A model generated the notes under the pieces. The model saw only the letters and a list, made by a program, of their open reading frames with translations, was not told the origin of the DNA and did not search any database. A stretch of DNA of 58,955 nucleotides. It comes from Pseudomonadota bacterium. GTDB taxonomy: Bacteria > Desulfobacterota > Desulfobulbia > Desulfobulbales > JAGXFP01. The translations under genes were made by a program, and so were the position numbers. Location of the stretch: assembly GCA_018814305.1 (NCBI GenBank), contig JAHJAA010000090.1:1-58955 (forward strand). The letters run 5' to 3'. This document shows positions 1 through 58,955 of this stretch, one piece after another (within the stretch, counting starts at the first letter, position 1; every line of letters begins with the position of its first letter).

Positions 1-360
1 ACCATGGTCCAGAGCCGCAACATAGTTGCTCACTTCACGCACATCATCTAACGGGACTCCCGGCTCCTGATCCAGCTCGAACAATAATAAATCCGAGAGA
101 GATGATTGGGTTCCCTCTATCATTGAGGAAAGTACTGCCTCCTTACGAACATACATATAGAGAAACAGGGAGGTATCCGGCAAAAGTGATGACACACTGT
201 CAAGTCTTCCCAACGCCAGCAAGGCCTGATCAAACTTGCCACGCAACTCAGGCTGCCAGTCAACAGGCGGTTTGGGCGGCAGCGGTGCGGGAACAAAGGC
301 CTTTACCTTCTCCCCCACTGTCGATGTAGTCACATATCGTCCCTGCAATTTCCTTTTCAT
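1..360 (-). CDS. Fic family protein, N-terminal part (runs off window)
   Basis: An open frame of 120 codons starts at the ATG complementary to 358-360 and is still open at base 1, so only the amino-terminal part is present. It begins MKRKLQGRYVTTSTVGEKVK and continues with a proline-rich stretch and the sequence VRKEAVLSSMIEGTQSSLSD, typical of the Fic N-terminal domain; the IEGT motif belongs to the segment that precedes the Fic core. Fic proteins usually transfer AMP from ATP to a protein target, but the catalytic HPFxxGNGR loop would lie outside the window, so activity cannot be judged. An 11-bp inverted repeat lies just upstream. An unrelated overlapping frame at 260-514 was rejected in its favour. 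Confidence 0.85.
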   Translation of the reverse strand, partial: MKRKLQGRYVTTSTVGEKVKAFVPAPLPPKPPVDWQPELRGKFDQALLALGRLDSVSSLLPDTSLFLYMYVRKEAVLSSMIEGTQSSLSDLLLFELDQEPGVPLDDVREVSNYVAALDHG

Positions 361-371
361 TTCGAATATCC

Positions 372-406
372 AAACCTAAAATATAATTGATCTTTATTTT
401 AGGTTT
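372..406. promoter_or_regulatory. 11-bp inverted repeat upstream of the Fic gene
   Basis: AAACCTAAAAT at 372-382 is repeated as its perfect reverse complement at 396-406, with a 13-bp spacer. It begins 12 bp upstream of the Fic start codon. The position suits an operator for autoregulation or a hairpin in the 5' leader; the AT-rich arms make a factor-independent terminator unlikely because no T-run follows. Function is inferred from position only. Confidence 0.4.
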
Positions 407-600
407 ACCAGACAAACTAAAATAAGACAACAGGGGAAGAGTAAGATAAAAGCCGAAAAAGATGCCATATTTGTCCAGGGATACAATGTCGTTTGCTCTA
501 TCCATGAGTTGCAAATAACTCTATATTTGCGTTTTCGGCCTTAAAAACGTCAATATAGGCCCCAAAAAGACCTGTTCCAGATTATCCTTTCAAAGGATTT

Positions 601-687
601 CAATTAGTTAGCGTGGCCCGACCCCAGCGCAAGTTTTAGACAACCATTGCAAATGATTTCAGTTAGTTAGCTTGGTCCGACCCCAGC
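601..687. repeat. Two tandem REP-like repeats (GGYCCGACCCCAGC)
   Basis: Two direct copies of a unit with core TGGCCCGACCCCAGC (614-628) and TTGGTCCGACCCCAGC (672-687) sit about 59 bp apart; each is preceded by a TTAGTTAGC tract. The same core recurs at 1446-1462, inverted at 2584-2599, and in short form at 48830-48842. The pattern resembles dispersed REP sequences rather than gene-specific sites. The bases between 361 and 697 otherwise show no gene. Confidence 0.6.
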
Positions 688-697
688 TTTTAACTCC

Positions 698-976
698 TTA
701 AACAACAGCAAGTTTACAGCCAAGGGCTTTTGTTACTTTGCTGATTGTGGAGAATTTAGGATTGCTGTCTTCGGCAAGGGACTTGTAAAGGCTTGCGCGG
801 GTAACGCCGGCTTTTTTTGCCACCTCAGACATGCCCATTGCTCTAGCAGCAGTATTCAAGGCATGGATAAAGTCGGATTCGTCGCCGGTGGCAGCGACCT
901 CTTGCAGAAAATCACGGATCTCTTCTGGGGTATTCAGATGTTCTGAGATGTCAAAAGGTTGTGTTTTAAGGGTCAT
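698..976 (-). CDS. HigA-like antidote (HI1420-type) of a type II toxin-antitoxin pair
   Basis: A 92-residue protein that ends with a helix-turn-helix of the XRE type: residues about 45-90 include AKKAGVTRASLYKSL and a C-terminal ALG segment. The opening FDISEHLNTPEEIRDFLQEV and the overall length match the addiction-module antidote family first noted downstream of HI1419 in Haemophilus. It would neutralise the toxin encoded directly upstream (3-bp gap, same strand) and repress their shared promoter. Toxin-first gene order is usual for this family. Both genes appear intact. Confidence 0.88.
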   Translation of the reverse strand: MTLKTQPFDISEHLNTPEEIRDFLQEVAATGDESDFIHALNTAARAMGMSEVAKKAGVTRASLYKSLAEDSNPKFSTISKVTKALGCKLAVV

Positions 977-979
977 GTT

Positions 980-1279
980 TCAATCCTCTAGTTCTTCCAA
1001 AAGCTCGTTAGCCTTTGCAATGTTTTTGGCTTGGGTAGACTTGTTTCCTCCAGCCAAAAGTAAGACAACTTTATCATTCTGGGTGGTGAAGTAAATTCGC
1101 AGACCGGCGCCAAATATGAAACGCAACTCAAATAGGTTGGATCCGATTTGTTTAAAATCTCCGAAGTTGCCGTTCTCAACTCGGTTGAGACGGGCCAAGA
1201 CCCTTATCCTTGTAAAAGAGTCTTTAAGTTTGACAAACCATTTGTCGTATTCTTTTGTGCTTCGGAGTTCGTATTTCAT
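980..1279 (-). CDS. RelE/HigB-superfamily toxin (HI1419-type)
   Basis: A 99-residue basic protein with the family pattern: NGNFGDFKQIG, then FELRFIFGAGLRIYF and LLLAGGNKSTQ. These are hallmarks of the addiction-module killer family within the RelE/ParE fold, whose members cleave mRNA on or off the ribosome. The start ATG lies just downstream of a clear promoter with an embedded palindrome. It precedes the antidote gene by 3 bp, giving a compact operon. No frameshift or truncation is visible. Confidence 0.88.
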   Translation of the reverse strand: MKYELRSTKEYDKWFVKLKDSFTRIRVLARLNRVENGNFGDFKQIGSNLFELRFIFGAGLRIYFTTQNDKVVLLLAGGNKSTQAKNIAKANELLEELED

Positions 1280-1285
1280 TCTTGA

Positions 1286-1314
1286 AGTGTATCTTGAGGG
1301 ATACAGAATGTCAA
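1286..1314 (-). promoter_or_regulatory. Promoter with embedded operator for the toxin-antitoxin operon
   Basis: Read on the minus strand, a perfect -35 box TTGACA (1309-1314) is separated by 17 bp from a -10-like TACACT (1286-1291). Between and overlapping them lies the inverted repeat GTATC-N6-GATAC (1289-1304), placed where a bound HTH antidote would block RNA polymerase. The ATG follows 7 bp below the -10 box, so any leader would be very short or absent. Confidence 0.65.
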
Positions 1315-1529
1315 GTATAGCCGTGGGGAGTAAAAGTATTTTTGACGGGATAAATTACAAATTTAGTATTATTGGGAATGGCGAAGAGCCCATTGAATTA
1401 GGCGCATGTTTTATGGTTGTTACTTAAGTAATTCCAGCTACTTGTCGTGGCCCGACCCCAGCGGGACCCCGCCGCCCCTACGCTGATCAACGCCAAAACA
1501 CCCATTTGTCAAGCCTGATAATCATATAA

Positions 1530-1611
1530 AAGGCACCTCTCTCAGTCAGTCAGAGACCAACCTCTGATAGACTGAGAGGAAAGAGACCAATCTTTCAAGA
1601 GGAGGTGCCTT
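1530..1611 (+). ncRNA. Structured leader of the IS110 transposase; candidate bridge RNA segment
   Basis: This 82-nt stretch folds as a three-way structure by eye. An outer 10-bp stem pairs 1530-1539 with 1602-1611. Inside are one hairpin of 9 bp (1539-1547 with 1570-1578) topped by 6 bp (1550-1555 with 1562-1567), and another of 5 bp (1580-1584 with 1591-1595). Both loops carry ACCAA, within two copies of GAGACCAA (1553-1560, 1583-1590). The outer stem contains the ribosome binding site and abuts the ATG at 1612. In the IS110 group a bridge RNA is encoded between the left end and the transposase gene; this is the right place for it, but the assignment is inference. A translational attenuator is the alternative. 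Confidence 0.5.
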
Positions 1612-2607
1612 ATGCAATTATACGCGGGAATCGATTTACATTCAAACAACAGTTACTTGGCAATCAGTGATGAAGAAGATAATCGTCATTACAAGAAGCG
1701 CCTCCCCAATCAAGCAGATGTTATCCTAGCAGAACTGGAAACCTATCGGAATGATTTAGTGGGAATCGTGGTTGAGTCCACATTTAACTGGTATTGGCTG
1801 GTGGATACCTTGATGGACAACGGATATGAAGTTCATCTGGCGAATCCGGCCGGGATGCAGAAGGACAAGGGCTTAAAACACAGCGATGACACTCATGACG
1901 CTTTCTGGCTGGCCCGTCTTCTGCGTCTCGGGATTCTTGCCGAGGGATACATTTATCCCAAGGAGTGGCGGCCGGTACGGGATCTGCTCCGCAAACGGGG
2001 GCATCTGGTACGATTGCGGACCTCTCTGATAAAAAGTCTCCAGGGGATTATCAGCCGCAACTGCGGACATAGTCTGCCTGGAAAAAAGATCAAACAGGTG
2101 AAAGTAAATCATATCACCCCATTGCTGGCATCCCAGGAAGATCTGGCCATGAGCGGAGCGATAAGCAAGGATTGCATTGACTATCTTTCAAAGAAGATCA
2201 GGGAGATTGAGGTAGCCGTGGAAGGCAGAGTGGAAATACGCAAGCAGTTCGCCGGGCTGCAGACGGTACCCGGCATCGGCAAGATTCTCTCGTTGGCTAT
2301 CATGTTGGAAACTGGTGACATCGGCCGTTTTGTCAAGGTTGGCAACTTTTCCTCTTATTGCCGTAAGGTGCCGACCACCTGGACGAGCAACGGCAAGAAA
2401 AAGGGTAAAGGTAACAGTAAAAATGGCAACAGGTATCTGGCATGGGCCTTCTCCGAGGCGGCAGAGTTTTTCCGACGCTATGATGAGTCCGCCAGGGCTT
2501 TCTATAACAGGAAGGCCGCGAAAACCAATTTCATGGTTGCCCACACTGATGACTCGCTTCTTTTTAGTCATGCCTCTAAGCCATTGGGGTCGGACCAAGC
2601 CAAGTAG
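1612..2607 (+). CDS. IS110-family transposase, C-terminus altered
   Basis: A 331-residue DEDD recombinase. The RuvC-like N-terminal domain shows D8 in YAGIDLHS, E55 in VVESTF and D93/D96 in SDDTHDAFWLA; the C-terminal Transposase_20-type region starts near LQTVPGIGKILSLAIM and contains the Ser/Gly/Lys-rich GKKKGKGNSKNGNRYL segment. After residues KTNFMVAH the sequence departs from what the family usually carries and ends in codons made from a REP-like repeat, so roughly the last 20-30 residues seem replaced. The start is preceded by AGAGGAGG, which is sequestered in a stem. Activity is doubtful because of the tail. Confidence 0.85.
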   Translation: MQLYAGIDLHSNNSYLAISDEEDNRHYKKRLPNQADVILAELETYRNDLVGIVVESTFNWYWLVDTLMDNGYEVHLANPAGMQKDKGLKHSDDTHDAFWLARLLRLGILAEGYIYPKEWRPVRDLLRKRGHLVRLRTSLIKSLQGIISRNCGHSLPGKKIKQVKVNHITPLLASQEDLAMSGAISKDCIDYLSKKIREIEVAVEGRVEIRKQFAGLQTVPGIGKILSLAIMLETGDIGRFVKVGNFSSYCRKVPTTWTSNGKKKGKGNSKNGNRYLAWAFSEAAEFFRRYDESARAFYNRKAAKTNFMVAHTDDSLLFSHASKPLGSDQAK

Positions 2608-2778
2608 TTGACAATCCGTTTGATTAGCTTGAAAATTGTCTGTTTTTTAGCCTTAGAAGTACCTTTTCAGTATCAAAAAGAGCCCTCTAGGCCAAACCTA
2701 TTTCCCGGCGAGTAAAGGGACCCATCTTTGCTTGACTCTTGCCCATATATTTTCCCCAGCCCTGATACATTACAGGGG

Positions 2779-2794
2779 ACGTTACAGGTAACGT
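2779..2794. repeat. 16-bp palindrome ACGTTAC-AG-GTAACGT
   Basis: Perfect 7-bp arms with a 2-bp centre lie in the 284-bp gap between the transposase and the RhuM gene. The gap shows no gene. The palindrome could be a REP-type hairpin or an operator; nothing in the sequence decides. Confidence 0.4.
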
Positions 2795-2891
2795 TCTTGA
2801 TTTATTGACTTAGTGACTTAGGTTGATCTTCAGCTTCCATGCCCGGGGACCACTTCCAGATAGATTCCCCTCTTCCTCGCGCTTTGCATGT

Positions 2892-3929
2892 TCAAGCCTT
2901 GCCCCCCTCGCTTTTATCCTCGATCTGCCGGGCTAACTGCTCAAAATCTTCTATATCAGATTTTTGTGACTCAAGTTGCAAGCGGTTTGTATGGAAACGA
3001 TCATACTCTGTTTCTGCCAAGTCCTTTGCTATTTGATGGGAAATTGTTCCGGCATGCGCCAGAATGTCGCGGTCATTCAGGTTTAAAAAACCGTCCAACT
3101 TGGCGAGCCAGTCACCCATGTGCATGGGAATATGGCGCATAGCCTGCCCCTCGGCAAAGACTAGGTATTGCTCAACCAGATTGTTTAAAGCCAGGAGTTC
3201 TTCTTCGTTTAAATAATTCTTGGCAACCGCCACATCCTGTTTACGCACCTTGGGGCCGCGCCAACTGGTCAGACCCATGTTAGGCTTGCTGTGATTGGCC
3301 CGGTCGTGGATGATCTCGGCGGCGGTCTGGCCGGTTATGGCCCAATGCATCTTGTTCTGCACGGTCTTGAAAAAATTGATGCTGATGTCGAGGGTCGGGT
3401 CATAGTCGATGGAGGTTGCGTAAATATCAGTGATCTTCCGGTAGAACCGCTTTTCAGAGGTCCGAATGTCCTGAATGCGGCGCAGCAGTTCGTCAAAATA
3501 ATCGAAGGGCTGATCCGGGTTTTTTAGCCGTTCATCATCCAGGACAAAGCCCTTGACGATAAACTCCTTGATATGGCGAGTGGCCCATTGCCGGAAGCTG
3601 GTGGCGACATGGCTTTTGATCCGGTAGCCCACCGAAATGATGGCGTCCAGATTGTAGAATTTCTTTGTCCGCTTGACCTGGCGGCCCCCTTCGATTTGAA
3701 CTTGTAAGGATTCCTTACAAGTTGACTCTTCCGCCAGTTCCCCTTCCGCATAGATGTTCTTCAGGTGCATGGTGATGTTCTGAGGTTTGACTTGGAACAA
3801 CTCCGCCAGGTGCGCCTGGGTCAGCCAGACGGTTTCATCCTGAAGCTGGACCTCGATTTTGGTCTGGCCATCCTCTGGCTGATAGATCAGTATCCGAGAA
3901 GTTGTTTGCAGCCCCTTTTCTTTGCTCAT
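2892..3929 (-). CDS. RhuM family protein
   Basis: A 345-residue protein matching the RhuM (virulence protein) family throughout: an N-terminal winged-helix-like part with VWLTQAHLAELFQVKPQNITMH, then YNLDAIISVGYRIKSHVATSFRQWAT, and a C-terminal FYRKITDIYATSIDYDP region. RhuM was named from Salmonella pathogenicity island 3; its biochemical role is not established, and homologues are commonly found next to type I restriction genes. That holds here: its ATG overlaps the stop codon of an hsdR-like tail as ATGA. It therefore probably once belonged to a restriction-modification operon now deleted upstream. The length is full. Confidence 0.85.
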   Translation of the reverse strand: MSKEKGLQTTSRILIYQPEDGQTKIEVQLQDETVWLTQAHLAELFQVKPQNITMHLKNIYAEGELAEESTCKESLQVQIEGGRQVKRTKKFYNLDAIISVGYRIKSHVATSFRQWATRHIKEFIVKGFVLDDERLKNPDQPFDYFDELLRRIQDIRTSEKRFYRKITDIYATSIDYDPTLDISINFFKTVQNKMHWAITGQTAAEIIHDRANHSKPNMGLTSWRGPKVRKQDVAVAKNYLNEEELLALNNLVEQYLVFAEGQAMRHIPMHMGDWLAKLDGFLNLNDRDILAHAGTISHQIAKDLAETEYDRFHTNRLQLESQKSDIEDFEQLARQIEDKSEGGKA

Positions 3930-4009
3930 GCCGCTAACGCCTCATTTAATTCTTCAATAATCACGGTCAACTCCTCACCAAAAAGCTGATGCACCTTGCC
4001 AAGGCCTCC
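3926..4009 (-). pseudogene. Remnant of a type I restriction HsdR C-terminus
   Basis: In the frame ending at the TGA overlapping the RhuM start, the last 27 codons read GGLGKVHQLFGEELTVIIEE and continue to LNEALAA, a C-terminal ending I recall from HsdR restriction subunits. Upstream the match stops abruptly in repeated GGGGTCAAATC sequence, so the gene body is gone. The ATGA overlap indicates former translational coupling to RhuM. The identification rests on about 27 residues. Confidence 0.5.
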
Positions 4010-4021
4010 TTGCTGGGGGCT

Positions 4022-4054
4022 GGGGTCAAATCTTTGACTGGGGGTCAAATCTTT
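4022..4054. repeat. Tandem GGGGTCAAATCTTT repeats
   Basis: Two direct copies of GGGGTCAAATCTTT (4022-4035, 4041-4054) mark the breakpoint of the hsdR remnant. A looser GAGAGGGGTC pair occurs near 4179-4201. They resemble dispersed repeats associated with mobile or REP-type elements. The interval 4010-4349 contains these repeats and an AT-rich stretch but no convincing gene. Confidence 0.5.
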
Positions 4055-4349
4055 ATTCTTGACAAAAAAGCGACCGGGGCGCTGGTGTTTGTGCATTATC
4101 CCCCCACATTTCTAAAAACTAGAAATCAACTTACCCGACCAGAATGAAATATGAAAATAATTTGTCAGGCAGGAGGTGTTGAGAGGGGTCTGAGAGGGGT
4201 CAGGTCCGCTTTTGACTTTTGTTGAGAAAAATCTGTCTGATAAAAGGCAATATATCTCTTGATAATAATAATTATGAACAGATCAGTGTCGTCTCCCCAA
4301 CCTCTGTAAAAACTCGTTGAAGCCAGAATCACGATGACTGGTAACAACC

Positions 4350-4712
4350 TCAAGCAACCATGGCAAAAAATGATTCGAATTCCCCACGCCGACCTAATTC
4401 GGAAATCAGTTCGCCAAACCCGGAATCATTGAGTTGAAAGCCCCCTTCATCATCAAACTCGAAAATATTGAAAAACAGATCCTCACCGTCCAGGTGGACT
4501 ATAAAAACTAAATTTTCCCCGTCATGACTGAACAAGTCAACAAAGCTCCCTTTACTGGCATCGATATCCAAATACCAATCCTCGGGATCGGTTTCATCGT
4601 GTTTGCAGTCATAAATGGCCCTAAGTACCAAGGTCGTTAGAGCCATGATAAGAATACGGTGCTGTTCATCTGGAACAGAGTCGGAAAAGGTATGATTTGA
4701 TTTTATTTTCAT
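4350..4712 (-). CDS. Hypothetical acidic protein
   Basis: A 120-residue, strongly acidic protein, rich in Asp/Glu/Phe, for example DLFSHDGENLVFIVHLDGED and FEFDDEGGF. No signal peptide or membrane segment is seen, and I do not recognise the family. The alternating charged and aromatic strands suggest a small beta-rich fold. It stands alone between the accessory patch and the tRNA-Leu terminator, on the same strand as its neighbours. It could be an immunity-type or phage-inhibitor protein, but nothing specific supports that. Confidence 0.55.
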   Translation of the reverse strand: MKIKSNHTFSDSVPDEQHRILIMALTTLVLRAIYDCKHDETDPEDWYLDIDASKGSFVDLFSHDGENLVFIVHLDGEDLFFNIFEFDDEGGFQLNDSGFGELISELGRRGEFESFFAMVA

Positions 4713-4837
4713 GATTTAAAGTTAAAAATTTTTCCCAAAAAAACCATCTCAGAATTAAATCACCTCTGTCAAACCCTGGTTCTTTTCCGGCAGAACACGG
4801 CATATAAATAGCTATAAGGGAAAACGCGTCATAAACG

Positions 4838-4890
4838 AAAAAAGCCCCTTGCTTGTACTGAGGGTTGTACCCTCACCATGCAAGAGGCCT
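4838..4890 (-). terminator. Rho-independent terminator after tRNA-Leu
   Basis: On the minus strand, AGGCCTCTTGC (4880-4890) pairs with GCAAGGGGCT (4843-4852), and an inner GAGGGT/ACCCTC stem (4860-4865 with 4869-4874) stacks inside. A T-run (A-run at 4838-4843 on the plus strand) follows. It would end the gap-to-tRNA-Leu unit about 50 bp past the tRNA. Confidence 0.75.
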
Positions 4891-4939
4891 TTCTCTAGAC
4901 TGAACAAACAACCTATTTACAACAATTTACACAAAAAAA

Positions 4940-5024
4940 TGGTGCCGAAGGCCGGAATCGAACCGGCACGGGTCTCCCCACTGCCCCCTCAAGACAGCGT
5001 GTCTACCAGTTCCACCACTTCGGC
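4940..5024 (-). tRNA. tRNA-Leu (GAG)
   Basis: An 85-nt type II tRNA with an encoded CCA. The acceptor stem GCCGAAG pairs with CTTCGGC, the anticodon loop reads CTTGAGG (anticodon GAG), there is a long variable arm, and the T loop is GGTTCGAATCC. It lies 39 bp downstream of secG on the same strand and is followed by a terminator, so it may be co-transcribed with secG. Confidence 0.95.
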
Positions 5025-5063
5025 AATCTGGTGTGCAAATAAAGCAATACTCAGTTCAAAAAA

Positions 5064-5459
5064 TTATGGCTTGGTCGGTTCCTGACCAGGAAAGCTTGCC
5101 GGGGCCTGGTCACTCTGCCCTGCTTCCTCTGAAGGAACCGGGACGGTAATCGGTCCCGTCTCCAACGGCTGCTCAATTGGCGCGGGAATGGCGGACGAAC
5201 TTTTAACATTCGTCATCACCGACCCCGTACTTACGTGCGCTGAAAGATACGCCAAGGAAATCGCCGTAACCATGAAAAGAACAGCGGCACCGGTTGTTAT
5301 CTTATTGAGCAGCGGAACAGGTCCCTCCGTCCCGAACACGGTATTGCCACCCCCGCCGAAGGTAGCACCGATATCGGCGCCTTTGCCATGCTGCAGCAGG
5401 ACAATAACAATAAGAAAAAAACAAACCATGATGTGAACAAACGATATTATTGTAACCAT
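5064..5459 (-). CDS. secG: Preprotein translocase subunit SecG
   Basis: A 131-residue membrane protein with the SecG layout: TM1 at about residues 3-20, the conserved LLQHGKGADIGATFGGG loop with GTEGP, and TM2 at about 53-73. SecG joins SecYE in the inner-membrane Sec channel and eases SecA cycling. The C-terminal 45 residues form a Pro/Glu-rich cytoplasmic-type tail, longer than in E. coli but common in deltaproteobacteria. It follows tpiA in a leftward unit, the widespread tpiA-secG arrangement. Confidence 0.93.
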   Translation of the reverse strand: MVTIISFVHIMVCFFLIVIVLLQHGKGADIGATFGGGGNTVFGTEGPVPLLNKITTGAAVLFMVTAISLAYLSAHVSTGSVMTNVKSSSAIPAPIEQPLETGPITVPVPSEEAGQSDQAPASFPGQEPTKP

Positions 5460-5516
5460 TTTTCCCGTACGTCTTAAATAAAGAAGGCCTTCCCGACCTC
5501 GGAAGGCATCTGTGAA

Positions 5517-6275
5517 TCACCGGTAATGAATGATCCGATCAAAGGACTCGGCCTTTAGAGCTGCGCCACCAACCAGGGCGCCATCAATATCCTCCTGACC
5601 CATCAGGACATCAACATTGTCAGGATTGACCGAGCCACCATACAATATTCTTATTTGAGTAGCAATATTTTTCTCAAAGAGGTCGGCAAGCACCGTCCGG
5701 ACAAAGGCATGGGCCTCCTGGGCCTGCTCCACACTGGCTGTCTTCCCGGTCCCAATGGCCCAAACCGGCTCATAGGCAATGACCAGGGCGCCGGGGTCGG
5801 TAACTACCACCCCCGCCAGGCCGTTGCGAACCTGCCCCTCTAGCACGGACATGGTCTGCCCACCTTCCCGTTGACCCAGGGTTTCCCCGATACAGAAGAC
5901 CGGGCTCAGGTTTTGCTCCATGGCCCCCAGCACTCGCTTATTCAATAAGGCATCATCTTCGCCAAACACATGCCGCCGCTCGGAGTGCCCGATAATCGCC
6001 ATCCCACAGCCAAGATCCTTGAGCATCAACGGAGAAATTTCGCCGGTGAAGGCCCCCTTCTCTGCCCAACAGACATTCTGCGCCGCCAAAAGAACCCTGG
6101 AATCTCCAAGCACCTCGGCAACTGCACTTAAGGCCGTAAATGGTGGGGCGATCATCACCTCCCGTCCGACCAGATTGGTGCTTGATCGAACCACCGCGCC
6201 AGCCAACTCCCTGGCTTCGGCAAGAGTAGTATGCATCTTCCAGTTTCCGGCGATCAGGACTTTCCGTTCCGTCAT
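5517..6275 (-). CDS. tpiA: Triosephosphate isomerase
   Basis: Interconverts dihydroxyacetone phosphate and glyceraldehyde 3-phosphate. The TIM barrel motifs are complete: GNWKM with the substrate lysine, catalytic His in GHSERR, catalytic Glu in AYEPVWAIGTG, and the phosphate loop LYGGSVNPDN. The ATG at 6273-6275 is preferred because AGGGGG sits 8 bp upstream; an in-frame GTG at 6279-6281 would overlap the pgk stop by one base. About 252 residues is the normal length. Order pgk-tpiA-secG indicates one transcript. Confidence 0.95.
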   Translation of the reverse strand: MTERKVLIAGNWKMHTTLAEARELAGAVVRSSTNLVGREVMIAPPFTALSAVAEVLGDSRVLLAAQNVCWAEKGAFTGEISPLMLKDLGCGMAIIGHSERRHVFGEDDALLNKRVLGAMEQNLSPVFCIGETLGQREGGQTMSVLEGQVRNGLAGVVVTDPGALVIAYEPVWAIGTGKTASVEQAQEAHAFVRTVLADLFEKNIATQIRILYGGSVNPDNVDVLMGQEDIDGALVGGAALKAESFDRIIHYR

Positions 6276-6280
6276 TCGCA

Positions 6281-7489
6281 CTACCCCCTGTTTTTTTCCT
6301 GCAGAGCAACAACCCCGGGAAGTTCCTTCCCCTCCATCAGCATCAAAAAGGCGCCGCCACCGGTTGAGATATAGGAGATATTATTGGATTCTCCAGCCCG
6401 ATGGACCGCCACATCAGTATCGCCCCCACCCACAATGGTCAAGGCATGAGACGAGGCTACCTGCTGAACCATGGCCATGGTTCCACGGGAAAAGGCATCC
6501 ATTTCAAAGGCACCCATGGGGCCATTCCAGATAATAGTTTTGGCACCCTCAAGGGCTTCTCCAAACAGCACGGTTGAGGCCGGGCCGATATCAAGGATCA
6601 TCCAATCCTTGGGGACTTCCTGAACCGTGGTTCGTTTGGTTTCAGCCCGGGGATCAAATTTATCCGCCACAACACAGTCCACCGGCAAGTAGAACTTAAC
6701 ACCTTGCCGGGTCGCCTTTTCGAGGAGCTCGGCCGCGGTTTCCAGGAGATCATCTTCGACCTTGGACTGGCCCACCTCATACCCCATACTTTTTAAAAAG
6801 GTATTGGCCATGGCCCCACCGATGATCATCTTATCGACCCGATCCAACAGATTACGCAAGGCCCCGAGTTTACTCGACACCTTGGCCCCGCCGATAATAG
6901 CCAGCAGAGGTCGCATGGGATCGCTGACCGACCGATGGAAATAATCCATCTCCTTCTGCAGGAGAAAACCGGCGGCGGCATCCTTGATAAACTTCGGCAC
7001 CCCGACCACCGAGGCATGGGCCCGATGAGCCACGGCAAAGGCATCGTTGATATAGACATCCGCTAACTCAGCGAGCTTTTTGGCAAAGTCCTCGTCATTC
7101 TGTTGTTCTTCCTTGTAAAAACGAAGATTCTCAAGCATCAGGACGTCACCGGGCCGCATCTCAGCAACCATCGCCTGGACTTCGGTCCCAATACAGTCGG
7201 GAGCCAGCTTGACATCTTTTTTAATCAATCGAGAAAGTCTTTTGGCGGCAGGGGCCATACTCAACCGAGGGACATGCTCTCCTTTGGGCCTTCCCATATG
7301 GGACATGATGATAACCCTGGCCTCTTCATCCAGGGCATGGTTGATGGTTGGCAACACTCCCCGGATTCGGATATCGTCGGTGATATTGCCCTGATCATCC
7401 ATGGGAACGTTAAAATCGACCCTGACCAGCAGCCGCTTTCCTTTAATATCCAAGTCCTTAATATTCTTCAAGCAGAGACTCCTCACCAT
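6281..7489 (-). CDS. pgk: Phosphoglycerate kinase
   Basis: A 402-residue enzyme that makes ATP from 1,3-bisphosphoglycerate. Visible signatures are RVDFNVP near the N-terminus, [41 protein letters not shown], the hinge region WNGPMGAFE and the nucleotide-site GGGDTDVAV. The length is normal. It lies between rimI (51-bp gap) and tpiA, in the leftward glycolytic unit gap-rimI-pgk-tpiA-secG. Confidence 0.96.
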
Positions 7490-7540
7490 AATTAATGTAT
7501 AACCCGGCCACTTTTTATATACGAAGCGGGTTTGTGACGA

Positions 7541-7996
7541 TCACGAGCAAAGTGTCAGCGAGAGACAGAGGGCGTCATCTTCAGGATCAGTATAATAGCT
7601 GCGACGAACGTGTGTCACGTGAAAATCAAATTTTTCATACAGTAGTCGGGCCACAGTATTTTCTGCCCGAACCTCAAGATACCATCGACAGACCTGATCG
7701 TCGGTAAATCTGGTGATGGCGTGGGAGAGCAAAGCCGTTGCCAAACCGCGTCGCCGGTATTCCTGATGGACGGCAAGCTTTAAAATTTCTGCTTCATCAA
7801 CGATCCGCCGCCCCAGAAGAAAAGCAAGGACCGGCCCCTCGGGAACCATACAACCGACCAAGCCCCAACCGCAAGGCTGAAAAACTTCCCCCTCCAGCTG
7901 GCCTTTAGTCCAGGGGGAGGGGGTCTGTTGTTCGATCAAAAAAACGGCAGGGAGATCATCAATAATTAGATCTCTAATCATTCCGGGACAGATCAA
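7541..7996 (-). CDS. rimI: Ribosomal protein S18-alanine N-acetyltransferase (RimI-like GNAT)
   Basis: A 151-residue GNAT acetyltransferase. The acetyl-CoA loop appears as VHQEYRRRGLATALLSHAI and the RimI-like end as YLEVRAENTVARLLYEKFDF followed by YYTDPEDDALCLSLTL. RimI acetylates the N-terminal alanine of ribosomal protein S18. Its ATG overlaps the gap stop codon by four bases, showing translational coupling inside the glycolysis unit, an unusual neighbour for rimI. A general N-acetyltransferase of the same family cannot be excluded. Confidence 0.85.
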   Translation of the reverse strand: MICPGMIRDLIIDDLPAVFLIEQQTPSPWTKGQLEGEVFQPCGWGLVGCMVPEGPVLAFLLGRRIVDEAEILKLAVHQEYRRRGLATALLSHAITRFTDDQVCRWYLEVRAENTVARLLYEKFDFHVTHVRRSYYTDPEDDALCLSLTLCS

Positions 7997-9201
7997 ACCA
8001 TCTGTTCGGCCACGGTCACGGTTCGATCACCAAGCATGTTGGCATAACTTCCCAGCTCATTATCGTACCAGCCGTAGATCACCGCCTGGGTAACCGGCAC
8101 ATCAAGCATCCCGCCATTCTCACAACCAGCCCCGGCTCGAGCCAGATTGACCCGGATATTAGCAGTTCTGGTGTGCGTTTCGGTACCCTCGATAATGGTC
8201 GCAGCAAAGGGCGTTCCGATGATATCGGAAGAGACGTTCTGTTTCTCCGAGTACTCCAAATAGGGCGAATTGGCGGCAAAATTACGATAAATTTCATTAA
8301 TCCTGGCCCGCTTCAAGGGATTCTCCAGTTCATCCTGAATATTTAAAACCAGGACAATCAATGAACCGGTGGAGGTAGGAATCCGCACAGACTCAGCAAT
8401 GAACCCGATACTTTTCATCTCCGGAATAACCAAGACCAGGGCCTTGGCCGCGCCGGTGGTCGTCAGGATAATATTATTCATGATCGACCGATCCTTCCTG
8501 AGATCGGTGGCCCCGGCCTTAGGCAGTCGGTCCAAAACCTGCTGACTGCCGGTGGCGGCATGGACCGTCACCATGGAGGCGCTCAGGAAATTCTCCGCCC
8601 CCAACTGATCGAGCAGGGGCTTTATCATAAATGAAAGGCAAGTGGTGGTACACGATGCCGCCGAGATTAAACAATGTTTCGAAGGGATATAATCCTCTTC
8701 ATTAATGCCCATAACCGTGGTCACGGCATCCTCGGGCATGGCCAACCCCTTGGCCTTGATCTTAAAGGGGGCCGAAAGAATCGCCTTCTCAGCCCCGGCC
8801 TGGAGATGGCCCCGAAAAGCCCCTCTTGGGGCATCCGGCTCTGCGGTAGGGTCATTAAAAACTCCGGTGGTATCGACCACCAGTCGCACCCCGTTTTCCT
8901 TCCAGGCAATATCCTTGGGGTTTCTTGCTTCCCGGAGAATTTTCACAGGAACCCCGTTAACCGTCATGGTGCCCTCGGCTTCGTTCAGGTTTTCGATAAC
9001 CCGCTGTGCCCGATAGCCATGGAGATAATTCCCCAACCAGCCATAAGTGGAGTCCCGCTCCATGGAGGCAGCAACATCCTGAAGCCCGGTGCCGATCTCA
9101 CGTCCGAGATTCACCACGATGGAAGAGAAATGTTTCCGACCCACGTGATGCCATAACGAAAGCTTGCCGATCCGACCCATGCCGTTGATTCCTAGTATCA
9201 T
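7993..9201 (-). CDS. gap: Glyceraldehyde-3-phosphate dehydrogenase, long divergent form
   Basis: A 402-residue GAPDH, about 60-70 residues longer than the common type. It has the NAD-binding start GINGMGRIGKLSLW, the catalytic cysteine at about 184 in SAASCTTTC, the HAATGSQQVLDR segment replacing the usual HAYTxxQ, and WYDNELGSYANM near the end. It oxidises glyceraldehyde 3-phosphate to 1,3-bisphosphoglycerate; cofactor choice cannot be read safely. It is the first gene of the leftward unit with rimI, pgk, tpiA and secG. The 296-bp gap upstream of it shows no gene and presumably carries the promoter. Confidence 0.9.
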   Translation of the reverse strand: MILGINGMGRIGKLSLWHHVGRKHFSSIVVNLGREIGTGLQDVAASMERDSTYGWLGNYLHGYRAQRVIENLNEAEGTMTVNGVPVKILREARNPKDIAWKENGVRLVVDTTGVFNDPTAEPDAPRGAFRGHLQAGAEKAILSAPFKIKAKGLAMPEDAVTTVMGINEEDYIPSKHCLISAASCTTTCLSFMIKPLLDQLGAENFLSASMVTVHAATGSQQVLDRLPKAGATDLRKDRSIMNNIILTTTGAAKALVLVIPEMKSIGFIAESVRIPTSTGSLIVLVLNIQDELENPLKRARINEIYRNFAANSPYLEYSEKQNVSSDIIGTPFAATIIEGTETHTRTANIRVNLARAGAGCENGGMLDVPVTQAVIYGWYDNELGSYANMLGDRTVTVAEQMV

Positions 9202-9497
9202 GCCCCGTTACTCCTTGTTTAAGCATTTATCATTTTCACCGAAGTTCCGACCCAAACAGCACCTGGCCGATTCTTCATGCACGAAAGTATCCCTGACCGC
9301 TTTAATCTACCACATGGTCAACCGAGTAAGAAAGTAGTGCCGCGACCATCAAAGTCAAGCAGTAGTAACATTTACCGACTGAAAGGGTTCGACCTCATCA
9401 GCTCGGTTTAATGATCATAAAAGCAACGTCATGATTTGAGGGGATGATTATAAGTAAGCAGGCCGAGTGAGGCAAGGAAAACTTACCGTCACCCATT

Positions 9498-10931
9498 CTA
9501 CAAATCCGACTCCCTCACAGCCTCTCCATCGCTGGCATCGTCCGCTTCTTGCAGTAAACGAGGGATCTGGTCAACGGTTTTCAGTTGCTTGATAGCTCCG
9601 TCGGTCAATGGATCGATCTCGCCAAATTTCCGGGCCGTAACCAGCACCCGACTCTCCAGCGCCCCCACGGTCCGATTGTAGGCGGCAAGGGTCTTGACCA
9701 GACCTTTGCGAATTTCATCAAAATGATCGGTCATGGTCCGGATCCGTTCATACAATATCTTGCCCAGTTCTCCTACGGCCTGGGCGTGTTCGGCAACATT
9801 TTCCTGACGCCAGCCGTAGGAAACCGCCCTCAAAAGAGCGATCAAGGTGGTCGGGGTGGACAGGATCACTTTTCGGCTGACTCCAAATTCAATTAATTGA
9901 GGATCTTGTTCCAGGGCCGCGCTGAAAAAATTCTCCCCCGGTAAAAACATCACCACAAACTCGGGGCTCGGTTGAAATTGCTCCCAATAGGACTTAGCCG
10001 TCAACTGGGTCATATGATTGCGGACGTGGAGCGCATGCTCTTTCAGAAGATGATCTCTCCGGTCAGGGTCTTCCGTCTCCTGGGCCTCAAGATAGCTCAG
10101 GATTACAGCCTTGGAATCCACCACGATATTTTTATTGCCTGGCAGCTTGACAATCATATCCGGTCGTAGACGGCTTCCTGAATCTGCCGTTTCCTGCTGG
10201 ACAAAATCACAATATTCGATCATTCCGGCAACTTCTACTACCCTGCGCAGTTGAATCTCTCCCCACCGGCCTCTAACCTTCGGAGTTCGTAGAGAGCTGG
10301 CCAGCTTAGCGGTTTCAGATTGCAAACGATTCTGGGCCCCAAGCATCAACCGAATCTGTTCGGTAAGACCGGCATTAGCCTCAGTACGTTCCTTTTCAAT
10401 CTGGCGGATCTGAATATCCACTTTTTGTAATGATTCCTGGATCGGCTTGACCAACTCATTTATGGCCTGCTGCCGCAAGACAAGATCCGACCGGGAACGC
10501 TCCTGAATCCCCTCCATGCCGGCCCGAGCCATGGCCAGAAATGAATTGGCATTCTCCTTAAGCACTTCCTGCGAGAGGACCTTAAAGGTTTCACCCAACC
10601 GCCGGGTCTCCTCTTCCTGCTTCGCCCCCGCCCGCCGCTCCGCTTCAACCATTCTTGACTGAAGATCTTCTATCCGGGCTGCAAGGGCCATTTTCTCCCC
10701 GTGGAGCCGGGTGACCTCCCCCCCTTTTCCATCCTCAGTCACTCGCATTTCTGCCAACCTGGCAGCATGTCCTTGCAGGGTCGCCCGAAGAGCGGCAAGT
10801 TCACTCTCATATTCGCCCCGCAGATCCCGGAGAATCATGCCATACCGGATCCGGGCCCCCAACCACGCCACGCCGCCTCCTAAAATGGCGGCACCGCCGG
10901 TGGCAATTATCAGTATAGCGTTATTTTCCAT
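9498..10931 (-). CDS. rmuC: DNA recombination protein RmuC
   Basis: About 477 residues: an N-terminal membrane helix, a long coiled coil rich in Glu/Arg/Ala (about 30-200), then the RmuC core with TPKVRGRWGEIQLRRVVEVA, KNIVVDSKA and FLPGENFFSAAL. RmuC limits inversions at short inverted repeats and is thought to act near the membrane on DNA. I chose the ATG at 10929-10931, with GGGGAG just upstream, over an in-frame GTG nine codons earlier. A heptanucleotide microsatellite begins 28 bp upstream of this start. Confidence 0.92.
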   Translation of the reverse strand: MENNAILIIATGGAAILGGGVAWLGARIRYGMILRDLRGEYESELAALRATLQGHAARLAEMRVTEDGKGGEVTRLHGEKMALAARIEDLQSRMVEAERRAGAKQEEETRRLGETFKVLSQEVLKENANSFLAMARAGMEGIQERSRSDLVLRQQAINELVKPIQESLQKVDIQIRQIEKERTEANAGLTEQIRLMLGAQNRLQSETAKLASSLRTPKVRGRWGEIQLRRVVEVAGMIEYCDFVQQETADSGSRLRPDMIVKLPGNKNIVVDSKAVILSYLEAQETEDPDRRDHLLKEHALHVRNHMTQLTAKSYWEQFQPSPEFVVMFLPGENFFSAALEQDPQLIEFGVSRKVILSTPTTLIALLRAVSYGWRQENVAEHAQAVGELGKILYERIRTMTDHFDEIRKGLVKTLAAYNRTVGALESRVLVTARKFGEIDPLTDGAIKQLKTVDQIPRLLQEADDASDGEAVRESDL

Positions 10932-10959
10932 ACTCTCCCCACAGTACCCAATGAACACA

Positions 10960-11036
10960 CCTCACACCTCACACCTCACACCTCACACCTCACACCTCAC
11001 ACCTCACACCTCACACCTCACACCTCACACCTCACA
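10960..11036. repeat. Microsatellite, 11 tandem CCTCACA units
   Basis: Eleven uninterrupted copies of the 7-mer CCTCACA (TGTGAGG on the rmuC strand) fill 77 bp between the rmuC start and the CAU tRNA. Seven is not a multiple of the helical turn or of three, so copy-number change would shift promoter-to-start spacing. Such perfect arrays are typical slipped-strand mispairing sites. Confidence 0.95.
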
Positions 11037-11139
11037 CAAGATAATCCCTCTCTGCAAATAAATCAGGCGATTATTTTTCGAGATTCCAGTTGACAATTAT
11101 GCTGAATAGGCTAAATTACCAGGTTTTATTGTGGCATAT

Positions 11140-11216
11140 GGGCCTATAGCTCAGTTGGCTAGAGCCACCGGCTCATAACCGGTCGGTCCCTGGTTCGAGT
11201 CCAGGTGGGCCCACCA
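11140..11216 (+). tRNA. tRNA with CAU anticodon (Met elongator or Ile2)
   Basis: A 77-nt tRNA with encoded CCA. The acceptor GGGCCTA pairs with TGGGCCC-type 3' end, the D arm reads GCTCAGTTGGCTAGAGC, the anticodon loop is CTCATAA, and the T arm is TGGTTCGAGTCCA. The acceptor begins with a paired G, so it is not an initiator tRNA. Elongator Met and lysidine-modified Ile2 both carry a CAU anticodon in the gene and cannot be separated with certainty here. Confidence 0.93.
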
Positions 11217-11415
11217 TCTGGCCCCCGGCCAACCTGTCGAGGATGCCCGCTGTTACGGGGTCACCCTTCGTCGCGAAAGTACGATCATCTCCGGGTTTTC
11301 CGGGGGCAGGCAACAGAGAGCCTCTCTCACATTGAAAACGATCTCTATCATCATAGTGTTTAATAAATTTCTCCGGCCTTGGGACTGCAGGCAGCAAACC
11401 GTCCCAAACCTTCAA

Positions 11416-11449
11416 GGTGCATACGCTTCGGCGTAGCGCCTTTTTTTTT
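11416..11449 (+). terminator. Rho-independent terminator
   Basis: GGTGC-AT-ACGC, a TTCG tetraloop, then GCGT-A-GCGCC form a stable hairpin (11416-11440) followed by nine T residues (11441-11449). It lies 200 bp past the CAU tRNA and just before the Nif3-like gene, so it isolates the tRNA transcript. Confidence 0.85.
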
Positions 11450-11475
11450 ATATTTATTTGCCCCGCAAGAGGACC

Positions 11476-12315
11476 ATGGGCGTTTCTCAACTAACCGTAA
11501 ATCATTTACTCTCGATTCTTGAAAAAATTGCCGAACCGGGTCTGGCTGAAAGCTGGGATAATATCGGTTTAATGGTCGGCGCACCCGACCAAACGATTGA
11601 CGGTATTCTCATTGCCCTTGACACCACCCCGGAGGTTCTTGCCGAAGCAGTAGCCACCGGCTGCAATATCATCGTTACCCACCATCCTCTGATTTTCAAG
11701 CCGATGCGCAGTATCAGAACCGATCTTGAATCGGGCCGCTTGATCAGTGCCGCCATCAAACAGGATTTGGCCATTATTGCCTGCCATACCAACCTGGATA
11801 AAGCAATCGGAGGAGTCAATGATGCTCTGGCAGCTGCCTTTAATTTACGCGACAGCGCCCCCCTCCTCCGGGAAATCGGTCAGCCCGAGGTCCCCGGGTT
11901 CGGAAGAATCGGAGATCTTCCCTCTCCGTTACCATTCCAGGAATTCATTAATCTTCTTCTCGACACCCTTGGACTTGATGGGGTCCGTTTCGCCGGCCCC
12001 TCTCCCAAGATTGTTTCCCGGGTAGCCCTCTGCGGAGGCAGTGGATCTGAACTGGCCGTCAACGCCCGGGAAGCAGCCGCCCAAGTTTATATTACCGGGG
12101 AAGTAAAACACTCCGACGCCCGCTGGGCCGAAGCCGCCCACTTTTGCATAATCGATGCCGGCCATTATGCCACAGAGAATGTCGTGGTCCCGACCTTGAC
12201 GGACGCCATTGCCAAAGCGTGCCTGAACCATGGGCCAATGATCCCGGTACTGGCCACTACGACTCAAAAAAACCCTTTTCGACATTGTTTTCGATCTGAG
12301 GATATGAAGAATTAA
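11476..12315 (+). CDS. Nif3-like dinuclear metal center protein
   Basis: About 279 residues from an ATG preceded by AGAGGACC; an earlier in-frame TTG at 11458 lies in the terminator tail and is less likely. Family motifs are ESWDNIGLMVG, the metal-binding THHPLIFKP and ACHTNLD, and the C-terminal DAGHYATENVVV. Proteins of this NIF3/YbgI family form hexameric rings with a two-metal site; the substrate is unsettled, though they are often labelled GTP cyclohydrolase 1 type 2. The following zinc-ribbon gene is its usual neighbour in deltaproteobacteria and actinobacteria. Confidence 0.93.
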   Translation: MGVSQLTVNHLLSILEKIAEPGLAESWDNIGLMVGAPDQTIDGILIALDTTPEVLAEAVATGCNIIVTHHPLIFKPMRSIRTDLESGRLISAAIKQDLAIIACHTNLDKAIGGVNDALAAAFNLRDSAPLLREIGQPEVPGFGRIGDLPSPLPFQEFINLLLDTLGLDGVRFAGPSPKIVSRVALCGGSGSELAVNAREAAAQVYITGEVKHSDARWAEAAHFCIIDAGHYATENVVVPTLTDAIAKACLNHGPMIPVLATTTQKNPFRHCFRSEDMKN

Positions 12316-12383
12316 TCAGATATAATTTATTTATGATCGTACACCTTAAGGACGATCTAAGACATTAAACGAGGGAGAAGCAA

Positions 12384-13112
12384 TTGAAGGAAGCGATAGA
12401 GAGTCTGAAGGCACTCCAGGAAGTCGATCTGGAGATCCGCAAAATTGAACAAGAGATGGCCACCGATAATGCCGAAATTGAACGGCAGCAGGCCTCAATA
12501 GCAACCAGAAAGGTTGCCATTGAAGATTTAACCGCCAAAATTGAGCAGGGCGTTTTAACCCGCAGGTCTTTGGAAACGGCGGTTGAGGAGTCTCAAATCC
12601 TGATCAAGGACCGTCAGAACAAGTTGATGAACGTTCAGACGAACCGTGAATACCAATCAATCCTCAAAGAGATTGAAGACGCCAAGACCGCCAACCGCGA
12701 AAGGGAAGACGAACTTGTCCGCCTCATGGAGCAGGCTGAATTCTATCAGCAGAAAAAAGACGGCCAGGTTGCCCTCTGCAAAGCGGAAGAGACCACGCTG
12801 TCAGCTGATACGACCAAGTCCACCCAGGTCGCTGAAAAGTTGAGCAAGAAACGTGAAACGAAATTGAAAAATCGGGTAACAAAAGCCAAAAAGGTTCCTG
12901 CAAACCTTTTAAAAAAGTATGAGCTCATCCGGGAAAAAAGAGACGGAATTGCCATGGCCGGGGTCAATAACGGCGTATGCCATGGATGCTACATGAATGT
13001 CCCCCCCCAGCTCTATAATGAATTGTTACGGGAAGACAAACTGCACTCCTGCCCCACCTGCAACCGGATGCTGTTCTATCAACCGGGGCCTGAGAGCACA
13101 GAAAAGGAATGA
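12384..13112 (+). CDS. Coiled-coil protein with C-terminal C4 zinc ribbon
   Basis: A 242-residue protein. Residues about 5-170 are a long charged coiled-coil hairpin, including MNVQTNREYQSILKEIEDAK, which is highly typical of the family. The C-terminus holds CHGCYMNVPPQLYNELLRED and CPTC, a four-cysteine ribbon. It starts at TTG after GGGAGA. The function is unknown; the CT398-type structure has suggested a link to secretion or RNA binding in other bacteria. It follows the Nif3-like gene by 68 bp and precedes rnpB, so the three probably form a conserved neighbourhood. Confidence 0.9.
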   Translation: MKEAIESLKALQEVDLEIRKIEQEMATDNAEIERQQASIATRKVAIEDLTAKIEQGVLTRRSLETAVEESQILIKDRQNKLMNVQTNREYQSILKEIEDAKTANREREDELVRLMEQAEFYQQKKDGQVALCKAEETTLSADTTKSTQVAEKLSKKRETKLKNRVTKAKKVPANLLKKYELIREKRDGIAMAGVNNGVCHGCYMNVPPQLYNELLREDKLHSCPTCNRMLFYQPGPESTEKE

Positions 13113-13146
13113 AATAATTCTTTTTCTTATCTATTGAATACGATTT

Positions 13147-13521
13147 GGACTGGAGTGGGCGGATGATCGCTGTCCCAAAGGGATGGAGGAAAGTCCGGAC
13201 TCCGCAGGACAGGATGGTTCGTAACGCGAACCGGAGAAACCCCGGGAAAGTGCCACAGAAAAGATACCGCCATGATCTGTTATGGTAAGGGTGAAATGGT
13301 AAGGTAAGAGCTTACCGCTTTCATGGCGACATGAAAGGCATGGCAAACCCCATCCGGAGCAAGACCAAATAGGGAAACATTCCACATCACAGATGTGGTG
13401 AAGGGCGGTCCGTCCAAGTTTTCGGGTAGGTTGCAAGAGGTGTTGGGCGACCGACATCCCAGATAAATGATCATCCCCCTGCAAAGGGGACAGAATCCGG
13501 CTTATAGCCCGCTCCAGTCCA
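13147..13521 (+). ncRNA. rnpB: RNase P RNA, bacterial type A
   Basis: The conserved P4 region GAGGAAAGTCCGGACTCC occurs near 13186, and the 3' conserved parts ACAGAATCCGGCTTATAG near 13490. The terminal P1 helix pairs GGACTGGAGTGGGC at the start with GCCCGCTCCAGTCC at the end, followed directly by a T-run. It is the catalytic RNA that trims the 5' leader of tRNA precursors. Ends are set from the P1 helix and are accurate to a few bases. It is transcribed in the same direction as the zinc-ribbon gene upstream. Confidence 0.96.
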
Positions 13522-13625
13522 TTTTTTCTATCAACGGATTCAGGCCCCGCATCTTCGGGTTAGTGAAATGACCCCGTTCACTAAAACCCACCGGGAAATA
13601 AAGCACATACCCTATCAGTGTCCCT

Positions 13626-14831
13626 ATGACCCACAACCAATCCTTCCCGCCTTGTGCAGCAGTGATTCCTGCCGGAGGATCCGGACTCAGGATGGCGGCG
13701 GATCTCCCCAAACAATATCTCCTCCTGGCCGGCAAACCTGTGCTGGTCCATACCTTAGAGGCCCTGGGGCAATGTCCCCTGCTCACTGAAATTGTCCTGG
13801 TTGTGCCGGAACCATTTCTTGATTATAGCCGGGAACTGGTTCAACGGTATAAACTGACCAGAGTGACTCAAATTGTACCTGGCGGGAGCCTTCGGCAGGA
13901 TTCCGTCCTGGCCGGGGTCCGAGCCCTTTCCCCTGAAGCTGAATATGTTCTGGTCCATGACGGCGTCCGTCCCCTGGTCGACCCAAACCTCATAGCCAAT
14001 TGCCTTCAGGAGGCGCAGCTCAAAGGGGCGGTCTTCGCTGCTATTCCAGTCAAGGATACCTTGAAATCGGTTTCAACCGATCAACGGGTTATGGCGACGG
14101 TGGATCGAGAGGGGTTATGGCAAGCGCAAACCCCCCAGGTGGCACGCCGCGACCTCCTGACCCGAGCCCTGGAAGCTGCCGAGAGGATAGGTTTCGAAGG
14201 CACCGATGAAGCGTCCCTGCTTGAACGACTTGGGATACCGGTCCATGTGGTATTGGGCTCTGTGAGAAATCTCAAGATAACCCACCCCGACGACCTCTAC
14301 CTTGCCGAGGGCCTGCTCAGCAAACACGACCCAGGAGCCACCATGACGCACCATCGTATCGGGCACGGCTATGACGCCCATCGCCTGGTCAAGGACCGCC
14401 CGTTGATCTTGGGCGGGGTCACCATTCCCCACCCGACAGGACTTCTAGGCCACTCTGATGCCGATGTTCTACTCCATGCCTTGGGAGATGCCCTGCTTGG
14501 AGCAGCCGGTCTGGGTGACCTGGGTCGCCACTTTCCCGACACGGACCCCCACTACAAAGACGCGAATAGCCTGGAGTTGCTGGCCACGATTATGGCCATG
14601 GTTTCCACGGCTGGCTTTGGCTTGACCAATGCCGATATTACCGTTCAGGCTCAGCGCCCCCGTCTTTCCGCCCACTTCCCCGAGATGATTCTCCGAATCA
14701 GCAAAGCCTGCAGGGTTCTCCCGGAACAGATTAACCTGAAGGCGACCACAACCGAACGGATGGGATTCATCGGTCGAGAGGAAGGGATTGCCGCCCATGC
14801 CGTGGTCCTGCTCCACCAAACAGGTCCTTGA
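13626..14831 (+). CDS. ispDF: Bifunctional IspD/IspF enzyme of the MEP isoprenoid pathway
   Basis: A 401-residue fusion. Residues about 8-235 are IspD (2-C-methyl-D-erythritol 4-phosphate cytidylyltransferase) with AAVIPAGGSGLRM, LPKQYLLLAGKPVL, VLVHDGVRPLV and TDEASLLERLG. Residues about 243-401 are IspF (2,4-cyclodiphosphate synthase) with the metal site GHGYDAHRL, GLLGHSDADVLLHALGDALLGA and KATTTERMGF. The two carry out non-adjacent steps, with IspE expected elsewhere. Fused ispDF is common in alpha- and deltaproteobacteria. It lies 104 bp after rnpB. Confidence 0.96.
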   Translation: MTHNQSFPPCAAVIPAGGSGLRMAADLPKQYLLLAGKPVLVHTLEALGQCPLLTEIVLVVPEPFLDYSRELVQRYKLTRVTQIVPGGSLRQDSVLAGVRALSPEAEYVLVHDGVRPLVDPNLIANCLQEAQLKGAVFAAIPVKDTLKSVSTDQRVMATVDREGLWQAQTPQVARRDLLTRALEAAERIGFEGTDEASLLERLGIPVHVVLGSVRNLKITHPDDLYLAEGLLSKHDPGATMTHHRIGHGYDAHRLVKDRPLILGGVTIPHPTGLLGHSDADVLLHALGDALLGAAGLGDLGRHFPDTDPHYKDANSLELLATIMAMVSTAGFGLTNADITVQAQRPRLSAHFPEMILRISKACRVLPEQINLKATTTERMGFIGREEGIAAHAVVLLHQTGP

Positions 14832-15000
14832 GATTTATTTCCTTCCCCCGTGATTCAGGTCACAAATAACCGAAAATCAAAAATGATTATGATCCTCAAT
14901 GATTAGACTCTCGTTAAGGCACTTATCCTGTTTCTGCAGTGTTACCCGCAGGACAGGGTTAGATTTTCACAATCCCCATGGATACGAACCAACACCCTGT

Positions 15001-15555
15001 TCATGAATCAGGCCTCTCCAGCAGAAAACTCTTCTCGATCCGATGGGCGGCCCCCCGAGAAGAAAGCACGCTTGAAAACAGATGAAACCCGGCGACCTCA
15101 AACGGGGCTATCGTGATGGCCTGGTTCTGATCGCGATACTCCTCAAGAGCCCCTGGCGGAGTCCCCTTCAAGCGGGCTATGGTGATATGCGGGAAAAAAC
15201 TGCGGCTCTCCCCAGCGATCCCCAATTGCCTTAAGGCCTGATCGATATTCAGTTTCAAAAGCAGCAAATAGTCATTTTCCTCTACACCGCCCCAGACCAC
15301 ATGCGGCATCCCCCGGGGAGGGAACCAACCGATACCTTTCATTCTGAGCTGAAAAGTCGGGGATTTCACCGTTGCCAAGCCATTTCCTATTGCCCGACTG
15401 ATTTCAACCGGAACTTCCCCTAAAAACCGCATGGTCAGATGCCGTAACCTGCGTCCAACCCACCGCGCCCCGGGCAGACCAACACTGATTGAATCAAGGG
15501 CGTCCTGGGCTGCCTCGGATAACTCCAAGGCTATAAAGAGTCGTTGTAGCTTCAC
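15001..15555 (-). CDS. thpR: RNA 2',3'-cyclic phosphodiesterase (2'-5' RNA ligase family)
   Basis: A 184-residue protein with the two catalytic HxTx motifs of the 2H phosphoesterase fold: LRHLTMRFLGEV at about residues 39-50 and FPHITIARLKG at about 125-135. The N-terminus QRLFIALELSEAAQDAL is also typical. Members open 2',3'-cyclic phosphates on RNA and can ligate tRNA halves in vitro. It is encoded alone and divergently from aroD, with about 200 bp between the starts. Confidence 0.9.
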   Translation of the reverse strand: MKLQRLFIALELSEAAQDALDSISVGLPGARWVGRRLRHLTMRFLGEVPVEISRAIGNGLATVKSPTFQLRMKGIGWFPPRGMPHVVWGGVEENDYLLLLKLNIDQALRQLGIAGESRSFFPHITIARLKGTPPGALEEYRDQNQAITIAPFEVAGFHLFSSVLSSRGAAHRIEKSFLLERPDS

Positions 15556-15761
15556 CAGACCATCCTCATTTATGGACCGACACTAACGATGACCCCACCT
15601 AACCCCCACAACCTACTCTTGCTCGGCCGAACGTATGCTGTGGGCCAGAGACACCTTCAAGGTTGCCGAAAGTTGACAAGCCCGCTTCAATAGAATAGCA
15701 TTGTACGTTTCTTTTAACCATTAATCCCATTCTCATTCCATTTCAAAATTGACGGCTGCAC

Positions 15762-16460
15762 ATGAATAAATATCCTGGGAAAATCTGTATATCGATTGCC
15801 ACCGCATCCGTTGCCGAAGCGCTTGCAACTGCTACTGCCGTCCAAGACCGCGCAGATCTTCTTGAAATCCGGCTGGACAGTTTAGATGCCCCTGAAATCG
15901 CACCCTTTCTATCCCAGTTATCCACCCCGGTGCTCTTTACCTGCCGGCCTGCTTGGGAGGGAGGGTTCTTCCAGGGAACCGAAGACCAACGACTCCACCT
16001 CCTCAGCCAGGCCATTGAGGCCGGTGCACCATATATCGATCTTGAATTGAACACCGATGAAGAGGCCCGAACGAAGATACTTTCAAAAGCCCACGAGACC
16101 TCAACCAAGGTGATCATTTCATGGCATGATTTCAAAACGACTCCTTCCAGCCAAGGACTTGCCTCGATCCTCCAGAAACAGTACCGAAGCGGGGCGGATA
16201 TCGGAAAAATTGTCACCATGGCCAACAGCCCCCATGACATGTTACGGGTCTTTGACCTCTATCCCCTGGCGGCGGAAATGGGCTTTCCCCTCTGTGCCTT
16301 CAGCATGGGCAACAAGGGGGTGATCAGCCGACTCACCGCCCTGGAACTTGGAGGATACATGACCTACGGCGCCCCGGAGCCGGGAAAACAGGCCGCACCA
16401 GGCCAGTTATCGATTGACCAAATGCGAACGATTCTGGAGATTTTTCATGCCGACGATTAA
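15762..16460 (+). CDS. aroD: Type I 3-dehydroquinate dehydratase
   Basis: A 232-residue (beta/alpha)8 enzyme converting 3-dehydroquinate to 3-dehydroshikimate, third step of the shikimate pathway. Signatures are LLEIRLDSLD, FTCRPAWEGG, YIDLELN, the catalytic His in ISWHDF and the Schiff-base Lys in GKIVTMA, then SMGNKGVISR. It is slightly short but complete. It overlaps aroE by 14 bp and heads an aroD-aroE-aroA operon. Confidence 0.94.
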   Translation: MNKYPGKICISIATASVAEALATATAVQDRADLLEIRLDSLDAPEIAPFLSQLSTPVLFTCRPAWEGGFFQGTEDQRLHLLSQAIEAGAPYIDLELNTDEEARTKILSKAHETSTKVIISWHDFKTTPSSQGLASILQKQYRSGADIGKIVTMANSPHDMLRVFDLYPLAAEMGFPLCAFSMGNKGVISRLTALELGGYMTYGAPEPGKQAAPGQLSIDQMRTILEIFHADD

Positions 16461-17256
16461 TGGTGAAACCGAACTTTATGGGATCATGGGGAAACCTGTA
16501 ACCCACAGCCTCAGCCCGGCCATGCACAATCATGCCTTTACGGTTCTGGGACTGAATAAGGTATATCTCCCTTTTGAAGTTGACGATGTGGAGGCGGCCT
16601 TAAACGGATTTCGCGCCCTGGGGGTTCGCGGGGTCAGTGTAACTATTCCTTACAAGCAGAGCATCATACCTTTCCTGGATTCCATTGATCCGGTGGCTGA
16701 AAAAATTGGGGCAGTCAATACCCTGGTTTTGCGTGACCATAAAATTTACGGCCTGAATACCGACTGGATCGGAGCCAACCAGGCCCTGGAAGAGAAAACT
16801 CCCCTGGAAGGCAGTACCATCCTTCTCCTGGGGGCAGGAGGCTCAGCCCGGGCCATCGGTTTCGGCCTGAAAGATGCCGGGGCGACGATCATCCTGGCCA
16901 GTAGGACCCCAGCCACCGGCAAAGCCCTGGCCAAGAACCTTGGTTGTACCTGGCTCCCCCTGGATCAAGCCGGAACCGTTAATAGCGATGCCCTGATTAA
17001 TGCAACATCCGTTGGGATGAATTCTGATGAATCACCCATGGCAGCAGAAGCCTTAGCGGGCATCCCGGTGGTCATGGATATCGTATATTCACCCCTTTCC
17101 ACCAGGCTCCTGCAGGATGCACTCCAACAGGGCTGCCAGACCATCAATGGTCTGTCCATGCTCCTGTACCAAGGGGCAGCACAATTTAAACTGTGGACCG
17201 GGCTCGATGCTCCTCTGCCCATTATGGAAAAAGTGTTACGAGCCCAATTGGGATAA
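16447..17256 (+). CDS. aroE: Shikimate dehydrogenase
   Basis: About 269 residues from the ATG at 16447, preceded by TGGAGA inside the aroD tail. It reduces 3-dehydroshikimate with NADPH. Motifs: YGIMGKPVTHSLSPAMHN for shikimate binding, VSVTIPYK with the catalytic lysine, NTDWIGA, and the Rossmann loop LLLGAGGSARAIGFGL. An extended frame from a TTG at 16414 was rejected because it would run through the aroD coding end without need. It is followed by aroA after 54 bp. Confidence 0.95.
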   Translation: MPTINGETELYGIMGKPVTHSLSPAMHNHAFTVLGLNKVYLPFEVDDVEAALNGFRALGVRGVSVTIPYKQSIIPFLDSIDPVAEKIGAVNTLVLRDHKIYGLNTDWIGANQALEEKTPLEGSTILLLGAGGSARAIGFGLKDAGATIILASRTPATGKALAKNLGCTWLPLDQAGTVNSDALINATSVGMNSDESPMAAEALAGIPVVMDIVYSPLSTRLLQDALQQGCQTINGLSMLLYQGAAQFKLWTGLDAPLPIMEKVLRAQLG

Positions 17257-17310
17257 ACAATCCTTGTTATTTATATCCAAATGATACGTATCTGAATTCG
17301 CGAGAAAATC

Positions 17311-18585
17311 ATGAAAGAAATCAAACCCCTCAAGCATATCAACACCACCATCGAGGTCCCAGGTTCAAAGAGTATTACCCAGCGAGCCCTGATTGCCGCC
17401 GCTCTGGCAAAGGGCAGAAGCCGTCTGCGCGGCCCCCTGGCCAGTGAGGATACCCATTACACCATTGAAGCCCTGCGGAGCATGGGGATCAAAATTATCG
17501 ATAAGGGTTCGGTCTGGACCGTATACGGGCAAAGCGGACGAGTCATAACCCCCAGGACCGCCATCTACCTTGGAAACAACGGGACTGCCACCCGTTTTCT
17601 GGCCTCTGTGGTCTCTCTGGGACATGGTATCTTTTCCATCACCGGGGATGCACGAATGGAGGAACGCCCCATAAAACCTCTAATTCAGGCCCTTGAGGGT
17701 TGGGGGGTTGCAATCCGCAGCTTGAAAAATTCCGGTTGTCCCCCGGTCGAGATCCGCGCCGAAGGCATTCGCGGAGGGAAAACCCTCCTCCCCGAAGGGA
17801 AAAGCAGCCAATATCTTTCTTCCCTTTTGTTGGTCGCGCCCTACGCGGCCCATCCGGCCATCCTTGATGTTGCGGGCGAAGTCTTGTCAAAGCCCTATGT
17901 CCGGATGACCCTGGCCGTGATGAAATCGTTCAGCGGCAAAGTCAAGGCAGCTGAGGCCCTAAACCATTTCGAGATTAAACCCGGCCGTTATAAAGCAAGA
18001 AATTACCAGATCGAGGGTGATGCTTCCAGCGCCTCGTATTTCTGGGCAGCAGCAGCGGTAACCGGAGGCCGGGTAACGATTGCCAATGTCCCGGAAAAAT
18101 CTCTACAGGGTGATACGGAACTGATCAATATCCTGGCCCGGATGGGCTGCCGCGTGGAATACTCTCCCGAAGGGATCACCGTTGAAGGCCCGGAATGCCT
18201 CCAAGGCCTGGAAGTGGACATGGGCGACTGCCCCGATGTGGTTCCTACCTTGGCAGTGGTCGCTGCCAAGGCCAAGGGGCGAACGATCATTAAAAATATC
18301 GCGCACCTCCGCATTAAAGAGTGCGACAGACTTCAAGTCATGGCCCGGGAGCTTTCACGGCTCGGAGTTTCAACTCAAGAAAAAGAGGATCAACTGATCA
18401 TTGACGGCAAAGGCCCGGACGGTTCCTTCACCGGCGCCACCATCGAAACCTATAAAGACCACCGGATAGCCATGAGTTTTGCCGTGGCCGGATTGTTCGT
18501 ACCCGGTCTCCGGATTGCCGGTGAGGAATGCGTAGTGAAGTCGTTCCCGGATTTTTGGCGACGCTTTGAAGAACTGTACCGATAA
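17311..18585 (+). CDS. aroA: 3-phosphoshikimate 1-carboxyvinyltransferase (EPSP synthase)
   Basis: A 424-residue enzyme joining phosphoenolpyruvate to shikimate 3-phosphate. It shows GSKSITQRALIAAALAKG at the N-terminus, LGNNGTATRFL, the GDARMEERPIKPLI loop, GDASSASYFWAAAA and KECDRLQVMARELSRLG, then DHRIAMSFAVAG. The glycine-rich NNGTATRF loop has Thr-Ala where many enzymes carry GNAGT. The catalytic Arg/Lys positions appear intact. Last gene of the aroD-aroE-aroA run. Confidence 0.94.
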   Translation: MKEIKPLKHINTTIEVPGSKSITQRALIAAALAKGRSRLRGPLASEDTHYTIEALRSMGIKIIDKGSVWTVYGQSGRVITPRTAIYLGNNGTATRFLASVVSLGHGIFSITGDARMEERPIKPLIQALEGWGVAIRSLKNSGCPPVEIRAEGIRGGKTLLPEGKSSQYLSSLLLVAPYAAHPAILDVAGEVLSKPYVRMTLAVMKSFSGKVKAAEALNHFEIKPGRYKARNYQIEGDASSASYFWAAAAVTGGRVTIANVPEKSLQGDTELINILARMGCRVEYSPEGITVEGPECLQGLEVDMGDCPDVVPTLAVVAAKAKGRTIIKNIAHLRIKECDRLQVMARELSRLGVSTQEKEDQLIIDGKGPDGSFTGATIETYKDHRIAMSFAVAGLFVPGLRIAGEECVVKSFPDFWRRFEELYR

Positions 18586-18685
18586 ACACCAAAGCGATTG
18601 AATCGTGCAGGTTTTTCCGGTTGGTGATCGATAATAATCGGCACAATATAAATAACGGGAAACAGCAGGAGGAGAAAAACTTGGA

Positions 18686-18695
18686 GGGGGGGGGG
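18686..18695. repeat. G10 homopolymer tract
   Basis: Ten consecutive G residues follow AGGAGG and a TTG on the plus strand, forming a tiny frame (TTG GAG GGG GGG GGG TAA) with a good ribosome binding site. It lies between aroA and the convergent PilZ gene. The tract is long enough to slip, but no longer protein opens in another frame. Confidence 0.9.
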
Positions 18696-18704
18696 TAAGA
18701 ACAG

Positions 18705-19082
18705 TTAGTCGCTGGACTGCCTTTCCTGTTGTTGTTTGTTGAATGCTTCCAGAAATTTACGAAGAATAATTAACTCATCGGGCTTAACTTCAAAAAATTC
18801 TACGCCGGAACAAAATGCCTCCAGCCCACAATCCTCAGTATGGGCAACCCGCCCACGCACTTCGAACAATTCATTTTTAAGGCCAATGGTAATCAAGAGC
18901 TCCTGACCCTTTTCAAAGCGGATATGGGTTTCTACCAAGATACCCTTCTCACTGACATTCAAGGTCCGGGCCATGGCACGCTCCTTCTTTGTGCCATGTT
19001 CATCAATAACAACATAGTCAAGAAGGTTCAGTGTATCTTTTCTATCACTGCCTCGTTTGTTTTCCACAGACATTAATTCCAT
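18705..19082 (-). CDS. PilZ domain protein
   Basis: A 125-residue single-domain protein. The c-di-GMP contact residues are visible as an Arg pair near the N-terminus (KRGSDRKDTL) and the later NVSEKG, matching the RxxxR and (D/N)xSxxG motifs of PilZ. The C-terminus is a helix rich in Gln/Glu. It probably acts as a soluble c-di-GMP receptor with an unknown partner. It sits alone between aroA (convergent) and pgi (same strand, 171-bp gap). Confidence 0.85.
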   Translation of the reverse strand: MELMSVENKRGSDRKDTLNLLDYVVIDEHGTKKERAMARTLNVSEKGILVETHIRFEKGQELLITIGLKNELFEVRGRVAHTEDCGLEAFCSGVEFFEVKPDELIILRKFLEAFNKQQQERQSSD

Positions 19083-19253
19083 CTCCGTTTACAAGGGGGA
19101 ACCCAAGAATGGTTAAATCTAGTCCATCTCCCCCCAAAACTCAACAAAAAACATCATCGGATGATCTGTAACATTCTTAATAATTCCAACAAGTTTTACA
19201 GACAACATTAATTTGTCTTCATCAGCACCAACCCTACCGAGCCAAAAAATATA

Positions 19254-20906
19254 TCAAATCGGTCCCCCACCGGTCCGATCAGCTCCATCCCTGGGAAGCC
19301 CTAATTCGTGGAGCACGGCCCAGCCAACGGGATCGCCCTCCCCTCCTTCATAGGAATCATCCCCTCGGATTGCAGAAAAATGATCCAAAAGGCGATTCGC
19401 CAATCGTTTCCCCAATTGAACGCCTTCCTGGTCAAATGAATTGATATTCCAAAAAAACCCCTGGAATGCGATCTTATTTTCATAGATCGCCAGCAGTTCC
19501 CCCATGGTTCGGGGGGTTAATCGTTCCGCCATCAGGATACTGCTGGGGCGATTCCCCGGAAATATCCGATTGGGATTTTCGCTGTCCTGACCACCAGCCA
19601 GGGCCAAGACCTGGGCAAAAAGGTTGGCCAGGAGTTTCTCCTGGGAGGTGGTGTTTTGAACGACCAGATCATCGCCATACTGGCTCTTTCTGAACCCGAT
19701 AAATTCCACAGGAATCACCGAAGTCCCCTGATGGATCAGCTGATAAAAAGCATGCTGTCCATTGGTCCCAGGTTCACCCCAGACCACCGGGCCGGTCTGA
19801 TAACTCACCGCCTGCCCCTGACGGTTGACTCTTTTACCGTTGCTTTCCATGTCGCATTGCTGCAGATGAGCCACAAACCGAATCAGCGCCTGGCTATACG
19901 GGAGGATTGCCAAGGTTTGATGCCCCAGAAAATTCCGATTCCAGACCCCAATCAGCGCAAGCAGGAGAGGAATATTACGGCGCACGTCCTTCTCTTCGGC
20001 TGCCAGATCGATTTCAGCCGCCCCACGCAACAGCTCTTTGAAATTATCGAATCCCAAAGAAAATCCCAACAAAACACCTCCGACCATTGAGGTCGTACTG
20101 TAACGACCGCCGATATAATCGTACATATAAAAAGATCGGAGGTATCGGGTCGGATCGTCCATTGGACTCTTCTCCCCGGTAACCGCCAGAAAATGATGAC
20201 GTGGTTCGAGTCCCTCTTTTAGAAAAGCAGCCCTAACCAACTCTTCATTGGTCAAGGTTTCCAGCGTCGTCCCGCTTTTAGATACAACATTCACCAGAGT
20301 TCGACTCAAATCAAGCCCAACCAAAACCCCCGCTGCGTCGTCGGGATCCACGTTTGAGATAAAGTGGACCCGCCGACCAGTCTGCTGATAGGCTTTGAGA
20401 GCCAACGCGACTGCTCGGGGCCCGAGGTCCGAGCCGCCAATTCCAACATTGATCAAATCGGTAAAAGTTCCCCCCCGGCTGTTGGTCAACTGCCCATTAT
20501 CCAATTCAGCAAGAAACTCTTGGAGCTTGTTCAGTTCTCCGGCAGCTGCTGCAGTAGCCGCAGGACAATACGGATTGGAGACAAAAAGATCACGCATTGC
20601 CGTATGAAGAACCTGTCGACATTCACTGTCAAAGCCCTCAATCCTGTTCAGCACCGCTCCCTGCTTCATGGACAAAAACTGCGTCACAACCCCACTTTGA
20701 TCGGCCAGAGTCTGGAGCGCATCAAGAACTTCATCGTCCAGTCTTTGGGTCCCATAGGCGAGGGTGAAGTGACCGGATACACAGCTGCACCGGGTAAGGC
20801 GGTCAGGAGTTAAGGCTCCGGGAGTATTCAAATTGTAAGGGTTGGCCGCCAATTTCTGCAAGACGCCATACGCAGGCAATCGATTCAGATCAACAAAGCT
20901 CATCAT
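19254..20906 (-). CDS. pgi: Glucose-6-phosphate isomerase
   Basis: A 550-residue enzyme interconverting glucose 6-phosphate and fructose 6-phosphate. Clear signatures: INVGIGGSDLGPRAVALAL, VSKSGTTLETLTNE, IGGRYSTTSMVGG, the active-site GPVVWGEPGTNGQHAFYQLIHQGT, and NSFDQEGVQLGK at the C-terminus with the catalytic Lys. The length is normal for the bacterial long type. It is monocistronic by layout; 201 bp of AT-rich sequence separate its start from the divergent J-domain gene. Confidence 0.96.
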   Translation of the reverse strand: MMSFVDLNRLPAYGVLQKLAANPYNLNTPGALTPDRLTRCSCVSGHFTLAYGTQRLDDEVLDALQTLADQSGVVTQFLSMKQGAVLNRIEGFDSECRQVLHTAMRDLFVSNPYCPAATAAAAGELNKLQEFLAELDNGQLTNSRGGTFTDLINVGIGGSDLGPRAVALALKAYQQTGRRVHFISNVDPDDAAGVLVGLDLSRTLVNVVSKSGTTLETLTNEELVRAAFLKEGLEPRHHFLAVTGEKSPMDDPTRYLRSFYMYDYIGGRYSTTSMVGGVLLGFSLGFDNFKELLRGAAEIDLAAEEKDVRRNIPLLLALIGVWNRNFLGHQTLAILPYSQALIRFVAHLQQCDMESNGKRVNRQGQAVSYQTGPVVWGEPGTNGQHAFYQLIHQGTSVIPVEFIGFRKSQYGDDLVVQNTTSQEKLLANLFAQVLALAGGQDSENPNRIFPGNRPSSILMAERLTPRTMGELLAIYENKIAFQGFFWNINSFDQEGVQLGKRLANRLLDHFSAIRGDDSYEGGEGDPVGWAVLHELGLPRDGADRTGGGPI

Positions 20907-21107
20907 TCACCTTGATAAAAGATTTTAAAAATGAATACGTACAGTATATAGCGAATTAACATGAATCCACACACAATATGTTGTAGTAATTTCTCAAATA
21001 TGGCAAACTAATCATAATAATATACTCGAAAATGATGATTTTCCTCAAATCACTCATCCGGGTTTTTCCAAGGGAGCAATTCCCCAGAGCCAGAAGAGGC
21101 GTAATAC

Positions 21108-21989
21108 GTGTTACTGGTAAATGAACAGGAACTCTTCCAAGCCTGCCGAGTCCTCTTCGGTCCTGATCTGGATATCAGCCGCGAATTCCTTAATTACCTG
21201 CAACCTTCAGGCATTAAAAGAGCGTACCGGGAAAAGGCCATGGAAACCCATCCCGACCGGGTCGTCCTCCTAGGGGAAAGGGCACTACAACAGTCCACGC
21301 GAGCCTTTCTCTCGGTCCAGACCGCCTATCAGCAATTACAGAACTTTCTGCAAGGCAGAGATATCCGAAAATCATTTGGGCCACACCCGGACTTTTATTC
21401 TCAAAATAACGGCTTCTGTAATCCTTCGCACCAGACCCAAACTAAACGCCATCGAAGGAAAAACGGCCACCAACCTTTTCATAAAGCAAACGGTTCCCGA
21501 GCCTTTTCATCGTCTCCACCTTTTAACCATCGGCCTGCCAAACCGGTTTCTCAAGAAGAGGGGACCAACCTCTACCACGGACCAATCCCCAATCGCCCTC
21601 TTCTTTTTGGTCATTTCCTCTATTACTCAGGCCTGATTGAGTGGCGAACCATCATCAAGGCTCTCCTTTGGCAACGGAACCAACGACCCCGATTAGGTGA
21701 ATTAGGCGTTTCCCAAGGTTGGCTGAACAAAAACGCTATTGAGCGCATCTTACGCAACCGGCAAGGCCTCGCACTTTTCGGGCAGGCCGCCGTTGATATG
21801 GCACTGCTGACCCAACGGCAATTGGACGCTCTGGTGGAACGACAAAAACTCATGCAACGTCGATTCGGCAATTTTTTTATTGATCAAAAAATCTTTTCAT
21901 CATCCATGCTCAACGAACTACTCATCGAACACCAACGCCACAACCGACGCCAAGCCGAATCCCGCCTAAAAAATCGATCTGCTGCGTAA
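21108..21989 (+). CDS. J-domain protein with C-terminal MshEN-like repeats
   Basis: A 293-residue protein starting at GTG after AGAGG. Residues about 20-85 are a J domain with SGIKRAYREKAMETHPDRV, including the HPD motif that stimulates DnaK. A Ser/His/Asn-rich linker follows (about 90-165). The C-terminal part has successive units resembling MshEN modules: GHFLYYSGLIEWRTIIKALL, then RLGELGVSQGWLNKNAIERI, FGQAAVDMALLTQRQLDALV and RFGNFFIDQKIFSSSMLNEL. MshEN modules of type II/IV secretion ATPases can bind c-di-GMP. The gene is 4 bp from the M48 peptidase gene, implying coupled translation. Domain assignment of the repeats is by pattern only. Confidence 0.75.
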   Translation: MLLVNEQELFQACRVLFGPDLDISREFLNYLQPSGIKRAYREKAMETHPDRVVLLGERALQQSTRAFLSVQTAYQQLQNFLQGRDIRKSFGPHPDFYSQNNGFCNPSHQTQTKRHRRKNGHQPFHKANGSRAFSSSPPFNHRPAKPVSQEEGTNLYHGPIPNRPLLFGHFLYYSGLIEWRTIIKALLWQRNQRPRLGELGVSQGWLNKNAIERILRNRQGLALFGQAAVDMALLTQRQLDALVERQKLMQRRFGNFFIDQKIFSSSMLNELLIEHQRHNRRQAESRLKNRSAA

Positions 21990-21993
21990 CCTG

Positions 21994-23805
21994 ATGATTT
22001 TCAGTACTATTCTCTATCTTCTTATCGTTATTCTGTTGCTCTCTACTGCCCCCATGCAGGAGTCGGCCACCCTTCCACCGCTCCAGACTTTCATCCTGTT
22101 CACTCTCAAAATACTGCTCTTCGATCGAGCCCTCCGGCTCTATCTGGCCTGGAAAAAACCTACTCGGGCCACAGCCTATTTTAAGACCGAAAAATATTGC
22201 TCCATTGTGGTGATTATCCTTTTGGTCAGCGATCTTTATCTCTTGTCCCTGAGCCATTATCTAAAACTGCTTCCCGGTAGCAAGATATTACCTTCCCTGC
22301 CGGTAATCGCCGGCGTTGGAATTTATTTTCTCTACCAGGCTGTACTCAGAGCCCGTCTCAGAAAAAGCTATCAGCACATCTTCGGGGGCAACTCAACCGC
22401 TGTTCGTTTTATTGTTGATACGCTTAAAATTACTTTTTCCTTCATCCTTCCGTGGTTGTTTTTATCCCTTACCATGGATCTGATTCCACTGATTCCTGCG
22501 CCGAAACTCAAACAATTCTTGGAGCACTCCCTCTGGGCAGAACCAGCCTTAATCCTACTCATCACCCTTATCACCATAACTTTTCTGCCAACCATCATGG
22601 TCAGGCTCTGGGGTTGCAAACCTCTCCCGGACAATGATGCCCGGCGATTGATCGAATCTTGTTCGCGCCGGCAGGATGTTTCTTTCCAGGAAATCTGCAC
22701 CTGGCCAATGTTTGAAAGACGAGTGCTCACCGCTGGAGTGATCGGTTTCATCAAACCCAGCCGATACCTGTTGATGACCCCGGCCTTGCTTGAGTCAGTA
22801 ACCCCGGAGGAATTGGAAGGCGTCGTTTCCCATGAAATCGGCCATGTTAAAAAGGGCCACCTTCTACTCTATCTCTTGATTTTCATTGGCTTCATCATGA
22901 TAAGCCAACTCCTTAGCCAACCCGTTGTCGGCCTGTTCATCAGATCCGCTTTTTTTCTTGAGCTGGCCGGGCGGTACAATGGGGATCCCGCCTCCCTACT
23001 CGTATTTATGACCGGTCTCCCGTTTATGCTTGGCGCCATCCTCTTTTTCCGCTATGTCTTCGGGTATTTCATGCGTAATTTTGAACGTCAGGCCGACCTC
23101 TATTCGTATGAGGTCCTGGGCAGCGCCGGACCCTTGATCAGAGTACTGGAAAAAATCGCCTGGCTCAGCGGGAATATCCGCAACGAGCCAAGCTGGCACC
23201 ATTTCGGGATCGGCCAGAGAGTTGACTTTCTCCGTGAGTGTGAGCGAAACAGATCCACCGGCCGGCACCATAACTTCAAGGTTTATGGCTCCCTGACCCT
23301 TTACCTGACCGTGGTCCTCTTTGGATCATTCGCCTCAGTGCAGATCACCCCCCGACTTTTCTCGGCCGATCAAGGCCGTCAATATGCCGAAACCTTGATC
23401 GCCGGACGAATTCAAACAGACCCACACAATCCCCTTTGGCATCAGTTACAGGGCGATCTTTATGCCGGGCGCCATAAGTATCCTGAAGCAATGACGGCTT
23501 ATGCAATCTGCCTAAAATTGGACCCTAAGAATCCAGAGGTCCTCAACAATCTGGCCTGGCTCCTCCTGACCGCCAGAGATCCCCAGTATCGTAACTACTC
23601 CCGAGCCCTGACCCTGGCACAAAATGCCGTAGAAATCCAAAACAAGGGATATATCCTTGATACCCTGGCCGAGGCTTACTGGTTGAACAACTTCCCTGAA
23701 AAGGCAGTAGAGATCGAAAGGGAAGCCATGACCGCTGACCCTGGCAATCGCGAATACTACAAACAACAGGAAAAGAAATTTCTCCAGAGCAACGAGAACT
23801 CATGA
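21994..23805 (+). CDS. Membrane M48-family metalloprotease with TPR region
   Basis: A 603-residue polytopic membrane protein. Several hydrophobic segments precede the zinc site HEIGH at residues 280-284 (after GVVS), with the third ligand expected in NFERQADLYSYEV. More membrane helices follow near 290-360 and 425-445. The C-terminal 140 residues form TPR-like helices (GDLYAGRHKYPEAMTAYAIC, LDPKNPEVLNNLAWLL). The family includes HtpX and Oma1/BepA-type quality-control proteases. Direct coupling to a J-domain gene suggests a shared protein-quality or envelope role; the substrate is unknown. Confidence 0.85.
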   Translation: MIFSTILYLLIVILLLSTAPMQESATLPPLQTFILFTLKILLFDRALRLYLAWKKPTRATAYFKTEKYCSIVVIILLVSDLYLLSLSHYLKLLPGSKILPSLPVIAGVGIYFLYQAVLRARLRKSYQHIFGGNSTAVRFIVDTLKITFSFILPWLFLSLTMDLIPLIPAPKLKQFLEHSLWAEPALILLITLITITFLPTIMVRLWGCKPLPDNDARRLIESCSRRQDVSFQEICTWPMFERRVLTAGVIGFIKPSRYLLMTPALLESVTPEELEGVVSHEIGHVKKGHLLLYLLIFIGFIMISQLLSQPVVGLFIRSAFFLELAGRYNGDPASLLVFMTGLPFMLGAILFFRYVFGYFMRNFERQADLYSYEVLGSAGPLIRVLEKIAWLSGNIRNEPSWHHFGIGQRVDFLRECERNRSTGRHHNFKVYGSLTLYLTVVLFGSFASVQITPRLFSADQGRQYAETLIAGRIQTDPHNPLWHQLQGDLYAGRHKYPEAMTAYAICLKLDPKNPEVLNNLAWLLLTARDPQYRNYSRALTLAQNAVEIQNKGYILDTLAEAYWLNNFPEKAVEIEREAMTADPGNREYYKQQEKKFLQSNENS

Positions 23806-23851
23806 CTCCTTTGACAAAACACGACAATACCAACCTCTCCCCCAAAACATC

Positions 23852-24361
23852 ATGATCATAATCAACACGGGAAACGGCAAAGGCAAAACAACCGCTGCTT
23901 TTGGCCAGGCCTTACGGGCCTCCGGACAAAACCTGCGGGTGGTCATTATCCAGTTCATCAAGGGCGCCTGGCAAACCGGCGAAACCAAGGCAGTCCACCG
24001 GAATCTCCCCCACATCGAAATCCATATTTCAGGAACCGGCTTTACCTGGGAGGCGGAAAATAAACAGGAAGTCATTGAGGCTGGCCGAGAGGGCTGGAAC
24101 CTTGCCCGGGGAAAAATCCTCTCCGGCAAGTATGATCTGGTGGTCTTGGACGAATTGACCTACCTCATTCAGTACGGGATCATTTCAGAAGCGGAGGTCC
24201 TTGGAGTTCTGGCCGAGCGCCCCCCGGGAACACATATCGTCATCACCGGCCGCGACGCCCCTCCTGGACTCATTGCAGTGGCAGATCTGGTCACCGAAAT
24301 GAGGGAGATCAAGCATCCCTTCGCCCAAGGAACCAAGGGATGCCAAGGAATTGAATTCTGA
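23852..24361 (+). CDS. cobO: Cob(I)alamin adenosyltransferase, CobO/BtuR type
   Basis: A 169-residue P-loop enzyme that transfers the adenosyl group of ATP to the cobalt of corrinoids. The N-terminal Walker A reads NTGNGKGKTTAAFGQALRA; VVIIQFIKGAW, YDLVVLDELTYLI and the C-terminal HPFAQGTKGCQGIEF are all CobO hallmarks. The length matches the short form without the N-terminal helix. No other cobalamin genes are adjacent. It lies 46 bp after the M48 gene on the same strand. Confidence 0.94.
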   Translation: MIIINTGNGKGKTTAAFGQALRASGQNLRVVIIQFIKGAWQTGETKAVHRNLPHIEIHISGTGFTWEAENKQEVIEAGREGWNLARGKILSGKYDLVVLDELTYLIQYGIISEAEVLGVLAERPPGTHIVITGRDAPPGLIAVADLVTEMREIKHPFAQGTKGCQGIEF

Positions 24362-24448
24362 GGGTCACCCTGGGCAAAAGACCTGCTGGGGCACATCTGA
24401 ACAGTTACGGTTCGGTGGTTCTTATCCCCTCCGTGCGATCAGGCTTCT

Positions 24449-24484
24449 AAGTAACAAATATGCAACATTTTGATTTTGTTACTT
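24449..24484. terminator. 10-bp inverted repeat between convergent genes
   Basis: AAGTAACAAA (24449-24458) and its exact reverse complement (24475-24484) flank a 16-nt loop, between the convergent cobO and flavodoxin-like genes. The right arm runs into TTTTAAAATA. A weak bidirectional terminator is the likeliest reading; a short GC-rich CCGGGC/GCCCGG element follows near 24498. An operator is possible. Confidence 0.35.
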
Positions 24485-24545
24485 TTAAAATAGAGGCCGG
24501 GCCCGCCCGGTTAGGAAGCTGGATAGTTACAAATTAGGGAGACTA

Positions 24546-25250
24546 TCACGGAAGCGCTACAGTGGTCCGGAAATCGATCTCGCTTAAAGACGTAGCATTT
24601 TTGAGGGCAACCCCGATTTCACGACCAAACCGTTCAGCCTCCTCCATCTGCTCGCGATTGTGGCCGAACCGTTTATAGAATCGGCCGATGAAGCGATGCC
24701 GCTCAGGGGCCTTGCCGACAATTTTCAGGAAAACCCCGAAGGTCCGCCACGGTTCCCGGGCCGGATGGGAAAAAACTATCACATTGGGAACCAGCGCCCC
24801 GCACCGTACTAAAATTTTCCGCAAACCAAACCAATGAATCCGCCAATACCCACGACAGGATATCACCGGGAGAACCACCTGCTGTCCCAAAAATTTTGGC
24901 CCATACTTAGCCAGAAAATCCAAGACCGGCCCACTAGGATTATAGGACCAGGTCGGCCCCGCCAGGATAATCAGATCATAATGATCAGCAACCCGAGAAT
25001 CCGGTTTTTTGATGGGTATTCGAACCCGAAATAGGGTCGTGACCATCATTGTGATGGTCTGGAGATAAGACCCAACCGGGAAACGGGGCGGAGCCACCGG
25101 CTTCAATTTTTCAAAGACAACCGCAACCCCTTCATCCTTGAGACCATTGGCCAGACAATGCAAAATGCCACTGGTCTGACCACTGAACGAATAATACAAC
25201 ATCAGAACTCGGGAATGCCGGTGGGTATGTAAGTTAGGTGTTTTCTTCAT
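24546..25250 (-). CDS. Flavodoxin-fold protein
   Basis: A 234-residue protein. The phosphate-binding loop of the flavodoxin fold appears near residue 18 as LYYSFSGQTSGI, and the second flavin loop as LAGPTWSYNPSGPV. The C-terminal half is basic (for example RFIGRFYKRFGHNREQ) and does not resemble a simple electron carrier. It may be an NAD(P)H-dependent flavoprotein or a dialkylresorcinol-type relative. It is divergent from a HemY-type oxidase gene across a 407-bp regulatory-looking gap. HemG-type protoporphyrinogen oxidases also use a flavodoxin fold, but no specific HemG feature is seen. Confidence 0.7.
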   Translation of the reverse strand: MKKTPNLHTHRHSRVLMLYYSFSGQTSGILHCLANGLKDEGVAVVFEKLKPVAPPRFPVGSYLQTITMMVTTLFRVRIPIKKPDSRVADHYDLIILAGPTWSYNPSGPVLDFLAKYGPKFLGQQVVLPVISCRGYWRIHWFGLRKILVRCGALVPNVIVFSHPAREPWRTFGVFLKIVGKAPERHRFIGRFYKRFGHNREQMEEAERFGREIGVALKNATSLSEIDFRTTVALP

Positions 25251-25356
25251 CTTGTGCGAATAAGACAGTCGTTGCAGGTGGGGATATTCCTTGAGCAGCG
25301 CTATGATCGATCAATCTAAGGGCTTTCATTCTGTTTTATTTTTCTCGTAATTCTGA

Positions 25357-25372
25357 TACTGTAGATACAGTA
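25357..25372. promoter_or_regulatory. 16-bp palindrome, operator candidate
   Basis: TACTGTA-GA-TACAGTA is a perfect palindrome with 7-bp arms, centred in the divergent region between the flavodoxin-fold gene (start 25250) and the HemY-type gene (start 25658). Its size and symmetry suit a dimeric repressor. It overlaps the left arm of a larger inverted-repeat structure. Confidence 0.5.
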
Positions 25373-25493
25373 AACGCCTGCCCTCTGCGGGCTGAAACAA
25401 AGCATCACCGCAAGGGAAAATCAGGGACCGGACTATCAACTGCACGGGTTAAGCCGTTTCCGGTGACGAATCGCTCCCAATAATACCGTTTAC
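25370..25493 (+). other. Nested inverted repeats in the HemY-gene leader
   Basis: GTAAACG (25370-25376) pairs with CGTTTAC (25487-25493), TCACCG (25405-25410) pairs with CGGTGA (25461-25466), and a GCCC/GGGC hairpin lies near 25379-25391. Together they can form a closed multi-stem RNA of about 124 nt, 165 bp upstream of the HemY-type start. It does not match the cobalamin, c-di-GMP or TPP riboswitch cores I know. No gene is seen in 25251-25657. Confidence 0.4.
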
Positions 25494-25657
25494 AGGGCAT
25501 CGAGGCAAGCATCCGGCTTAATTAGTTTTCTTCCGAAATGTCTTTTCTTTTGGGATAAAAACTCCTTCTTTCCGGTTTGCCCTGAAGAATACGGCTCCTT
25601 GAAACCAGACGAACCTATGAATCCAAGCTGATCACCACAACTCTCTCTGGAGTAACT

Positions 25658-27028
25658 ATGAGCACGAAACATCCTATTGTTATTATCGGCGGCGGCCTCT
25701 CTGGCCTGAGTGTCGCCCATTTCCTGAAGAAACAGCAACCGGACAGGGACCTGATCCTCTTCGAACAGCAACAACGCCCGGGAGGGGCCATCCAAACCTT
25801 TCGTCACGAAGCATATCAAGCGGAATGGGGCCCCCACGGCTTCCTGAACAACACACCCGAAAGCCAAGAGCTATTGACCGATACGGGCTTGGACACACTG
25901 ATGCAAACTGCTCCCCTGGGCGATTTCAAAAGATTTCTCTGTCACCAGGGCCACCTCGAACCCCTCCCCCAAAGCCCCAAGATGCTCCTCACAACCCCCC
26001 TGCTCTCCCTTACCGGAAAATTACGGCTCCTCGCTGATCTCTGGACAAAACCACGACTTCAGGATCAAACCATCGCCGACTGGGCCAGGCACCGTTTTGG
26101 GCCAGGGGTCCTCCCCATGGTAGATGTAGCCGTAACCGGGACTTTCGCCGGAGATTATGAACGCTTGAGCATTGATGCGGTCATGCCGGGAGTGCGGCAA
26201 TTGGAAAAGGAAACTGGGTCGGTTCTGCGTGGGTTGAAAAAGAAAAAGAAGATGGGGTCAGGAGAAAAAAAGCTCCCCTCAATGATTAATTTCCCCACCG
26301 GAATGGAGACCCTCATCACAACCTTGGCCGAAGGCCTCAACATTCACCTTTCAACCTCCATCAACAAAATCAATCATACCCCGGAAGGCTGGAGGATCAA
26401 ATCGGACCAGGGTGAAGTGCTGGCAGCTAAACTGGTCGTCGCAACCCCGTTGAATCACGCCTTAAGCCTTTTGGCCCATCTGCTTCCGCCGCCGGTGGCG
26501 AGTATCCCGGTAGCCCGGATCAATAACATCATCCTCGCTTTTTCCGCCCAGGCCGAAATCCCCAGAGGGTTTGGATATCTGGCCCCGGAAGGTGAGCAAC
26601 GTTTTGCCCTTGGGGCCATGTTTTCATCCCATATGTTTCCTGCCCGATGCCCAGAAGGCCAGCATCTGGTTGAAGCCCTGGTTGGCGGTAGACGCCATCC
26701 TGAGCGGTTGGAACTCTCCGACAACGAGTTAATTGATCGGGTCTGCGAAGATCTGGGCCAACTGATGAATCTTTCAGGCCCACCGGTCTTTGCCAGGGTT
26801 TTACGCCCCCAATCTGGTATTCCCCAACTTGAAATGGACCATCCGGCCTTGCTCCTCTGGCGGCGTCAACTGGAAGGAACGTTTCCGGGACTTTTGTTAA
26901 GCGGCTTCGGGTGGGACGGTATCGGAATGAATGAGATGATCAAGGCGGCGGCCCAAACAGCCAGAAAACTAACCGAAGAGCATGGCGGCACAACCGAGAG
27001 TGTTGCGGTAAAACCAGTCTACTTTTAA
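25658..27028 (+). CDS. HemY-type protoporphyrinogen/coproporphyrinogen oxidase
   Basis: A 456-residue FAD-dependent amine-oxidase-fold protein. The Rossmann loop reads VIIGGGLSGLSVAHFL; then EQQQRPGGAIQTF, WGPHGFLNN and RRFG-type segments follow, and the C-terminal FAD contact is LLLSGFGWDGIGMNEMIKAA. This is the layout of HemY oxidases in haem synthesis. A lysine-rich insertion near residues 195-207 (KKKKKMGSGEKK) is unusual. Many sulfate-reducing relatives instead use the sirohaem route, so a HemY-type enzyme here is informative. Substrate choice between proto- and coproporphyrinogen cannot be read. It is convergent with dnaA. Confidence 0.88.
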   Translation: MSTKHPIVIIGGGLSGLSVAHFLKKQQPDRDLILFEQQQRPGGAIQTFRHEAYQAEWGPHGFLNNTPESQELLTDTGLDTLMQTAPLGDFKRFLCHQGHLEPLPQSPKMLLTTPLLSLTGKLRLLADLWTKPRLQDQTIADWARHRFGPGVLPMVDVAVTGTFAGDYERLSIDAVMPGVRQLEKETGSVLRGLKKKKKMGSGEKKLPSMINFPTGMETLITTLAEGLNIHLSTSINKINHTPEGWRIKSDQGEVLAAKLVVATPLNHALSLLAHLLPPPVASIPVARINNIILAFSAQAEIPRGFGYLAPEGEQRFALGAMFSSHMFPARCPEGQHLVEALVGGRRHPERLELSDNELIDRVCEDLGQLMNLSGPPVFARVLRPQSGIPQLEMDHPALLLWRRQLEGTFPGLLLSGFGWDGIGMNEMIKAAAQTARKLTEEHGGTTESVAVKPVYF

Positions 27029-27083
27029 AAAAAGATGTCCATCAGGAAACAGCCCGGTTCTGATATCTCGAGTACGGTGGGGT

Positions 27084-28430
27084 TTAATGGCACTGCTGAC
27101 GTAATTTATCCGTCAGTAACTCAATCTGCCCTCGGACACTGCCATCGCGCTGGACGGCATCGGTTATCACTCGAATTGAATGAACCACGGTGGAATGATC
27201 TCGATTAAACGCCTGGCCAATATCACCCAAGGCTTGATCAGTCATCTTTCGAGCCAGGTACATGGCTACCTGCCTGGGAAAGGTGATGGTTTTTTTCCGT
27301 GATTTCGAGCGGAGTTCATGGGTTGAGGTCTTGAATTGTTTTGCGATGAAATCACGAATGAACTCAGCATTTATCTGCTGATTCGTACACCCGAGAATGG
27401 AAGCCAGAACCTCCTGGACCATATCCATATTCGGCCTTACCCCGGTCAACCCTGATTTTGCTTTCAGCCCTACAATGGCGCTCTCAACTCTCCGAATATC
27501 CCCTTTGATCTGGGTAGCCAGATAGTTGATCAACTCATCATCAAGATCTATGGCACTGTTCCCGGCCTTCTTTCGAATAATATGGGTCCTGGTCTTCAGG
27601 TCCGGAGGATTAATGGTTGTAATCAATCCTCCGGATAGGCGCGACCGGAACTCAGGTTCAATATCAGGGATTTCACGGGGGGACATCTTACTGGTAAAGA
27701 TGATGCGCTTATCCTTTTTCATAAGGGCATCCAAAGTCGCCGTAAGTTCTTCCTGAGTCTTGCTCCGACCAGCCAAGGAATGAACGTCTTCAACCAGAAG
27801 CACATCGCAATGGTTGTGATATTTTTCCTTAAAATCCTCCATGGTCTTTGATTGGATACTTCTCACCATTTCAGCGGTCAACTGCTGGGCGGTCACGTAA
27901 TGCAAGCGGGTCCCGGGAGATTCGGACATTATTTTATGGGCGACGGCATGGGTCAGATGACTCTTGCCGAGCCCGGTCCCGGATTGAACAAAAACCGAAC
28001 GACCGAGGGAAGGATCATCATTGGCCAAGGCCTCGCAGGCCGACTTGGCCATCAGGTTGGATTCCCCTACCATGAATTCGTCAAAGGTGAACCTTGGATG
28101 GAGAGCCCGGACCGTTGCCTTGATCTTCTTAGGAATACAGGGGAGGCGGAGTTGGGGGGTCTCTTCCCCTCCTGGCAACAGTGGCCTGGCGGGATCCTCA
28201 CCGGCAACCTTAAACAGGATCTCCGTTTCGGGCGAGCCCAATTCAGTCAGACATCGCAAAAACAAGGGCTGCAGATTTTCCCGAACCCATGAGCAAAAAA
28301 ATCGATCCGGACCGACCAACTCAAGACAGTCCTGATCGTCCCGGAGGCACTCAAGTGGTTCCACCCAAAGGGAGATTGTCCCGGGGAGGAGGTGTTCCGT
28401 TACTTTTTCTTTGATTTTTTCCCAGTTCAT
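27084..28430 (-). CDS. dnaA: Chromosomal replication initiator protein DnaA, divergent
   Basis: About 448 residues from the ATG at 28428-28430, where domain I begins (MNWEKIKEKVTEHLLPGTIS); an in-frame start 25 codons earlier is possible. The AAA+ domain has Walker A SGTGLGKSHL and a Walker B variant LLVEDVHSLAG where DDIQFL is usual. The Box VII-like region reads FRSRLSGGL instead of SRFEWGL. Domain IV holds PRQVAMYLARKMTDQALGDI and FNRDHSTVVHSI, a form of the DNA-binding signature lacking the usual GGR. It should bind origin boxes and open DNA. An AT-rich gene-free stretch lies upstream. Confidence 0.9.
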   Translation of the reverse strand: MNWEKIKEKVTEHLLPGTISLWVEPLECLRDDQDCLELVGPDRFFCSWVRENLQPLFLRCLTELGSPETEILFKVAGEDPARPLLPGGEETPQLRLPCIPKKIKATVRALHPRFTFDEFMVGESNLMAKSACEALANDDPSLGRSVFVQSGTGLGKSHLTHAVAHKIMSESPGTRLHYVTAQQLTAEMVRSIQSKTMEDFKEKYHNHCDVLLVEDVHSLAGRSKTQEELTATLDALMKKDKRIIFTSKMSPREIPDIEPEFRSRLSGGLITTINPPDLKTRTHIIRKKAGNSAIDLDDELINYLATQIKGDIRRVESAIVGLKAKSGLTGVRPNMDMVQEVLASILGCTNQQINAEFIRDFIAKQFKTSTHELRSKSRKKTITFPRQVAMYLARKMTDQALGDIGQAFNRDHSTVVHSIRVITDAVQRDGSVRGQIELLTDKLRQQCH

Positions 28431-29093
28431 AGCCGCATGCATTTTAATGAAACGTATATGGTTGTCGAAAACCAGCCACAGGATCATATCGTGGTTAGTT
28501 TCCAAAGCTTCCCTGCGTAAAAGAACCGCGACGGAATTTCGTGAGTCTCGGTCTGCTCAATCGGTGACAAGGAACGTCAGGGGAAATAAATCTTGAAGGC
28601 CCTGCAAATCGTGTCATTCCTTTTAGAAAATAGGGGGGGTTCCGTCAAAAGCAGTCTGGGATGATTTTGCAGGAGGAGGTTTTTTTTTTCAACAAGACGT
28701 AAGTCTTTAATTGGCGGGCATAGTGCCTTGACAAAAAGAATAAAGCCCTAGTTCTACGATACTTTCCCAGGCACAAAGAAAAAGGTATATGATTATGTGG
28801 AGTTAAGGAGCCCTGTTTTAAGTTTTCAACAGGAAAGAAAATAGTTAAATGCCTCTTTTCCTCTCATTTCCTTCATTTTACTCCAAAATGCTCCATTTTA
28901 ACTCCAACCCTTTGAACTTACTAAATAAAAAAAAATCATGAAAAATAATTGAAAAAACTGGCATGGAAATGAAAAGAAATTTCCGGCCAACAGGCTTATA
29001 ATCTGCAATTGTCAAAAAGTTCAAAAACCCTCTATTATACCACAAAGTGGCATACCAATGCCTTGTCCCTGAAAACCATCGGTTTTCCCGGGG
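28431..29093. other. Gene-free AT-rich region upstream of dnaA; candidate replication origin
   Basis: No gene is supported in these 663 bp. Three direct repeats of (A/G)CTCCA occur one helical turn apart (28880, 28890, 28901), with an inverted copy at 28796-28804 (TGTGGAGTT). An A/T-rich tract at about 28911-28957 follows at once, as in an unwinding element. TTTTCAACA occurs twice (near 28687 and 28823). A divergent DnaA is encoded next door. Standard TTATCCACA boxes were not found, so origin function is inferred. Confidence 0.45.
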
Positions 29094-30443
29094 TCAGGAG
29101 CCTTTTCGATAGTAATTCTGAATATCACGATTCAAAAAACGATCGATCTTTTCACATGATTTCCGATGGGTTGCTCGAATATCCTTGATCCCAGCCCCGG
29201 CCAAAAGGGTACGAACTCGATTTCGAATCCGCCGCCACACCTGGCGTCGGTATTCGTTATGGGTATCGATAAGATCATCGGGCATTTCCGCAAGCCTCTT
29301 GGCCAGCCGAGGCAACTGCCACCGCGAAAAAAACAGCCCCGCCCCCACCGTCACCATCAAGACCCCGGCACAAGGAATCAACAAATGAACCAAACCGGCG
29401 CTCCTATTTAACAAGGAGGAAATCAACGTTGTCTCGGGAAACCCGGTGAGCCTCTGGAGAATCAAATCGGCAAAAAGAAAAAGAACACAGGCCAACCAGA
29501 CCGAGACCTTGACGGTTTGGGCCAAGAGCCTGCGACCCAGGGTGGTGAATCCAGACATGGCCTCGGCTATCATTCTTAGTTCCTGGGCCTGCTTATCAAC
29601 ATGCTGGAGAATATGATTGATCCGAAGTTTTGGTGCGGCCAGAATACTCTCCTTCAATTCAGCCCGTTCATTGTCCCAGCCGGACATCACCGTTGAAGAA
29701 CGGGTCAGGGCAGGTGAATAGGTCATAAAGATTCTGGGGATATCCTTCCGCCCCGTCATCTGAGAAAGGTTCCAGCACAAAGTCCCATAGGATCGGACCA
29801 GATCCGAGGGATTATCACACTCATCGATCCGGGAAAGCACAAAGGCCAGGCGATCTTCTCCGGCATTCTCCGGCAGGGTATTGCGAATGGTGTCATACAC
29901 CTCCCCGATGGTCCCGGCCTTATGGGGATCAAACATCATCACCACCAGGTCGGCCAGATGGGCCAAATCCCCAATAACTCCGGCGTAATCATAACCCCGG
30001 TCCTTTTCCGACACCGCATCGAGCATCCCCGGACTGTCAATAATTGCCAGATGCTCAAGGAGCGGTGAATCAATCAGTTTCATCTGAAAATGGGCGGCAA
30101 ACTGTTCCCCATGCTTTTTTAAAGGAGTAAACGGCAACCGCGCATCGTTGATCAAGGTTGGGCCGGGGATTTCCCTGACTTCCTCTCCTTTGGCCGGGGC
30201 AGTCAGGATCGTGAAGGAATCATCGGTGGGGGACTGTCCAGTCCGTTGAATATCCGCCGCAAACAGCTCGTTAATCAAAGTCGATTTTCCCGAGGAAAAA
30301 TTGCCGATAATCAGAACTATGGACTTCCATTTCAACACAGATTCCAACGATTCCGGACTCGTTTTGTATCGAGTGAACAAAGGTCCCAGCCGGGCCAGGA
30401 CCTTTTTCTGAATTTCCTGCTGCAGCTTGCGGGGATCGGTCAT
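29094..30443 (-). CDS. Dynamin-like membrane-associated GTPase
   Basis: About 449 residues from an ATG preceded by AAGGAGAC; an upstream in-frame extension of 53 codons lacks similarity. The G domain shows G1 GNFSSGKST at about 47-55, G3 IDSPGM, and a G4-like SRIDEC. Two hydrophobic segments near residues 305-330 and 345-365 form a membrane hairpin, and the tail is Arg-rich helix. This is the pattern of bacterial dynamin/EHD-like proteins that remodel or tether membranes. The function here is unknown, and no second dynamin gene is adjacent. It is divergent from feoAB. Confidence 0.82.
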   Translation of the reverse strand: MTDPRKLQQEIQKKVLARLGPLFTRYKTSPESLESVLKWKSIVLIIGNFSSGKSTLINELFAADIQRTGQSPTDDSFTILTAPAKGEEVREIPGPTLINDARLPFTPLKKHGEQFAAHFQMKLIDSPLLEHLAIIDSPGMLDAVSEKDRGYDYAGVIGDLAHLADLVVMMFDPHKAGTIGEVYDTIRNTLPENAGEDRLAFVLSRIDECDNPSDLVRSYGTLCWNLSQMTGRKDIPRIFMTYSPALTRSSTVMSGWDNERAELKESILAAPKLRINHILQHVDKQAQELRMIAEAMSGFTTLGRRLLAQTVKVSVWLACVLFLFADLILQRLTGFPETTLISSLLNRSAGLVHLLIPCAGVLMVTVGAGLFFSRWQLPRLAKRLAEMPDDLIDTHNEYRRQVWRRIRNRVRTLLAGAGIKDIRATHRKSCEKIDRFLNRDIQNYYRKGS

Positions 30444-30619
30444 TTTTAGTCTCCTTAAAGAAATCGTCCCGGGGTATCTTCGTCCTTGCCGTTGGTCCCG
30501 GAAATGATTACGGTCAATCCACTTGTTCATCTTACAATATACGGTCGCTGCCTGATATATCCGCTGGTCATCGGGCCCCAAAAACTGACCTTTGGGAACC
30601 AATCAGGACGGCAGCCCCC

Positions 30620-30639
30620 GTGAAAATTTCTATTTTCAC
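30620..30639. promoter_or_regulatory. Palindromic operator candidate upstream of feoA
   Basis: GTGAAAAT-TTCT-ATTTTCAC is a perfect inverted repeat with 8-bp arms, 62 bp upstream of the feoA start. Its AT-rich, A/T-tract form and location before iron-uptake genes suggest a Fur-family or similar metalloregulator site. It could also serve the divergent GTPase gene. Confidence 0.5.
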
Positions 30640-30701
30640 TAGAAATGATAACACGTTATACCTATAGTAGCAGTTTTCACAACTGAATTCCTGGTGATTC
30701 C

Positions 30702-30947
30702 ATGACCCGTATCTTGCTGCGCAAAATGAAAAAAAATCAGACCGGCACCATCACGGCCGTCAAAGTCGGCGGTGAACTGGGCCGACGGGTCAGGGAAATG
30801 GGGCTGGTCCCCGGCACCCAGGTTACCATTCAGGGCCGGGCTCCCTTGAACGATCCGGTGGCCCTGAGGATCATGGGTGGAACCTTGACTTTGCGGAATA
30901 ATGAGGCCGATTTTATTGAAGTGGAAGTCGAAAATGACACGGCCTGA
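30702..30947 (+). CDS. feoA: FeoA, SH3-like accessory protein of ferrous iron uptake
   Basis: An 81-residue SH3-fold protein with the FeoA signature: GGELGRRVREMGLVPGTQVTI followed by PVALRIMGGTLTLRN. FeoA modulates the FeoB iron transporter from the cytoplasmic side. It is followed by feoB after 24 bp. The N-terminal RKMKKNQTGTITAV strand is complete. No feoC is present downstream. Confidence 0.94.
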   Translation: MTRILLRKMKKNQTGTITAVKVGGELGRRVREMGLVPGTQVTIQGRAPLNDPVALRIMGGTLTLRNNEADFIEVEVENDTA

Positions 30948-30971
30948 ACACCATTACCGGAATCCTGGAAT

Positions 30972-33161
30972 ATGACCCCACAATACACCATCGCCCTGGC
31001 CGGCAACCCCAACGCCGGCAAGACAACCCTCTTTAACCGCTTAACCGGGGCCCGCCAACATGTGGGCAACTATCCCGGAGTCACCGTTGAAAAAAAAGAA
31101 GGACTGTACCAGGTCGATGAAACCACCCAGGCCAACATTGTTGACCTGCCGGGAACCTATTCCCTGACTGCTTACTCAGTAGAAGAGGTGGTGGCCCGTG
31201 ATTATCTGATCCATGAAATGCCACCGGCCGTTATCAATATCACCGATGCCGCCAACTTGGAACGCCACCTGTATCTGGCCAGCCAGTTTATGGAACTGGG
31301 GGTACCCATCGTGATCGCCCTCAATATGATCGATGTGGCCCGAGACCGGGGGATCACCATTGATGCAAAAAAACTGGCCGAACTGTTAACCGTTCCGGTG
31401 ATCCCGATATCGGCCCGCTCCGGGGAAGGAGTTCCTGAATTGATGCTGGCTGCCGTCAAGGTTGCCCGTGAACAAAAAGTATGGCAGCCCTTGGTACTGT
31501 CCTATGGCGACGATATTGATGAAGCCCTCCTGGAAATGGAAGCGCTGATCCGGGCCGGATCCTTTCTGGCCGATCTCTATCCCCCCCGCTGGTTGGCTTT
31601 AAAATATCTTGAAAAAGACGAGCAGATTATCAGCAAGGGTGAAACCACTGCCGCCAAGACCGGCGCGGTTGAGCTCCACCAGCAACTCCTCACCAGGACA
31701 CAATGGGTCAGTGATCACCTGATGGCCACCATGGAAACCTATCCAGAGGCGATGGTCGCCGATCACCGCTATGGCTATATTAAGTCCATCCTCCGGCAGG
31801 GGGTGATCAGCCGGGTCTATGATGAAAACCGGATCTATACCTCCGACCGGATCGACCGAGTACTGACCAATCGGATCCTGGGACCACTGATCATGCTGCT
31901 GGTGCTCCTCGGCCTCTATCATTTCACCTTTACCTATAGTGAACTACCGGTGACCTGGCTCGGCAATTTCTTTGACTGGCTGAGCGGGACGGTCAACCAC
32001 CTGTTCCCAGACGGTCCCCTGAAATCACTCATCACCTCCGGGATCATTGCCGGGGTCGGCGGGGTCCTAGGCTTTGTCCCGATCATCATGTTCATGTTCT
32101 TCGGTATTGCCATTCTTGAAGACTCCGGGTATCTCGCCCGGGTCGCCTTCATGATGGACCGGATCTTCCGGATCTTCGGCCTGCACGGCAGTTCGGTCAT
32201 GGCCTATATCATTTCCGGCGGCATCGCCGGAGGATGTGCCGTACCCGGGGTCATGGCTACCCGCACCCTCCGCTCTCCTCGGGAACGCATGGCCACGCTG
32301 CTGACGGCACCATTCATGAACTGCGGGGCCAAGCTCCCCGTCCTGGCCCTGTTAATCGGCACCTTTTTCACAAGGAACCAGGCCGGATTCATGTTCATGT
32401 TGACCCTTCTTTCCTGGATTGTCGCCCTGGTGGTAGCCAAATTCCTGCGGCTCACGGTTCTTAAGGGTGAGGCGACCCCGTTTGTCATGGAACTCCCACC
32501 CTACCGTCTGCCCACCTTCCGGGGCTTGGCGATCCATACCTGGGAGAAGACCTGGCAGTACATCAGAAAGGCCGGAACCGTGATCCTGGGCGCTTCAATC
32601 CTGCTCTGGGCCTCCATGACCTTTCCGGGACTTCCCCAAGCAGATCGGGACGTTTTCGAGGCCCAGCGGCAAGTAATCAAATCCGGCCAGCTGATTGCGA
32701 TTGATCAGCAAAAACGGTTGGCGGTGGTGGACGGGGCTGAGGCAGAGCAGGCCCTGCTTAACTCTTTGGCAGGTCGCCTGGGAAGCGGTCTGGAATCAGT
32801 AAGCCGTCTGGCCGGGTTTGACTGGAGGACCAATATCGCCCTGGTCGGCGGGTTTGCCGCAAAAGAGATTATCATCTCCACCCTGGGAACCGCCTATTCA
32901 CTAGGTGATGTCGACCCCAACTCCGACGATTCGCTGGCTCAAACCCTGGGCGCTTCACCCAACTGGGACCAGGTCAAGGCCCTGGCCCTGATCCTGTTCA
33001 TCATGTTTTACTCCCCCTGCTTTGTCACCGTGGCCTGTATTATCCGCGAGGCCGGTTCCTGGAGGTGGGGGGTCTTTTCCATGATCTTTAACACCACCTT
33101 CGCCTTTCTGTTAGCAACCATAGTCTATCAGGCTGGCAAGGGACTGGGCTTGACCGGTTAA
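30972..33161 (+). CDS. feoB: Ferrous iron transport protein B
   Basis: A 729-residue inner-membrane Fe2+ transporter. The N-terminal G domain has G1 GNPNAGKTTLFN, G3 DLPGTYSL and G4 LNMID; a GDI-like helical region follows. The membrane part has the conserved gating segments GGCAVPGVMATRTL with the candidate thiol, and later the matching MFYSPCFVTVACIIRE. The length and organisation are normal for the Gram-negative type. It is co-transcribed with feoA; iron-dependent repression is expected from the upstream palindrome. Confidence 0.97.
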   Translation: MTPQYTIALAGNPNAGKTTLFNRLTGARQHVGNYPGVTVEKKEGLYQVDETTQANIVDLPGTYSLTAYSVEEVVARDYLIHEMPPAVINITDAANLERHLYLASQFMELGVPIVIALNMIDVARDRGITIDAKKLAELLTVPVIPISARSGEGVPELMLAAVKVAREQKVWQPLVLSYGDDIDEALLEMEALIRAGSFLADLYPPRWLALKYLEKDEQIISKGETTAAKTGAVELHQQLLTRTQWVSDHLMATMETYPEAMVADHRYGYIKSILRQGVISRVYDENRIYTSDRIDRVLTNRILGPLIMLLVLLGLYHFTFTYSELPVTWLGNFFDWLSGTVNHLFPDGPLKSLITSGIIAGVGGVLGFVPIIMFMFFGIAILEDSGYLARVAFMMDRIFRIFGLHGSSVMAYIISGGIAGGCAVPGVMATRTLRSPRERMATLLTAPFMNCGAKLPVLALLIGTFFTRNQAGFMFMLTLLSWIVALVVAKFLRLTVLKGEATPFVMELPPYRLPTFRGLAIHTWEKTWQYIRKAGTVILGASILLWASMTFPGLPQADRDVFEAQRQVIKSGQLIAIDQQKRLAVVDGAEAEQALLNSLAGRLGSGLESVSRLAGFDWRTNIALVGGFAAKEIIISTLGTAYSLGDVDPNSDDSLAQTLGASPNWDQVKALALILFIMFYSPCFVTVACIIREAGSWRWGVFSMIFNTTFAFLLATIVYQAGKGLGLTG

Positions 33162-33275
33162 ACCCAAAACTCTGCCCCTCGTAAAAATGCCGATTTCGTG
33201 GCATACTCTAATCTGGTCGTCATCTCAACTTCAGTCCCCTCTAAATAGAATCCTTTCAGGAACATTTAATTACCC

Positions 33276-34532
33276 ATGTTTACTCCACTAGAAAATTGGC
33301 TGCGTACCCGTGGTATCCCCGCTGACATGATCACCATGGCGGACTACAGTATCGGCATCCTCATTCTGGCCATGTTCTTCGCCCTCTCAATGTTCTTGGC
33401 TCGGCGCCTCCTGGTGCCGTCGCTTGAAGCCCTGGTCCGCCGCAGCAGTAACCGCTGGGACGACACCCTGGCCCAACGAGGCTTCTTCCGCCGCTTGGGC
33501 GCTCTCCTTCCCCTGGTGATTCTCTTTGCCGCCGCTGATTTTGTTTTTACTGAGCAAATCCTGCTTGCCTCGATCATCAAACGGCTGACCCTGGCCGTCC
33601 TGGTGGCCTTCAGCATCCGAGGGATCATCAGCTTTCTGGATGCGGTATTAGACATTTACCACGCCAGCGACGATGCCCCTCGCCTGCCGGTCCGGGGTTT
33701 TCTTGAAGCAATGAAGATCGTTATAACCATCCTGGCGGTCATCTTCGTCATTGCCATTCTGATCGATCAGTCACCATGGGGGATCATGAGTCTTCTCGGC
33801 GGGCTCACCGCCGTTTTGATTCTCGTTTTCAAAGATACCCTCCTTGGCTTCGTGGCCAGCATCCAGATCTCGGCCAACGACATGGTCCGAGAAGGGGACT
33901 GGATCGAGATGCCTCAGTACGGCGCGGACGGCGATGTCATTGATGTCTCCATCCATACCGTCAAGGTCAGAAACTGGGACAAGACCATAACCACCATCCC
34001 CACCTATGCCCTGGTCTCGAACTCTTTTAAGAACTGGCGAGGGATGAGTGAATCAGGGGGCCGGCGAATCAAGCGGGCGCTCTATGTCGATATGAACTCC
34101 ATCCGCTTCTGCAGCCCGGGAATGCTAGAAAAGTTTGCTCGGTTCAATCTCCTGAAAGAATATCTCTCTACTCGTCAGGTAGAGATCGACCTCTTTAACC
34201 AGGAAAATCAGCTCGACACCGCAACGGTTGTCAATGGCCGTCGTCAAACAAACATTGGAATCTTCCGCGCCTATATCGTGGCCTACCTCAAAGCGAACCC
34301 CAAGATCCACCAGGGCATGACCTTTCTGGTCCGTCATCTGCCGCCCGGCCCCCAGGGTCTGCCCATTGAAATCTACGTCTTCAGTAACGATCAGGTCTGG
34401 GCCAATTACGAGGCGATTCAGGCAGACATCTTCGATCACCTCCTGGCCGCCCTGCCGGAATTCGAGCTCAGGGTCTTTCAATATCCCACCGGTACCGACT
34501 TGAGCAAAGCACTTACCGGTACAACCATTTAA
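33276..34532 (+). CDS. MscS-family mechanosensitive channel (YbdG-like)
   Basis: A 418-residue protein with about five hydrophobic helices in the first 190 residues. The MscS pore/beta domain includes LLGGLTAVLILVFKDTLLGF, then DMVREGDWIEMPQYGADGDV and TTIPTYALVSNSFKNW. The long C-terminal domain with IGIFRAYIVAYLKANPKIH matches the YbdG/miniconductance class rather than short MscS. It releases solutes on osmotic downshock. It stands alone between feoB and tRNA-Arg. Confidence 0.92.
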   Translation: MFTPLENWLRTRGIPADMITMADYSIGILILAMFFALSMFLARRLLVPSLEALVRRSSNRWDDTLAQRGFFRRLGALLPLVILFAAADFVFTEQILLASIIKRLTLAVLVAFSIRGIISFLDAVLDIYHASDDAPRLPVRGFLEAMKIVITILAVIFVIAILIDQSPWGIMSLLGGLTAVLILVFKDTLLGFVASIQISANDMVREGDWIEMPQYGADGDVIDVSIHTVKVRNWDKTITTIPTYALVSNSFKNWRGMSESGGRRIKRALYVDMNSIRFCSPGMLEKFARFNLLKEYLSTRQVEIDLFNQENQLDTATVVNGRRQTNIGIFRAYIVAYLKANPKIHQGMTFLVRHLPPGPQGLPIEIYVFSNDQVWANYEAIQADIFDHLLAALPEFELRVFQYPTGTDLSKALTGTTI

Positions 34533-34601
34533 ACGATGATACCCTGAACATTTTTAAGGTTGCCGAACCGGGAAGAATACGGTATAGAAAGTCCTTCAAA
34601 A

Positions 34602-34678
34602 GCACCCGTAGCTCAGCTGGATAGAGTACCTGACTACGAATCAGGCGGTCGCCCGTTCGAATCGGGCCGGGTGCTCCA
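34602..34678 (+). tRNA. tRNA-Arg (ACG)
   Basis: A 77-nt tRNA with encoded CCA. The acceptor GCACCCG pairs with CGGGTGC, the anticodon loop is CTACGAA (ACG, edited to ICG by TadA), and the T arm contains GTTCGAATC. It is followed 8 bp later by a terminator. Confidence 0.97.
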
Positions 34679-34686
34679 AAAAAGAC

Positions 34687-34721
34687 AAGGGATTCAGGCT
34701 TTTTGCCCGAATCCCTTTTTT
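34687..34721 (+). terminator. Rho-independent terminator of tRNA-Arg
   Basis: AAGGGATTC (34687-34695) pairs with GAATCCCTT (34709-34717), with an inner GGC/GCC extension and a T5 loop, followed by a run of Ts to 34721. Confidence 0.88.
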
Positions 34722-34766
34722 CGTTTCCGGTCACGGTCCGGTCCTGGTATAAAATTGTATATTGGA

Positions 34767-34795
34767 TTGCCTGTTTCAAAACAAATAGCTATAAT
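34767..34795 (+). promoter_or_regulatory. Sigma70-type promoter
   Basis: TTGCCT (34767-34772) and a perfect TATAAT (34790-34795) are 17 bp apart. It drives toward the HicB-like ORF, whose ribosome binding site AAGGAG begins 13 bp downstream of the -10 box. Confidence 0.7.
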
Positions 34796-34820
34796 CAAAG
34801 GTATTTCAAGGAGAAAAAAT

Positions 34821-34988
34821 ATTCGTGAATTCAGTGTGATTATAGAAAAAGACGAGGATGGCTATTTCGTCGCATCGGTCCCAGCCTTTCGAGGATGCCA
34901 TACTCAAGCCAAGTCACTAGACACACTAATGAAGAGGGTCCGGGAAGCGATTGAACTGTGTCTGGAAGTAATACCATCATTCATGTGA
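34821..34988 (+). CDS. HicB-like antitoxin, shortened, without a standard start codon
   Basis: The frame contains FSVIIEKDEDGYFVASVPAF followed by RGCHTQAKSLDTLMKRVREA, the partial RNase H fold of HicB antitoxins. No ATG is available; AAGGAG is followed 7 bp later by ATT at 34821, and the first GTG lies at 34836. The C-terminus stops at ELCLEVIPSFM, a little short. No hicA toxin gene is next to it. It may be a decaying remnant, or be translated at low level from ATT or GTG. A longer frame running back through the tRNA was rejected. Confidence 0.6.
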   Translation: MREFSVIIEKDEDGYFVASVPAFRGCHTQAKSLDTLMKRVREAIELCLEVIPSFM

Positions 34989-35061
34989 TCGACAGTCTTC
35001 TAAGAGATGCCAAGGCTAAAAAAGCCTATAGTGCCCACACATAAAGGAATGGAGGTACATT

Positions 35062-35289
35062 ATGGGAACCGTGGAAACAAGAAACATAATTCATGACACG
35101 ATCAATCACATGCCACCGGAAAAACTCGATGCCGTCCTTTCCTTCTTGGAAGATCTGAGACGAAGCAGCGAAGACGAAACCGCCATGCTGATGAGTGATC
35201 CCGGTTTTATGAAAGATTATCAAGATGCTAAAAAAGAGATACGTTCCGGCAAGACTGTGAGCCTCAAGGCAATCCGCCGGGATGTATGA
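35062..35289 (+). CDS. Antitoxin-like small protein
   Basis: A 75-residue protein preceded by GGAGGTACATT. The first half is helical, with HMPPEKLDAVLSFLEDLRRS; the second half, DPGFMKDYQDAKKEIRSGKT, resembles the toxin-wrapping tails of RelB/Phd-type antitoxins. Its stop codon overlaps the start of a RelE-like toxin frame, the usual antitoxin-toxin order. No clear DNA-binding domain can be named. Confidence 0.7.
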   Translation: MGTVETRNIIHDTINHMPPEKLDAVLSFLEDLRRSSEDETAMLMSDPGFMKDYQDAKKEIRSGKTVSLKAIRRDV

Positions 35290-35545
35290 AATTGAACTTG
35301 CCAAGAAGGCGGCCAAATTTTACCGGAAAGCTGACACTCAAACTGTACGCAGACTGAACGCCGCTTTTGACCAACTCGCTGAAGATCCCTTCCACCACTA
35401 GAATATCAAACCGTTGACCGGCGACCTGCAGGGCAGTTACCGGCTCAGGATCGGCAACATCCGGATCATCTATTCCTTCGACGATTCAATCAAGATCGTC
35501 TTCATCGAAGTGATCGGCTTTCGGGGAGATATCTACAAAAAGTAA
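35282..35545 (+). pseudogene. RelE/ParE-like toxin interrupted by an amber codon
   Basis: From the ATG at 35282 (overlapping the antitoxin stop) the frame reads MYEIELAKKAAKFYRKAD and continues to QLAEDPFHH, then TAG at 35399-35401 (codon 40). The same frame resumes with NIKPLTGDLQGSYRLRIGNI and RIIYSFDD, and ends in FIEVIGFRGDIYKK with TAA at 35543-35545. The total of 87 codons is a full RelE/ParE toxin length, and the catalytic C-terminal half lies after the stop. A single base change explains the break. Toxin loss with the antitoxin kept is the simplest reading. Confidence 0.85.
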
Positions 35546-35722
35546 GGATGTGGATGGTCTTCGGCTGCGGCTCCAGCCGCTGTGCGTCTTCCGTTCCCGC
35601 ATCCTTCAGCCCTGCTTTATAGATCACCCCAAACCCCTCCAGGGAGTTCATGGTATGTGGTTGTCATATTTTGTGCAGGCTATGTCCGGCGGCTGCGCCA
35701 TCAAATGCCGTCCCTGTCGGGC

Positions 35723-35820
35723 GCATAAAATGGGGTTATGTAAAGTGCGGTAGCAGATAAGCGAAGACTTCGAGCTCGGTACGGCTACCGCCGCCGCACT
35801 GTTACATAAAAATTTTATGC
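35723..35820. repeat. 98-nt imperfect palindrome able to form a cruciform
   Basis: GCATAAAAT (35723-35731) matches ATTTTATGC (35812-35820) in reverse complement; TTATGT (35736-35741) matches ACATAA (35804-35809); AGTGCGGTAGC (35744-35754) matches the right side apart from a CCGCCG insertion. The centre has CGAAG-A-CTTCG. It resembles a non-autonomous mobile repeat or a cassette recombination site, but integron attC core sites are not present. Confidence 0.6.
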
Positions 35821-35934
35821 AACAGTGCAGAGCACAAAATCCGCCAACCACTGTCTGAATTAAGCACCCGCCCGGCCCAACCCGTCGGAGTCTCCTTCGT
35901 CGCTTACCGGCCCTCAAGGGCTCCCCAAATAGAA

Positions 35935-35967
35935 AAGGCGATTGAAGAGAAAATCCTCAGTCGCCTT
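35935..35967. terminator. Hairpin AAGGCGA/TCGCCTT
   Basis: AAGGCGA (35935-35941) pairs with TCGCCTT (35961-35967), and inner TGA/TCA pairs extend the stem. There is no T-run, so factor-independent termination is uncertain. The 35546-36234 interval otherwise contains only repeats. Confidence 0.35.
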
Positions 35968-36079
35968 GAATTAATTGAATATGTCTCCATTTGGTTGTTA
36001 TGGTGTTTCAAGCGGCCGATAGTTAAAATCAATTTTTTCCAACAAATCATTCTCAAAAATTAGCTTGTAGTCTGAGTGT

Positions 36080-36223
36080 GTGTCTTGCGGGACGCTCCTA
36101 ATGTGTCTTGCGTGTCTTGCGGGACGCTCCTAAGAAATTAAACAACTCAATTGAAACTCTTATTCATGGGTAGATTTCATATTCTTGGTGTGCTGGTTAG
36201 TTAGTTATTTAGGAGCGTCCCGC
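36080..36223. repeat. REP-like cluster with core GGGACGCTCCTAA
   Basis: Two direct 22-bp copies (36080-36101 and 36112-36133) and one inverted copy of TTAGGAGCGTCCCGC (36209-36223) surround an AT-rich 75-bp centre. The direct-plus-inverted arrangement is typical of BIME-like REP groups. The cluster ends 11 bp beyond the korB stop codon and may form a transcript-end hairpin. Confidence 0.7.
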
Positions 36224-36234
36224 TTTAACACGCT

Positions 36235-37059
36235 TTAACATCCCGCTTTAAAGCACTGGTGCACCAACTCTCCGACTGCAAGCGCGGGAACACGCTCCTC
36301 ATAAGTCGGTCGCTTATTTTTATAGATGATTCCGATCGGAATTCGATCACCCCATTCGAGTGCTCGAGAAAATGCCGTCAGGCGGTCTTCAGGGTCATAC
36401 TCCGGTTCAAGGTGATAAACGCGCTTGCTATACCATTGGAAGGTATTCACCTTGTTGAAGCTAACGCATGGTTGAAGGATGTCGATCAAGGCAAAGCCCT
36501 TGTGGTTCATGGCCTCTATCATCATGGTCTTGAGATGCTCTGTGTCGCCTGTAAAGGCCCGGGCCGCGAAACTGCAGTCAAGCGCCACAGCAAGAGCCAT
36601 AGGGTTAAATTGTCCCGAGAGCACTCCCCCGGGCATGTTTTTGGCCTTTGTCCCTTCGCTACTGGTGGGGGAAGGCTGTCCCTTGGTCAATCCATAGATC
36701 TGGTTATTATGCACGAAGAGTTTGACGTTAATGTTTCTGCGTATTGCCGCCATCAAATGATTGCCACCCTCGCCGTAACAATCGCCGTCGCCGGTGGTAA
36801 CAATCACCGGCATGGTATGATTCGCGAGCCTGATGCCCGTTGCAACAGGCAAGGCTCGACCATGTAAGCCATTAAAGGTGTTGCATTTTGTGTAATGTGG
36901 CAGCTTTGCCGCCTGCCCAATCCCTGAGACCAGGGTTATCCGGTGAGGTTCGACTTGCAGCTCAACCAGCACATTCTTCAAGGTCTTCAAGATTGCAAAA
37001 TTGCCGCATCCCGGACACCATGCAGGTTCCTGTCCTTTAAACGTTTCCAAGGTGACCAT
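36235..37059 (-). CDS. korB: 2-oxoacid:ferredoxin oxidoreductase, beta subunit
   Basis: A 274-residue thiamine-diphosphate-binding subunit. Visible are the N-terminal WCPGCGNFAILKTL, VSGIGQAAKLPHY, the TPP/Mg motif TGDGDCYGEGGNHLMAA with FVHNNQIYGLTKGQPSPTS. It pairs with the fused gamma-alpha subunit encoded just upstream (23-bp overlap). The complex oxidatively decarboxylates a 2-oxoacid, most likely 2-oxoglutarate, to acyl-CoA with ferredoxin as acceptor. The exact substrate is inferred from family resemblance. Confidence 0.9.
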   Translation of the reverse strand: MVTLETFKGQEPAWCPGCGNFAILKTLKNVLVELQVEPHRITLVSGIGQAAKLPHYTKCNTFNGLHGRALPVATGIRLANHTMPVIVTTGDGDCYGEGGNHLMAAIRRNINVKLFVHNNQIYGLTKGQPSPTSSEGTKAKNMPGGVLSGQFNPMALAVALDCSFAARAFTGDTEHLKTMMIEAMNHKGFALIDILQPCVSFNKVNTFQWYSKRVYHLEPEYDPEDRLTAFSRALEWGDRIPIGIIYKNKRPTYEERVPALAVGELVHQCFKAGC

Positions 37060-38764
37060 GAATTTCTCCTATGAGCTCTTCAATTGTAAAAGGCCTACCA
37101 TCGTACCTGTGAATAAAAGCCTCAAACATAAAACCGGTTTCAGCACGCACTAAACGACTGAACTGTCCGGTGGCATTCAGCTCAATGCAGATGGGCAGAG
37201 CTGATTCCCGTAAAATCGAGAGGTAATCAAAACGAACACTATCAGGGAGGGGATAGATCTCGCAGAAGTGGAGCATTGCTATACTCATTGATGGTGCCAG
37301 CTGATCAACGGCTTCCTTCATGACGCCATAGGTTGATCCCCAACCGATGAGAAGCACCTGCGCCTCCGGGGCGCCGTAATATTCCGGCGACGCCACCTCA
37401 CTCTTGATCTGCGACAGTTTCTTGAAAAGTCGTTTTTCAACCATATTCACCCTGGTTGCACCATCCTCGACAAGATGTCCTTCTTCATCATGTTCATCGC
37501 TGTCAACAACGACGACCTGACTGGCGTCTCCCGGCACGGCAAGAGGGGATATCCCCGAATCGGTAAAGAGATACCGTTTGTAGTCCTGCTGATTTTTAAA
37601 GACATCTCCCCGCAAGCGGTAATCGTGATACTGGTGGTGTTTTAGTTCACCAGGCTCAAAAGTCCACAGTGAGTCGGCAAGATAGGTGTCAAAGAGAATG
37701 AAGACGGGGATTTGGTACTTTTCCGCGATATCAAAGGCCTTGCTCGTCAGATAATAGGCCTGGCAGGGGGTTCCTGGTGCATAAATGACCCGGGGAAATT
37801 CTCCATGCCCGGCCGAGACGAGAAACTCAAGGTCTCCTTGCTCGGTCCGGGTTGGAAGACCGGTGGCCGGACCAGGGCGTTGTCCCATGGCGATAACGAT
37901 TGGAGTTTCGGTCATCCCGGCCAGCGAAAGACCTTCCGTCATCAAGGCAAAACCTCCGCCGGAGGTTCCGGTCATCGCGCGGACCCCAGCATAAGAGGCC
38001 CCGAGTGCCATGTTGATTGCGGCAATCTCATCCTCAGCCTGTTCAACGACAACGCCGGACTCAACCGCCTTTGCGGCGAGATGATTCATGATACCGGTTG
38101 AGGGGGTCATGGGGTAGGCCGAATAAAATTTGCATCCCGAGGCGAGAGCCCCCGCGGCAATAGATTCAATTCCGCCAATCTGAAGCAGCTTCTTCTCTTC
38201 TTTGACGGTCATGACGAAAGGAAATTCTTTTTTATGTTGTTTTACATATTTGTACCCGGCCAAGGCTGCGTTTTTGTTTTCCTCAATAACGAGAGCGCCC
38301 CTCTCCTGAAAGGTGTCGCTGATGACCTTATTATAAAGGTCCAACTCCATCCCCAGTATGCCCAGCACCGCGCCGATAGCAACCGTGCTCACTGTAATCT
38401 TGTCTTTACCATGCTCGAGAGCCAGGTCCTCAAAGGGGATATCAAGAAAGTTATTACCTTCTCTGATGAACTTGCACATTGACGAGTCATACAAGATGGT
38501 GCCGTGTGAAGTAAGTTCATGTTCATGGGAATGTATGCTTTCCCGGTCAAGCGCTACCAGAATATCGATTTTGCTCCGTGAAGCGGAAATAGGCTTATTT
38601 GCAAGTCGAATCTGGTAAAAATTGTGCCCGCCGCGAACGCGTGATTCATAATCCTGATGAGAAAAGATATGAAAACCGGAGTCGGCGAACACGGTCACCA
38701 AGGTCTCACCAATGGTTTGGATACCCTGCCCTGCTTCACCGCCTATTTTGATGGTGTAATCCAT
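37037..38764 (-). CDS. korA: 2-oxoacid:ferredoxin oxidoreductase, fused gamma-alpha subunit
   Basis: A 575-residue fusion. The gamma part (1-about 180) opens with KIGGEAGQGIQTIGETLV and SRVRGGHNFYQIR; the alpha part (about 195-575) has YSAYPMTPSTGIMNHLA, VVVEQAEDEIAAINMALGAS and TGTSGGGFALMTEG, the pyrimidine-domain signatures. Gamma-alpha fusion with a separate beta gene is the KorAB arrangement of many anaerobes and Actinobacteria. It overlaps korB by 23 bp, so translation is coupled. No delta-type ferredoxin subunit is adjacent. Confidence 0.92.
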   Translation of the reverse strand: MDYTIKIGGEAGQGIQTIGETLVTVFADSGFHIFSHQDYESRVRGGHNFYQIRLANKPISASRSKIDILVALDRESIHSHEHELTSHGTILYDSSMCKFIREGNNFLDIPFEDLALEHGKDKITVSTVAIGAVLGILGMELDLYNKVISDTFQERGALVIEENKNAALAGYKYVKQHKKEFPFVMTVKEEKKLLQIGGIESIAAGALASGCKFYSAYPMTPSTGIMNHLAAKAVESGVVVEQAEDEIAAINMALGASYAGVRAMTGTSGGGFALMTEGLSLAGMTETPIVIAMGQRPGPATGLPTRTEQGDLEFLVSAGHGEFPRVIYAPGTPCQAYYLTSKAFDIAEKYQIPVFILFDTYLADSLWTFEPGELKHHQYHDYRLRGDVFKNQQDYKRYLFTDSGISPLAVPGDASQVVVVDSDEHDEEGHLVEDGATRVNMVEKRLFKKLSQIKSEVASPEYYGAPEAQVLLIGWGSTYGVMKEAVDQLAPSMSIAMLHFCEIYPLPDSVRFDYLSILRESALPICIELNATGQFSRLVRAETGFMFEAFIHRYDGRPFTIEELIGEIHGHLGNV

Positions 38765-38860
38765 AAGCTTTCCTCTCCTTTAATATTGCCAAAGATGCTC
38801 GTATCGTTAAAAGCGCAGGGGATAGCAGACGAGATACGTCAGTTGAAGGTTGACGAAATA

Positions 38861-39115
38861 CTAGTACTGCTGCCCCTCGATATTTTTTTTGAGCTGAGCG
38901 ATCTCAAGACCGAGGGAGACACACCGCTTACCTTCCATACAGGCATCGGCATCTGCTGGTTCCAGATGATGATTGAGTTCGTGGCTGCCTTTTTTAAGAT
39001 CAAGCACCCATATCTTTTTTTTCTTGTCATGTTTTACCGCGAGATCAATACCGCATATGCCGATATCCGGATACAGCTCGGTGATTTTGTTGCACAGTGA
39101 TTTTTCTGTATACAT
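38861..39115 (-). CDS. Small hypothetical protein upstream of korA
   Basis: An 84-residue charged protein: LCNKITELYPDIGICGIDLA followed by KKKKIWVLDLKKG, then ACMEGKRCVSLGLEIAQLKK. Three to four cysteines (CGID, ADACM, KRCV) could bind a metal, but no known motif is matched. It lies between the cytochrome c gene (30 bp) and korA (96 bp) on the same strand, so it is likely co-transcribed and may be linked to the oxidoreductase. I do not recognise the family. Confidence 0.6.
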   Translation of the reverse strand: MYTEKSLCNKITELYPDIGICGIDLAVKHDKKKKIWVLDLKKGSHELNHHLEPADADACMEGKRCVSLGLEIAQLKKNIEGQQY

Positions 39116-39145
39116 GGCAGTCTCCTTCCGTTTTTCTTATTTGGC

Positions 39146-39493
39146 CTATTTTATGGTCAAGGTTTTCATATAAGCGATCAGGTCCTTCATTTCTTGACCT
39201 TGAGGATCAATGGCAGTGCCACCCAAAGGTTTTTCGATACAGACATTGATGACTTCGGCCAAGTTCTTTTTCCCCATACCCATAATGGTGAAATGCCCAC
39301 GCTCGAACAGGTCACTACCCAGGTTTTCACCGCCCGGGTGACAGGTCTTACAGGTTTTTCCGGTGGTACCTCCACCAAGGCTCGGGCTTTCAAAAAGAGC
39401 CTTGCCCTTATCAATGTTTGCCGCATATGCGAAGGATAAACCGCCTGCCATTGCCATTGCCATTGCCATTGCCAAAACGAACATCTTTTTCAT
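39146..39493 (-). CDS. Periplasmic monohaem cytochrome c
   Basis: A 115-residue protein with a signal peptide ending at about FAYA (residue 24). The mature part carries one haem-binding site CKTCH in KTCKTCHPGGENLG and an axial Met candidate in FTIMGMGKKN. It resembles small class I cytochromes. The signal peptide hydrophobic core is built of a Met-Ala repeat encoded by tandem hexanucleotides. It is the first gene of a likely unit with the small ORF and korAB. Confidence 0.85.
   Translation of the reverse strand: MKKMFVLAMAMAMAMAGGLSFAYAANIDKGKALFESPSLGGGTTGKTCKTCHPGGENLGSDLFERGHFTIMGMGKKNLAEVINVCIEKPLGGTAIDPQGQEMKDLIAYMKTLTIK
39446..39474. repeat. Hexanucleotide microsatellite in the cytochrome signal peptide
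   Basis: Nearly five TGCCAT units encode alternating Met-Ala in the signal-peptide core. Copy changes would keep the frame and lengthen or shorten the hydrophobic core by two residues each. Confidence 0.9.
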
Positions 39494-39623
39494 TACGCGC
39501 TCCTTCTTTAATTAAAAATACTTGAGGGAAAAACTCTTTAAAAAACGGAAATCCGACACTCGTGTTTCTTTTGCATCAACTTGAGATGACGACCAATGCG
39601 CCGCTATTCAGCAGCCTTATTGA

Positions 39624-39830
39624 TCACCTCATCCGCTTGTTTGACTTAACTTTACAGGTCGAGATACCCAACACCGCATACGGCGGGCACCAACCGATCA
39701 AACCGGTTGCTATTGGAATTATCCCCAGATAGGCCCATGGGGTTTTCAACCCCCAGAAAGCAAGAGAAATTATGATACCACCGACAACGACCCTGACTAT
39801 GCGCTCAATACCGCCAATATTCCTCTTCAT
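39624..39830 (-). CDS. DUF2892 (YgaP-membrane-like) small membrane protein
   Basis: About 68 residues beginning MKRNIGGIERIVRVVVGGII, the typical DUF2892 start, with two hydrophobic helices and a PPYAVLGISTC end. The ATG at 39828-39830 follows AAGGGAAGAG. An in-frame extension to an ATG at 39894-39896, overlapping the stop of the upstream Cys-rich ORF, would add 22 residues (MVAGFDEWFEAKQELFHLRE) and looks coding-like, so the start is uncertain. It is the last gene of the oxygen-defence unit. The function of the family is unknown. Confidence 0.75.
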   Translation of the reverse strand: MKRNIGGIERIVRVVVGGIIISLAFWGLKTPWAYLGIIPIATGLIGWCPPYAVLGISTCKVKSNKRMR

Positions 39831-39889
39831 GATCTCTTCCCTTAGGTGAAATAATTCCTGCTTCGCTTCAAACCATTCATCAAAGCCTG

Positions 39890-40153
39890 CTACCATTTCT
39901 TTAATATTCCATGTAACAATCCAGACCCCAAGCCGCCACATTGACGGCAAATGCCGGATCCACTTGAATAGTGTTCATTTTCGCACGACCTTGGCATCGA
40001 TGGTGGCAGGAGATTCGGCTGATTTTTATCCCTGCCGCAATTTAAACATCTTTCAACTTTTGTAGCGGAGAGACCGGTTTGAAAAACAACAGATGATGAA
40101 TTACCTGAACAGTACCTTTTGGGTTTCCCGTGGCCATCGCAATAATCAGCCAT
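39890..40153 (-). CDS. Cysteine-rich small protein
   Basis: An 87-residue frame with a strong ribosome binding site (AGGGAGGAAAGG) directly before the ATG. Cysteines are spaced as CLNC (about 36-39), single Cys at 58, and CRQC (about 71-74), with two more near the N-terminus (YCDGHGK, YCSGN). This could form a zinc ribbon or a small redox centre. It starts 12 bp after the rubrerythrin-like gene stop and is followed by the DUF2892 gene. I do not recognise the family; a frame error between it and the DUF2892 gene cannot be excluded. Confidence 0.55.
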   Translation of the reverse strand: MADYCDGHGKPKRYCSGNSSSVVFQTGLSATKVERCLNCGRDKNQPNLLPPSMPRSCENEHYSSGSGICRQCGGLGSGLLHGILKKW

Positions 40154-40165
40154 ACCTTTCCTCCC

Positions 40166-40639
40166 TTAATATTCATCCAGATGATACCATTCGGCGTTTT
40201 CGAGCCAATTTCCCGGTTCCGGTCTGACAACAAATTCGACAATATTTTCCATGATCCGAAAATGTTTTCGTTCCTCGCTGGCCAGGCTCAAGAATATCTG
40301 TTTTTCCTCTTGGTCTTCGGTCACGGCGGCCTTGTCCTGATAAAACTTCAGACTCATTTCCTCAATGGCCATTGCTTTTCGGTAGGCATCAATATCTGAA
40401 GAATCAAAGCAAAAATTGGCTTTGTCCCCCTTCATTCCGATAAAAACATTTTTCACATTCTCCAGAATTGTTGTTTCCCCAAGCGGAATATTTCCTGCTT
40501 GTTTCTGCATTTGGACGAGGATATTGAAATGCTTGACCTCTTCGTTTGCCAACATGGTCAGAATAGTTTTTATGCCTTCGATCCGGCAGTTTCCGGCAAG
40601 TTCACGATAATAGCTCTCTCCATCTTTATCCTTCGCCAT
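40166..40639 (-). CDS. Rubrerythrin-like ferritin-fold protein
   Basis: A 157-residue four-helix protein. Diiron ligand segments are NEEVKHF in helix B, AIEEMSLKFYQDKA in helix C and ASEERKHFRIM in helix D. Helix A begins abruptly at the start codon (MAKDKDGESYYREL), so the first Glu ligand expected in an EKDGE segment appears as Asp; a stop codon four codons upstream fixes the start. No rubredoxin domain is present. Such proteins reduce peroxide or store iron. It lies 4 bp after desulfoferrodoxin in the oxygen-defence operon. Confidence 0.82.
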   Translation of the reverse strand: MAKDKDGESYYRELAGNCRIEGIKTILTMLANEEVKHFNILVQMQKQAGNIPLGETTILENVKNVFIGMKGDKANFCFDSSDIDAYRKAMAIEEMSLKFYQDKAAVTEDQEEKQIFLSLASEERKHFRIMENIVEFVVRPEPGNWLENAEWYHLDEY

Positions 40640-40643
40640 ATGA

Positions 40644-41027
40644 TCAAATCATACCACTCCACAAACCATGCAAATTGCAGTACTCGCGGGCGGTGATCTT
40701 GGGCGCATCGATTTTGAATACGGCCTCAGGCGCCTTTCCAGGCCGAAGGAACTGCCGGTAGACCTTACCGTCATCAGTCATCACTTCAATCCATTCGATA
40801 TGATGTTTATCTTCCATGGGATGAGCCACACTGCCGACCTTTACCTTGAAGCCGCCCTCTATTTTTTCGATCACCGGAATATGTTTTTCCTTTGCAGCAT
40901 CAACGGTGTTCTCCTTAAACAATTTCATCGGTGCTTCGCAGCAGACCAGCTCACCCTCACCTTCATGCAGCATTTCAACGATATTCCCACAGATTTCACA
41001 CTTATAGACTTGCATTTTTATGGTCAT
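40644..41027 (-). CDS. dfx: Desulfoferrodoxin (superoxide reductase)
   Basis: A 127-residue two-domain protein. The N-terminal desulforedoxin domain has CEIC and VCCEAP, the four-Cys Fe site; the C-terminal catalytic domain has [20 protein letters not shown] and the final [10 protein letters not shown] with the Cys and His ligands of the FeN4S centre. It reduces superoxide to peroxide without releasing oxygen. Its start overlaps the flavodiiron stop by one base, showing tight coupling. All metal ligands appear present. Confidence 0.96.
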
Positions 41028-42235
41028 TACTCTTCCTCCTTTTGGAAAAAATTTTGCTCTGCAAATGAAGCGCCAAATTTAAAACAACCATCCAGGGATT
41101 TGTCGTCCGGATTCCAAAGGGTCCGGACTCCCTCGTTGATGACCTCAAAACCAGCCTCATTCAACCGACTGCTGATAATCTTTATGCCCTCGCCGCTCCA
41201 GCCATATGACCCGAAAGCCGCCGCCTTTTTCCCCTTGAACCCCAACCCCTTCATTTCCTCAAGAATGGCCGCCGCCGCCGATAGAATGCCGCGGTTGATA
41301 GTCGGAGACCCGACCAGAATCGCTTTCGATCTGAATACTTCCGTGATGATATCGTTCTTATCGCCTCGTCCTGCATTATAAAGCTTCACCGTCACCGCCG
41401 GATCAGCGGATCTGATTCCCGCGGCCAGGGCCTCGGCCATTTTTCTGGTACTGTCCCACATGGTGTCATAAATGACCGTAATCTGGTTCTCCCGGTATTC
41501 ATTAGCCCAGGCCGCATATTGCGTGACTATCTGCAACGGGTCCTCACGCCAGATGATGCCATGGCTCGGACAGATCATTTTCACCGGCAGGTTCAGTCCA
41601 ACAAACTCCTCGATCTTTCTGGCCACCTGCCTGCTGAAGGGGGTGAGGATATTGGCGTAGTATTTGATGCATTCCTGATACAACTCACAACGGTCAACCT
41701 GATCGTTATACATATGTTCAGAGGCCAGATGATGACCAAAGGCGTCATTGCTGAACAGAACCTGCTCGCCGGTCAGATAGCAAAACATACTATCCGGCCA
41801 ATGCAGCATGGGTGCTTCAATGAAGATCAGCTCCTTGCCACCGAGGGAAAGACGATCACCGCTTTTAACTATCTGGAAATTCCAGTCCTGATGATAATGG
41901 CCCGTAAGTGATTTAACGGCGTTTGCCGTGCAGTAGATCGGCGTTCCAGGAATCGCCTTCATCAATTCGGGCAAGGCACCGCTGTGATCCGGTTCCGCGT
42001 GGTTGGCGATGATGTAGTCAATCTTTCCCAGCTCGACCTCATCGCCGAGGCGGCTGACAAATTCATCCGCAAAGGGTGCCCAGACCGTATCGATCAACGC
42101 GATTTTTTCATCCCGGACCAAATAGGAATTATAGGAAGAGCCCCGGTGGGTGGAATACTCCTCACCATGAAATTTTCTGATTTCCCAATCCTTTTTACCA
42201 ACCCAGCTGATAGTTTCATTGATCGTAAAACTCAT
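41027..42235 (-). CDS. Flavodiiron protein (oxygen reductase, FprA/ROO type)
   Basis: A 402-residue class A flavodiiron protein. The metallo-beta-lactamase part has the diiron ligands in [13 protein letters not shown], with further ligands near [14 protein letters not shown] and CPSHGIIW. The flavodoxin part (about 250-390) has the FMN loop [15 protein letters not shown] and [12 protein letters not shown]. It reduces O2 to water using rubredoxin or similar donors. It lies 24 bp after a PAS histidine kinase gene and is followed by desulfoferrodoxin and a rubrerythrin-like protein, a coherent oxygen and superoxide defence set. Confidence 0.95.
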
Positions 42236-42259
42236 ATTCCGCTCCTTTAGTACCCGGCT

Positions 42260-43585
42260 TCAAGTATTGGTCGAATCATTTGCCTGGGGGGAAGACAACT
42301 CTTTCGCCACCGACAGGCAAAAAAGAGTCCCTTTTCCCGGAAGAGGCTCCGACCAAACCCGCCCCTGGTGCTGCTCCGCTATCTTTTTGACAATCGATAA
42401 CCCCAACCCGGTCCCGGCAATATTTCGGGATGAGGTCAGTCGGCTGAACTGTTTGAATAATCTGCCGGTTTCCGCCTGGTCGATCCCGATTCCGTTATCT
42501 TGAACGCAAAGGACATGGTGCTTCCCTTCATCCTTATACCTGAGGTCAATGGAGGATAAATCTTCTCCCCCGTATTGCAGGGCGTTATCGACCAGATTGC
42601 GCAAGGCCCGCATCAAGGCCAGTCGATCCGCCTTGATTGCCGGTGGATCACCGTAAAAGGTCAAGCTGGCTCGATGCTTGGCAAACCGGCCGATAAATTC
42701 GTCCTGGATTTCCTGAAAGAGGTCCATCAGAATGACTGTCTCAAATCGGAGGGCGGTCTCTCCGGTGCTGATGTACTCATTGATCTTATCAACCAGGGCA
42801 ACAATATCCGCGGTGCCCTTCAGGATCAAATCACAGTACAGGCCGCCTTTTGGGCCAAGAATCTCCCGATAGCCTTCATGGAGCCGCTTGGTCAGACCGT
42901 GAACGGCCAAGGCCGGATTTTTTAAATCGTGGGAAATCGACCAGGCAAAGCTTTTGATCTTTTCGCCGACACTTTTGAGGACCAACTCGGCATTCTTGCT
43001 CTCGGTAATATCACTCAGCGCCAAAAAACACTGATTATCATCACCGGTTTCGCCCGGCAGAAAGGAACTTTTCAACTGGGCATAGAAGCGGTCGGCTTTG
43101 GCGGTTACCATCCTTATCACCTGATCCTGAGGGGCGCCGGTCTGGAAAATCCGCCGCAGGTAGGTAAAAAAGGCGTCTCGATCTTCCAGATCGATGAACT
43201 CAAAAAAAGAACCGTTTTGCAATCCCCCTCTTTCTCTCGCCAGCAGGTCGGCACCTGAGAGGTTCACTTCCTGGATGGTCCCTTTTCTATCAAGGGTGAA
43301 ATAGCCGATCGGCGCGAAATCGTAAAGCGCAACATACCGGTCGTGGGCCGTCATCAGCTCACCCTGGATACGGATCAATTCCTCGTTCTGCATCTCCAAT
43401 TCAATCTGGTGGACTTGCAGATCATGGGCCAGGGTGCGGACATCTGCCTCGGTCATTTGGGCGACATTCAGATTCCCTGCCTTCAATTTTGACTCAGCCT
43501 GTTTTCGAAGTTCTGGAGGATTTTTCAATAGATTCTCGAATTCAAAAGTTGTTGTTACTGTGATTGAAGGACGTTGGACTCGCAA
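42260..43585 (-). CDS. PAS-domain sensor histidine kinase
   Basis: A 441-residue soluble kinase with no membrane helix. An N-terminal helical part (LHHELQVHQIELEMQNEEL-like) precedes a PAS domain at about 80-195 (YDFAPIGYFTLDRKGTIQEV). The phospho-acceptor His is about residue 219 in ISHDLKNPALAV; the ATPase domain has NLVDNALQYGG, DNGIGIDQAE and GTGLGLSIVKKIAEQHQGRV. The start is unclear: the frame opens at TTG with no strong ribosome binding site. No response regulator is adjacent. Its place directly before the flavodiiron gene suggests redox or oxygen-related sensing, which is inference. Confidence 0.88.
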   Translation of the reverse strand: MRVQRPSITVTTTFEFENLLKNPPELRKQAESKLKAGNLNVAQMTEADVRTLAHDLQVHQIELEMQNEELIRIQGELMTAHDRYVALYDFAPIGYFTLDRKGTIQEVNLSGADLLARERGGLQNGSFFEFIDLEDRDAFFTYLRRIFQTGAPQDQVIRMVTAKADRFYAQLKSSFLPGETGDDNQCFLALSDITESKNAELVLKSVGEKIKSFAWSISHDLKNPALAVHGLTKRLHEGYREILGPKGGLYCDLILKGTADIVALVDKINEYISTGETALRFETVILMDLFQEIQDEFIGRFAKHRASLTFYGDPPAIKADRLALMRALRNLVDNALQYGGEDLSSIDLRYKDEGKHHVLCVQDNGIGIDQAETGRLFKQFSRLTSSRNIAGTGLGLSIVKKIAEQHQGRVWSEPLPGKGTLFCLSVAKELSSPQANDSTNT

Positions 43586-43630
43586 AGTCCATCGTACCGT
43601 TTGAGATGGCTAATCTAAAATTTCGATCAA

Positions 43631-45511
43631 TTAGGACGCCACCATCATCTCTCTCAGTTCCTCACCGGTCACACTTTCTTTTTCCGCCAGGAGTTTCGCC
43701 AGGCTATCCAACAGAGCCCGTCGATCCGTCAGGATTTTTATAACCCGCTGGTGGGCCTCCTCGACCAACCGGGTGACCTCGTCATCGATCTGGGCGGCCT
43801 TTTGTTCGCTGTAGCTCTTGCCGCTAGTAAAGCCTTCCGGGGCAAACATCGGCTGGCGCGGGCGTTCATAAGTGACCAACCCCAGGGCATCGCTCATGCC
43901 GTATTGGGTCACCATCGACCGGGCAATATCGGTGGCCCGCTGCAGATCGTTCTGGGCCCCGGTGGAGATTTCATTAAAGACCAGTTCCTCCGCCACCCGG
44001 CCACCCAGAAGAACGGCCAACCGGTCCAGGAGTTCGGCCCGGGTCATCAGGTAGCGGTCTTCGGTGGGTTGCTGCTGGGTATAACCAAGGGCGGCAATGC
44101 CCCGGGGAATAATTGAAATCTTATGGACCGGATCGGCATGCTCCACCGACTCTGCGACAATGGCGTGGCCGGACTCATGGAAGGTGACGATTTCCTTCTC
44201 CTGCCCATTCATCATCCGATTCTTTTTCTCCAGGCCCCCCACCACCCGGTCGATGGCCTCATCAAATTCCGCCGCCTCCACCGTTTCCTTATTCTTGCGG
44301 GCCGCCAGCAGGGCGGCCTCATTGACCAGATTGGCCAGATCCGCCCCGACAAAACCAGGGGTGCGCCCGGCAACCTTGCGGAGATCCACCTCGGGATCCA
44401 GCAGGACGTTTTGCGAATGAATTTTCAAGATGGCCTCCCGACCATTGATATCCGGGCGGTCCACCAGAACCTGGCGGTCAAAACGTCCAGGACGAAGCAG
44501 CGCGGGATCGAGAATCTCCGGCCGATTGGTGGCGGACATGATGATCACCCCTTTATTGGTTGCAAAGCCGTCCATCTCCACCAACAACTGGTTCAGGGTC
44601 TGTTCCCGTTCGTCATGCCCGCCCATTACATTCATCCCCCGGGCCTTGCCGAGGGCGTCCAGTTCATCGATAAAGATGATGCAGGGAGCCTGTTTGGCGG
44701 CCTGGGAGAAGAGATCACGGACCCGGGCCGCGCCGACCCCGACGAACATCTCGACAAACTCGGAGCCGCTGATACTGAAAAACGGCACCTTGGCCTCACC
44801 GGCCACCGCCCGGGCCAACAGGGTTTTGCCGGTGCCGGGCGGTCCGACCAGCAGCACCCCTTTGGGAATCCGACCACCCAGTTTCTGAAATTTTCCCGGA
44901 TTACTGAGGAATTCCACAACTTCCTGAAGTTCTTCCTTGGCCTCATCAATGCCGGCCACATCGGCAAAGGAGACTTTGGTCTCGCTTTCGGCAAAGATCT
45001 TGGCCTTGTTCTTGCTGAACGACATCACCCCCATGCCGGATCCCATCTTTTTCATGAAAAAGCGCCAGATCAGAAAAAAGAGCGCCAGAGGGATGACCCA
45101 GGCCAGAATAAAACCGAGGAATTTACTGTCAGTTCGGCCAGTGTAGCTGATGGCATGCGCATCAAGATCCTTGACCAGGTCGGGGTCATAGACCCGGACC
45201 GTGGTGAAACCCTGCCCCGGTTTTTCCGGGAGGGTGCCGCTGATTGACTCCGGGCTGATGGTCAGGGCGCCCACCTTGCCTTCGGCGATGTACTGTTTGA
45301 ACTGGCTGTACGGAATCGTCTCGACGTTCTGTGCCATAAAGAACTGCTGGAAGATGGTGATCACAATAAAAGGCAGCATAAAATACCAGATACTGAACCC
45401 GGATTTCGGCGGTCCGCCCCCCTGTGATGGGGGTGAGTCCGCGAGACCCATCCGGGAGCGGATCTGCTCAAGAATAGTTTTGGGCGCTTCTCTGTTGTCT
45501 TGTTCCGTCAT
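43631..45511 (-). CDS. ftsH: ATP-dependent zinc metalloprotease FtsH
   Basis: A 626-residue membrane AAA+ protease. TM1 is at about 41-60 and TM2 at about 132-152; Walker A GPPGTGKT at 223-230, Walker [13 protein letters not shown], the SRH segment [20 protein letters not shown], and the zinc site HESGH at 445-449. It degrades misfolded and short-lived membrane or cytoplasmic proteins. Its ATG overlaps the stop of an HflC-like gene as ATGA, and that gene overlaps an HflK-like gene in the same way. The direct operon with both SPFH partners is noteworthy. Confidence 0.96.
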
Positions 45512-46548
45512 TCTTTTTTCTCCGGTTGGGCGGAAAGTGACCGAACCCCCAGGGTCTCGATCAGTCGGTTGATGTCGGTGGTCTTCAGATTCATCCCGCC
45601 CTCCGACACCGGCAGCAGCATGATCCGCTTGCCCTGGATCGCCTCGGCGATCTTCAATTTGACGATCACCTCGCCACCCGAACCGGCCAGGGCCTTGTTC
45701 ATCTCGAGAATTCCTTTGGCCTCGGCAATCCCTTCGGCCGTGATGGCCTCAGCCAGCAACTGCTGCTGTTCCAGGTAGACATCCGCCTCGATCTGATCCT
45801 TCTGGTACTGGCCGTCGGCGTCCGCCACCATCTGATTGACCACCCCCTTGGCCTCTTCCAGTTTGCGTTTGTACTCTTCCAGGGCCGCATGCTGGGCGGA
45901 TTTATTCTTCTCCACCTGCTGATCGGCCACCTTCTTGTCTTCGATGGCCTTTTGATACTCTTTATTAAATCGATAGTCGTTGGTCAGGACCTTCTCGACC
46001 ACGATCCCCATGGGGCCCAGGATCTCTTGCAGGGCCTTCTTGGCCTTTTCGGCTTGGCGCTCACGGGAATCGGCCACATAAAAGGCCTCGGTGGTCAGTT
46101 CGCCGAAGATGTCCCGCGGTTTACTGCGGGCCACGGTGCGGATGATCTTCCCCCGCAAGGTCGCGTCGTTCCTGGCCACATATTGAAGGATATAGGGGGC
46201 CTTGCTCGCATCGATGCGATAGGCGATGATCACATCGAGACTGATGTCGTTCCCATCGATGGTTTTAAAGAGCAGATCGTCCCTGGTTTTTCGATCCCCC
46301 CGGGTCTGGGAAAAGGTCATCTCCAGGTTCTGCAATTTGGTGTCAAAGACATCCCAGTCATTAATAAACGGCAGAAAAAAATAGGTGGCGCCGGGGGTAT
46401 AAATCCGCTCTTCCACCCCCTTGGGGCCGAGCAGACCGATTTTACGGGTCCGCACTCCCACCTCAGTCTCGCCGGTGGTCCGAACCACACAGCCGACGTT
46501 TATTAAGAGGACCATCATCAAAGTGACCAGGATAAGTAAACGTTTCAT
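45508..46548 (-). CDS. SPFH/prohibitin-family protein, HflC-like, with lipobox-like N-terminus
   Basis: A 346-residue band-7 protein. The N-terminus [20 protein letters not shown] looks like a lipoprotein signal with a Cys at residue 20. The SPFH domain follows ([36 protein letters not shown]), then a charged coiled coil rich in Glu/Ala/Lys (about 200-280). HflC-type proteins form a cage around FtsH with HflK. It overlaps hflK-like and ftsH genes by 4 bp at each end. A membrane anchor rather than lipidation remains possible. Confidence 0.85.
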
Positions 46549-47645
46549 TGGCCACCTCCCTTGCGAACATCAAACAGGTGCAGGGTGTTATCCAGATTAA
46601 GCGGGTTGACCCCGTCCGGACCGTCGCTGGGCAGGATGATAATATCCAGTCCCCTATAGACCTCGGCCATCTTCAACCCCACCATCCGTTCGGAACCGGC
46701 CCCTTGCAGGGCCTCATTCCTCAGGCGAACCCGTTCCGCCTCGGCCAACTGCACCTGGAGATCGGCCTCGGCCTTTTTCCGACGGACGTAGAGATCCTTC
46801 TCGGCAATCTTGCGGGTGACATAGGCCTTGCCCTTTTCCAACTCTACCGCGGCAATAACCACCCCTTCCTGAACGATTTTTTTCAATTCCGCCTCTTCCT
46901 TGGCCGCCCGGGCCGCCGACTGATTGGTAAAGACCATCTGGTCCTGGAGCTTCTTTTCCTCGATATTCTTCTGGATCTCCGGGCTGTAGATAAAGTAGCG
47001 AACCAGCACCTGATCCACCTCGATGCCCTTGCCGTTTAGTTCGCTATTGAGCCGGGCCTTGGCCTCCTCCGCCTTCTGAACCCGCTTGGGGCTGTTGTAA
47101 AACTCCTCGGTGGTCAATTTGCCCAGGGTCTCTTTCAAGGCCGGTTCAGCCTTGGGAATGATGCCGTTATCCTCATAGAGGGTCCCGGGACCGATAGTCG
47201 TAAAGACCAGATAGGGATCCTTGATGTGGTAGAGCATGGAGACATCCACATCCACGAAAAAACCGTCGGAGGTCTGGATATGGGCGGCCCGGTCCTTGCG
47301 GGCTTCCTTGGCAGCGGTTTCCGGTGAGTTGGTCAGTTCCAGCACCTGGATCCCCCTGGGCAGCAGGTACATCTGCTGCATGCCGAAGGGCAGCACCATG
47401 GTCAACCCCGCGTTGTACACCTGCTTCTGTACGCCCCGCTCAATACCGATCCGAACCACCTTGATCCCATATTCATCGGGCCGGACATAGACGAACAGCA
47501 AGATATAGGCAATCACCGCCAGGACGACCACGACGGCCAGGATGTTCAATGGGCCTGCCACCTTAGGCGGCATGGTGAACAAAATGAATCGATCTTTCAG
47601 TTTGTTGAGATAATCCAGAAATTCTTCCTTTTGGTTTACTGTCAT
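46545..47645 (-). CDS. SPFH/prohibitin-family protein, HflK-like
   Basis: A 366-residue band-7 protein with one membrane helix at about residues 28-52 (LNILAVVVVLAVIAYILLFV). The SPFH domain shows YGIKVVRIGIERG, SDGFFVDVDVSMLYHIKDPY and LTTEEFYNSPKRVQKAEEAK. A long coiled coil with KEEAELKKIVQEGVV and repeated KAEADLQVQLAEAE follows. It is the first of three overlapping genes with the HflC-like and ftsH genes; the set probably builds an FtsH-HflKC complex in the inner membrane. Confidence 0.85.
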   Translation of the reverse strand: MTVNQKEEFLDYLNKLKDRFILFTMPPKVAGPLNILAVVVVLAVIAYILLFVYVRPDEYGIKVVRIGIERGVQKQVYNAGLTMVLPFGMQQMYLLPRGIQVLELTNSPETAAKEARKDRAAHIQTSDGFFVDVDVSMLYHIKDPYLVFTTIGPGTLYEDNGIIPKAEPALKETLGKLTTEEFYNSPKRVQKAEEAKARLNSELNGKGIEVDQVLVRYFIYSPEIQKNIEEKKLQDQMVFTNQSAARAAKEEAELKKIVQEGVVIAAVELEKGKAYVTRKIAEKDLYVRRKKAEADLQVQLAEAERVRLRNEALQGAGSERMVGLKMAEVYRGLDIIILPSDGPDGVNPLNLDNTLHLFDVRKGGGQ

Positions 47646-47663
47646 GATTTGGTTCCCCCGGCT

Positions 47664-47750
47664 TCAGCCGATTTCGCTGGATAATCGGTTCATCTGCGGA
47701 TTCGAAGGGCTGAGAACCCGTTCCAGAAACTTTTCAAACAGAATATTCAT
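47664..47750 (-). CDS. Possible 28-residue small protein
   Basis: A short frame MNILFEKFLERVLSPSNPQM continuing NRLSSEIG ends 18 bp before the HflK-like start. Its composition looks protein-like, amphipathic at first, but no clear ribosome binding site is visible. It could be a leader peptide for the hflK-hflC-ftsH unit. The 146-bp gap contains nothing else. Confidence 0.35.
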   Translation of the reverse strand: MNILFEKFLERVLSPSNPQMNRLSSEIG

Positions 47751-47791
47751 GGTTGATTCTTTAAAAAATGTCACAGTTGCCGGACACCTGA

Positions 47792-48310
47792 TCATGTTGC
47801 CGAAGTGACTTCTTCCTCCTCCTCATCTTCTTCTCCCGAACCGACGGCTTCCTCGGAAATCTCCTGAGCTTCATGTTTGACCAGCATGATCGAACAGGGC
47901 ATCTTTCTAACCAGTTCATCGTTACTGCGATTAAAGAAAAGATCTTCCAGGCGACCCTCGGTATGGGCGAGCATCACCACTAAATCGATGTCCTCTTCTT
48001 CGATGGTTTTCAGGATCTCCTCCGTAGGTTCACCTTCTCGGATAAATTCGATGATGGTCATGCCCCTGGTTTTCTCCGAGGCAACCAGCTCAGAGAGATC
48101 GCGCTTGGCGTTTTTCAGGATTTTTTCATACTCCTTGGCCAGTGACAATAATCCCATACTCCACCCCTTGAGACTGAAGGGATTGTGGATAGAATGGATG
48201 ACATAGAGTTGGGCATCATACTTTCGGGCCAGGGAAATCCCTGTTTGAATCACCCCGCGAGATGACTGGATCATCCTGCTGACCACCAGAATTCGTTTAT
48301 ATTCGCTCAT
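47792..48310 (-). CDS. Universal stress protein (UspA family) with acidic tail
   Basis: A 172-residue protein. Residues 1-145 have the UspA fold (KRILVVSRMIQSSRGVIQTG; LYVIHSIHNPF; DIDLVVMLAHTEGRLEDLFF), ending in PCSIMLVKH. The ATP-binding GxxGx9G(S/T) motif is not evident, so it is probably of the non-ATP type. The last 25 residues are almost all acidic (GSGEEDEEEEE), which is unusual. It precedes the hflK-like gene by 146 bp on the same strand. Confidence 0.85.
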   Translation of the reverse strand: MSEYKRILVVSRMIQSSRGVIQTGISLARKYDAQLYVIHSIHNPFSLKGWSMGLLSLAKEYEKILKNAKRDLSELVASEKTRGMTIIEFIREGEPTEEILKTIEEEDIDLVVMLAHTEGRLEDLFFNRSNDELVRKMPCSIMLVKHEAQEISEEAVGSGEEDEEEEEVTSAT

Positions 48311-48855
48311 GATATTCCTCCAATATGTTTGCTTTTGTTGCTAAATAGAGCAAGAGGTATGCCAGGATTGGGCTTGTTCGGAGAAGAAAGATAAAACCTT
48401 TACTGACAAGGGATTTGATTGAGGAGAGGAGGCGGATAAAAGGACGGCCGGGAACCATATGCCCTCAACAGGCGGTGGACCCTCAGGATGTTGAGGGAAG
48501 ATGGCAAAGCAATGGCGAAGCGGCTGCCGTAATCAACAGCCAGGAGGGATATGGTTCAAGGTGACCATAGAGTTTAAGACCCTGCAACCCTTAGCGCTTT
48601 TTTGCCTCAAACAACCAAACCTGCCAGCGCCACCGGTCTCGCCTGAATGTAAGGAGAAATTCTTGCTTGTGGCAGCGATGGGTGACATGCAGACCTGTCA
48701 TGGAATATTCGATCGATTCGCGCTTGGCATTTTCCTTAACTGGTTTTTTTTTTATGAATAATTCGGCACCCTAAGGTTTATGTTGAACCTGAATTATTCC
48801 TTTTACGATGTATTATTAATATCTTAACTCGGCCCGACCCCGTTTTTGCCGTTTT
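48311..48855. other. Gene-free interval with a REP-like core
   Basis: No convincing gene is seen in these 545 bp; a 86-codon plus-strand frame at 48501 lacks protein-like composition and ribosome binding site support. A short copy of the CGGCCCGACCCCG repeat (48830-48842) lies 14 bp from the stop of the lipoprotein gene. Confidence 0.6.
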
Positions 48856-49518
48856 TCATTCATCTTCTGGACGTTCCACCTGATCCCAGATGTTGAACAC
48901 AGCCTCGGCGCAAAAAGTCGAAAGCTCTTCGAGGACGATTTTTACCGCGTGGTTGGCCGCCACAACGCCGCCATACGTATCGTCGCTTGCGGCGGGGACG
49001 ATGGTGTCGAACTCCCGCCAGGCAAGCACGCGACGGGTTTTGTTGTCAACGAGATAGGACCGGAGGGTAAAATGCACCTGGCTTGGCTGGGTGAGGAACT
49101 CGTGCTGCAGTCGAATGATCTCGTTATCGAGCCGCAAATCACCGATCGCCGAGCTTGGGGTCAGAACCACGGCCCGGAATGCCCCGGAGTTTTCAATGGT
49201 GGTGACCAGCAGCGGCATGAGCATGCGGGCGGGAGAATCCACCCATTCGCTATGCGCGAAGTATTCGAATTTGTGAGTCTCGCGCATATAGATGATCCGC
49301 GGATTGTCAAAGCCGGCCGCTGCAACCGGAGGATTGATGATCAAGGTCGGCGCGGTCGCCGATGCCGCTGCCTTGGCTATCTCCGGCACGCTGTCCAGTG
49401 AATAAAAAGACGGATAAGGCGTTGTCGACGGGAGCAGGATGTTGCACCCGCCGACAACCAGCAGCGACAAACAGACGGTTACGATCCGGCACCGGTGAAG
49501 GATGAATTTTTTATTCAT
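48856..49518 (-). CDS. ABC-type transport auxiliary lipoprotein (PqiC/DUF330-like)
   Basis: A 220-residue lipoprotein with a lipobox near LSLLVVGGC (Cys about 25). The mature domain includes YPSFYSLDSVP, APTLIINPPVAAAGFDNPRI and IYMRETHKFEYFAHSEWVDS, typical of the outer-membrane partner of MCE transporters. It is the last gene of the four-gene Mla-like operon and overlaps the MlaD-like gene by 4 bp. It probably receives or delivers phospholipid at the outer membrane. Confidence 0.87.
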   Translation of the reverse strand: MNKKFILHRCRIVTVCLSLLVVGGCNILLPSTTPYPSFYSLDSVPEIAKAAASATAPTLIINPPVAAAGFDNPRIIYMRETHKFEYFAHSEWVDSPARMLMPLLVTTIENSGAFRAVVLTPSSAIGDLRLDNEIIRLQHEFLTQPSQVHFTLRSYLVDNKTRRVLAWREFDTIVPAASDDTYGGVVAANHAVKIVLEELSTFCAEAVFNIWDQVERPEDE

Positions 49519-50465
49519 GGCTTTCTTGCTCCGAATCCTGTTTCTCCCGGCCCGTCCGGTACTGGTTTACGGCCGAAAAGCAGGCCGCGCGGGTCACGTT
49601 CGGTCTGCTCACTCAGACGCCGCAGCGAAATCGTCAGAGCGCTCAGTTCACCAAGCAGGCGTTCAAGTTCGGGCAGTGTTTCCGAGGATAAACGTTTTAC
49701 TTCACCGCCAAGCGAGTCGACCGTTTTGCCGATGCCGGCACTCGTCAGGGTGACCTGGTCCCCCATTTTTGCCACCGCTTCAGCGCTGCGTCCGATATCA
49801 TCGAGCACGGGCCCGATCCTGGCTGTTGCCTGGGAGGTGTTTTCGAAAGTGAGGGCGGCGTTGCTCATGGCCGCATCGAACTTGTCCTTACCCGCTGCGA
49901 TGGTGTGGGCAGTGGTGGCGATGTCCGTGAGTGCGTTCTCAAATGCCGCCCGATTCTTATCGCTGAGAATCGAATTGATGTTGTTGGTGGTGCTGTCCAG
50001 TTTAGCAAGCACTGTGGAGAGGACATTTTCCAGGCGCTCACTGAGCGATGGTTCGGTTCGGATCTCCGGATACTCATTACCTGCGGTTGTGCGCAAAGGA
50101 GGGGAATTCAGCGCACCGCCGCTCAGTTCGACATAGGCAATGCCGGTCAGCCCTTGCGTGTTCAAAATCGCAATGGTGTCTTCCTTGATCGGCGTGCCAT
50201 GCTCGATGGCGAAGAGCAGGTTCACCCGTTCCGGATTTTTATGGTCGAGCTGAATGTTCAACACCTTACCCACCTCGACGCCGTTGTATTTGACCGGCGC
50301 GTTTAAATTGAGGCCCGCAACCGATTCTTCCTCGACGGCACGATAGATATCGTACTTTTTTTGCATGGCCCCGCCTGAAGCAAGCCAAAGCACCCCCGCG
50401 ATCAACGCCCCACCGAGAACAAGCACAAAGATGCCCACGATAGTATAGTTCACTTTCGTTTCCAT
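49515..50465 (-). CDS. MCE/MlaD family substrate-binding protein
   Basis: A 316-residue protein with an N-terminal membrane anchor (YTIVGIFVLVLGGALIAGVL) and an MCE domain at about 40-115 (SVAGLNLNAPVKYNGVEVGK; QGLTGIAYVELSGG). A long helical C-terminus with repeated Ala/Asp/Thr heptads follows, as in periplasm-spanning MCE proteins. It hands lipids between the MlaE/F complex and the periplasm. It lies between the ATPase gene (10-bp gap) and the lipoprotein gene. Confidence 0.9.
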   Translation of the reverse strand: METKVNYTIVGIFVLVLGGALIAGVLWLASGGAMQKKYDIYRAVEEESVAGLNLNAPVKYNGVEVGKVLNIQLDHKNPERVNLLFAIEHGTPIKEDTIAILNTQGLTGIAYVELSGGALNSPPLRTTAGNEYPEIRTEPSLSERLENVLSTVLAKLDSTTNNINSILSDKNRAAFENALTDIATTAHTIAAGKDKFDAAMSNAALTFENTSQATARIGPVLDDIGRSAEAVAKMGDQVTLTSAGIGKTVDSLGGEVKRLSSETLPELERLLGELSALTISLRRLSEQTERDPRGLLFGRKPVPDGPGETGFGARKP

Positions 50466-50475
50466 GATGGCCTCC

Positions 50476-51291
50476 TTAAAACGGTGACGCCACTAGAGTT
50501 GGTATCTGCCCGGCCTGTTGCTGCGCCGCCCTTCCGCGCGGGCCGTCAAAAAATTGCCGGATGGCGGGAGTATCCATCTTCTGGAGTTCCGTCATGGAGC
50601 CGAGACCTTGGACCTTGCCTTCGGCAAGAACGGCGACACGATCGGTAACCTGCCACAACAGGTCGAGGTCGTGCGTGATCATAACGATGGTCAGACCGAA
50701 AAGATCGCGCAGTTTGCGCACCAGCTCATCAATGCCGGCGGCGCTGTCCGGGTCGAGGCCGGCGGTCGGTTCATCGAGAAACAGTAATTCCGGGTCGAGC
50801 GCCAGCGCCCGGGCCAGCGACGCACGTTTCATCATGCCGCCGCTGAGTTCGGAGGGATACTGCGCCCCGACCTCCGGCGCCAGACCGGTCAGGGAGAGTT
50901 TCCAGGCCGCGATTTCGTCAATCAAACCGTCTCGAAGTTGGGTATGTTCTCGCAGCGGCAAGCCGATATTTTCCTTCACCGTCAGCGAACCGAACAGGCC
51001 TCCCTGCTGGAACATCACCCCCCAGCGCAGGCGAAGCGCGCGGGCCTCGTCGGCCCCAAGCTTATGCAAATCGACACCGAGCACCTGGATAGTTCCCGAA
51101 GACGGACGTTGCAAAAGAATCATTTCCCGCAACAACGTTGATTTGCCGGAGCCACTGCCACCAATCAAGGCGAAAACTTCCGCTCGGCGAACGTCGAGAT
51201 CGAGTTCGGAATGCACCAGATGATCGCCAAAACGAGTCGATACCTTGCGGAGTGAGATGACCGCTTCGTCGGGAATGATTTGGTTTTGCAT
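50476..51291 (-). CDS. ABC transporter ATPase, MlaF-like
   Basis: About 271 residues from the ATG at 51289-51291, preceded by GGGGATC; a 14-codon longer frame overlaps the permease end and is not needed. It has Walker A IGGSGSGKSTLLREM, signature SELSGGMMKRASLARAL, Walker B LLFLDEPTAGLDP and the H-loop MITHDLD. It powers lipid transport by the MlaE-like permease encoded one base upstream. Confidence 0.93.
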   Translation of the reverse strand: MQNQIIPDEAVISLRKVSTRFGDHLVHSELDLDVRRAEVFALIGGSGSGKSTLLREMILLQRPSSGTIQVLGVDLHKLGADEARALRLRWGVMFQQGGLFGSLTVKENIGLPLREHTQLRDGLIDEIAAWKLSLTGLAPEVGAQYPSELSGGMMKRASLARALALDPELLFLDEPTAGLDPDSAAGIDELVRKLRDLFGLTIVMITHDLDLLWQVTDRVAVLAEGKVQGLGSMTELQKMDTPAIRQFFDGPRGRAAQQQAGQIPTLVASPF

Positions 51292-51292
51292 A

Positions 51293-52414
51293 TCAGATCC
51301 CCAGCGCACTGAAGGCAATCGAGAACAGGGCATCGACCACGATCACCAGGAAAATCGATTGCACGACGCTGCGCGTGGTCTGACGGCCGACGCTGTCAGC
51401 GCCCCCCTTGGTGCGAAAGCCTTGAAAGCAGCCGATTACGGTGATAATAGCGGCGAATGCCGGCGCCTTACCGATGCCGACCAGGTATGCCGTAACACTG
51501 ATGGCTTTAGCAAAGCGGTGGATAAACTCGCTGAAGTCGACGCCGAGCTGGGCACGGGCCATGATCATCCCGCCGAATACGCCGAACACGTCAGCAAACA
51601 CGGTCAGCAGCGGCAGCGCGATCACCAGCGCCATGATTTTCGGCAGCACCAGCAGTTCCAGCGGCTCGATGCCGATGGTACGCATGGCGTCGATCTCCTC
51701 GGTCACGGACATGGTTCCAATCTGGGCAGCATAGGCGGAGCCCGAGCGTCCGGCGATGATAATGGCGGTGATCAATGGCGCAAACTCTCGCAGCATCGAC
51801 AAGCCCACAAGATCGACCACGAATATGTTGGCGCCGTAGCGTCTGAGCTGGTCGGCGCCCTGATAGGCAACCACGATTCCCAGCAGAAAGGAGAGGAGTC
51901 CGACAATGGGCAGCGCGTCGAATCCGGCGCTCCGAATGTTGAAGAGGATGGCGCGCCACCGGAATCGACTCGGGTGCGCGAGGCAGCCGCCAAAGGCACT
52001 GGCGCTGGCCCCGACGAAGCTGAACAGCGCCACGGTCTGCTCCATTCCGGCCATGGTGTTCCGGCCTATATGGGCAAACCCTGTCGGCGACTTGCTGGTG
52101 GCAGGCGCCGGCTGATCGGCCACATGCTCCGCCACGACTTCCAGCAGCCGGGCGAATTCCGAACGCAGGTTGTGCACCTCCACGACAGCACCCTGATCGC
52201 GCAGCCGGGCCAGAAATTTGTGCAGGATCCAGGCGCCCGCTGTATCAAGGGCCTCGATGCCCGCACCGTCGACATCCAGCGCTGTTTGTGCCGGAACGAA
52301 CGCATCGAGTTGCGATTGAATCGCGTCGACCCCGTTCACGGTCCAGGCCCCGGACAACATAATTTCCCGGGAGGTCGGTTGAGCGATTGCGGGTGGTACC
52401 GATGATGGTTTCAT
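51293..52414 (-). CDS. MlaE-family permease with N-terminal STAS-like domain
   Basis: A 373-residue protein. Residues 1-about 115 are STAS-like (ALDVDGAGIEALDTAGAWIL; VVEVHNLRSEFARLL), and about 130-373 are the MlaE permease with GLLSFLLGIVVAYQGADQLR, EFAPLITAIIIAGRSGSAYA and AQIGTMSVTEEIDAMRTIGI. In E. coli the STAS protein MlaB is separate; the fusion is known in other phyla. First gene of mlaE-mlaF-mlaD-pqiC-like operon. The operon appears richer in G+C than its neighbours, by eye, possibly reflecting transfer. Confidence 0.9.
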   Translation of the reverse strand: MKPSSVPPAIAQPTSREIMLSGAWTVNGVDAIQSQLDAFVPAQTALDVDGAGIEALDTAGAWILHKFLARLRDQGAVVEVHNLRSEFARLLEVVAEHVADQPAPATSKSPTGFAHIGRNTMAGMEQTVALFSFVGASASAFGGCLAHPSRFRWRAILFNIRSAGFDALPIVGLLSFLLGIVVAYQGADQLRRYGANIFVVDLVGLSMLREFAPLITAIIIAGRSGSAYAAQIGTMSVTEEIDAMRTIGIEPLELLVLPKIMALVIALPLLTVFADVFGVFGGMIMARAQLGVDFSEFIHRFAKAISVTAYLVGIGKAPAFAAIITVIGCFQGFRTKGGADSVGRQTTRSVVQSIFLVIVVDALFSIAFSALGI

Positions 52415-52536
52415 GATCAGAAAAAGGTAATAGGTAATCTCTTTTTCGCTGGTGCCAATAATTCTCCCTGCGCCGGCACCCCGAAAATCCGCTCAATTCC
52501 TGACTGACGTAAATGCATAAGGGAAGCGCTCCAGTC

Positions 52537-53658
52537 CTATTTCACAACAACTTCGAAAAGGACTCGCATGTTCGCTTTTGCCGCTGTTGAGTACAGATCT
52601 TTCGGTGCCGTTTCATGGACTGCCGGACTTTTTTCGCCATAGCCGATCGTGGTGAGCCTTCCCGCCGTTATTACCCCTTCATTAACCAGGTATGCCTCGA
52701 CGGCCTTGGCTCTTTGTTCACTCAACTTCTGGTTGTAGGCATCCGTGCCGGACGCAGAAGTATATCCGGCGATACGAACTTCGATTTTCGGATTTTCTAT
52801 CAGGATCCGGATATTTCTTTTCAATTTGTCACGGGCATCTTGAGTCAGGGTTGACTTATCGAAATCAAAATGAATGTCCTCCAGGACCAGGACAACCACC
52901 TTCTCCTCAAGCATCGGCTCGGCGACAACGGCCACAACCTTTTCCTCGACCTTTGCTTCAGAGACCAGAATAACCACGGGCTCTTCAGGTTTCGGTTCCG
53001 GTTGGGGCGCAACATACTTCTTTTCTTCCGGTTCAGGTCTGACAGCCTCATCCTTCACAACCTGGGTCAGTACCGGTTTTGCTGGGCCACCGAAGGCAAA
53101 AGTTATCCCGACAGTAAGCCCGACATTATGATAGGTCTCCTGGAAAAACTCGGTAACCATAAAATCTCTAAGGTCGGCCCGTAAGAAGATATTGTCCGTC
53201 GACTGATATTTCGCTCCTACACCGGCATTCAGGGCAGTCATCTCCCCTGTCGATATCTTTGGGTTATAGTGGGCGCCTCCGTATCCGACAGCGGCAAAGG
53301 GGGTAAATTTACTATCGGGCAAGAAATGATAGATGGCGTCAGCATGGTAAAAGGTGAGATCTACACTTTTCATGGGACTTCCGAACTGTCCGGCATGAAG
53401 TCCCGTTTTCCCCCTGTCATCAACCTGACTATCGATGTATTCCACGACGCCTTCAACCCCCCAATGCTTGGTAAAATTATATCCAAGTCGTGCGCCTAAA
53501 ACGGGTTGGTCTTTGAGATTCTGGTAATCCTCAAACCAATTGTATCCTCTGAATACACCTATTTCAGTGGACCCTGCCTTAATCTCGGTGTGGGCGGTTA
53601 AGGGCAGGAAAAAGACCAAAGTGGACACCATCAGTGCGGTTCGATATCTTGCTATCAT
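52537..53658 (-). CDS. OmpA-family outer-membrane protein
   Basis: About 373 residues from an ATG preceded by AAGGAG at suitable spacing; an in-frame ATG 24 codons earlier is less likely. After a signal peptide (to about AHTE), residues 25-190 form an eight-strand barrel (YNWFEDYQNLKDQPVLGARL; FTPFAAVGYGGAHYN). A Pro/Glu/Val-rich linker with repeated VEEKVV units follows, then an OmpA C-terminal peptidoglycan-binding domain (IHFDFDKSTLTQDARDKL; AGYTSASGTDAYNQKLSEQRA). It should tie the outer membrane to the cell wall. Confidence 0.92.
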   Translation of the reverse strand: MIARYRTALMVSTLVFFLPLTAHTEIKAGSTEIGVFRGYNWFEDYQNLKDQPVLGARLGYNFTKHWGVEGVVEYIDSQVDDRGKTGLHAGQFGSPMKSVDLTFYHADAIYHFLPDSKFTPFAAVGYGGAHYNPKISTGEMTALNAGVGAKYQSTDNIFLRADLRDFMVTEFFQETYHNVGLTVGITFAFGGPAKPVLTQVVKDEAVRPEPEEKKYVAPQPEPKPEEPVVILVSEAKVEEKVVAVVAEPMLEEKVVVLVLEDIHFDFDKSTLTQDARDKLKRNIRILIENPKIEVRIAGYTSASGTDAYNQKLSEQRAKAVEAYLVNEGVITAGRLTTIGYGEKSPAVHETAPKDLYSTAAKANMRVLFEVVVK

Positions 53659-53756
53659 TGTATATACTCCTTGTTGGTGTGTTGCTGTAGCCCCTCCGGC
53701 TTTTTTTAAAAAACCAGAGGGGTATCTCATACTAAAAGAACGGGGCGTTCCGACGC

Positions 53757-53809
53757 GGCAAAAAGGAGACAGTGTGAATGGAGATTATTTTTCTGTCTTC
53801 CTTTTTGCC
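53757..53809. promoter_or_regulatory. Long hairpin upstream of the OmpA gene
   Basis: GGCAAAAAGGAGACAG (53757-53772) pairs with CTGTCTTCCTTTTTGCC (53793-53809) with a single bulge and a 20-nt loop, about 100 bp upstream of the OmpA start. Nearer the start, CCCCTCCGG/CC-GAGGGG forms a smaller hairpin around A/T runs (about 53688-53722). AGTGCCTTA (53816-53824) is repeated inverted at 53898-53906. These suggest post-transcriptional control or termination of the neighbouring transcript; no gene lies in 53659-53942. Confidence 0.45.
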
Positions 53810-53942
53810 CGTTTTAGTGCCTTAGTACTGAATTCCTGTCACAAAAAAGATGCCTGTTAAAAAAGTATTTTAAAATAAACAGGTTACACTCTACTGTTAA
53901 GGCACTTATACCCTTGTGGGTGCTCGACAGATGTCCCCTCCC

Positions 53943-56648
53943 TTACGGCGCTTTTGTAATGGTATCGGAAATTAAGGAGACTTGATCATCCATCGCATAC
54001 AAACTCCCGGTAATATTCGCACCGGCAAGCACAATGATTTGCGACTTGGCGAAGATGTTCCCGTAGAAGATGGTACCCGCTCCAATTTCCGTTAGGCCAG
54101 CCGTCCTGAAAAAGATGTTCTTCGCTTGTGCTCCATTATCGAGGATAATGTTGCCGCCCGGCGCTCCGGTGGTAAGGGTGCCGCTTATCGAGAAAATGAA
54201 GACTGAATCCGGGTCCCCCTGGGCATCAAGATGGAGAGGACCGGTTGTAATTAAAACATTCTCAGCAGTTTTGTAGACCCCTCGAGTGAGAACCTGACCA
54301 CCCAACTGAGTCGGGCAAACCTGAGTCGCAGCAAGTGGATTGGGATTTGGATCAGCAGCCAGGAAACTATCTGCGATATTCACGTCGGTTTTGGCCTGGG
54401 TCAGCATCGCACCCGTGGTTGTCCAGGCCGCTCCCACAACTGGCGTTGAATAGTGTAATGGATAGGGATATGGCGCCGGGTTCGCGTCATCAATTCCATA
54501 TGACAAGCCATTGGTAAGCTCATCAAAGGCTCCAGGACTGGCACCGGTTGTAAATCCCGCATAATACGAGCGGGCCTGGTCGGTTATACCAAGATCCCCA
54601 TTGCTGATCGCACTGCCTGTGGTTGTTGTGATTGTTTGGCTGGCCAGAATCACGAACCTTCCTGACTCGCCAAGGGATGGTGCTATTGGGTTTGCATCTA
54701 ATGCGATTGTGGCTGTCACAGTCAAAGTGCCAGAGCCGGAGTTGGCGCCTAAGGTTGCTGTAATTTGTGCTGACCCGGATGACACGCCAGTGGCGACGCC
54801 GGTGGTCGACAGAACAGTGGCAACCAAGGTATTGTCCGAACTCCACTCCACCATATTGCTGATGTCGGCGGTGCTGTAATCAGAGTAGGTAGCAGTAGCA
54901 ATAAAACTCTTCGTGAACCCTGGCTCTACCGTAGCTGTCGCCGGCGTTACTGCGATCGAATTTAAGGTTACGGTCGTCACAGTCAAGGTGCCATAGCCGG
55001 AGTTGGCGCCTAAGGTTGCCGTGATCTTTGCTGACCCGGATGACACGCCAGTGGCGACGCCGGTGGTCGACAGGACTGTGGCAACTGTGGTGTTGTCCGA
55101 ACTCCACGCCACAAGATTGCTGATGTCGACGGTGTTACTATCAGAGTAAGTGCCCCAAGCAACAAACGGTTGGGTGAGGCCAGCCCCAACTGTGGCTGCT
55201 GCCGGCGTTACGGCAATTGAACTCAAGGTTGCGGCGGCTACGGTCAAGGTGCCAAAGCCGGAGGTAGCGCCTAAGGTTGCCGTGATCTTTGCTGATCCGG
55301 TTGACACACCAGTGGCGACACCAGTGGTCGACAACACCGTGGCAACCGCGGTGTTGTCTGAACTCCACGCCACGAGGTTGCTGATATCAGCTGTGTTACC
55401 ATCAGAATAGGTGCCGGTAGCAACAAAACTCTTGGTAAGTCCTGCCTCTACTGTGGCCATCGCCGGAGTCACTGCGATTGAACTCAAGGTTGCAGCGGCT
55501 ACGGTCAAGGTGCCGAAGCCGGAGGTGGTGCCTAAGGTTGCCGTGATCTTTGCTGATCCGGTTGACACACCAGTGGCGACGCCGGTGGTCGAAAGAACTG
55601 TGGCAACCGCGGTGTTATCTGAACTCCATACCACGGTATTGCTGATGTCATGGGTGGTGCCATTAGAGTAGGTGCCGGTAGCAACAAAACTCTTGGTGAG
55701 TCCTGGCACTACCGTGGCCGTTGCCGGAGTCACTGCGATTGAACTCAAGGTTGCGGCGACTACGGTCAAGGTGCCATAGCCGGAGGTGGCGCCTAAGGTT
55801 GCCGTGATCTTTGCTGATCCGGTTGACACACCAGTGGCGACGCCGGTGGTCGAAAGAACTGTGGCAACCGCGGTGTTATCTGAACTCCATACCACAGTAT
55901 TGCTGATGTCATGGGTGGTGCCATCTGAGTAAGTGCCGGTAGCCACAAAACTCTTGGTGAGTCCTGGCACTACCGTGGCCGTTGCCGGAGTCACTGCGAT
56001 AGAACTCAAAGTTGCAGTCGTTACGGTCAAGGTGCCAAAGCCGGAGGTAGCGCCCAAGGTTGCCGTGATCTTTGCTGATCCGGTTGACGCACCTGTGGCG
56101 ACGCCGGTGGTCGAAAGAACTGTGGCAACCACGGTATTGTCTGAACTCCATACCACGGTATTGCTGAGATCATAGGTGGTACCATCAGAGTAAGTGCCGG
56201 TAGCCACAAAACTCTTGGTGAGTCCTGGCACTACCGTGGCCGTTGCCGGCGTCACTGCGATAGAACTCAAGGTTACGGTGGTTACGGTCAAGGTTGCTGA
56301 GGCAGTCGAGCCCTTGAAATCAGCAGTAATGACCGAGGTGCCGACAGCAACGCCGGTAGCAAGGCCGGTGGCACTACCGACCGTGGCAACGCTGGAGGTA
56401 CCTGATGTCCAACTGGCTACGGCAGTAACATCCGAGGATGTCCCATCAGAATATGTGGCGGTCGCTATAAATTGTTGGGATATGCCCATCGGGATTGAGG
56501 ATGTTGCAGGTGTTACCCCGATGGATACCAGAGTGGCTCCTTGTGGTTCATCCCAATGTTCTGTTCCTCCACCTCCACAGCCAGACACGAAAACCGCCAG
56601 CAATAATGCGATAAACCAAAGTTTGGAATAATCTTTACATCTATGCAT
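53943..56648 (-). CDS. Lipoprotein with seven bacterial Ig-like repeats and an ice-binding-like domain
   Basis: A 901-residue protein. A lipobox (LLAVFVSGC, Cys 24) is followed by seven Big2-type Ig repeats of about 87 residues (about 40-640), each with the pattern SIAVTPATATV, SFVATGTYSDG, VVWSSDN and GVATG, ending in GTLTV. The C-terminal 255 residues (LGESGRFVILASQTITTTTG; VFIFSISGTLTTG; NIFFRTAG; GTIFYGNIFAKSQI) match the DUF3494 ice-binding-like beta-helix. The repeats are nearly identical in DNA with a 261-bp period, so they can recombine. It is probably a surface adhesin or ice/surface-binding protein. Confidence 0.9.
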   Translation of the reverse strand: MHRCKDYSKLWFIALLLAVFVSGCGGGGTEHWDEPQGATLVSIGVTPATSSIPMGISQQFIATATYSDGTSSDVTAVASWTSGTSSVATVGSATGLATGVAVGTSVITADFKGSTASATLTVTTVTLSSIAVTPATATVVPGLTKSFVATGTYSDGTTYDLSNTVVWSSDNTVVATVLSTTGVATGASTGSAKITATLGATSGFGTLTVTTATLSSIAVTPATATVVPGLTKSFVATGTYSDGTTHDISNTVVWSSDNTAVATVLSTTGVATGVSTGSAKITATLGATSGYGTLTVVAATLSSIAVTPATATVVPGLTKSFVATGTYSNGTTHDISNTVVWSSDNTAVATVLSTTGVATGVSTGSAKITATLGTTSGFGTLTVAAATLSSIAVTPAMATVEAGLTKSFVATGTYSDGNTADISNLVAWSSDNTAVATVLSTTGVATGVSTGSAKITATLGATSGFGTLTVAAATLSSIAVTPAAATVGAGLTQPFVAWGTYSDSNTVDISNLVAWSSDNTTVATVLSTTGVATGVSSGSAKITATLGANSGYGTLTVTTVTLNSIAVTPATATVEPGFTKSFIATATYSDYSTADISNMVEWSSDNTLVATVLSTTGVATGVSSGSAQITATLGANSGSGTLTVTATIALDANPIAPSLGESGRFVILASQTITTTTGSAISNGDLGITDQARSYYAGFTTGASPGAFDELTNGLSYGIDDANPAPYPYPLHYSTPVVGAAWTTTGAMLTQAKTDVNIADSFLAADPNPNPLAATQVCPTQLGGQVLTRGVYKTAENVLITTGPLHLDAQGDPDSVFIFSISGTLTTGAPGGNIILDNGAQAKNIFFRTAGLTEIGAGTIFYGNIFAKSQIIVLAGANITGSLYAMDDQVSLISDTITKAP

Positions 56649-56677
56649 AATGTTCTCCTCTACAATTCGTTAGTTAG

Positions 56678-56817
56678 TTCCCATCCAGAAACGGTCTTTT
56701 TGCCCGGTAGCTGCGTTGCCCAGTTGCCGAAAAATGCTCACGTACTCAAGTACGCTCCGTTTTTCGTCGCCCTCGCGTCTTGCTCTCGACCCAAAATCCT
56801 CGTTTCTGGATGGAAAC
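56678..56817. mobile_element. MITE-like element with 13-bp terminal inverted repeats
   Basis: Perfect inverted repeats CCATCCAGAAACG (56681-56693) and CGTTTCTGGATGG (56801-56813) bound about 130 bp with an internal CGTACT-CA-AGTACG palindrome. The direct repeat TAGTTAG flanks it (56671-56677 and 56818-56824), a likely target duplication. No ORF of note lies inside. The rest of 56649-57058 shows no gene. Confidence 0.75.
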
Positions 56818-57058
56818 TAGTTAGTGTCATTCCACGCAATATGCTGAAATAGTGACAACAAATTTATTGAAAAAGGGGACAACGTTTTTACCGCGTTGTC
56901 GTGTCCTTATTTATTCTTGCTTATTAGAACCTCTTTCCCGGTCAGGCCTCAAAAAAGCAGGGCCAATCCCAGCCCGGCTGTGGGGCCTGGAGGGTATTAA
57001 TGAGCAAAATTGTTTCGAGCATCACAGTCCTCGATGGTCATGCTGGTGATAATCACAA

Positions 57059-57928
57059 TCAGCAGCCCTCAATCTGTTTCTTCACTTTTGGTTTCTTGAC
57101 CGTTATGGGTTTCCCAACGGTTATATTGTTCACCACGCTTTTCACGCCCTGGACATCCTCTACATACTTGGCGACCAAATCCTTTTCGACCGAGGTTCTT
57201 GCCGTACCGGTCAAGGTTACCCGGCCGTCGTTCGTCGTGACCTTGGTGTGGTGGGCGCTGGTTGAGCGATGAAACACCAGGGTCGTCTTGACCAGGGCGG
57301 TGATGGATGCATCATCAATCGCCTCCACCACGTTCTCAATCTTATCGCCTACCTTATTGCCCACCGTCTCAACCTTTTCGCTGAGGGTTTTCTGTTCAGC
57401 AGTCCCGGCTGATTTTGCCACGGTCATCTTGTTTTCTACTCCTTTAACCCCTTCGACATCCTTAACGTGTTCGGTGGTCAGCTCTTTCTGGGCCTGGCTA
57501 TTTGCCTCGCCTTCAAGAACCACGATGCCATCTTTGGTGGTAACCTCCGTCTTGGCGCTGACGTTCCGATGGAAAAGGAGGGTCGCTTTCACTTTCGTGG
57601 TGATCCACTCATCCGAATTCTCGGCAACGGGTTCACCTGCAAGTTCCAGCTGATTGACCACGCTTTTAACTCCGGGCAAACTCGCCACGGTCTCCTGGGC
57701 CAAGGATTTGTGGTCTACTTCAGCCACCGTCCCGGTCAAGACGACGATGCCATCTGTGGATTCGAGGGTAATGGCATCATCCTTGAGATATTTCCGAAAA
57801 ACATAGGAATCCCTGGCGGATGATTCGATACGAGCATCCATATCGGTGGCGGACGCGGCCACCGGGACCGCCGTCACCAACAAAGCAACGGCAAACACCT
57901 GCAAAGCCACACGAGACAATATTTTCAT
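57059..57928 (-). CDS. Periplasmic protein with three BON domains
   Basis: A 289-residue protein with a signal peptide ending at about SATA (residue 27). Three BON domains follow, at about 30-98, 105-170 and 205-275, each with the pattern of an (I/V)TL(E/T)G strand then a GV(K)xVxN end (TDGIVVLTGTVAEVDHKSLA; TKDGIVVLEGEANSQAQKEL; TNDGRVTLTGTARTSVEKDL). BON proteins such as OsmY bind membranes or hydrophobic ligands and are often stress-induced. The second and third repeats share TTLVFHRSTSA / ATLLFHRNVSA segments. It stands alone. Confidence 0.9.
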   Translation of the reverse strand: MKILSRVALQVFAVALLVTAVPVAASATDMDARIESSARDSYVFRKYLKDDAITLESTDGIVVLTGTVAEVDHKSLAQETVASLPGVKSVVNQLELAGEPVAENSDEWITTKVKATLLFHRNVSAKTEVTTKDGIVVLEGEANSQAQKELTTEHVKDVEGVKGVENKMTVAKSAGTAEQKTLSEKVETVGNKVGDKIENVVEAIDDASITALVKTTLVFHRSTSAHHTKVTTNDGRVTLTGTARTSVEKDLVAKYVEDVQGVKSVVNNITVGKPITVKKPKVKKQIEGC

Positions 57929-58250
57929 TTGTTTTCTCCTTTTGTTGTTTGAAAGTTTTCATTCAGCAATAACGCCCTTTTTTCATTAATTGTATTAGGG
58001 TATTCGCAAGATGCGTGCCGCCGAGAGAGAGGAGATGCGAAAATGTGTAAATACCCTTGTTACCTTAGGGTCAGAGGAAGGAACAAGAAAAGAGCAGAAA
58101 GGTTGTGAAGCTGTTTGACCTCAGCATGTGACTGGGGCCTCAAAATATGGAGGGGCTGGTGGTGTTGATGGGGAGAAGATCGAAACGGTTTTACCTGATG
58201 AAAGTAAATATGCTCGGCCACCTGACGGTCCGGCAGAGTCTTGCTTTCCG
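57929..58250. other. Gene-free interval upstream of the BON gene
   Basis: About 320 bp with a run of AT-rich sequence next to the BON start and no convincing frame. It presumably contains the BON gene promoter. The segment 58421-58643 beyond the MITE also lacks a clear gene; a short frame ending ELEAELDAGCEY near 58617-58647 may be a fragment of something lost. Confidence 0.5.
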
Positions 58251-58420
58251 CCTAGGAGCCTGTCGGACTTAGAGAATCGTAGCGAAAACTTGAGAAATTG
58301 AGACCAGATTTTCATGGATTTGAGGCGAATAGCAGAGCTATTTAACGAAAAACCATGGGAATATGGGCCGATTTCTCAAATTTGCAGTAGATTTATGTCT
58401 AAGTCCGACAGGCTCCTAGG
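58251..58420. mobile_element. MITE-like element with perfect 23-bp terminal inverted repeats
   Basis: The left end (58251-58273, beginning CCTAGGAGCCTGTCGG) and right end (58398-58420) are exact reverse complements. The 124-bp interior has a further partial inverted repeat around TTGAGAAAT and ATTTCTCAA. There is no transposase gene. Size and form fit a non-autonomous DNA transposon mobilised in trans; the target duplication cannot be told apart from the palindromic CCTAGG ends. Confidence 0.85.
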
Positions 58421-58643
58421 GCAAAGCACAGGGATTCTTCCGTCTATCGATCTGTATATCGTTGCCCTGCCTAACCCAATTCTATCAGAACCCCAGAGAC
58501 ACCCCCAGGCCATAATATTGAACCTTATTGATGTACAACTGGGGGATCAAACCCTTCATAACAATCGCCTATGAGACGCAGACGACGCCGTCCCGGGTTG
58601 ACAAGACCGAACTCGAGGCCGAACTTGACGCTGGTTGTGAATA

Positions 58644-58826
58644 TTAATTTTTAGGAATTCGTATTATGAAAGTTGTGCCTTGCCCTGAGTTGCTTTTCAC
58701 TGCCACCCGTCCACCATGAGCCTGGATAATGGCTTTAACAGAAGCAAGGCCAAGTCCGTGTCCTTGACTGCTTGATTTGCTTTGATGAAACGCATCAAAA
58801 ATGTAAGGCAAATCATCTGAGCGCGG
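58644..58826 (-). pseudogene. Fragment of a histidine kinase ATPase domain
   Basis: The frame ends with YIFDAFHQSKSSSQGHGLGL and then VKAIIQAHGGRV with GQGTTFIIRIP, which are the F- and G2-box regions and C-terminus of a HATPase_c domain. Upstream of about residue 25 of the frame the sequence no longer resembles a kinase, so only the last 60 residues remain. The rest of the kinase is absent on this side of the window. Confidence 0.7.
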
Positions 58827-58955
58827 ACTCAGAAAATGATGGGAATTTCGGTGATTTTGGACGAGATATGTGAAGGAAGAGAAACGGAGCCCCCTCATGT
58901 TTCTTGGCGGAAGCGTTTAGGGGGCTCCTACCCCTAAAAGGTAGAAGAAATAATA

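What the first reader, a model, noticed from the sequence alone, without database searches (positions are those of the whole stretch)
1461..1612. Folded leader before an IS110 transposase: candidate bridge RNA that also hides the ribosome binding site
Seen: an outer 10-bp stem (1530-1539/1602-1611) closes two hairpins whose loops share ACCAA inside repeated GAGACCAA, and the outer stem covers the Shine-Dalgarno directly before the ATG. Known: IS110-family recombinases use a bridge RNA encoded in the non-coding end beside the transposase, with loops that read target and donor DNA. Inference: this leader is part of that RNA and doubles as a translational switch. The loops here look small for classical guide loops, so guide segments may lie further upstream (1461-1529).
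Basis: partly seen in the sequence, partly recalled or inferred. Interest (0 to 1): 0.65.

Follow-up and report, generated by a model that had tools for sequence, protein, structure and literature searches.

The report
Transposase leader that hides its RBS
The folded stretch in front of this broken IS1111-type transposase gene is not the element's guide RNA, which in relatives lies at the other end and is lost here, but a leader that pairs with the ribosome binding site and so should keep transposase production low, a feature kept by paired changes in dozens of related mobile elements.

Summary
The structure is real. A 10-bp stem, 1530-1539/1602-1611, closes two hairpins and covers the Shine-Dalgarno before ATG 1612 (z -7.1, no shuffle of 200 as stable).

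It is not the bridge RNA. The gene is an IS1111-group transposase. In intact relatives the guide RNA lies 3' of the gene: a covarying hairpin (9 of 18 pairs with double changes) whose loop copies the left insertion flank (3.85 of 5 bases; 20,000 permutations never above 2.76). The 5' leader shows no such match. The window copy is cut at about 2548 and has lost its last ~28 codons, the 3' RNA and the right end, so it is a relic.

The second half of the reading, RBS hiding, is supported. In 60 distinct relatives from several phyla the 5' arm fits its own RBS arm far better than other elements' arms (21.8 vs at most 17.1 in 20,000 permutations). The stem usually begins at the predicted start of the circle-junction transcript (TTGAC-N17/18-GATAAT).

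A lead: a minus-strand promoter-like site inside tnp codons 2-12, with unusual codon conservation, resembles the antisense promoter of ISPpu9. It is unproven. Precedents (ISPpu9, IS10, IS200) make this a new variant of a known kind.

The parts
1502..1515 (+). Left flank (CCATTTGTCAAGCC), the left half of the insertion target; TCAAGCCTGACCC is a repeated site in this genome
   Evidence: 17 exact copies of TCAAGCCTGACCC in the genome; relatives are inserted between the left half + TGA and CCCC
1516..1525 (+). Left end of the element, TGATAATCAT (TGA is shared between target and both element ends)
   Evidence: Where identity starts or ends between multi-copy elements in Alishewanella and Psychromonas; conserved in nearly all leaders
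1517..1522 (+). -10 half (GATAAT) of the circle-junction promoter; the -35 half (TTGAC) sits in the right end, missing here
   Evidence: Rejoined ends of 25 intact relatives give TTGACN-17/18-GATAAT (or GAAAAT); one of the 25, L033, is mis-indexed
1524..1534 (+). Left copy of the subterminal inverted repeat (ATATAAAAGGC; right copy in relatives GCCTTTTAAT)
   Evidence: Read from the ends of L003, L005, L013
1530..1539 (+). 5' arm of the outer stem (anti-SD arm); predicted +1 of the junction transcript is about 1529
   Evidence: helix usually starts +8/+9 after the -10 hexamer in relatives
1540..1577 (+). Inner hairpin 1, loop ACCAAC 1556-1561
   Evidence: loop sequence not conserved (L013, L097)
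1579..1596 (+). Inner hairpin 2, loop GACCAA 1585-1590
   Evidence: ACCAA loop kept in several close relatives only
1602..1611 (+). 3' arm of the outer stem, covering most of the SD (GGAGG 1601-1605) up to the base before the ATG
1612..2607 (+). IS1111-group DEDD transposase, 3'-truncated: homology ends at about 2548, then 19 foreign codons
   Evidence: PF01548 and PF02371; relatives continue about 28 codons
1617..1645 (-). Candidate antisense promoter: -35 TTGAAT 1645-1640, 17-nt spacer, -10 TATAAT 1622-1617; would start at about 1610
   Evidence: codon conservation at these bases; inferred, no transcript data

Best explanation
Window 1516-2548 is the 5' remnant of an IS1111-group insertion sequence (IS110 family in the wide sense). 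Its 96-nt left end carries the left subterminal repeat, the -10 half of the promoter formed when the element circularises, and an mRNA leader whose first bases pair with the Shine-Dalgarno. The leader is a built-in translational brake. Both junction-driven and read-through transcripts carry the complete stem, so ribosomes rarely start and little transposase is made, while the same transcript can still supply the 3' guide RNA. Shown by sequence: the stem, its covariation in relatives, the 3' guide RNA and its match to the insertion site, and the loss of that RNA here. Inferred: that the stem lowers translation in these elements (shown by experiment only in ISPpu9), where the transcript starts, and what opens the stem. 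In this window the leader is intact but the element cannot move by itself.
For: Fold z -7.1. Native 5'-arm/RBS-arm duplexes average -20.9 kcal/mol against -14.2 for swapped arms, best of 10,000 permutations -16.7 (36 leaders). A second test, which picks arms only by distance from the -10 and by the SD, gives 21.8 against at most 17.1 in 20,000 permutations (60 leaders); examples GAGTTCCTC/GAGGAACTC, CAGTCCCTC/GAGGGACTG, AAGCTCCTCG/CGAGGAGCTT, CAGCCTCC/GGAGGCTG. Leaders from other genomes, found afterwards, fold the same way (L103, L105, L106). Guide RNA on the 3' side: covarying hairpin; loop matches left flank 3.85/5 vs 1.95, permutation maximum 2.76; reverse complement of right flank p 0.002, with L010/L011 as natural retargeting (flank CACAGGGG, RNA CCCCTGTG). 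Junction promoter in 24-25 intact copies. ISPpu9: mutations that weaken the 5'-UTR structure raised translation 26-fold (PMC8450116).
Against: No expression data for this group. Among the window's closest relatives the outer stem is nearly invariant, so covariation comes from the wider group (only 1 of 8 pairs with a double change). The swap tests do not model the relatedness of the elements. A few leaders fit poorly (L022, L036, L059, L068). Internal mismatches of the outer stem are A.C far more often than G.U (22 vs 2), which pure selection on the sense RNA would not predict. IS4321 of R751 shows a weak version only (z -1.3).
Confidence: 0.85

Rival explanations
1. The leader is (part of) the bridge/seek RNA, its loops reading donor and target DNA, and it also hides the RBS.
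For: In IS110-group elements the bridge RNA is upstream of the gene (PMC11208160); the fold is strong.
Against: This is an IS1111-group element with a 96-nt left end. The guide RNA is 3' in relatives and tracks their insertion sites. Leader loops do not: left flank p 0.25, its reverse complement p 0.83; loop sequences change freely. One of four leader tests, right flank in sense, gave p 0.026, in the orientation that a guide would not use.
Confidence: 0.04
2. Two-faced leader: an antisense RNA is made from a promoter inside tnp codons 2-12, starts at the base of the stem, and pairs with the leader to open (as Asr9 of ISPpu9) or block (as in IS10, IS200) translation. It would act on top of the brake, not instead of it.
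For: Minus-strand TTGAAT-17-TATAAT at 1645-1617. In 45 non-redundant relatives the -35 codons are unusually fixed: His CAT 38/44 vs 169/336 elsewhere (p 3e-6), Ser TCA 25/41 of TCN vs 83/396 (p 2e-7); codon 2 ends in A in 37/44 vs 19% background. Codon identity ratio 1.24 in residues 1-12 vs 0.97-1.14 elsewhere. ISPpu9 has Pasr9 in the same place.
Against: A permuted-motif control was borderline: 5 of 120 permuted motifs did at least as well. Codon 2 bias is common after start codons. Sense and antisense leaders are equally stable against shuffles. No leader/3'-RNA complementarity like Asr9/Ssr9 (p 0.20 and 0.40).
Confidence: 0.38
3. The paired arms are a DNA-level inverted repeat (transposase or host-protein site) and RBS overlap is accidental.
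For: The 5' arm overlaps the subterminal repeat in the window's clade.
Against: In other clades the arm and the subterminal repeat are separate (L075); the 3' arm ends just before the start codon, whatever its sequence; in intact copies the matching repeat is in the right end.
Confidence: 0.06

Closest known systems
IS1111-group insertion sequences (ISEc11, ISPa11, ISKpn4, IS4321) with 3' seekRNA/bridge RNA
   Same: DEDD + Transposase_20 protein, short left end, subterminal inverted repeats, junction promoter, 3' guide RNA in intact relatives, insertion into a repeated palindromic site
   Different: This copy lacks the 3' guide RNA and right end; the RBS-hiding leader is not mentioned in the seekRNA paper passages read here
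ISPpu9 of Pseudomonas putida KT2440 (PMC8450116)
   Same: 5'-UTR structure buries the tnp RBS; antisense promoter within the first tnp codons; element sits in REPs
   Different: 5'-UTR 244 nt against about 80 nt here; own tnp promoter within the left end; Asr9/Ssr9 are detected RNAs with mutual complementarity, not found here
IS10, IS200, IS30 translational control
   Same: transposase translation held low by RNA structure and/or antisense RNA (as reviewed in PMC8450116)
   Different: unrelated transposases; here the predicted sense start lies at the base of the stem, so the junction transcript also carries the full block
IS621 bridge RNA (IS110 group)
   Same: non-coding structured RNA upstream of a DEDD recombinase
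   Different: about 177 nt (from memory) with guide loops; the leader here shows no guide function

Membership tests
IS1111 group of the IS110 family | DEDD N-terminal and Transposase_20 C-terminal domains | tested here: met
   PF01548 5e-14, PF02371 1.2e-14
IS1111 group of the IS110 family | Subterminal inverted repeats, about 7 bp and 3 bp from the ends | tested here: inconclusive
   Left copy present; right end lost in the window. Relatives: ATATAAAAGGC / GCCTTTTAAT
IS1111 group of the IS110 family | Long non-coding region with guide RNA 3' of tnp | tested here: not met
   Absent from this truncated copy (no contig 68 match); present with guide-target matching in the relatives. The copy is filed as a broken remnant of the group on protein and left end, not as a complete member
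IS1111 group of the IS110 family | Promoter formed at the circle junction | tested here: inconclusive
   -10 half present at 1517-1522; -35 half lost here; whole promoter in intact relatives
Bridge RNA / seekRNA | Loop segments that match left and right target sequence | tested here: not met
   Leader vs flanks: p 0.25, 0.83, 0.99; 0.026 for the wrong orientation
Bridge RNA / seekRNA | Bound by the transposase | not testable with these tools
   needs pull-down or binding assay
RBS-sequestering leader (ISPpu9-like) | Structure pairs with the tnp RBS and is conserved as a structure | tested here: met
RBS-sequestering leader (ISPpu9-like) | Weakening the structure raises translation | not testable with these tools
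   needs reporter fusions; shown only for ISPpu9
RBS-sequestering leader (ISPpu9-like) | Antisense RNA to the leader from a promoter in tnp | tested here: inconclusive
   promoter-like site and codon conservation against a borderline motif control
RBS-sequestering leader (ISPpu9-like) | 3' RNA complementary to the antisense RNA (Ssr9-like sponge) | tested here: not met
   native vs swapped p 0.40

The most novel reading that the evidence does not exclude
IS1111-group elements share a two-promoter control box: the circle-junction promoter and a promoter buried in the first 12 codons of tnp face each other across one 80-nt structured leader, each starting at one base of the RBS-hiding stem, so that sense leader and a fully overlapping antisense RNA set transposase output across several phyla.
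Probability: 0.35. Interest if true: 0.6.

Novelty: new variant of a known kind. Interest (0 to 1): 0.42.

Why it matters
RNA-guided IS110/IS1111 recombinases are being developed as DNA-editing tools, yet among the papers found here only one member (ISPpu9) has been studied for how the natural element limits its own transposase. A covarying RBS-hiding leader in dozens of IS1111-group elements suggests a general brake placed on the same transcript that carries the guide RNA. It also shows that a structured 5' leader next to such a gene should not be taken for the bridge RNA.

Tried and rejected
Leader as guide RNA: flank matching negative. Leader pairing with the 3' guide RNA: no native excess, though this test cannot see a match that is invariant in all elements. 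Strand bias as proof of antisense selection: outer-stem mismatches are A.C 22 vs G.U 2, but inner hairpins show none (8 vs 7), shuffled antisense leaders are also more stable than shuffled sense ones, and sense/antisense fold z-scores are equal, so it is left unexplained. Pairwise counts on the close-relative alignment A1 alone are uninformative because the arm hardly varies there. Flank search over the whole 330-nt 3' region gave no signal (p 0.68); the signal appears in the first 85 nt and in the fixed loop position. Rfam: no hit at the locus. ISEc11 from CP053751 could not be fetched, and the ISEc11 junction-promoter and IS1111-attC papers are not held.

Full report
A perfect 10-bp stem (1530-1539/1602-1611) encloses two hairpins; the 3' arm includes most of the Shine-Dalgarno and ends at the base before ATG 1612. 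The fold is far beyond chance: z -7.1 for 1525-1615 and no shuffle of 200 as stable. GAGACCAA occurs exactly twice on the + strand of the window, at 1553 and 1583, but this repeat is not kept in relatives: hairpin 1 has a different loop in L013 and in a second leader of the same genome (contig 18, L097).

What the element is. ORF 1612-2607 has the IS110-family domains PF01548 and PF02371. A scan of genome contigs gave 80 relatives at 44-76% identity. Comparison of copies in different places fixes the ends: left end TGATAATCAT, right end ...TTGAC-N17/18-ATGGG with TGA shared, inserted into a repeated palindromic site of the type GACCTGA/CCCC. Left and right ends carry a subterminal inverted repeat (ATATAAAAGGC / GCCTTTTAAT), the hallmark of the IS1111 group according to PMC11187229. 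The left flank TCAAGCCTGA belongs to a site with 17 exact copies of TCAAGCCTGACCC in the genome.

The copy is a relic. Homology stops at about 2548; relatives continue for about 28 codons and then 300 or more non-coding bases. The lost 3' part has no match on this contig but survives as fragments elsewhere in the genome (contigs 57, 74, 6, 69). No full-length transposase is found elsewhere in the assembly, which is in 92 contigs.

Where the guide RNA is. In intact relatives the first 75 nt after tnp form a hairpin with 9 of 18 pairs showing compensatory double changes; paired cells are 93% against 85% in shuffles and 27-46% when slid, and the covariation score is 0.347 against 0.180. The five bases before TGATT in its loop match the five bases left of the element's insertion point at 3.85 of 5 on average, against 1.95 for swapped elements and a maximum of 2.76 in 20,000 permutations. 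The reverse complement of the right flank is also found there (p 0.002). L010 and L011, which sit in a different site (...TATCC or TATGC / TGACACAGGGG), carry TATTC or TATGC and CCCCTGTG in the loop: natural retargeting. This is what was published for IS1111 elements (PMC11187229; PMC11208160 predicts a bridge RNA in 93% of them, in the right end). The 5' leader shows no such matching: left flank p 0.25, its reverse complement p 0.83, right flank reverse complement p 0.99; right flank in sense p 0.026 is one of several tests and in the wrong orientation. So the leader is not the bridge RNA.

What the leader does. In 36 non-redundant leaders the 5' arm binds its own RBS arm with -20.9 kcal/mol on average against -14.2 when arms are swapped, beyond all of 10,000 permutations. 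With arms chosen only by distance from the -10 and by the SD, 60 leaders give 21.8 against at most 17.1 in 20,000 permutations. The arms change together between lineages (GAGTTCCTC/GAGGAACTC in L015, AAGCTCCTCG/CGAGGAGCTT in L029, CAGTCCCTC/GAGGGACTG in L032, CAGCCTCC/GGAGGCTG in L046, AGCGGCT/AGCCGCT in L081). Leaders found later in other genomes fold the same way (L103, L105, L106), and some much more distant IS110-family leaders on plasmids (about 30% identity) also bury their RBS (Alteromonas L116, Sphingobium L119, Rhodococcus L120), though those cases were tested singly, with shuffled-upstream p values of 0.003, 0.07 and 0.15.

Position relative to transcription. When the ends of 25 relatives are joined as in the circle they give TTGACN-17/18-GATAAT or GAAAAT (one of them, L033, was mis-indexed by the script). 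The helix most often starts 8-9 bases after the -10 hexamer, that is at the predicted first bases of the junction transcript. The junction transcript would thus carry the whole block, as would read-through transcripts, so this is a standing brake and not merely protection against outside transcription. That reading is inference; the start site has not been mapped here. The nearest experiment is in ISPpu9, where weakening the RBS-burying 5'-UTR structure raised translation 26-fold (PMC8450116).

A lead worth following. The window has a minus-strand promoter-like site TTGAAT-17-TATAAT at 1645-1617, which would start an RNA at about 1610, at the other base of the stem. In 45 non-redundant relatives the codons under its -35 are unusually fixed (His CAT 38/44 vs 169/336 elsewhere; Ser TCA 25/41 of TCN vs 83/396) and codon 2, whose last base is the final T of the -10, ends in A in 37/44. 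Codon identity is raised in residues 1-12 only (ratio 1.24, elsewhere 0.97-1.14). ISPpu9 has its activating antisense promoter in the same place. Against it: the motif-permutation control is borderline (5 of 120 permuted motifs did at least as well), codon-2 bias is common, and no Ssr9-like complementarity was found. I put it at about 0.38.

Verdict. Observation confirmed; interpretation half right. The leader is a covarying RBS-hiding element of IS1111-group insertion sequences, here on a dead copy. Translational braking of transposases by leader structure is known, so this is a new variant of a known kind; the breadth, the junction-start geometry and the possible antisense promoter are what a specialist might find new.

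Noticed in passing
window 613-629, 671-688, 1445-1462 (+) and 2583-2600 (-): Short palindromic-unit-like repeats (TTAG/CTTGGTCCGACCCC, GTGGCCCGACCCCAGC), one directly upstream of the element and one inverted copy just after its break point; near copies also on other contigs.
   Followed up: partly
window 698-1279 (-): Two-gene unit that looks like a toxin-antitoxin pair: Gp49-like (PF05973) followed by a dnstrm_HI1420 antidote-type HTH protein (PF21716).
   Followed up: no
window 2892-3929 (-): RhuM-family protein (PF13310, E 2.5e-112).
   Followed up: no
L098 (genome contig 6, locus about 1300-1050, minus strand): Mini-element of about 250 bp with the left end (TGATAATCATCTAAAA) and right end (CTCTTGACAAGGGCCTTTTAATGG) of this group but no transposase: a MITE-like derivative.
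   Followed up: partly
L095 (genome contig 57): Orphan right ends without transposase, two in 2 kb, one of them with the 3' guide-RNA region.
   Followed up: partly
L017, L019, L020 upstream of tnp: About 100 nt inserted between the left end and the RBS-hiding stem, itself containing a long inverted repeat (CTCGTCAAGCGTGACATTT...GACGAGTT).
   Followed up: no
outer stems of 61 leaders: Internal mismatches are A.C 22 times and G.U twice; inner hairpins show no such bias. Not explained.
   Followed up: partly
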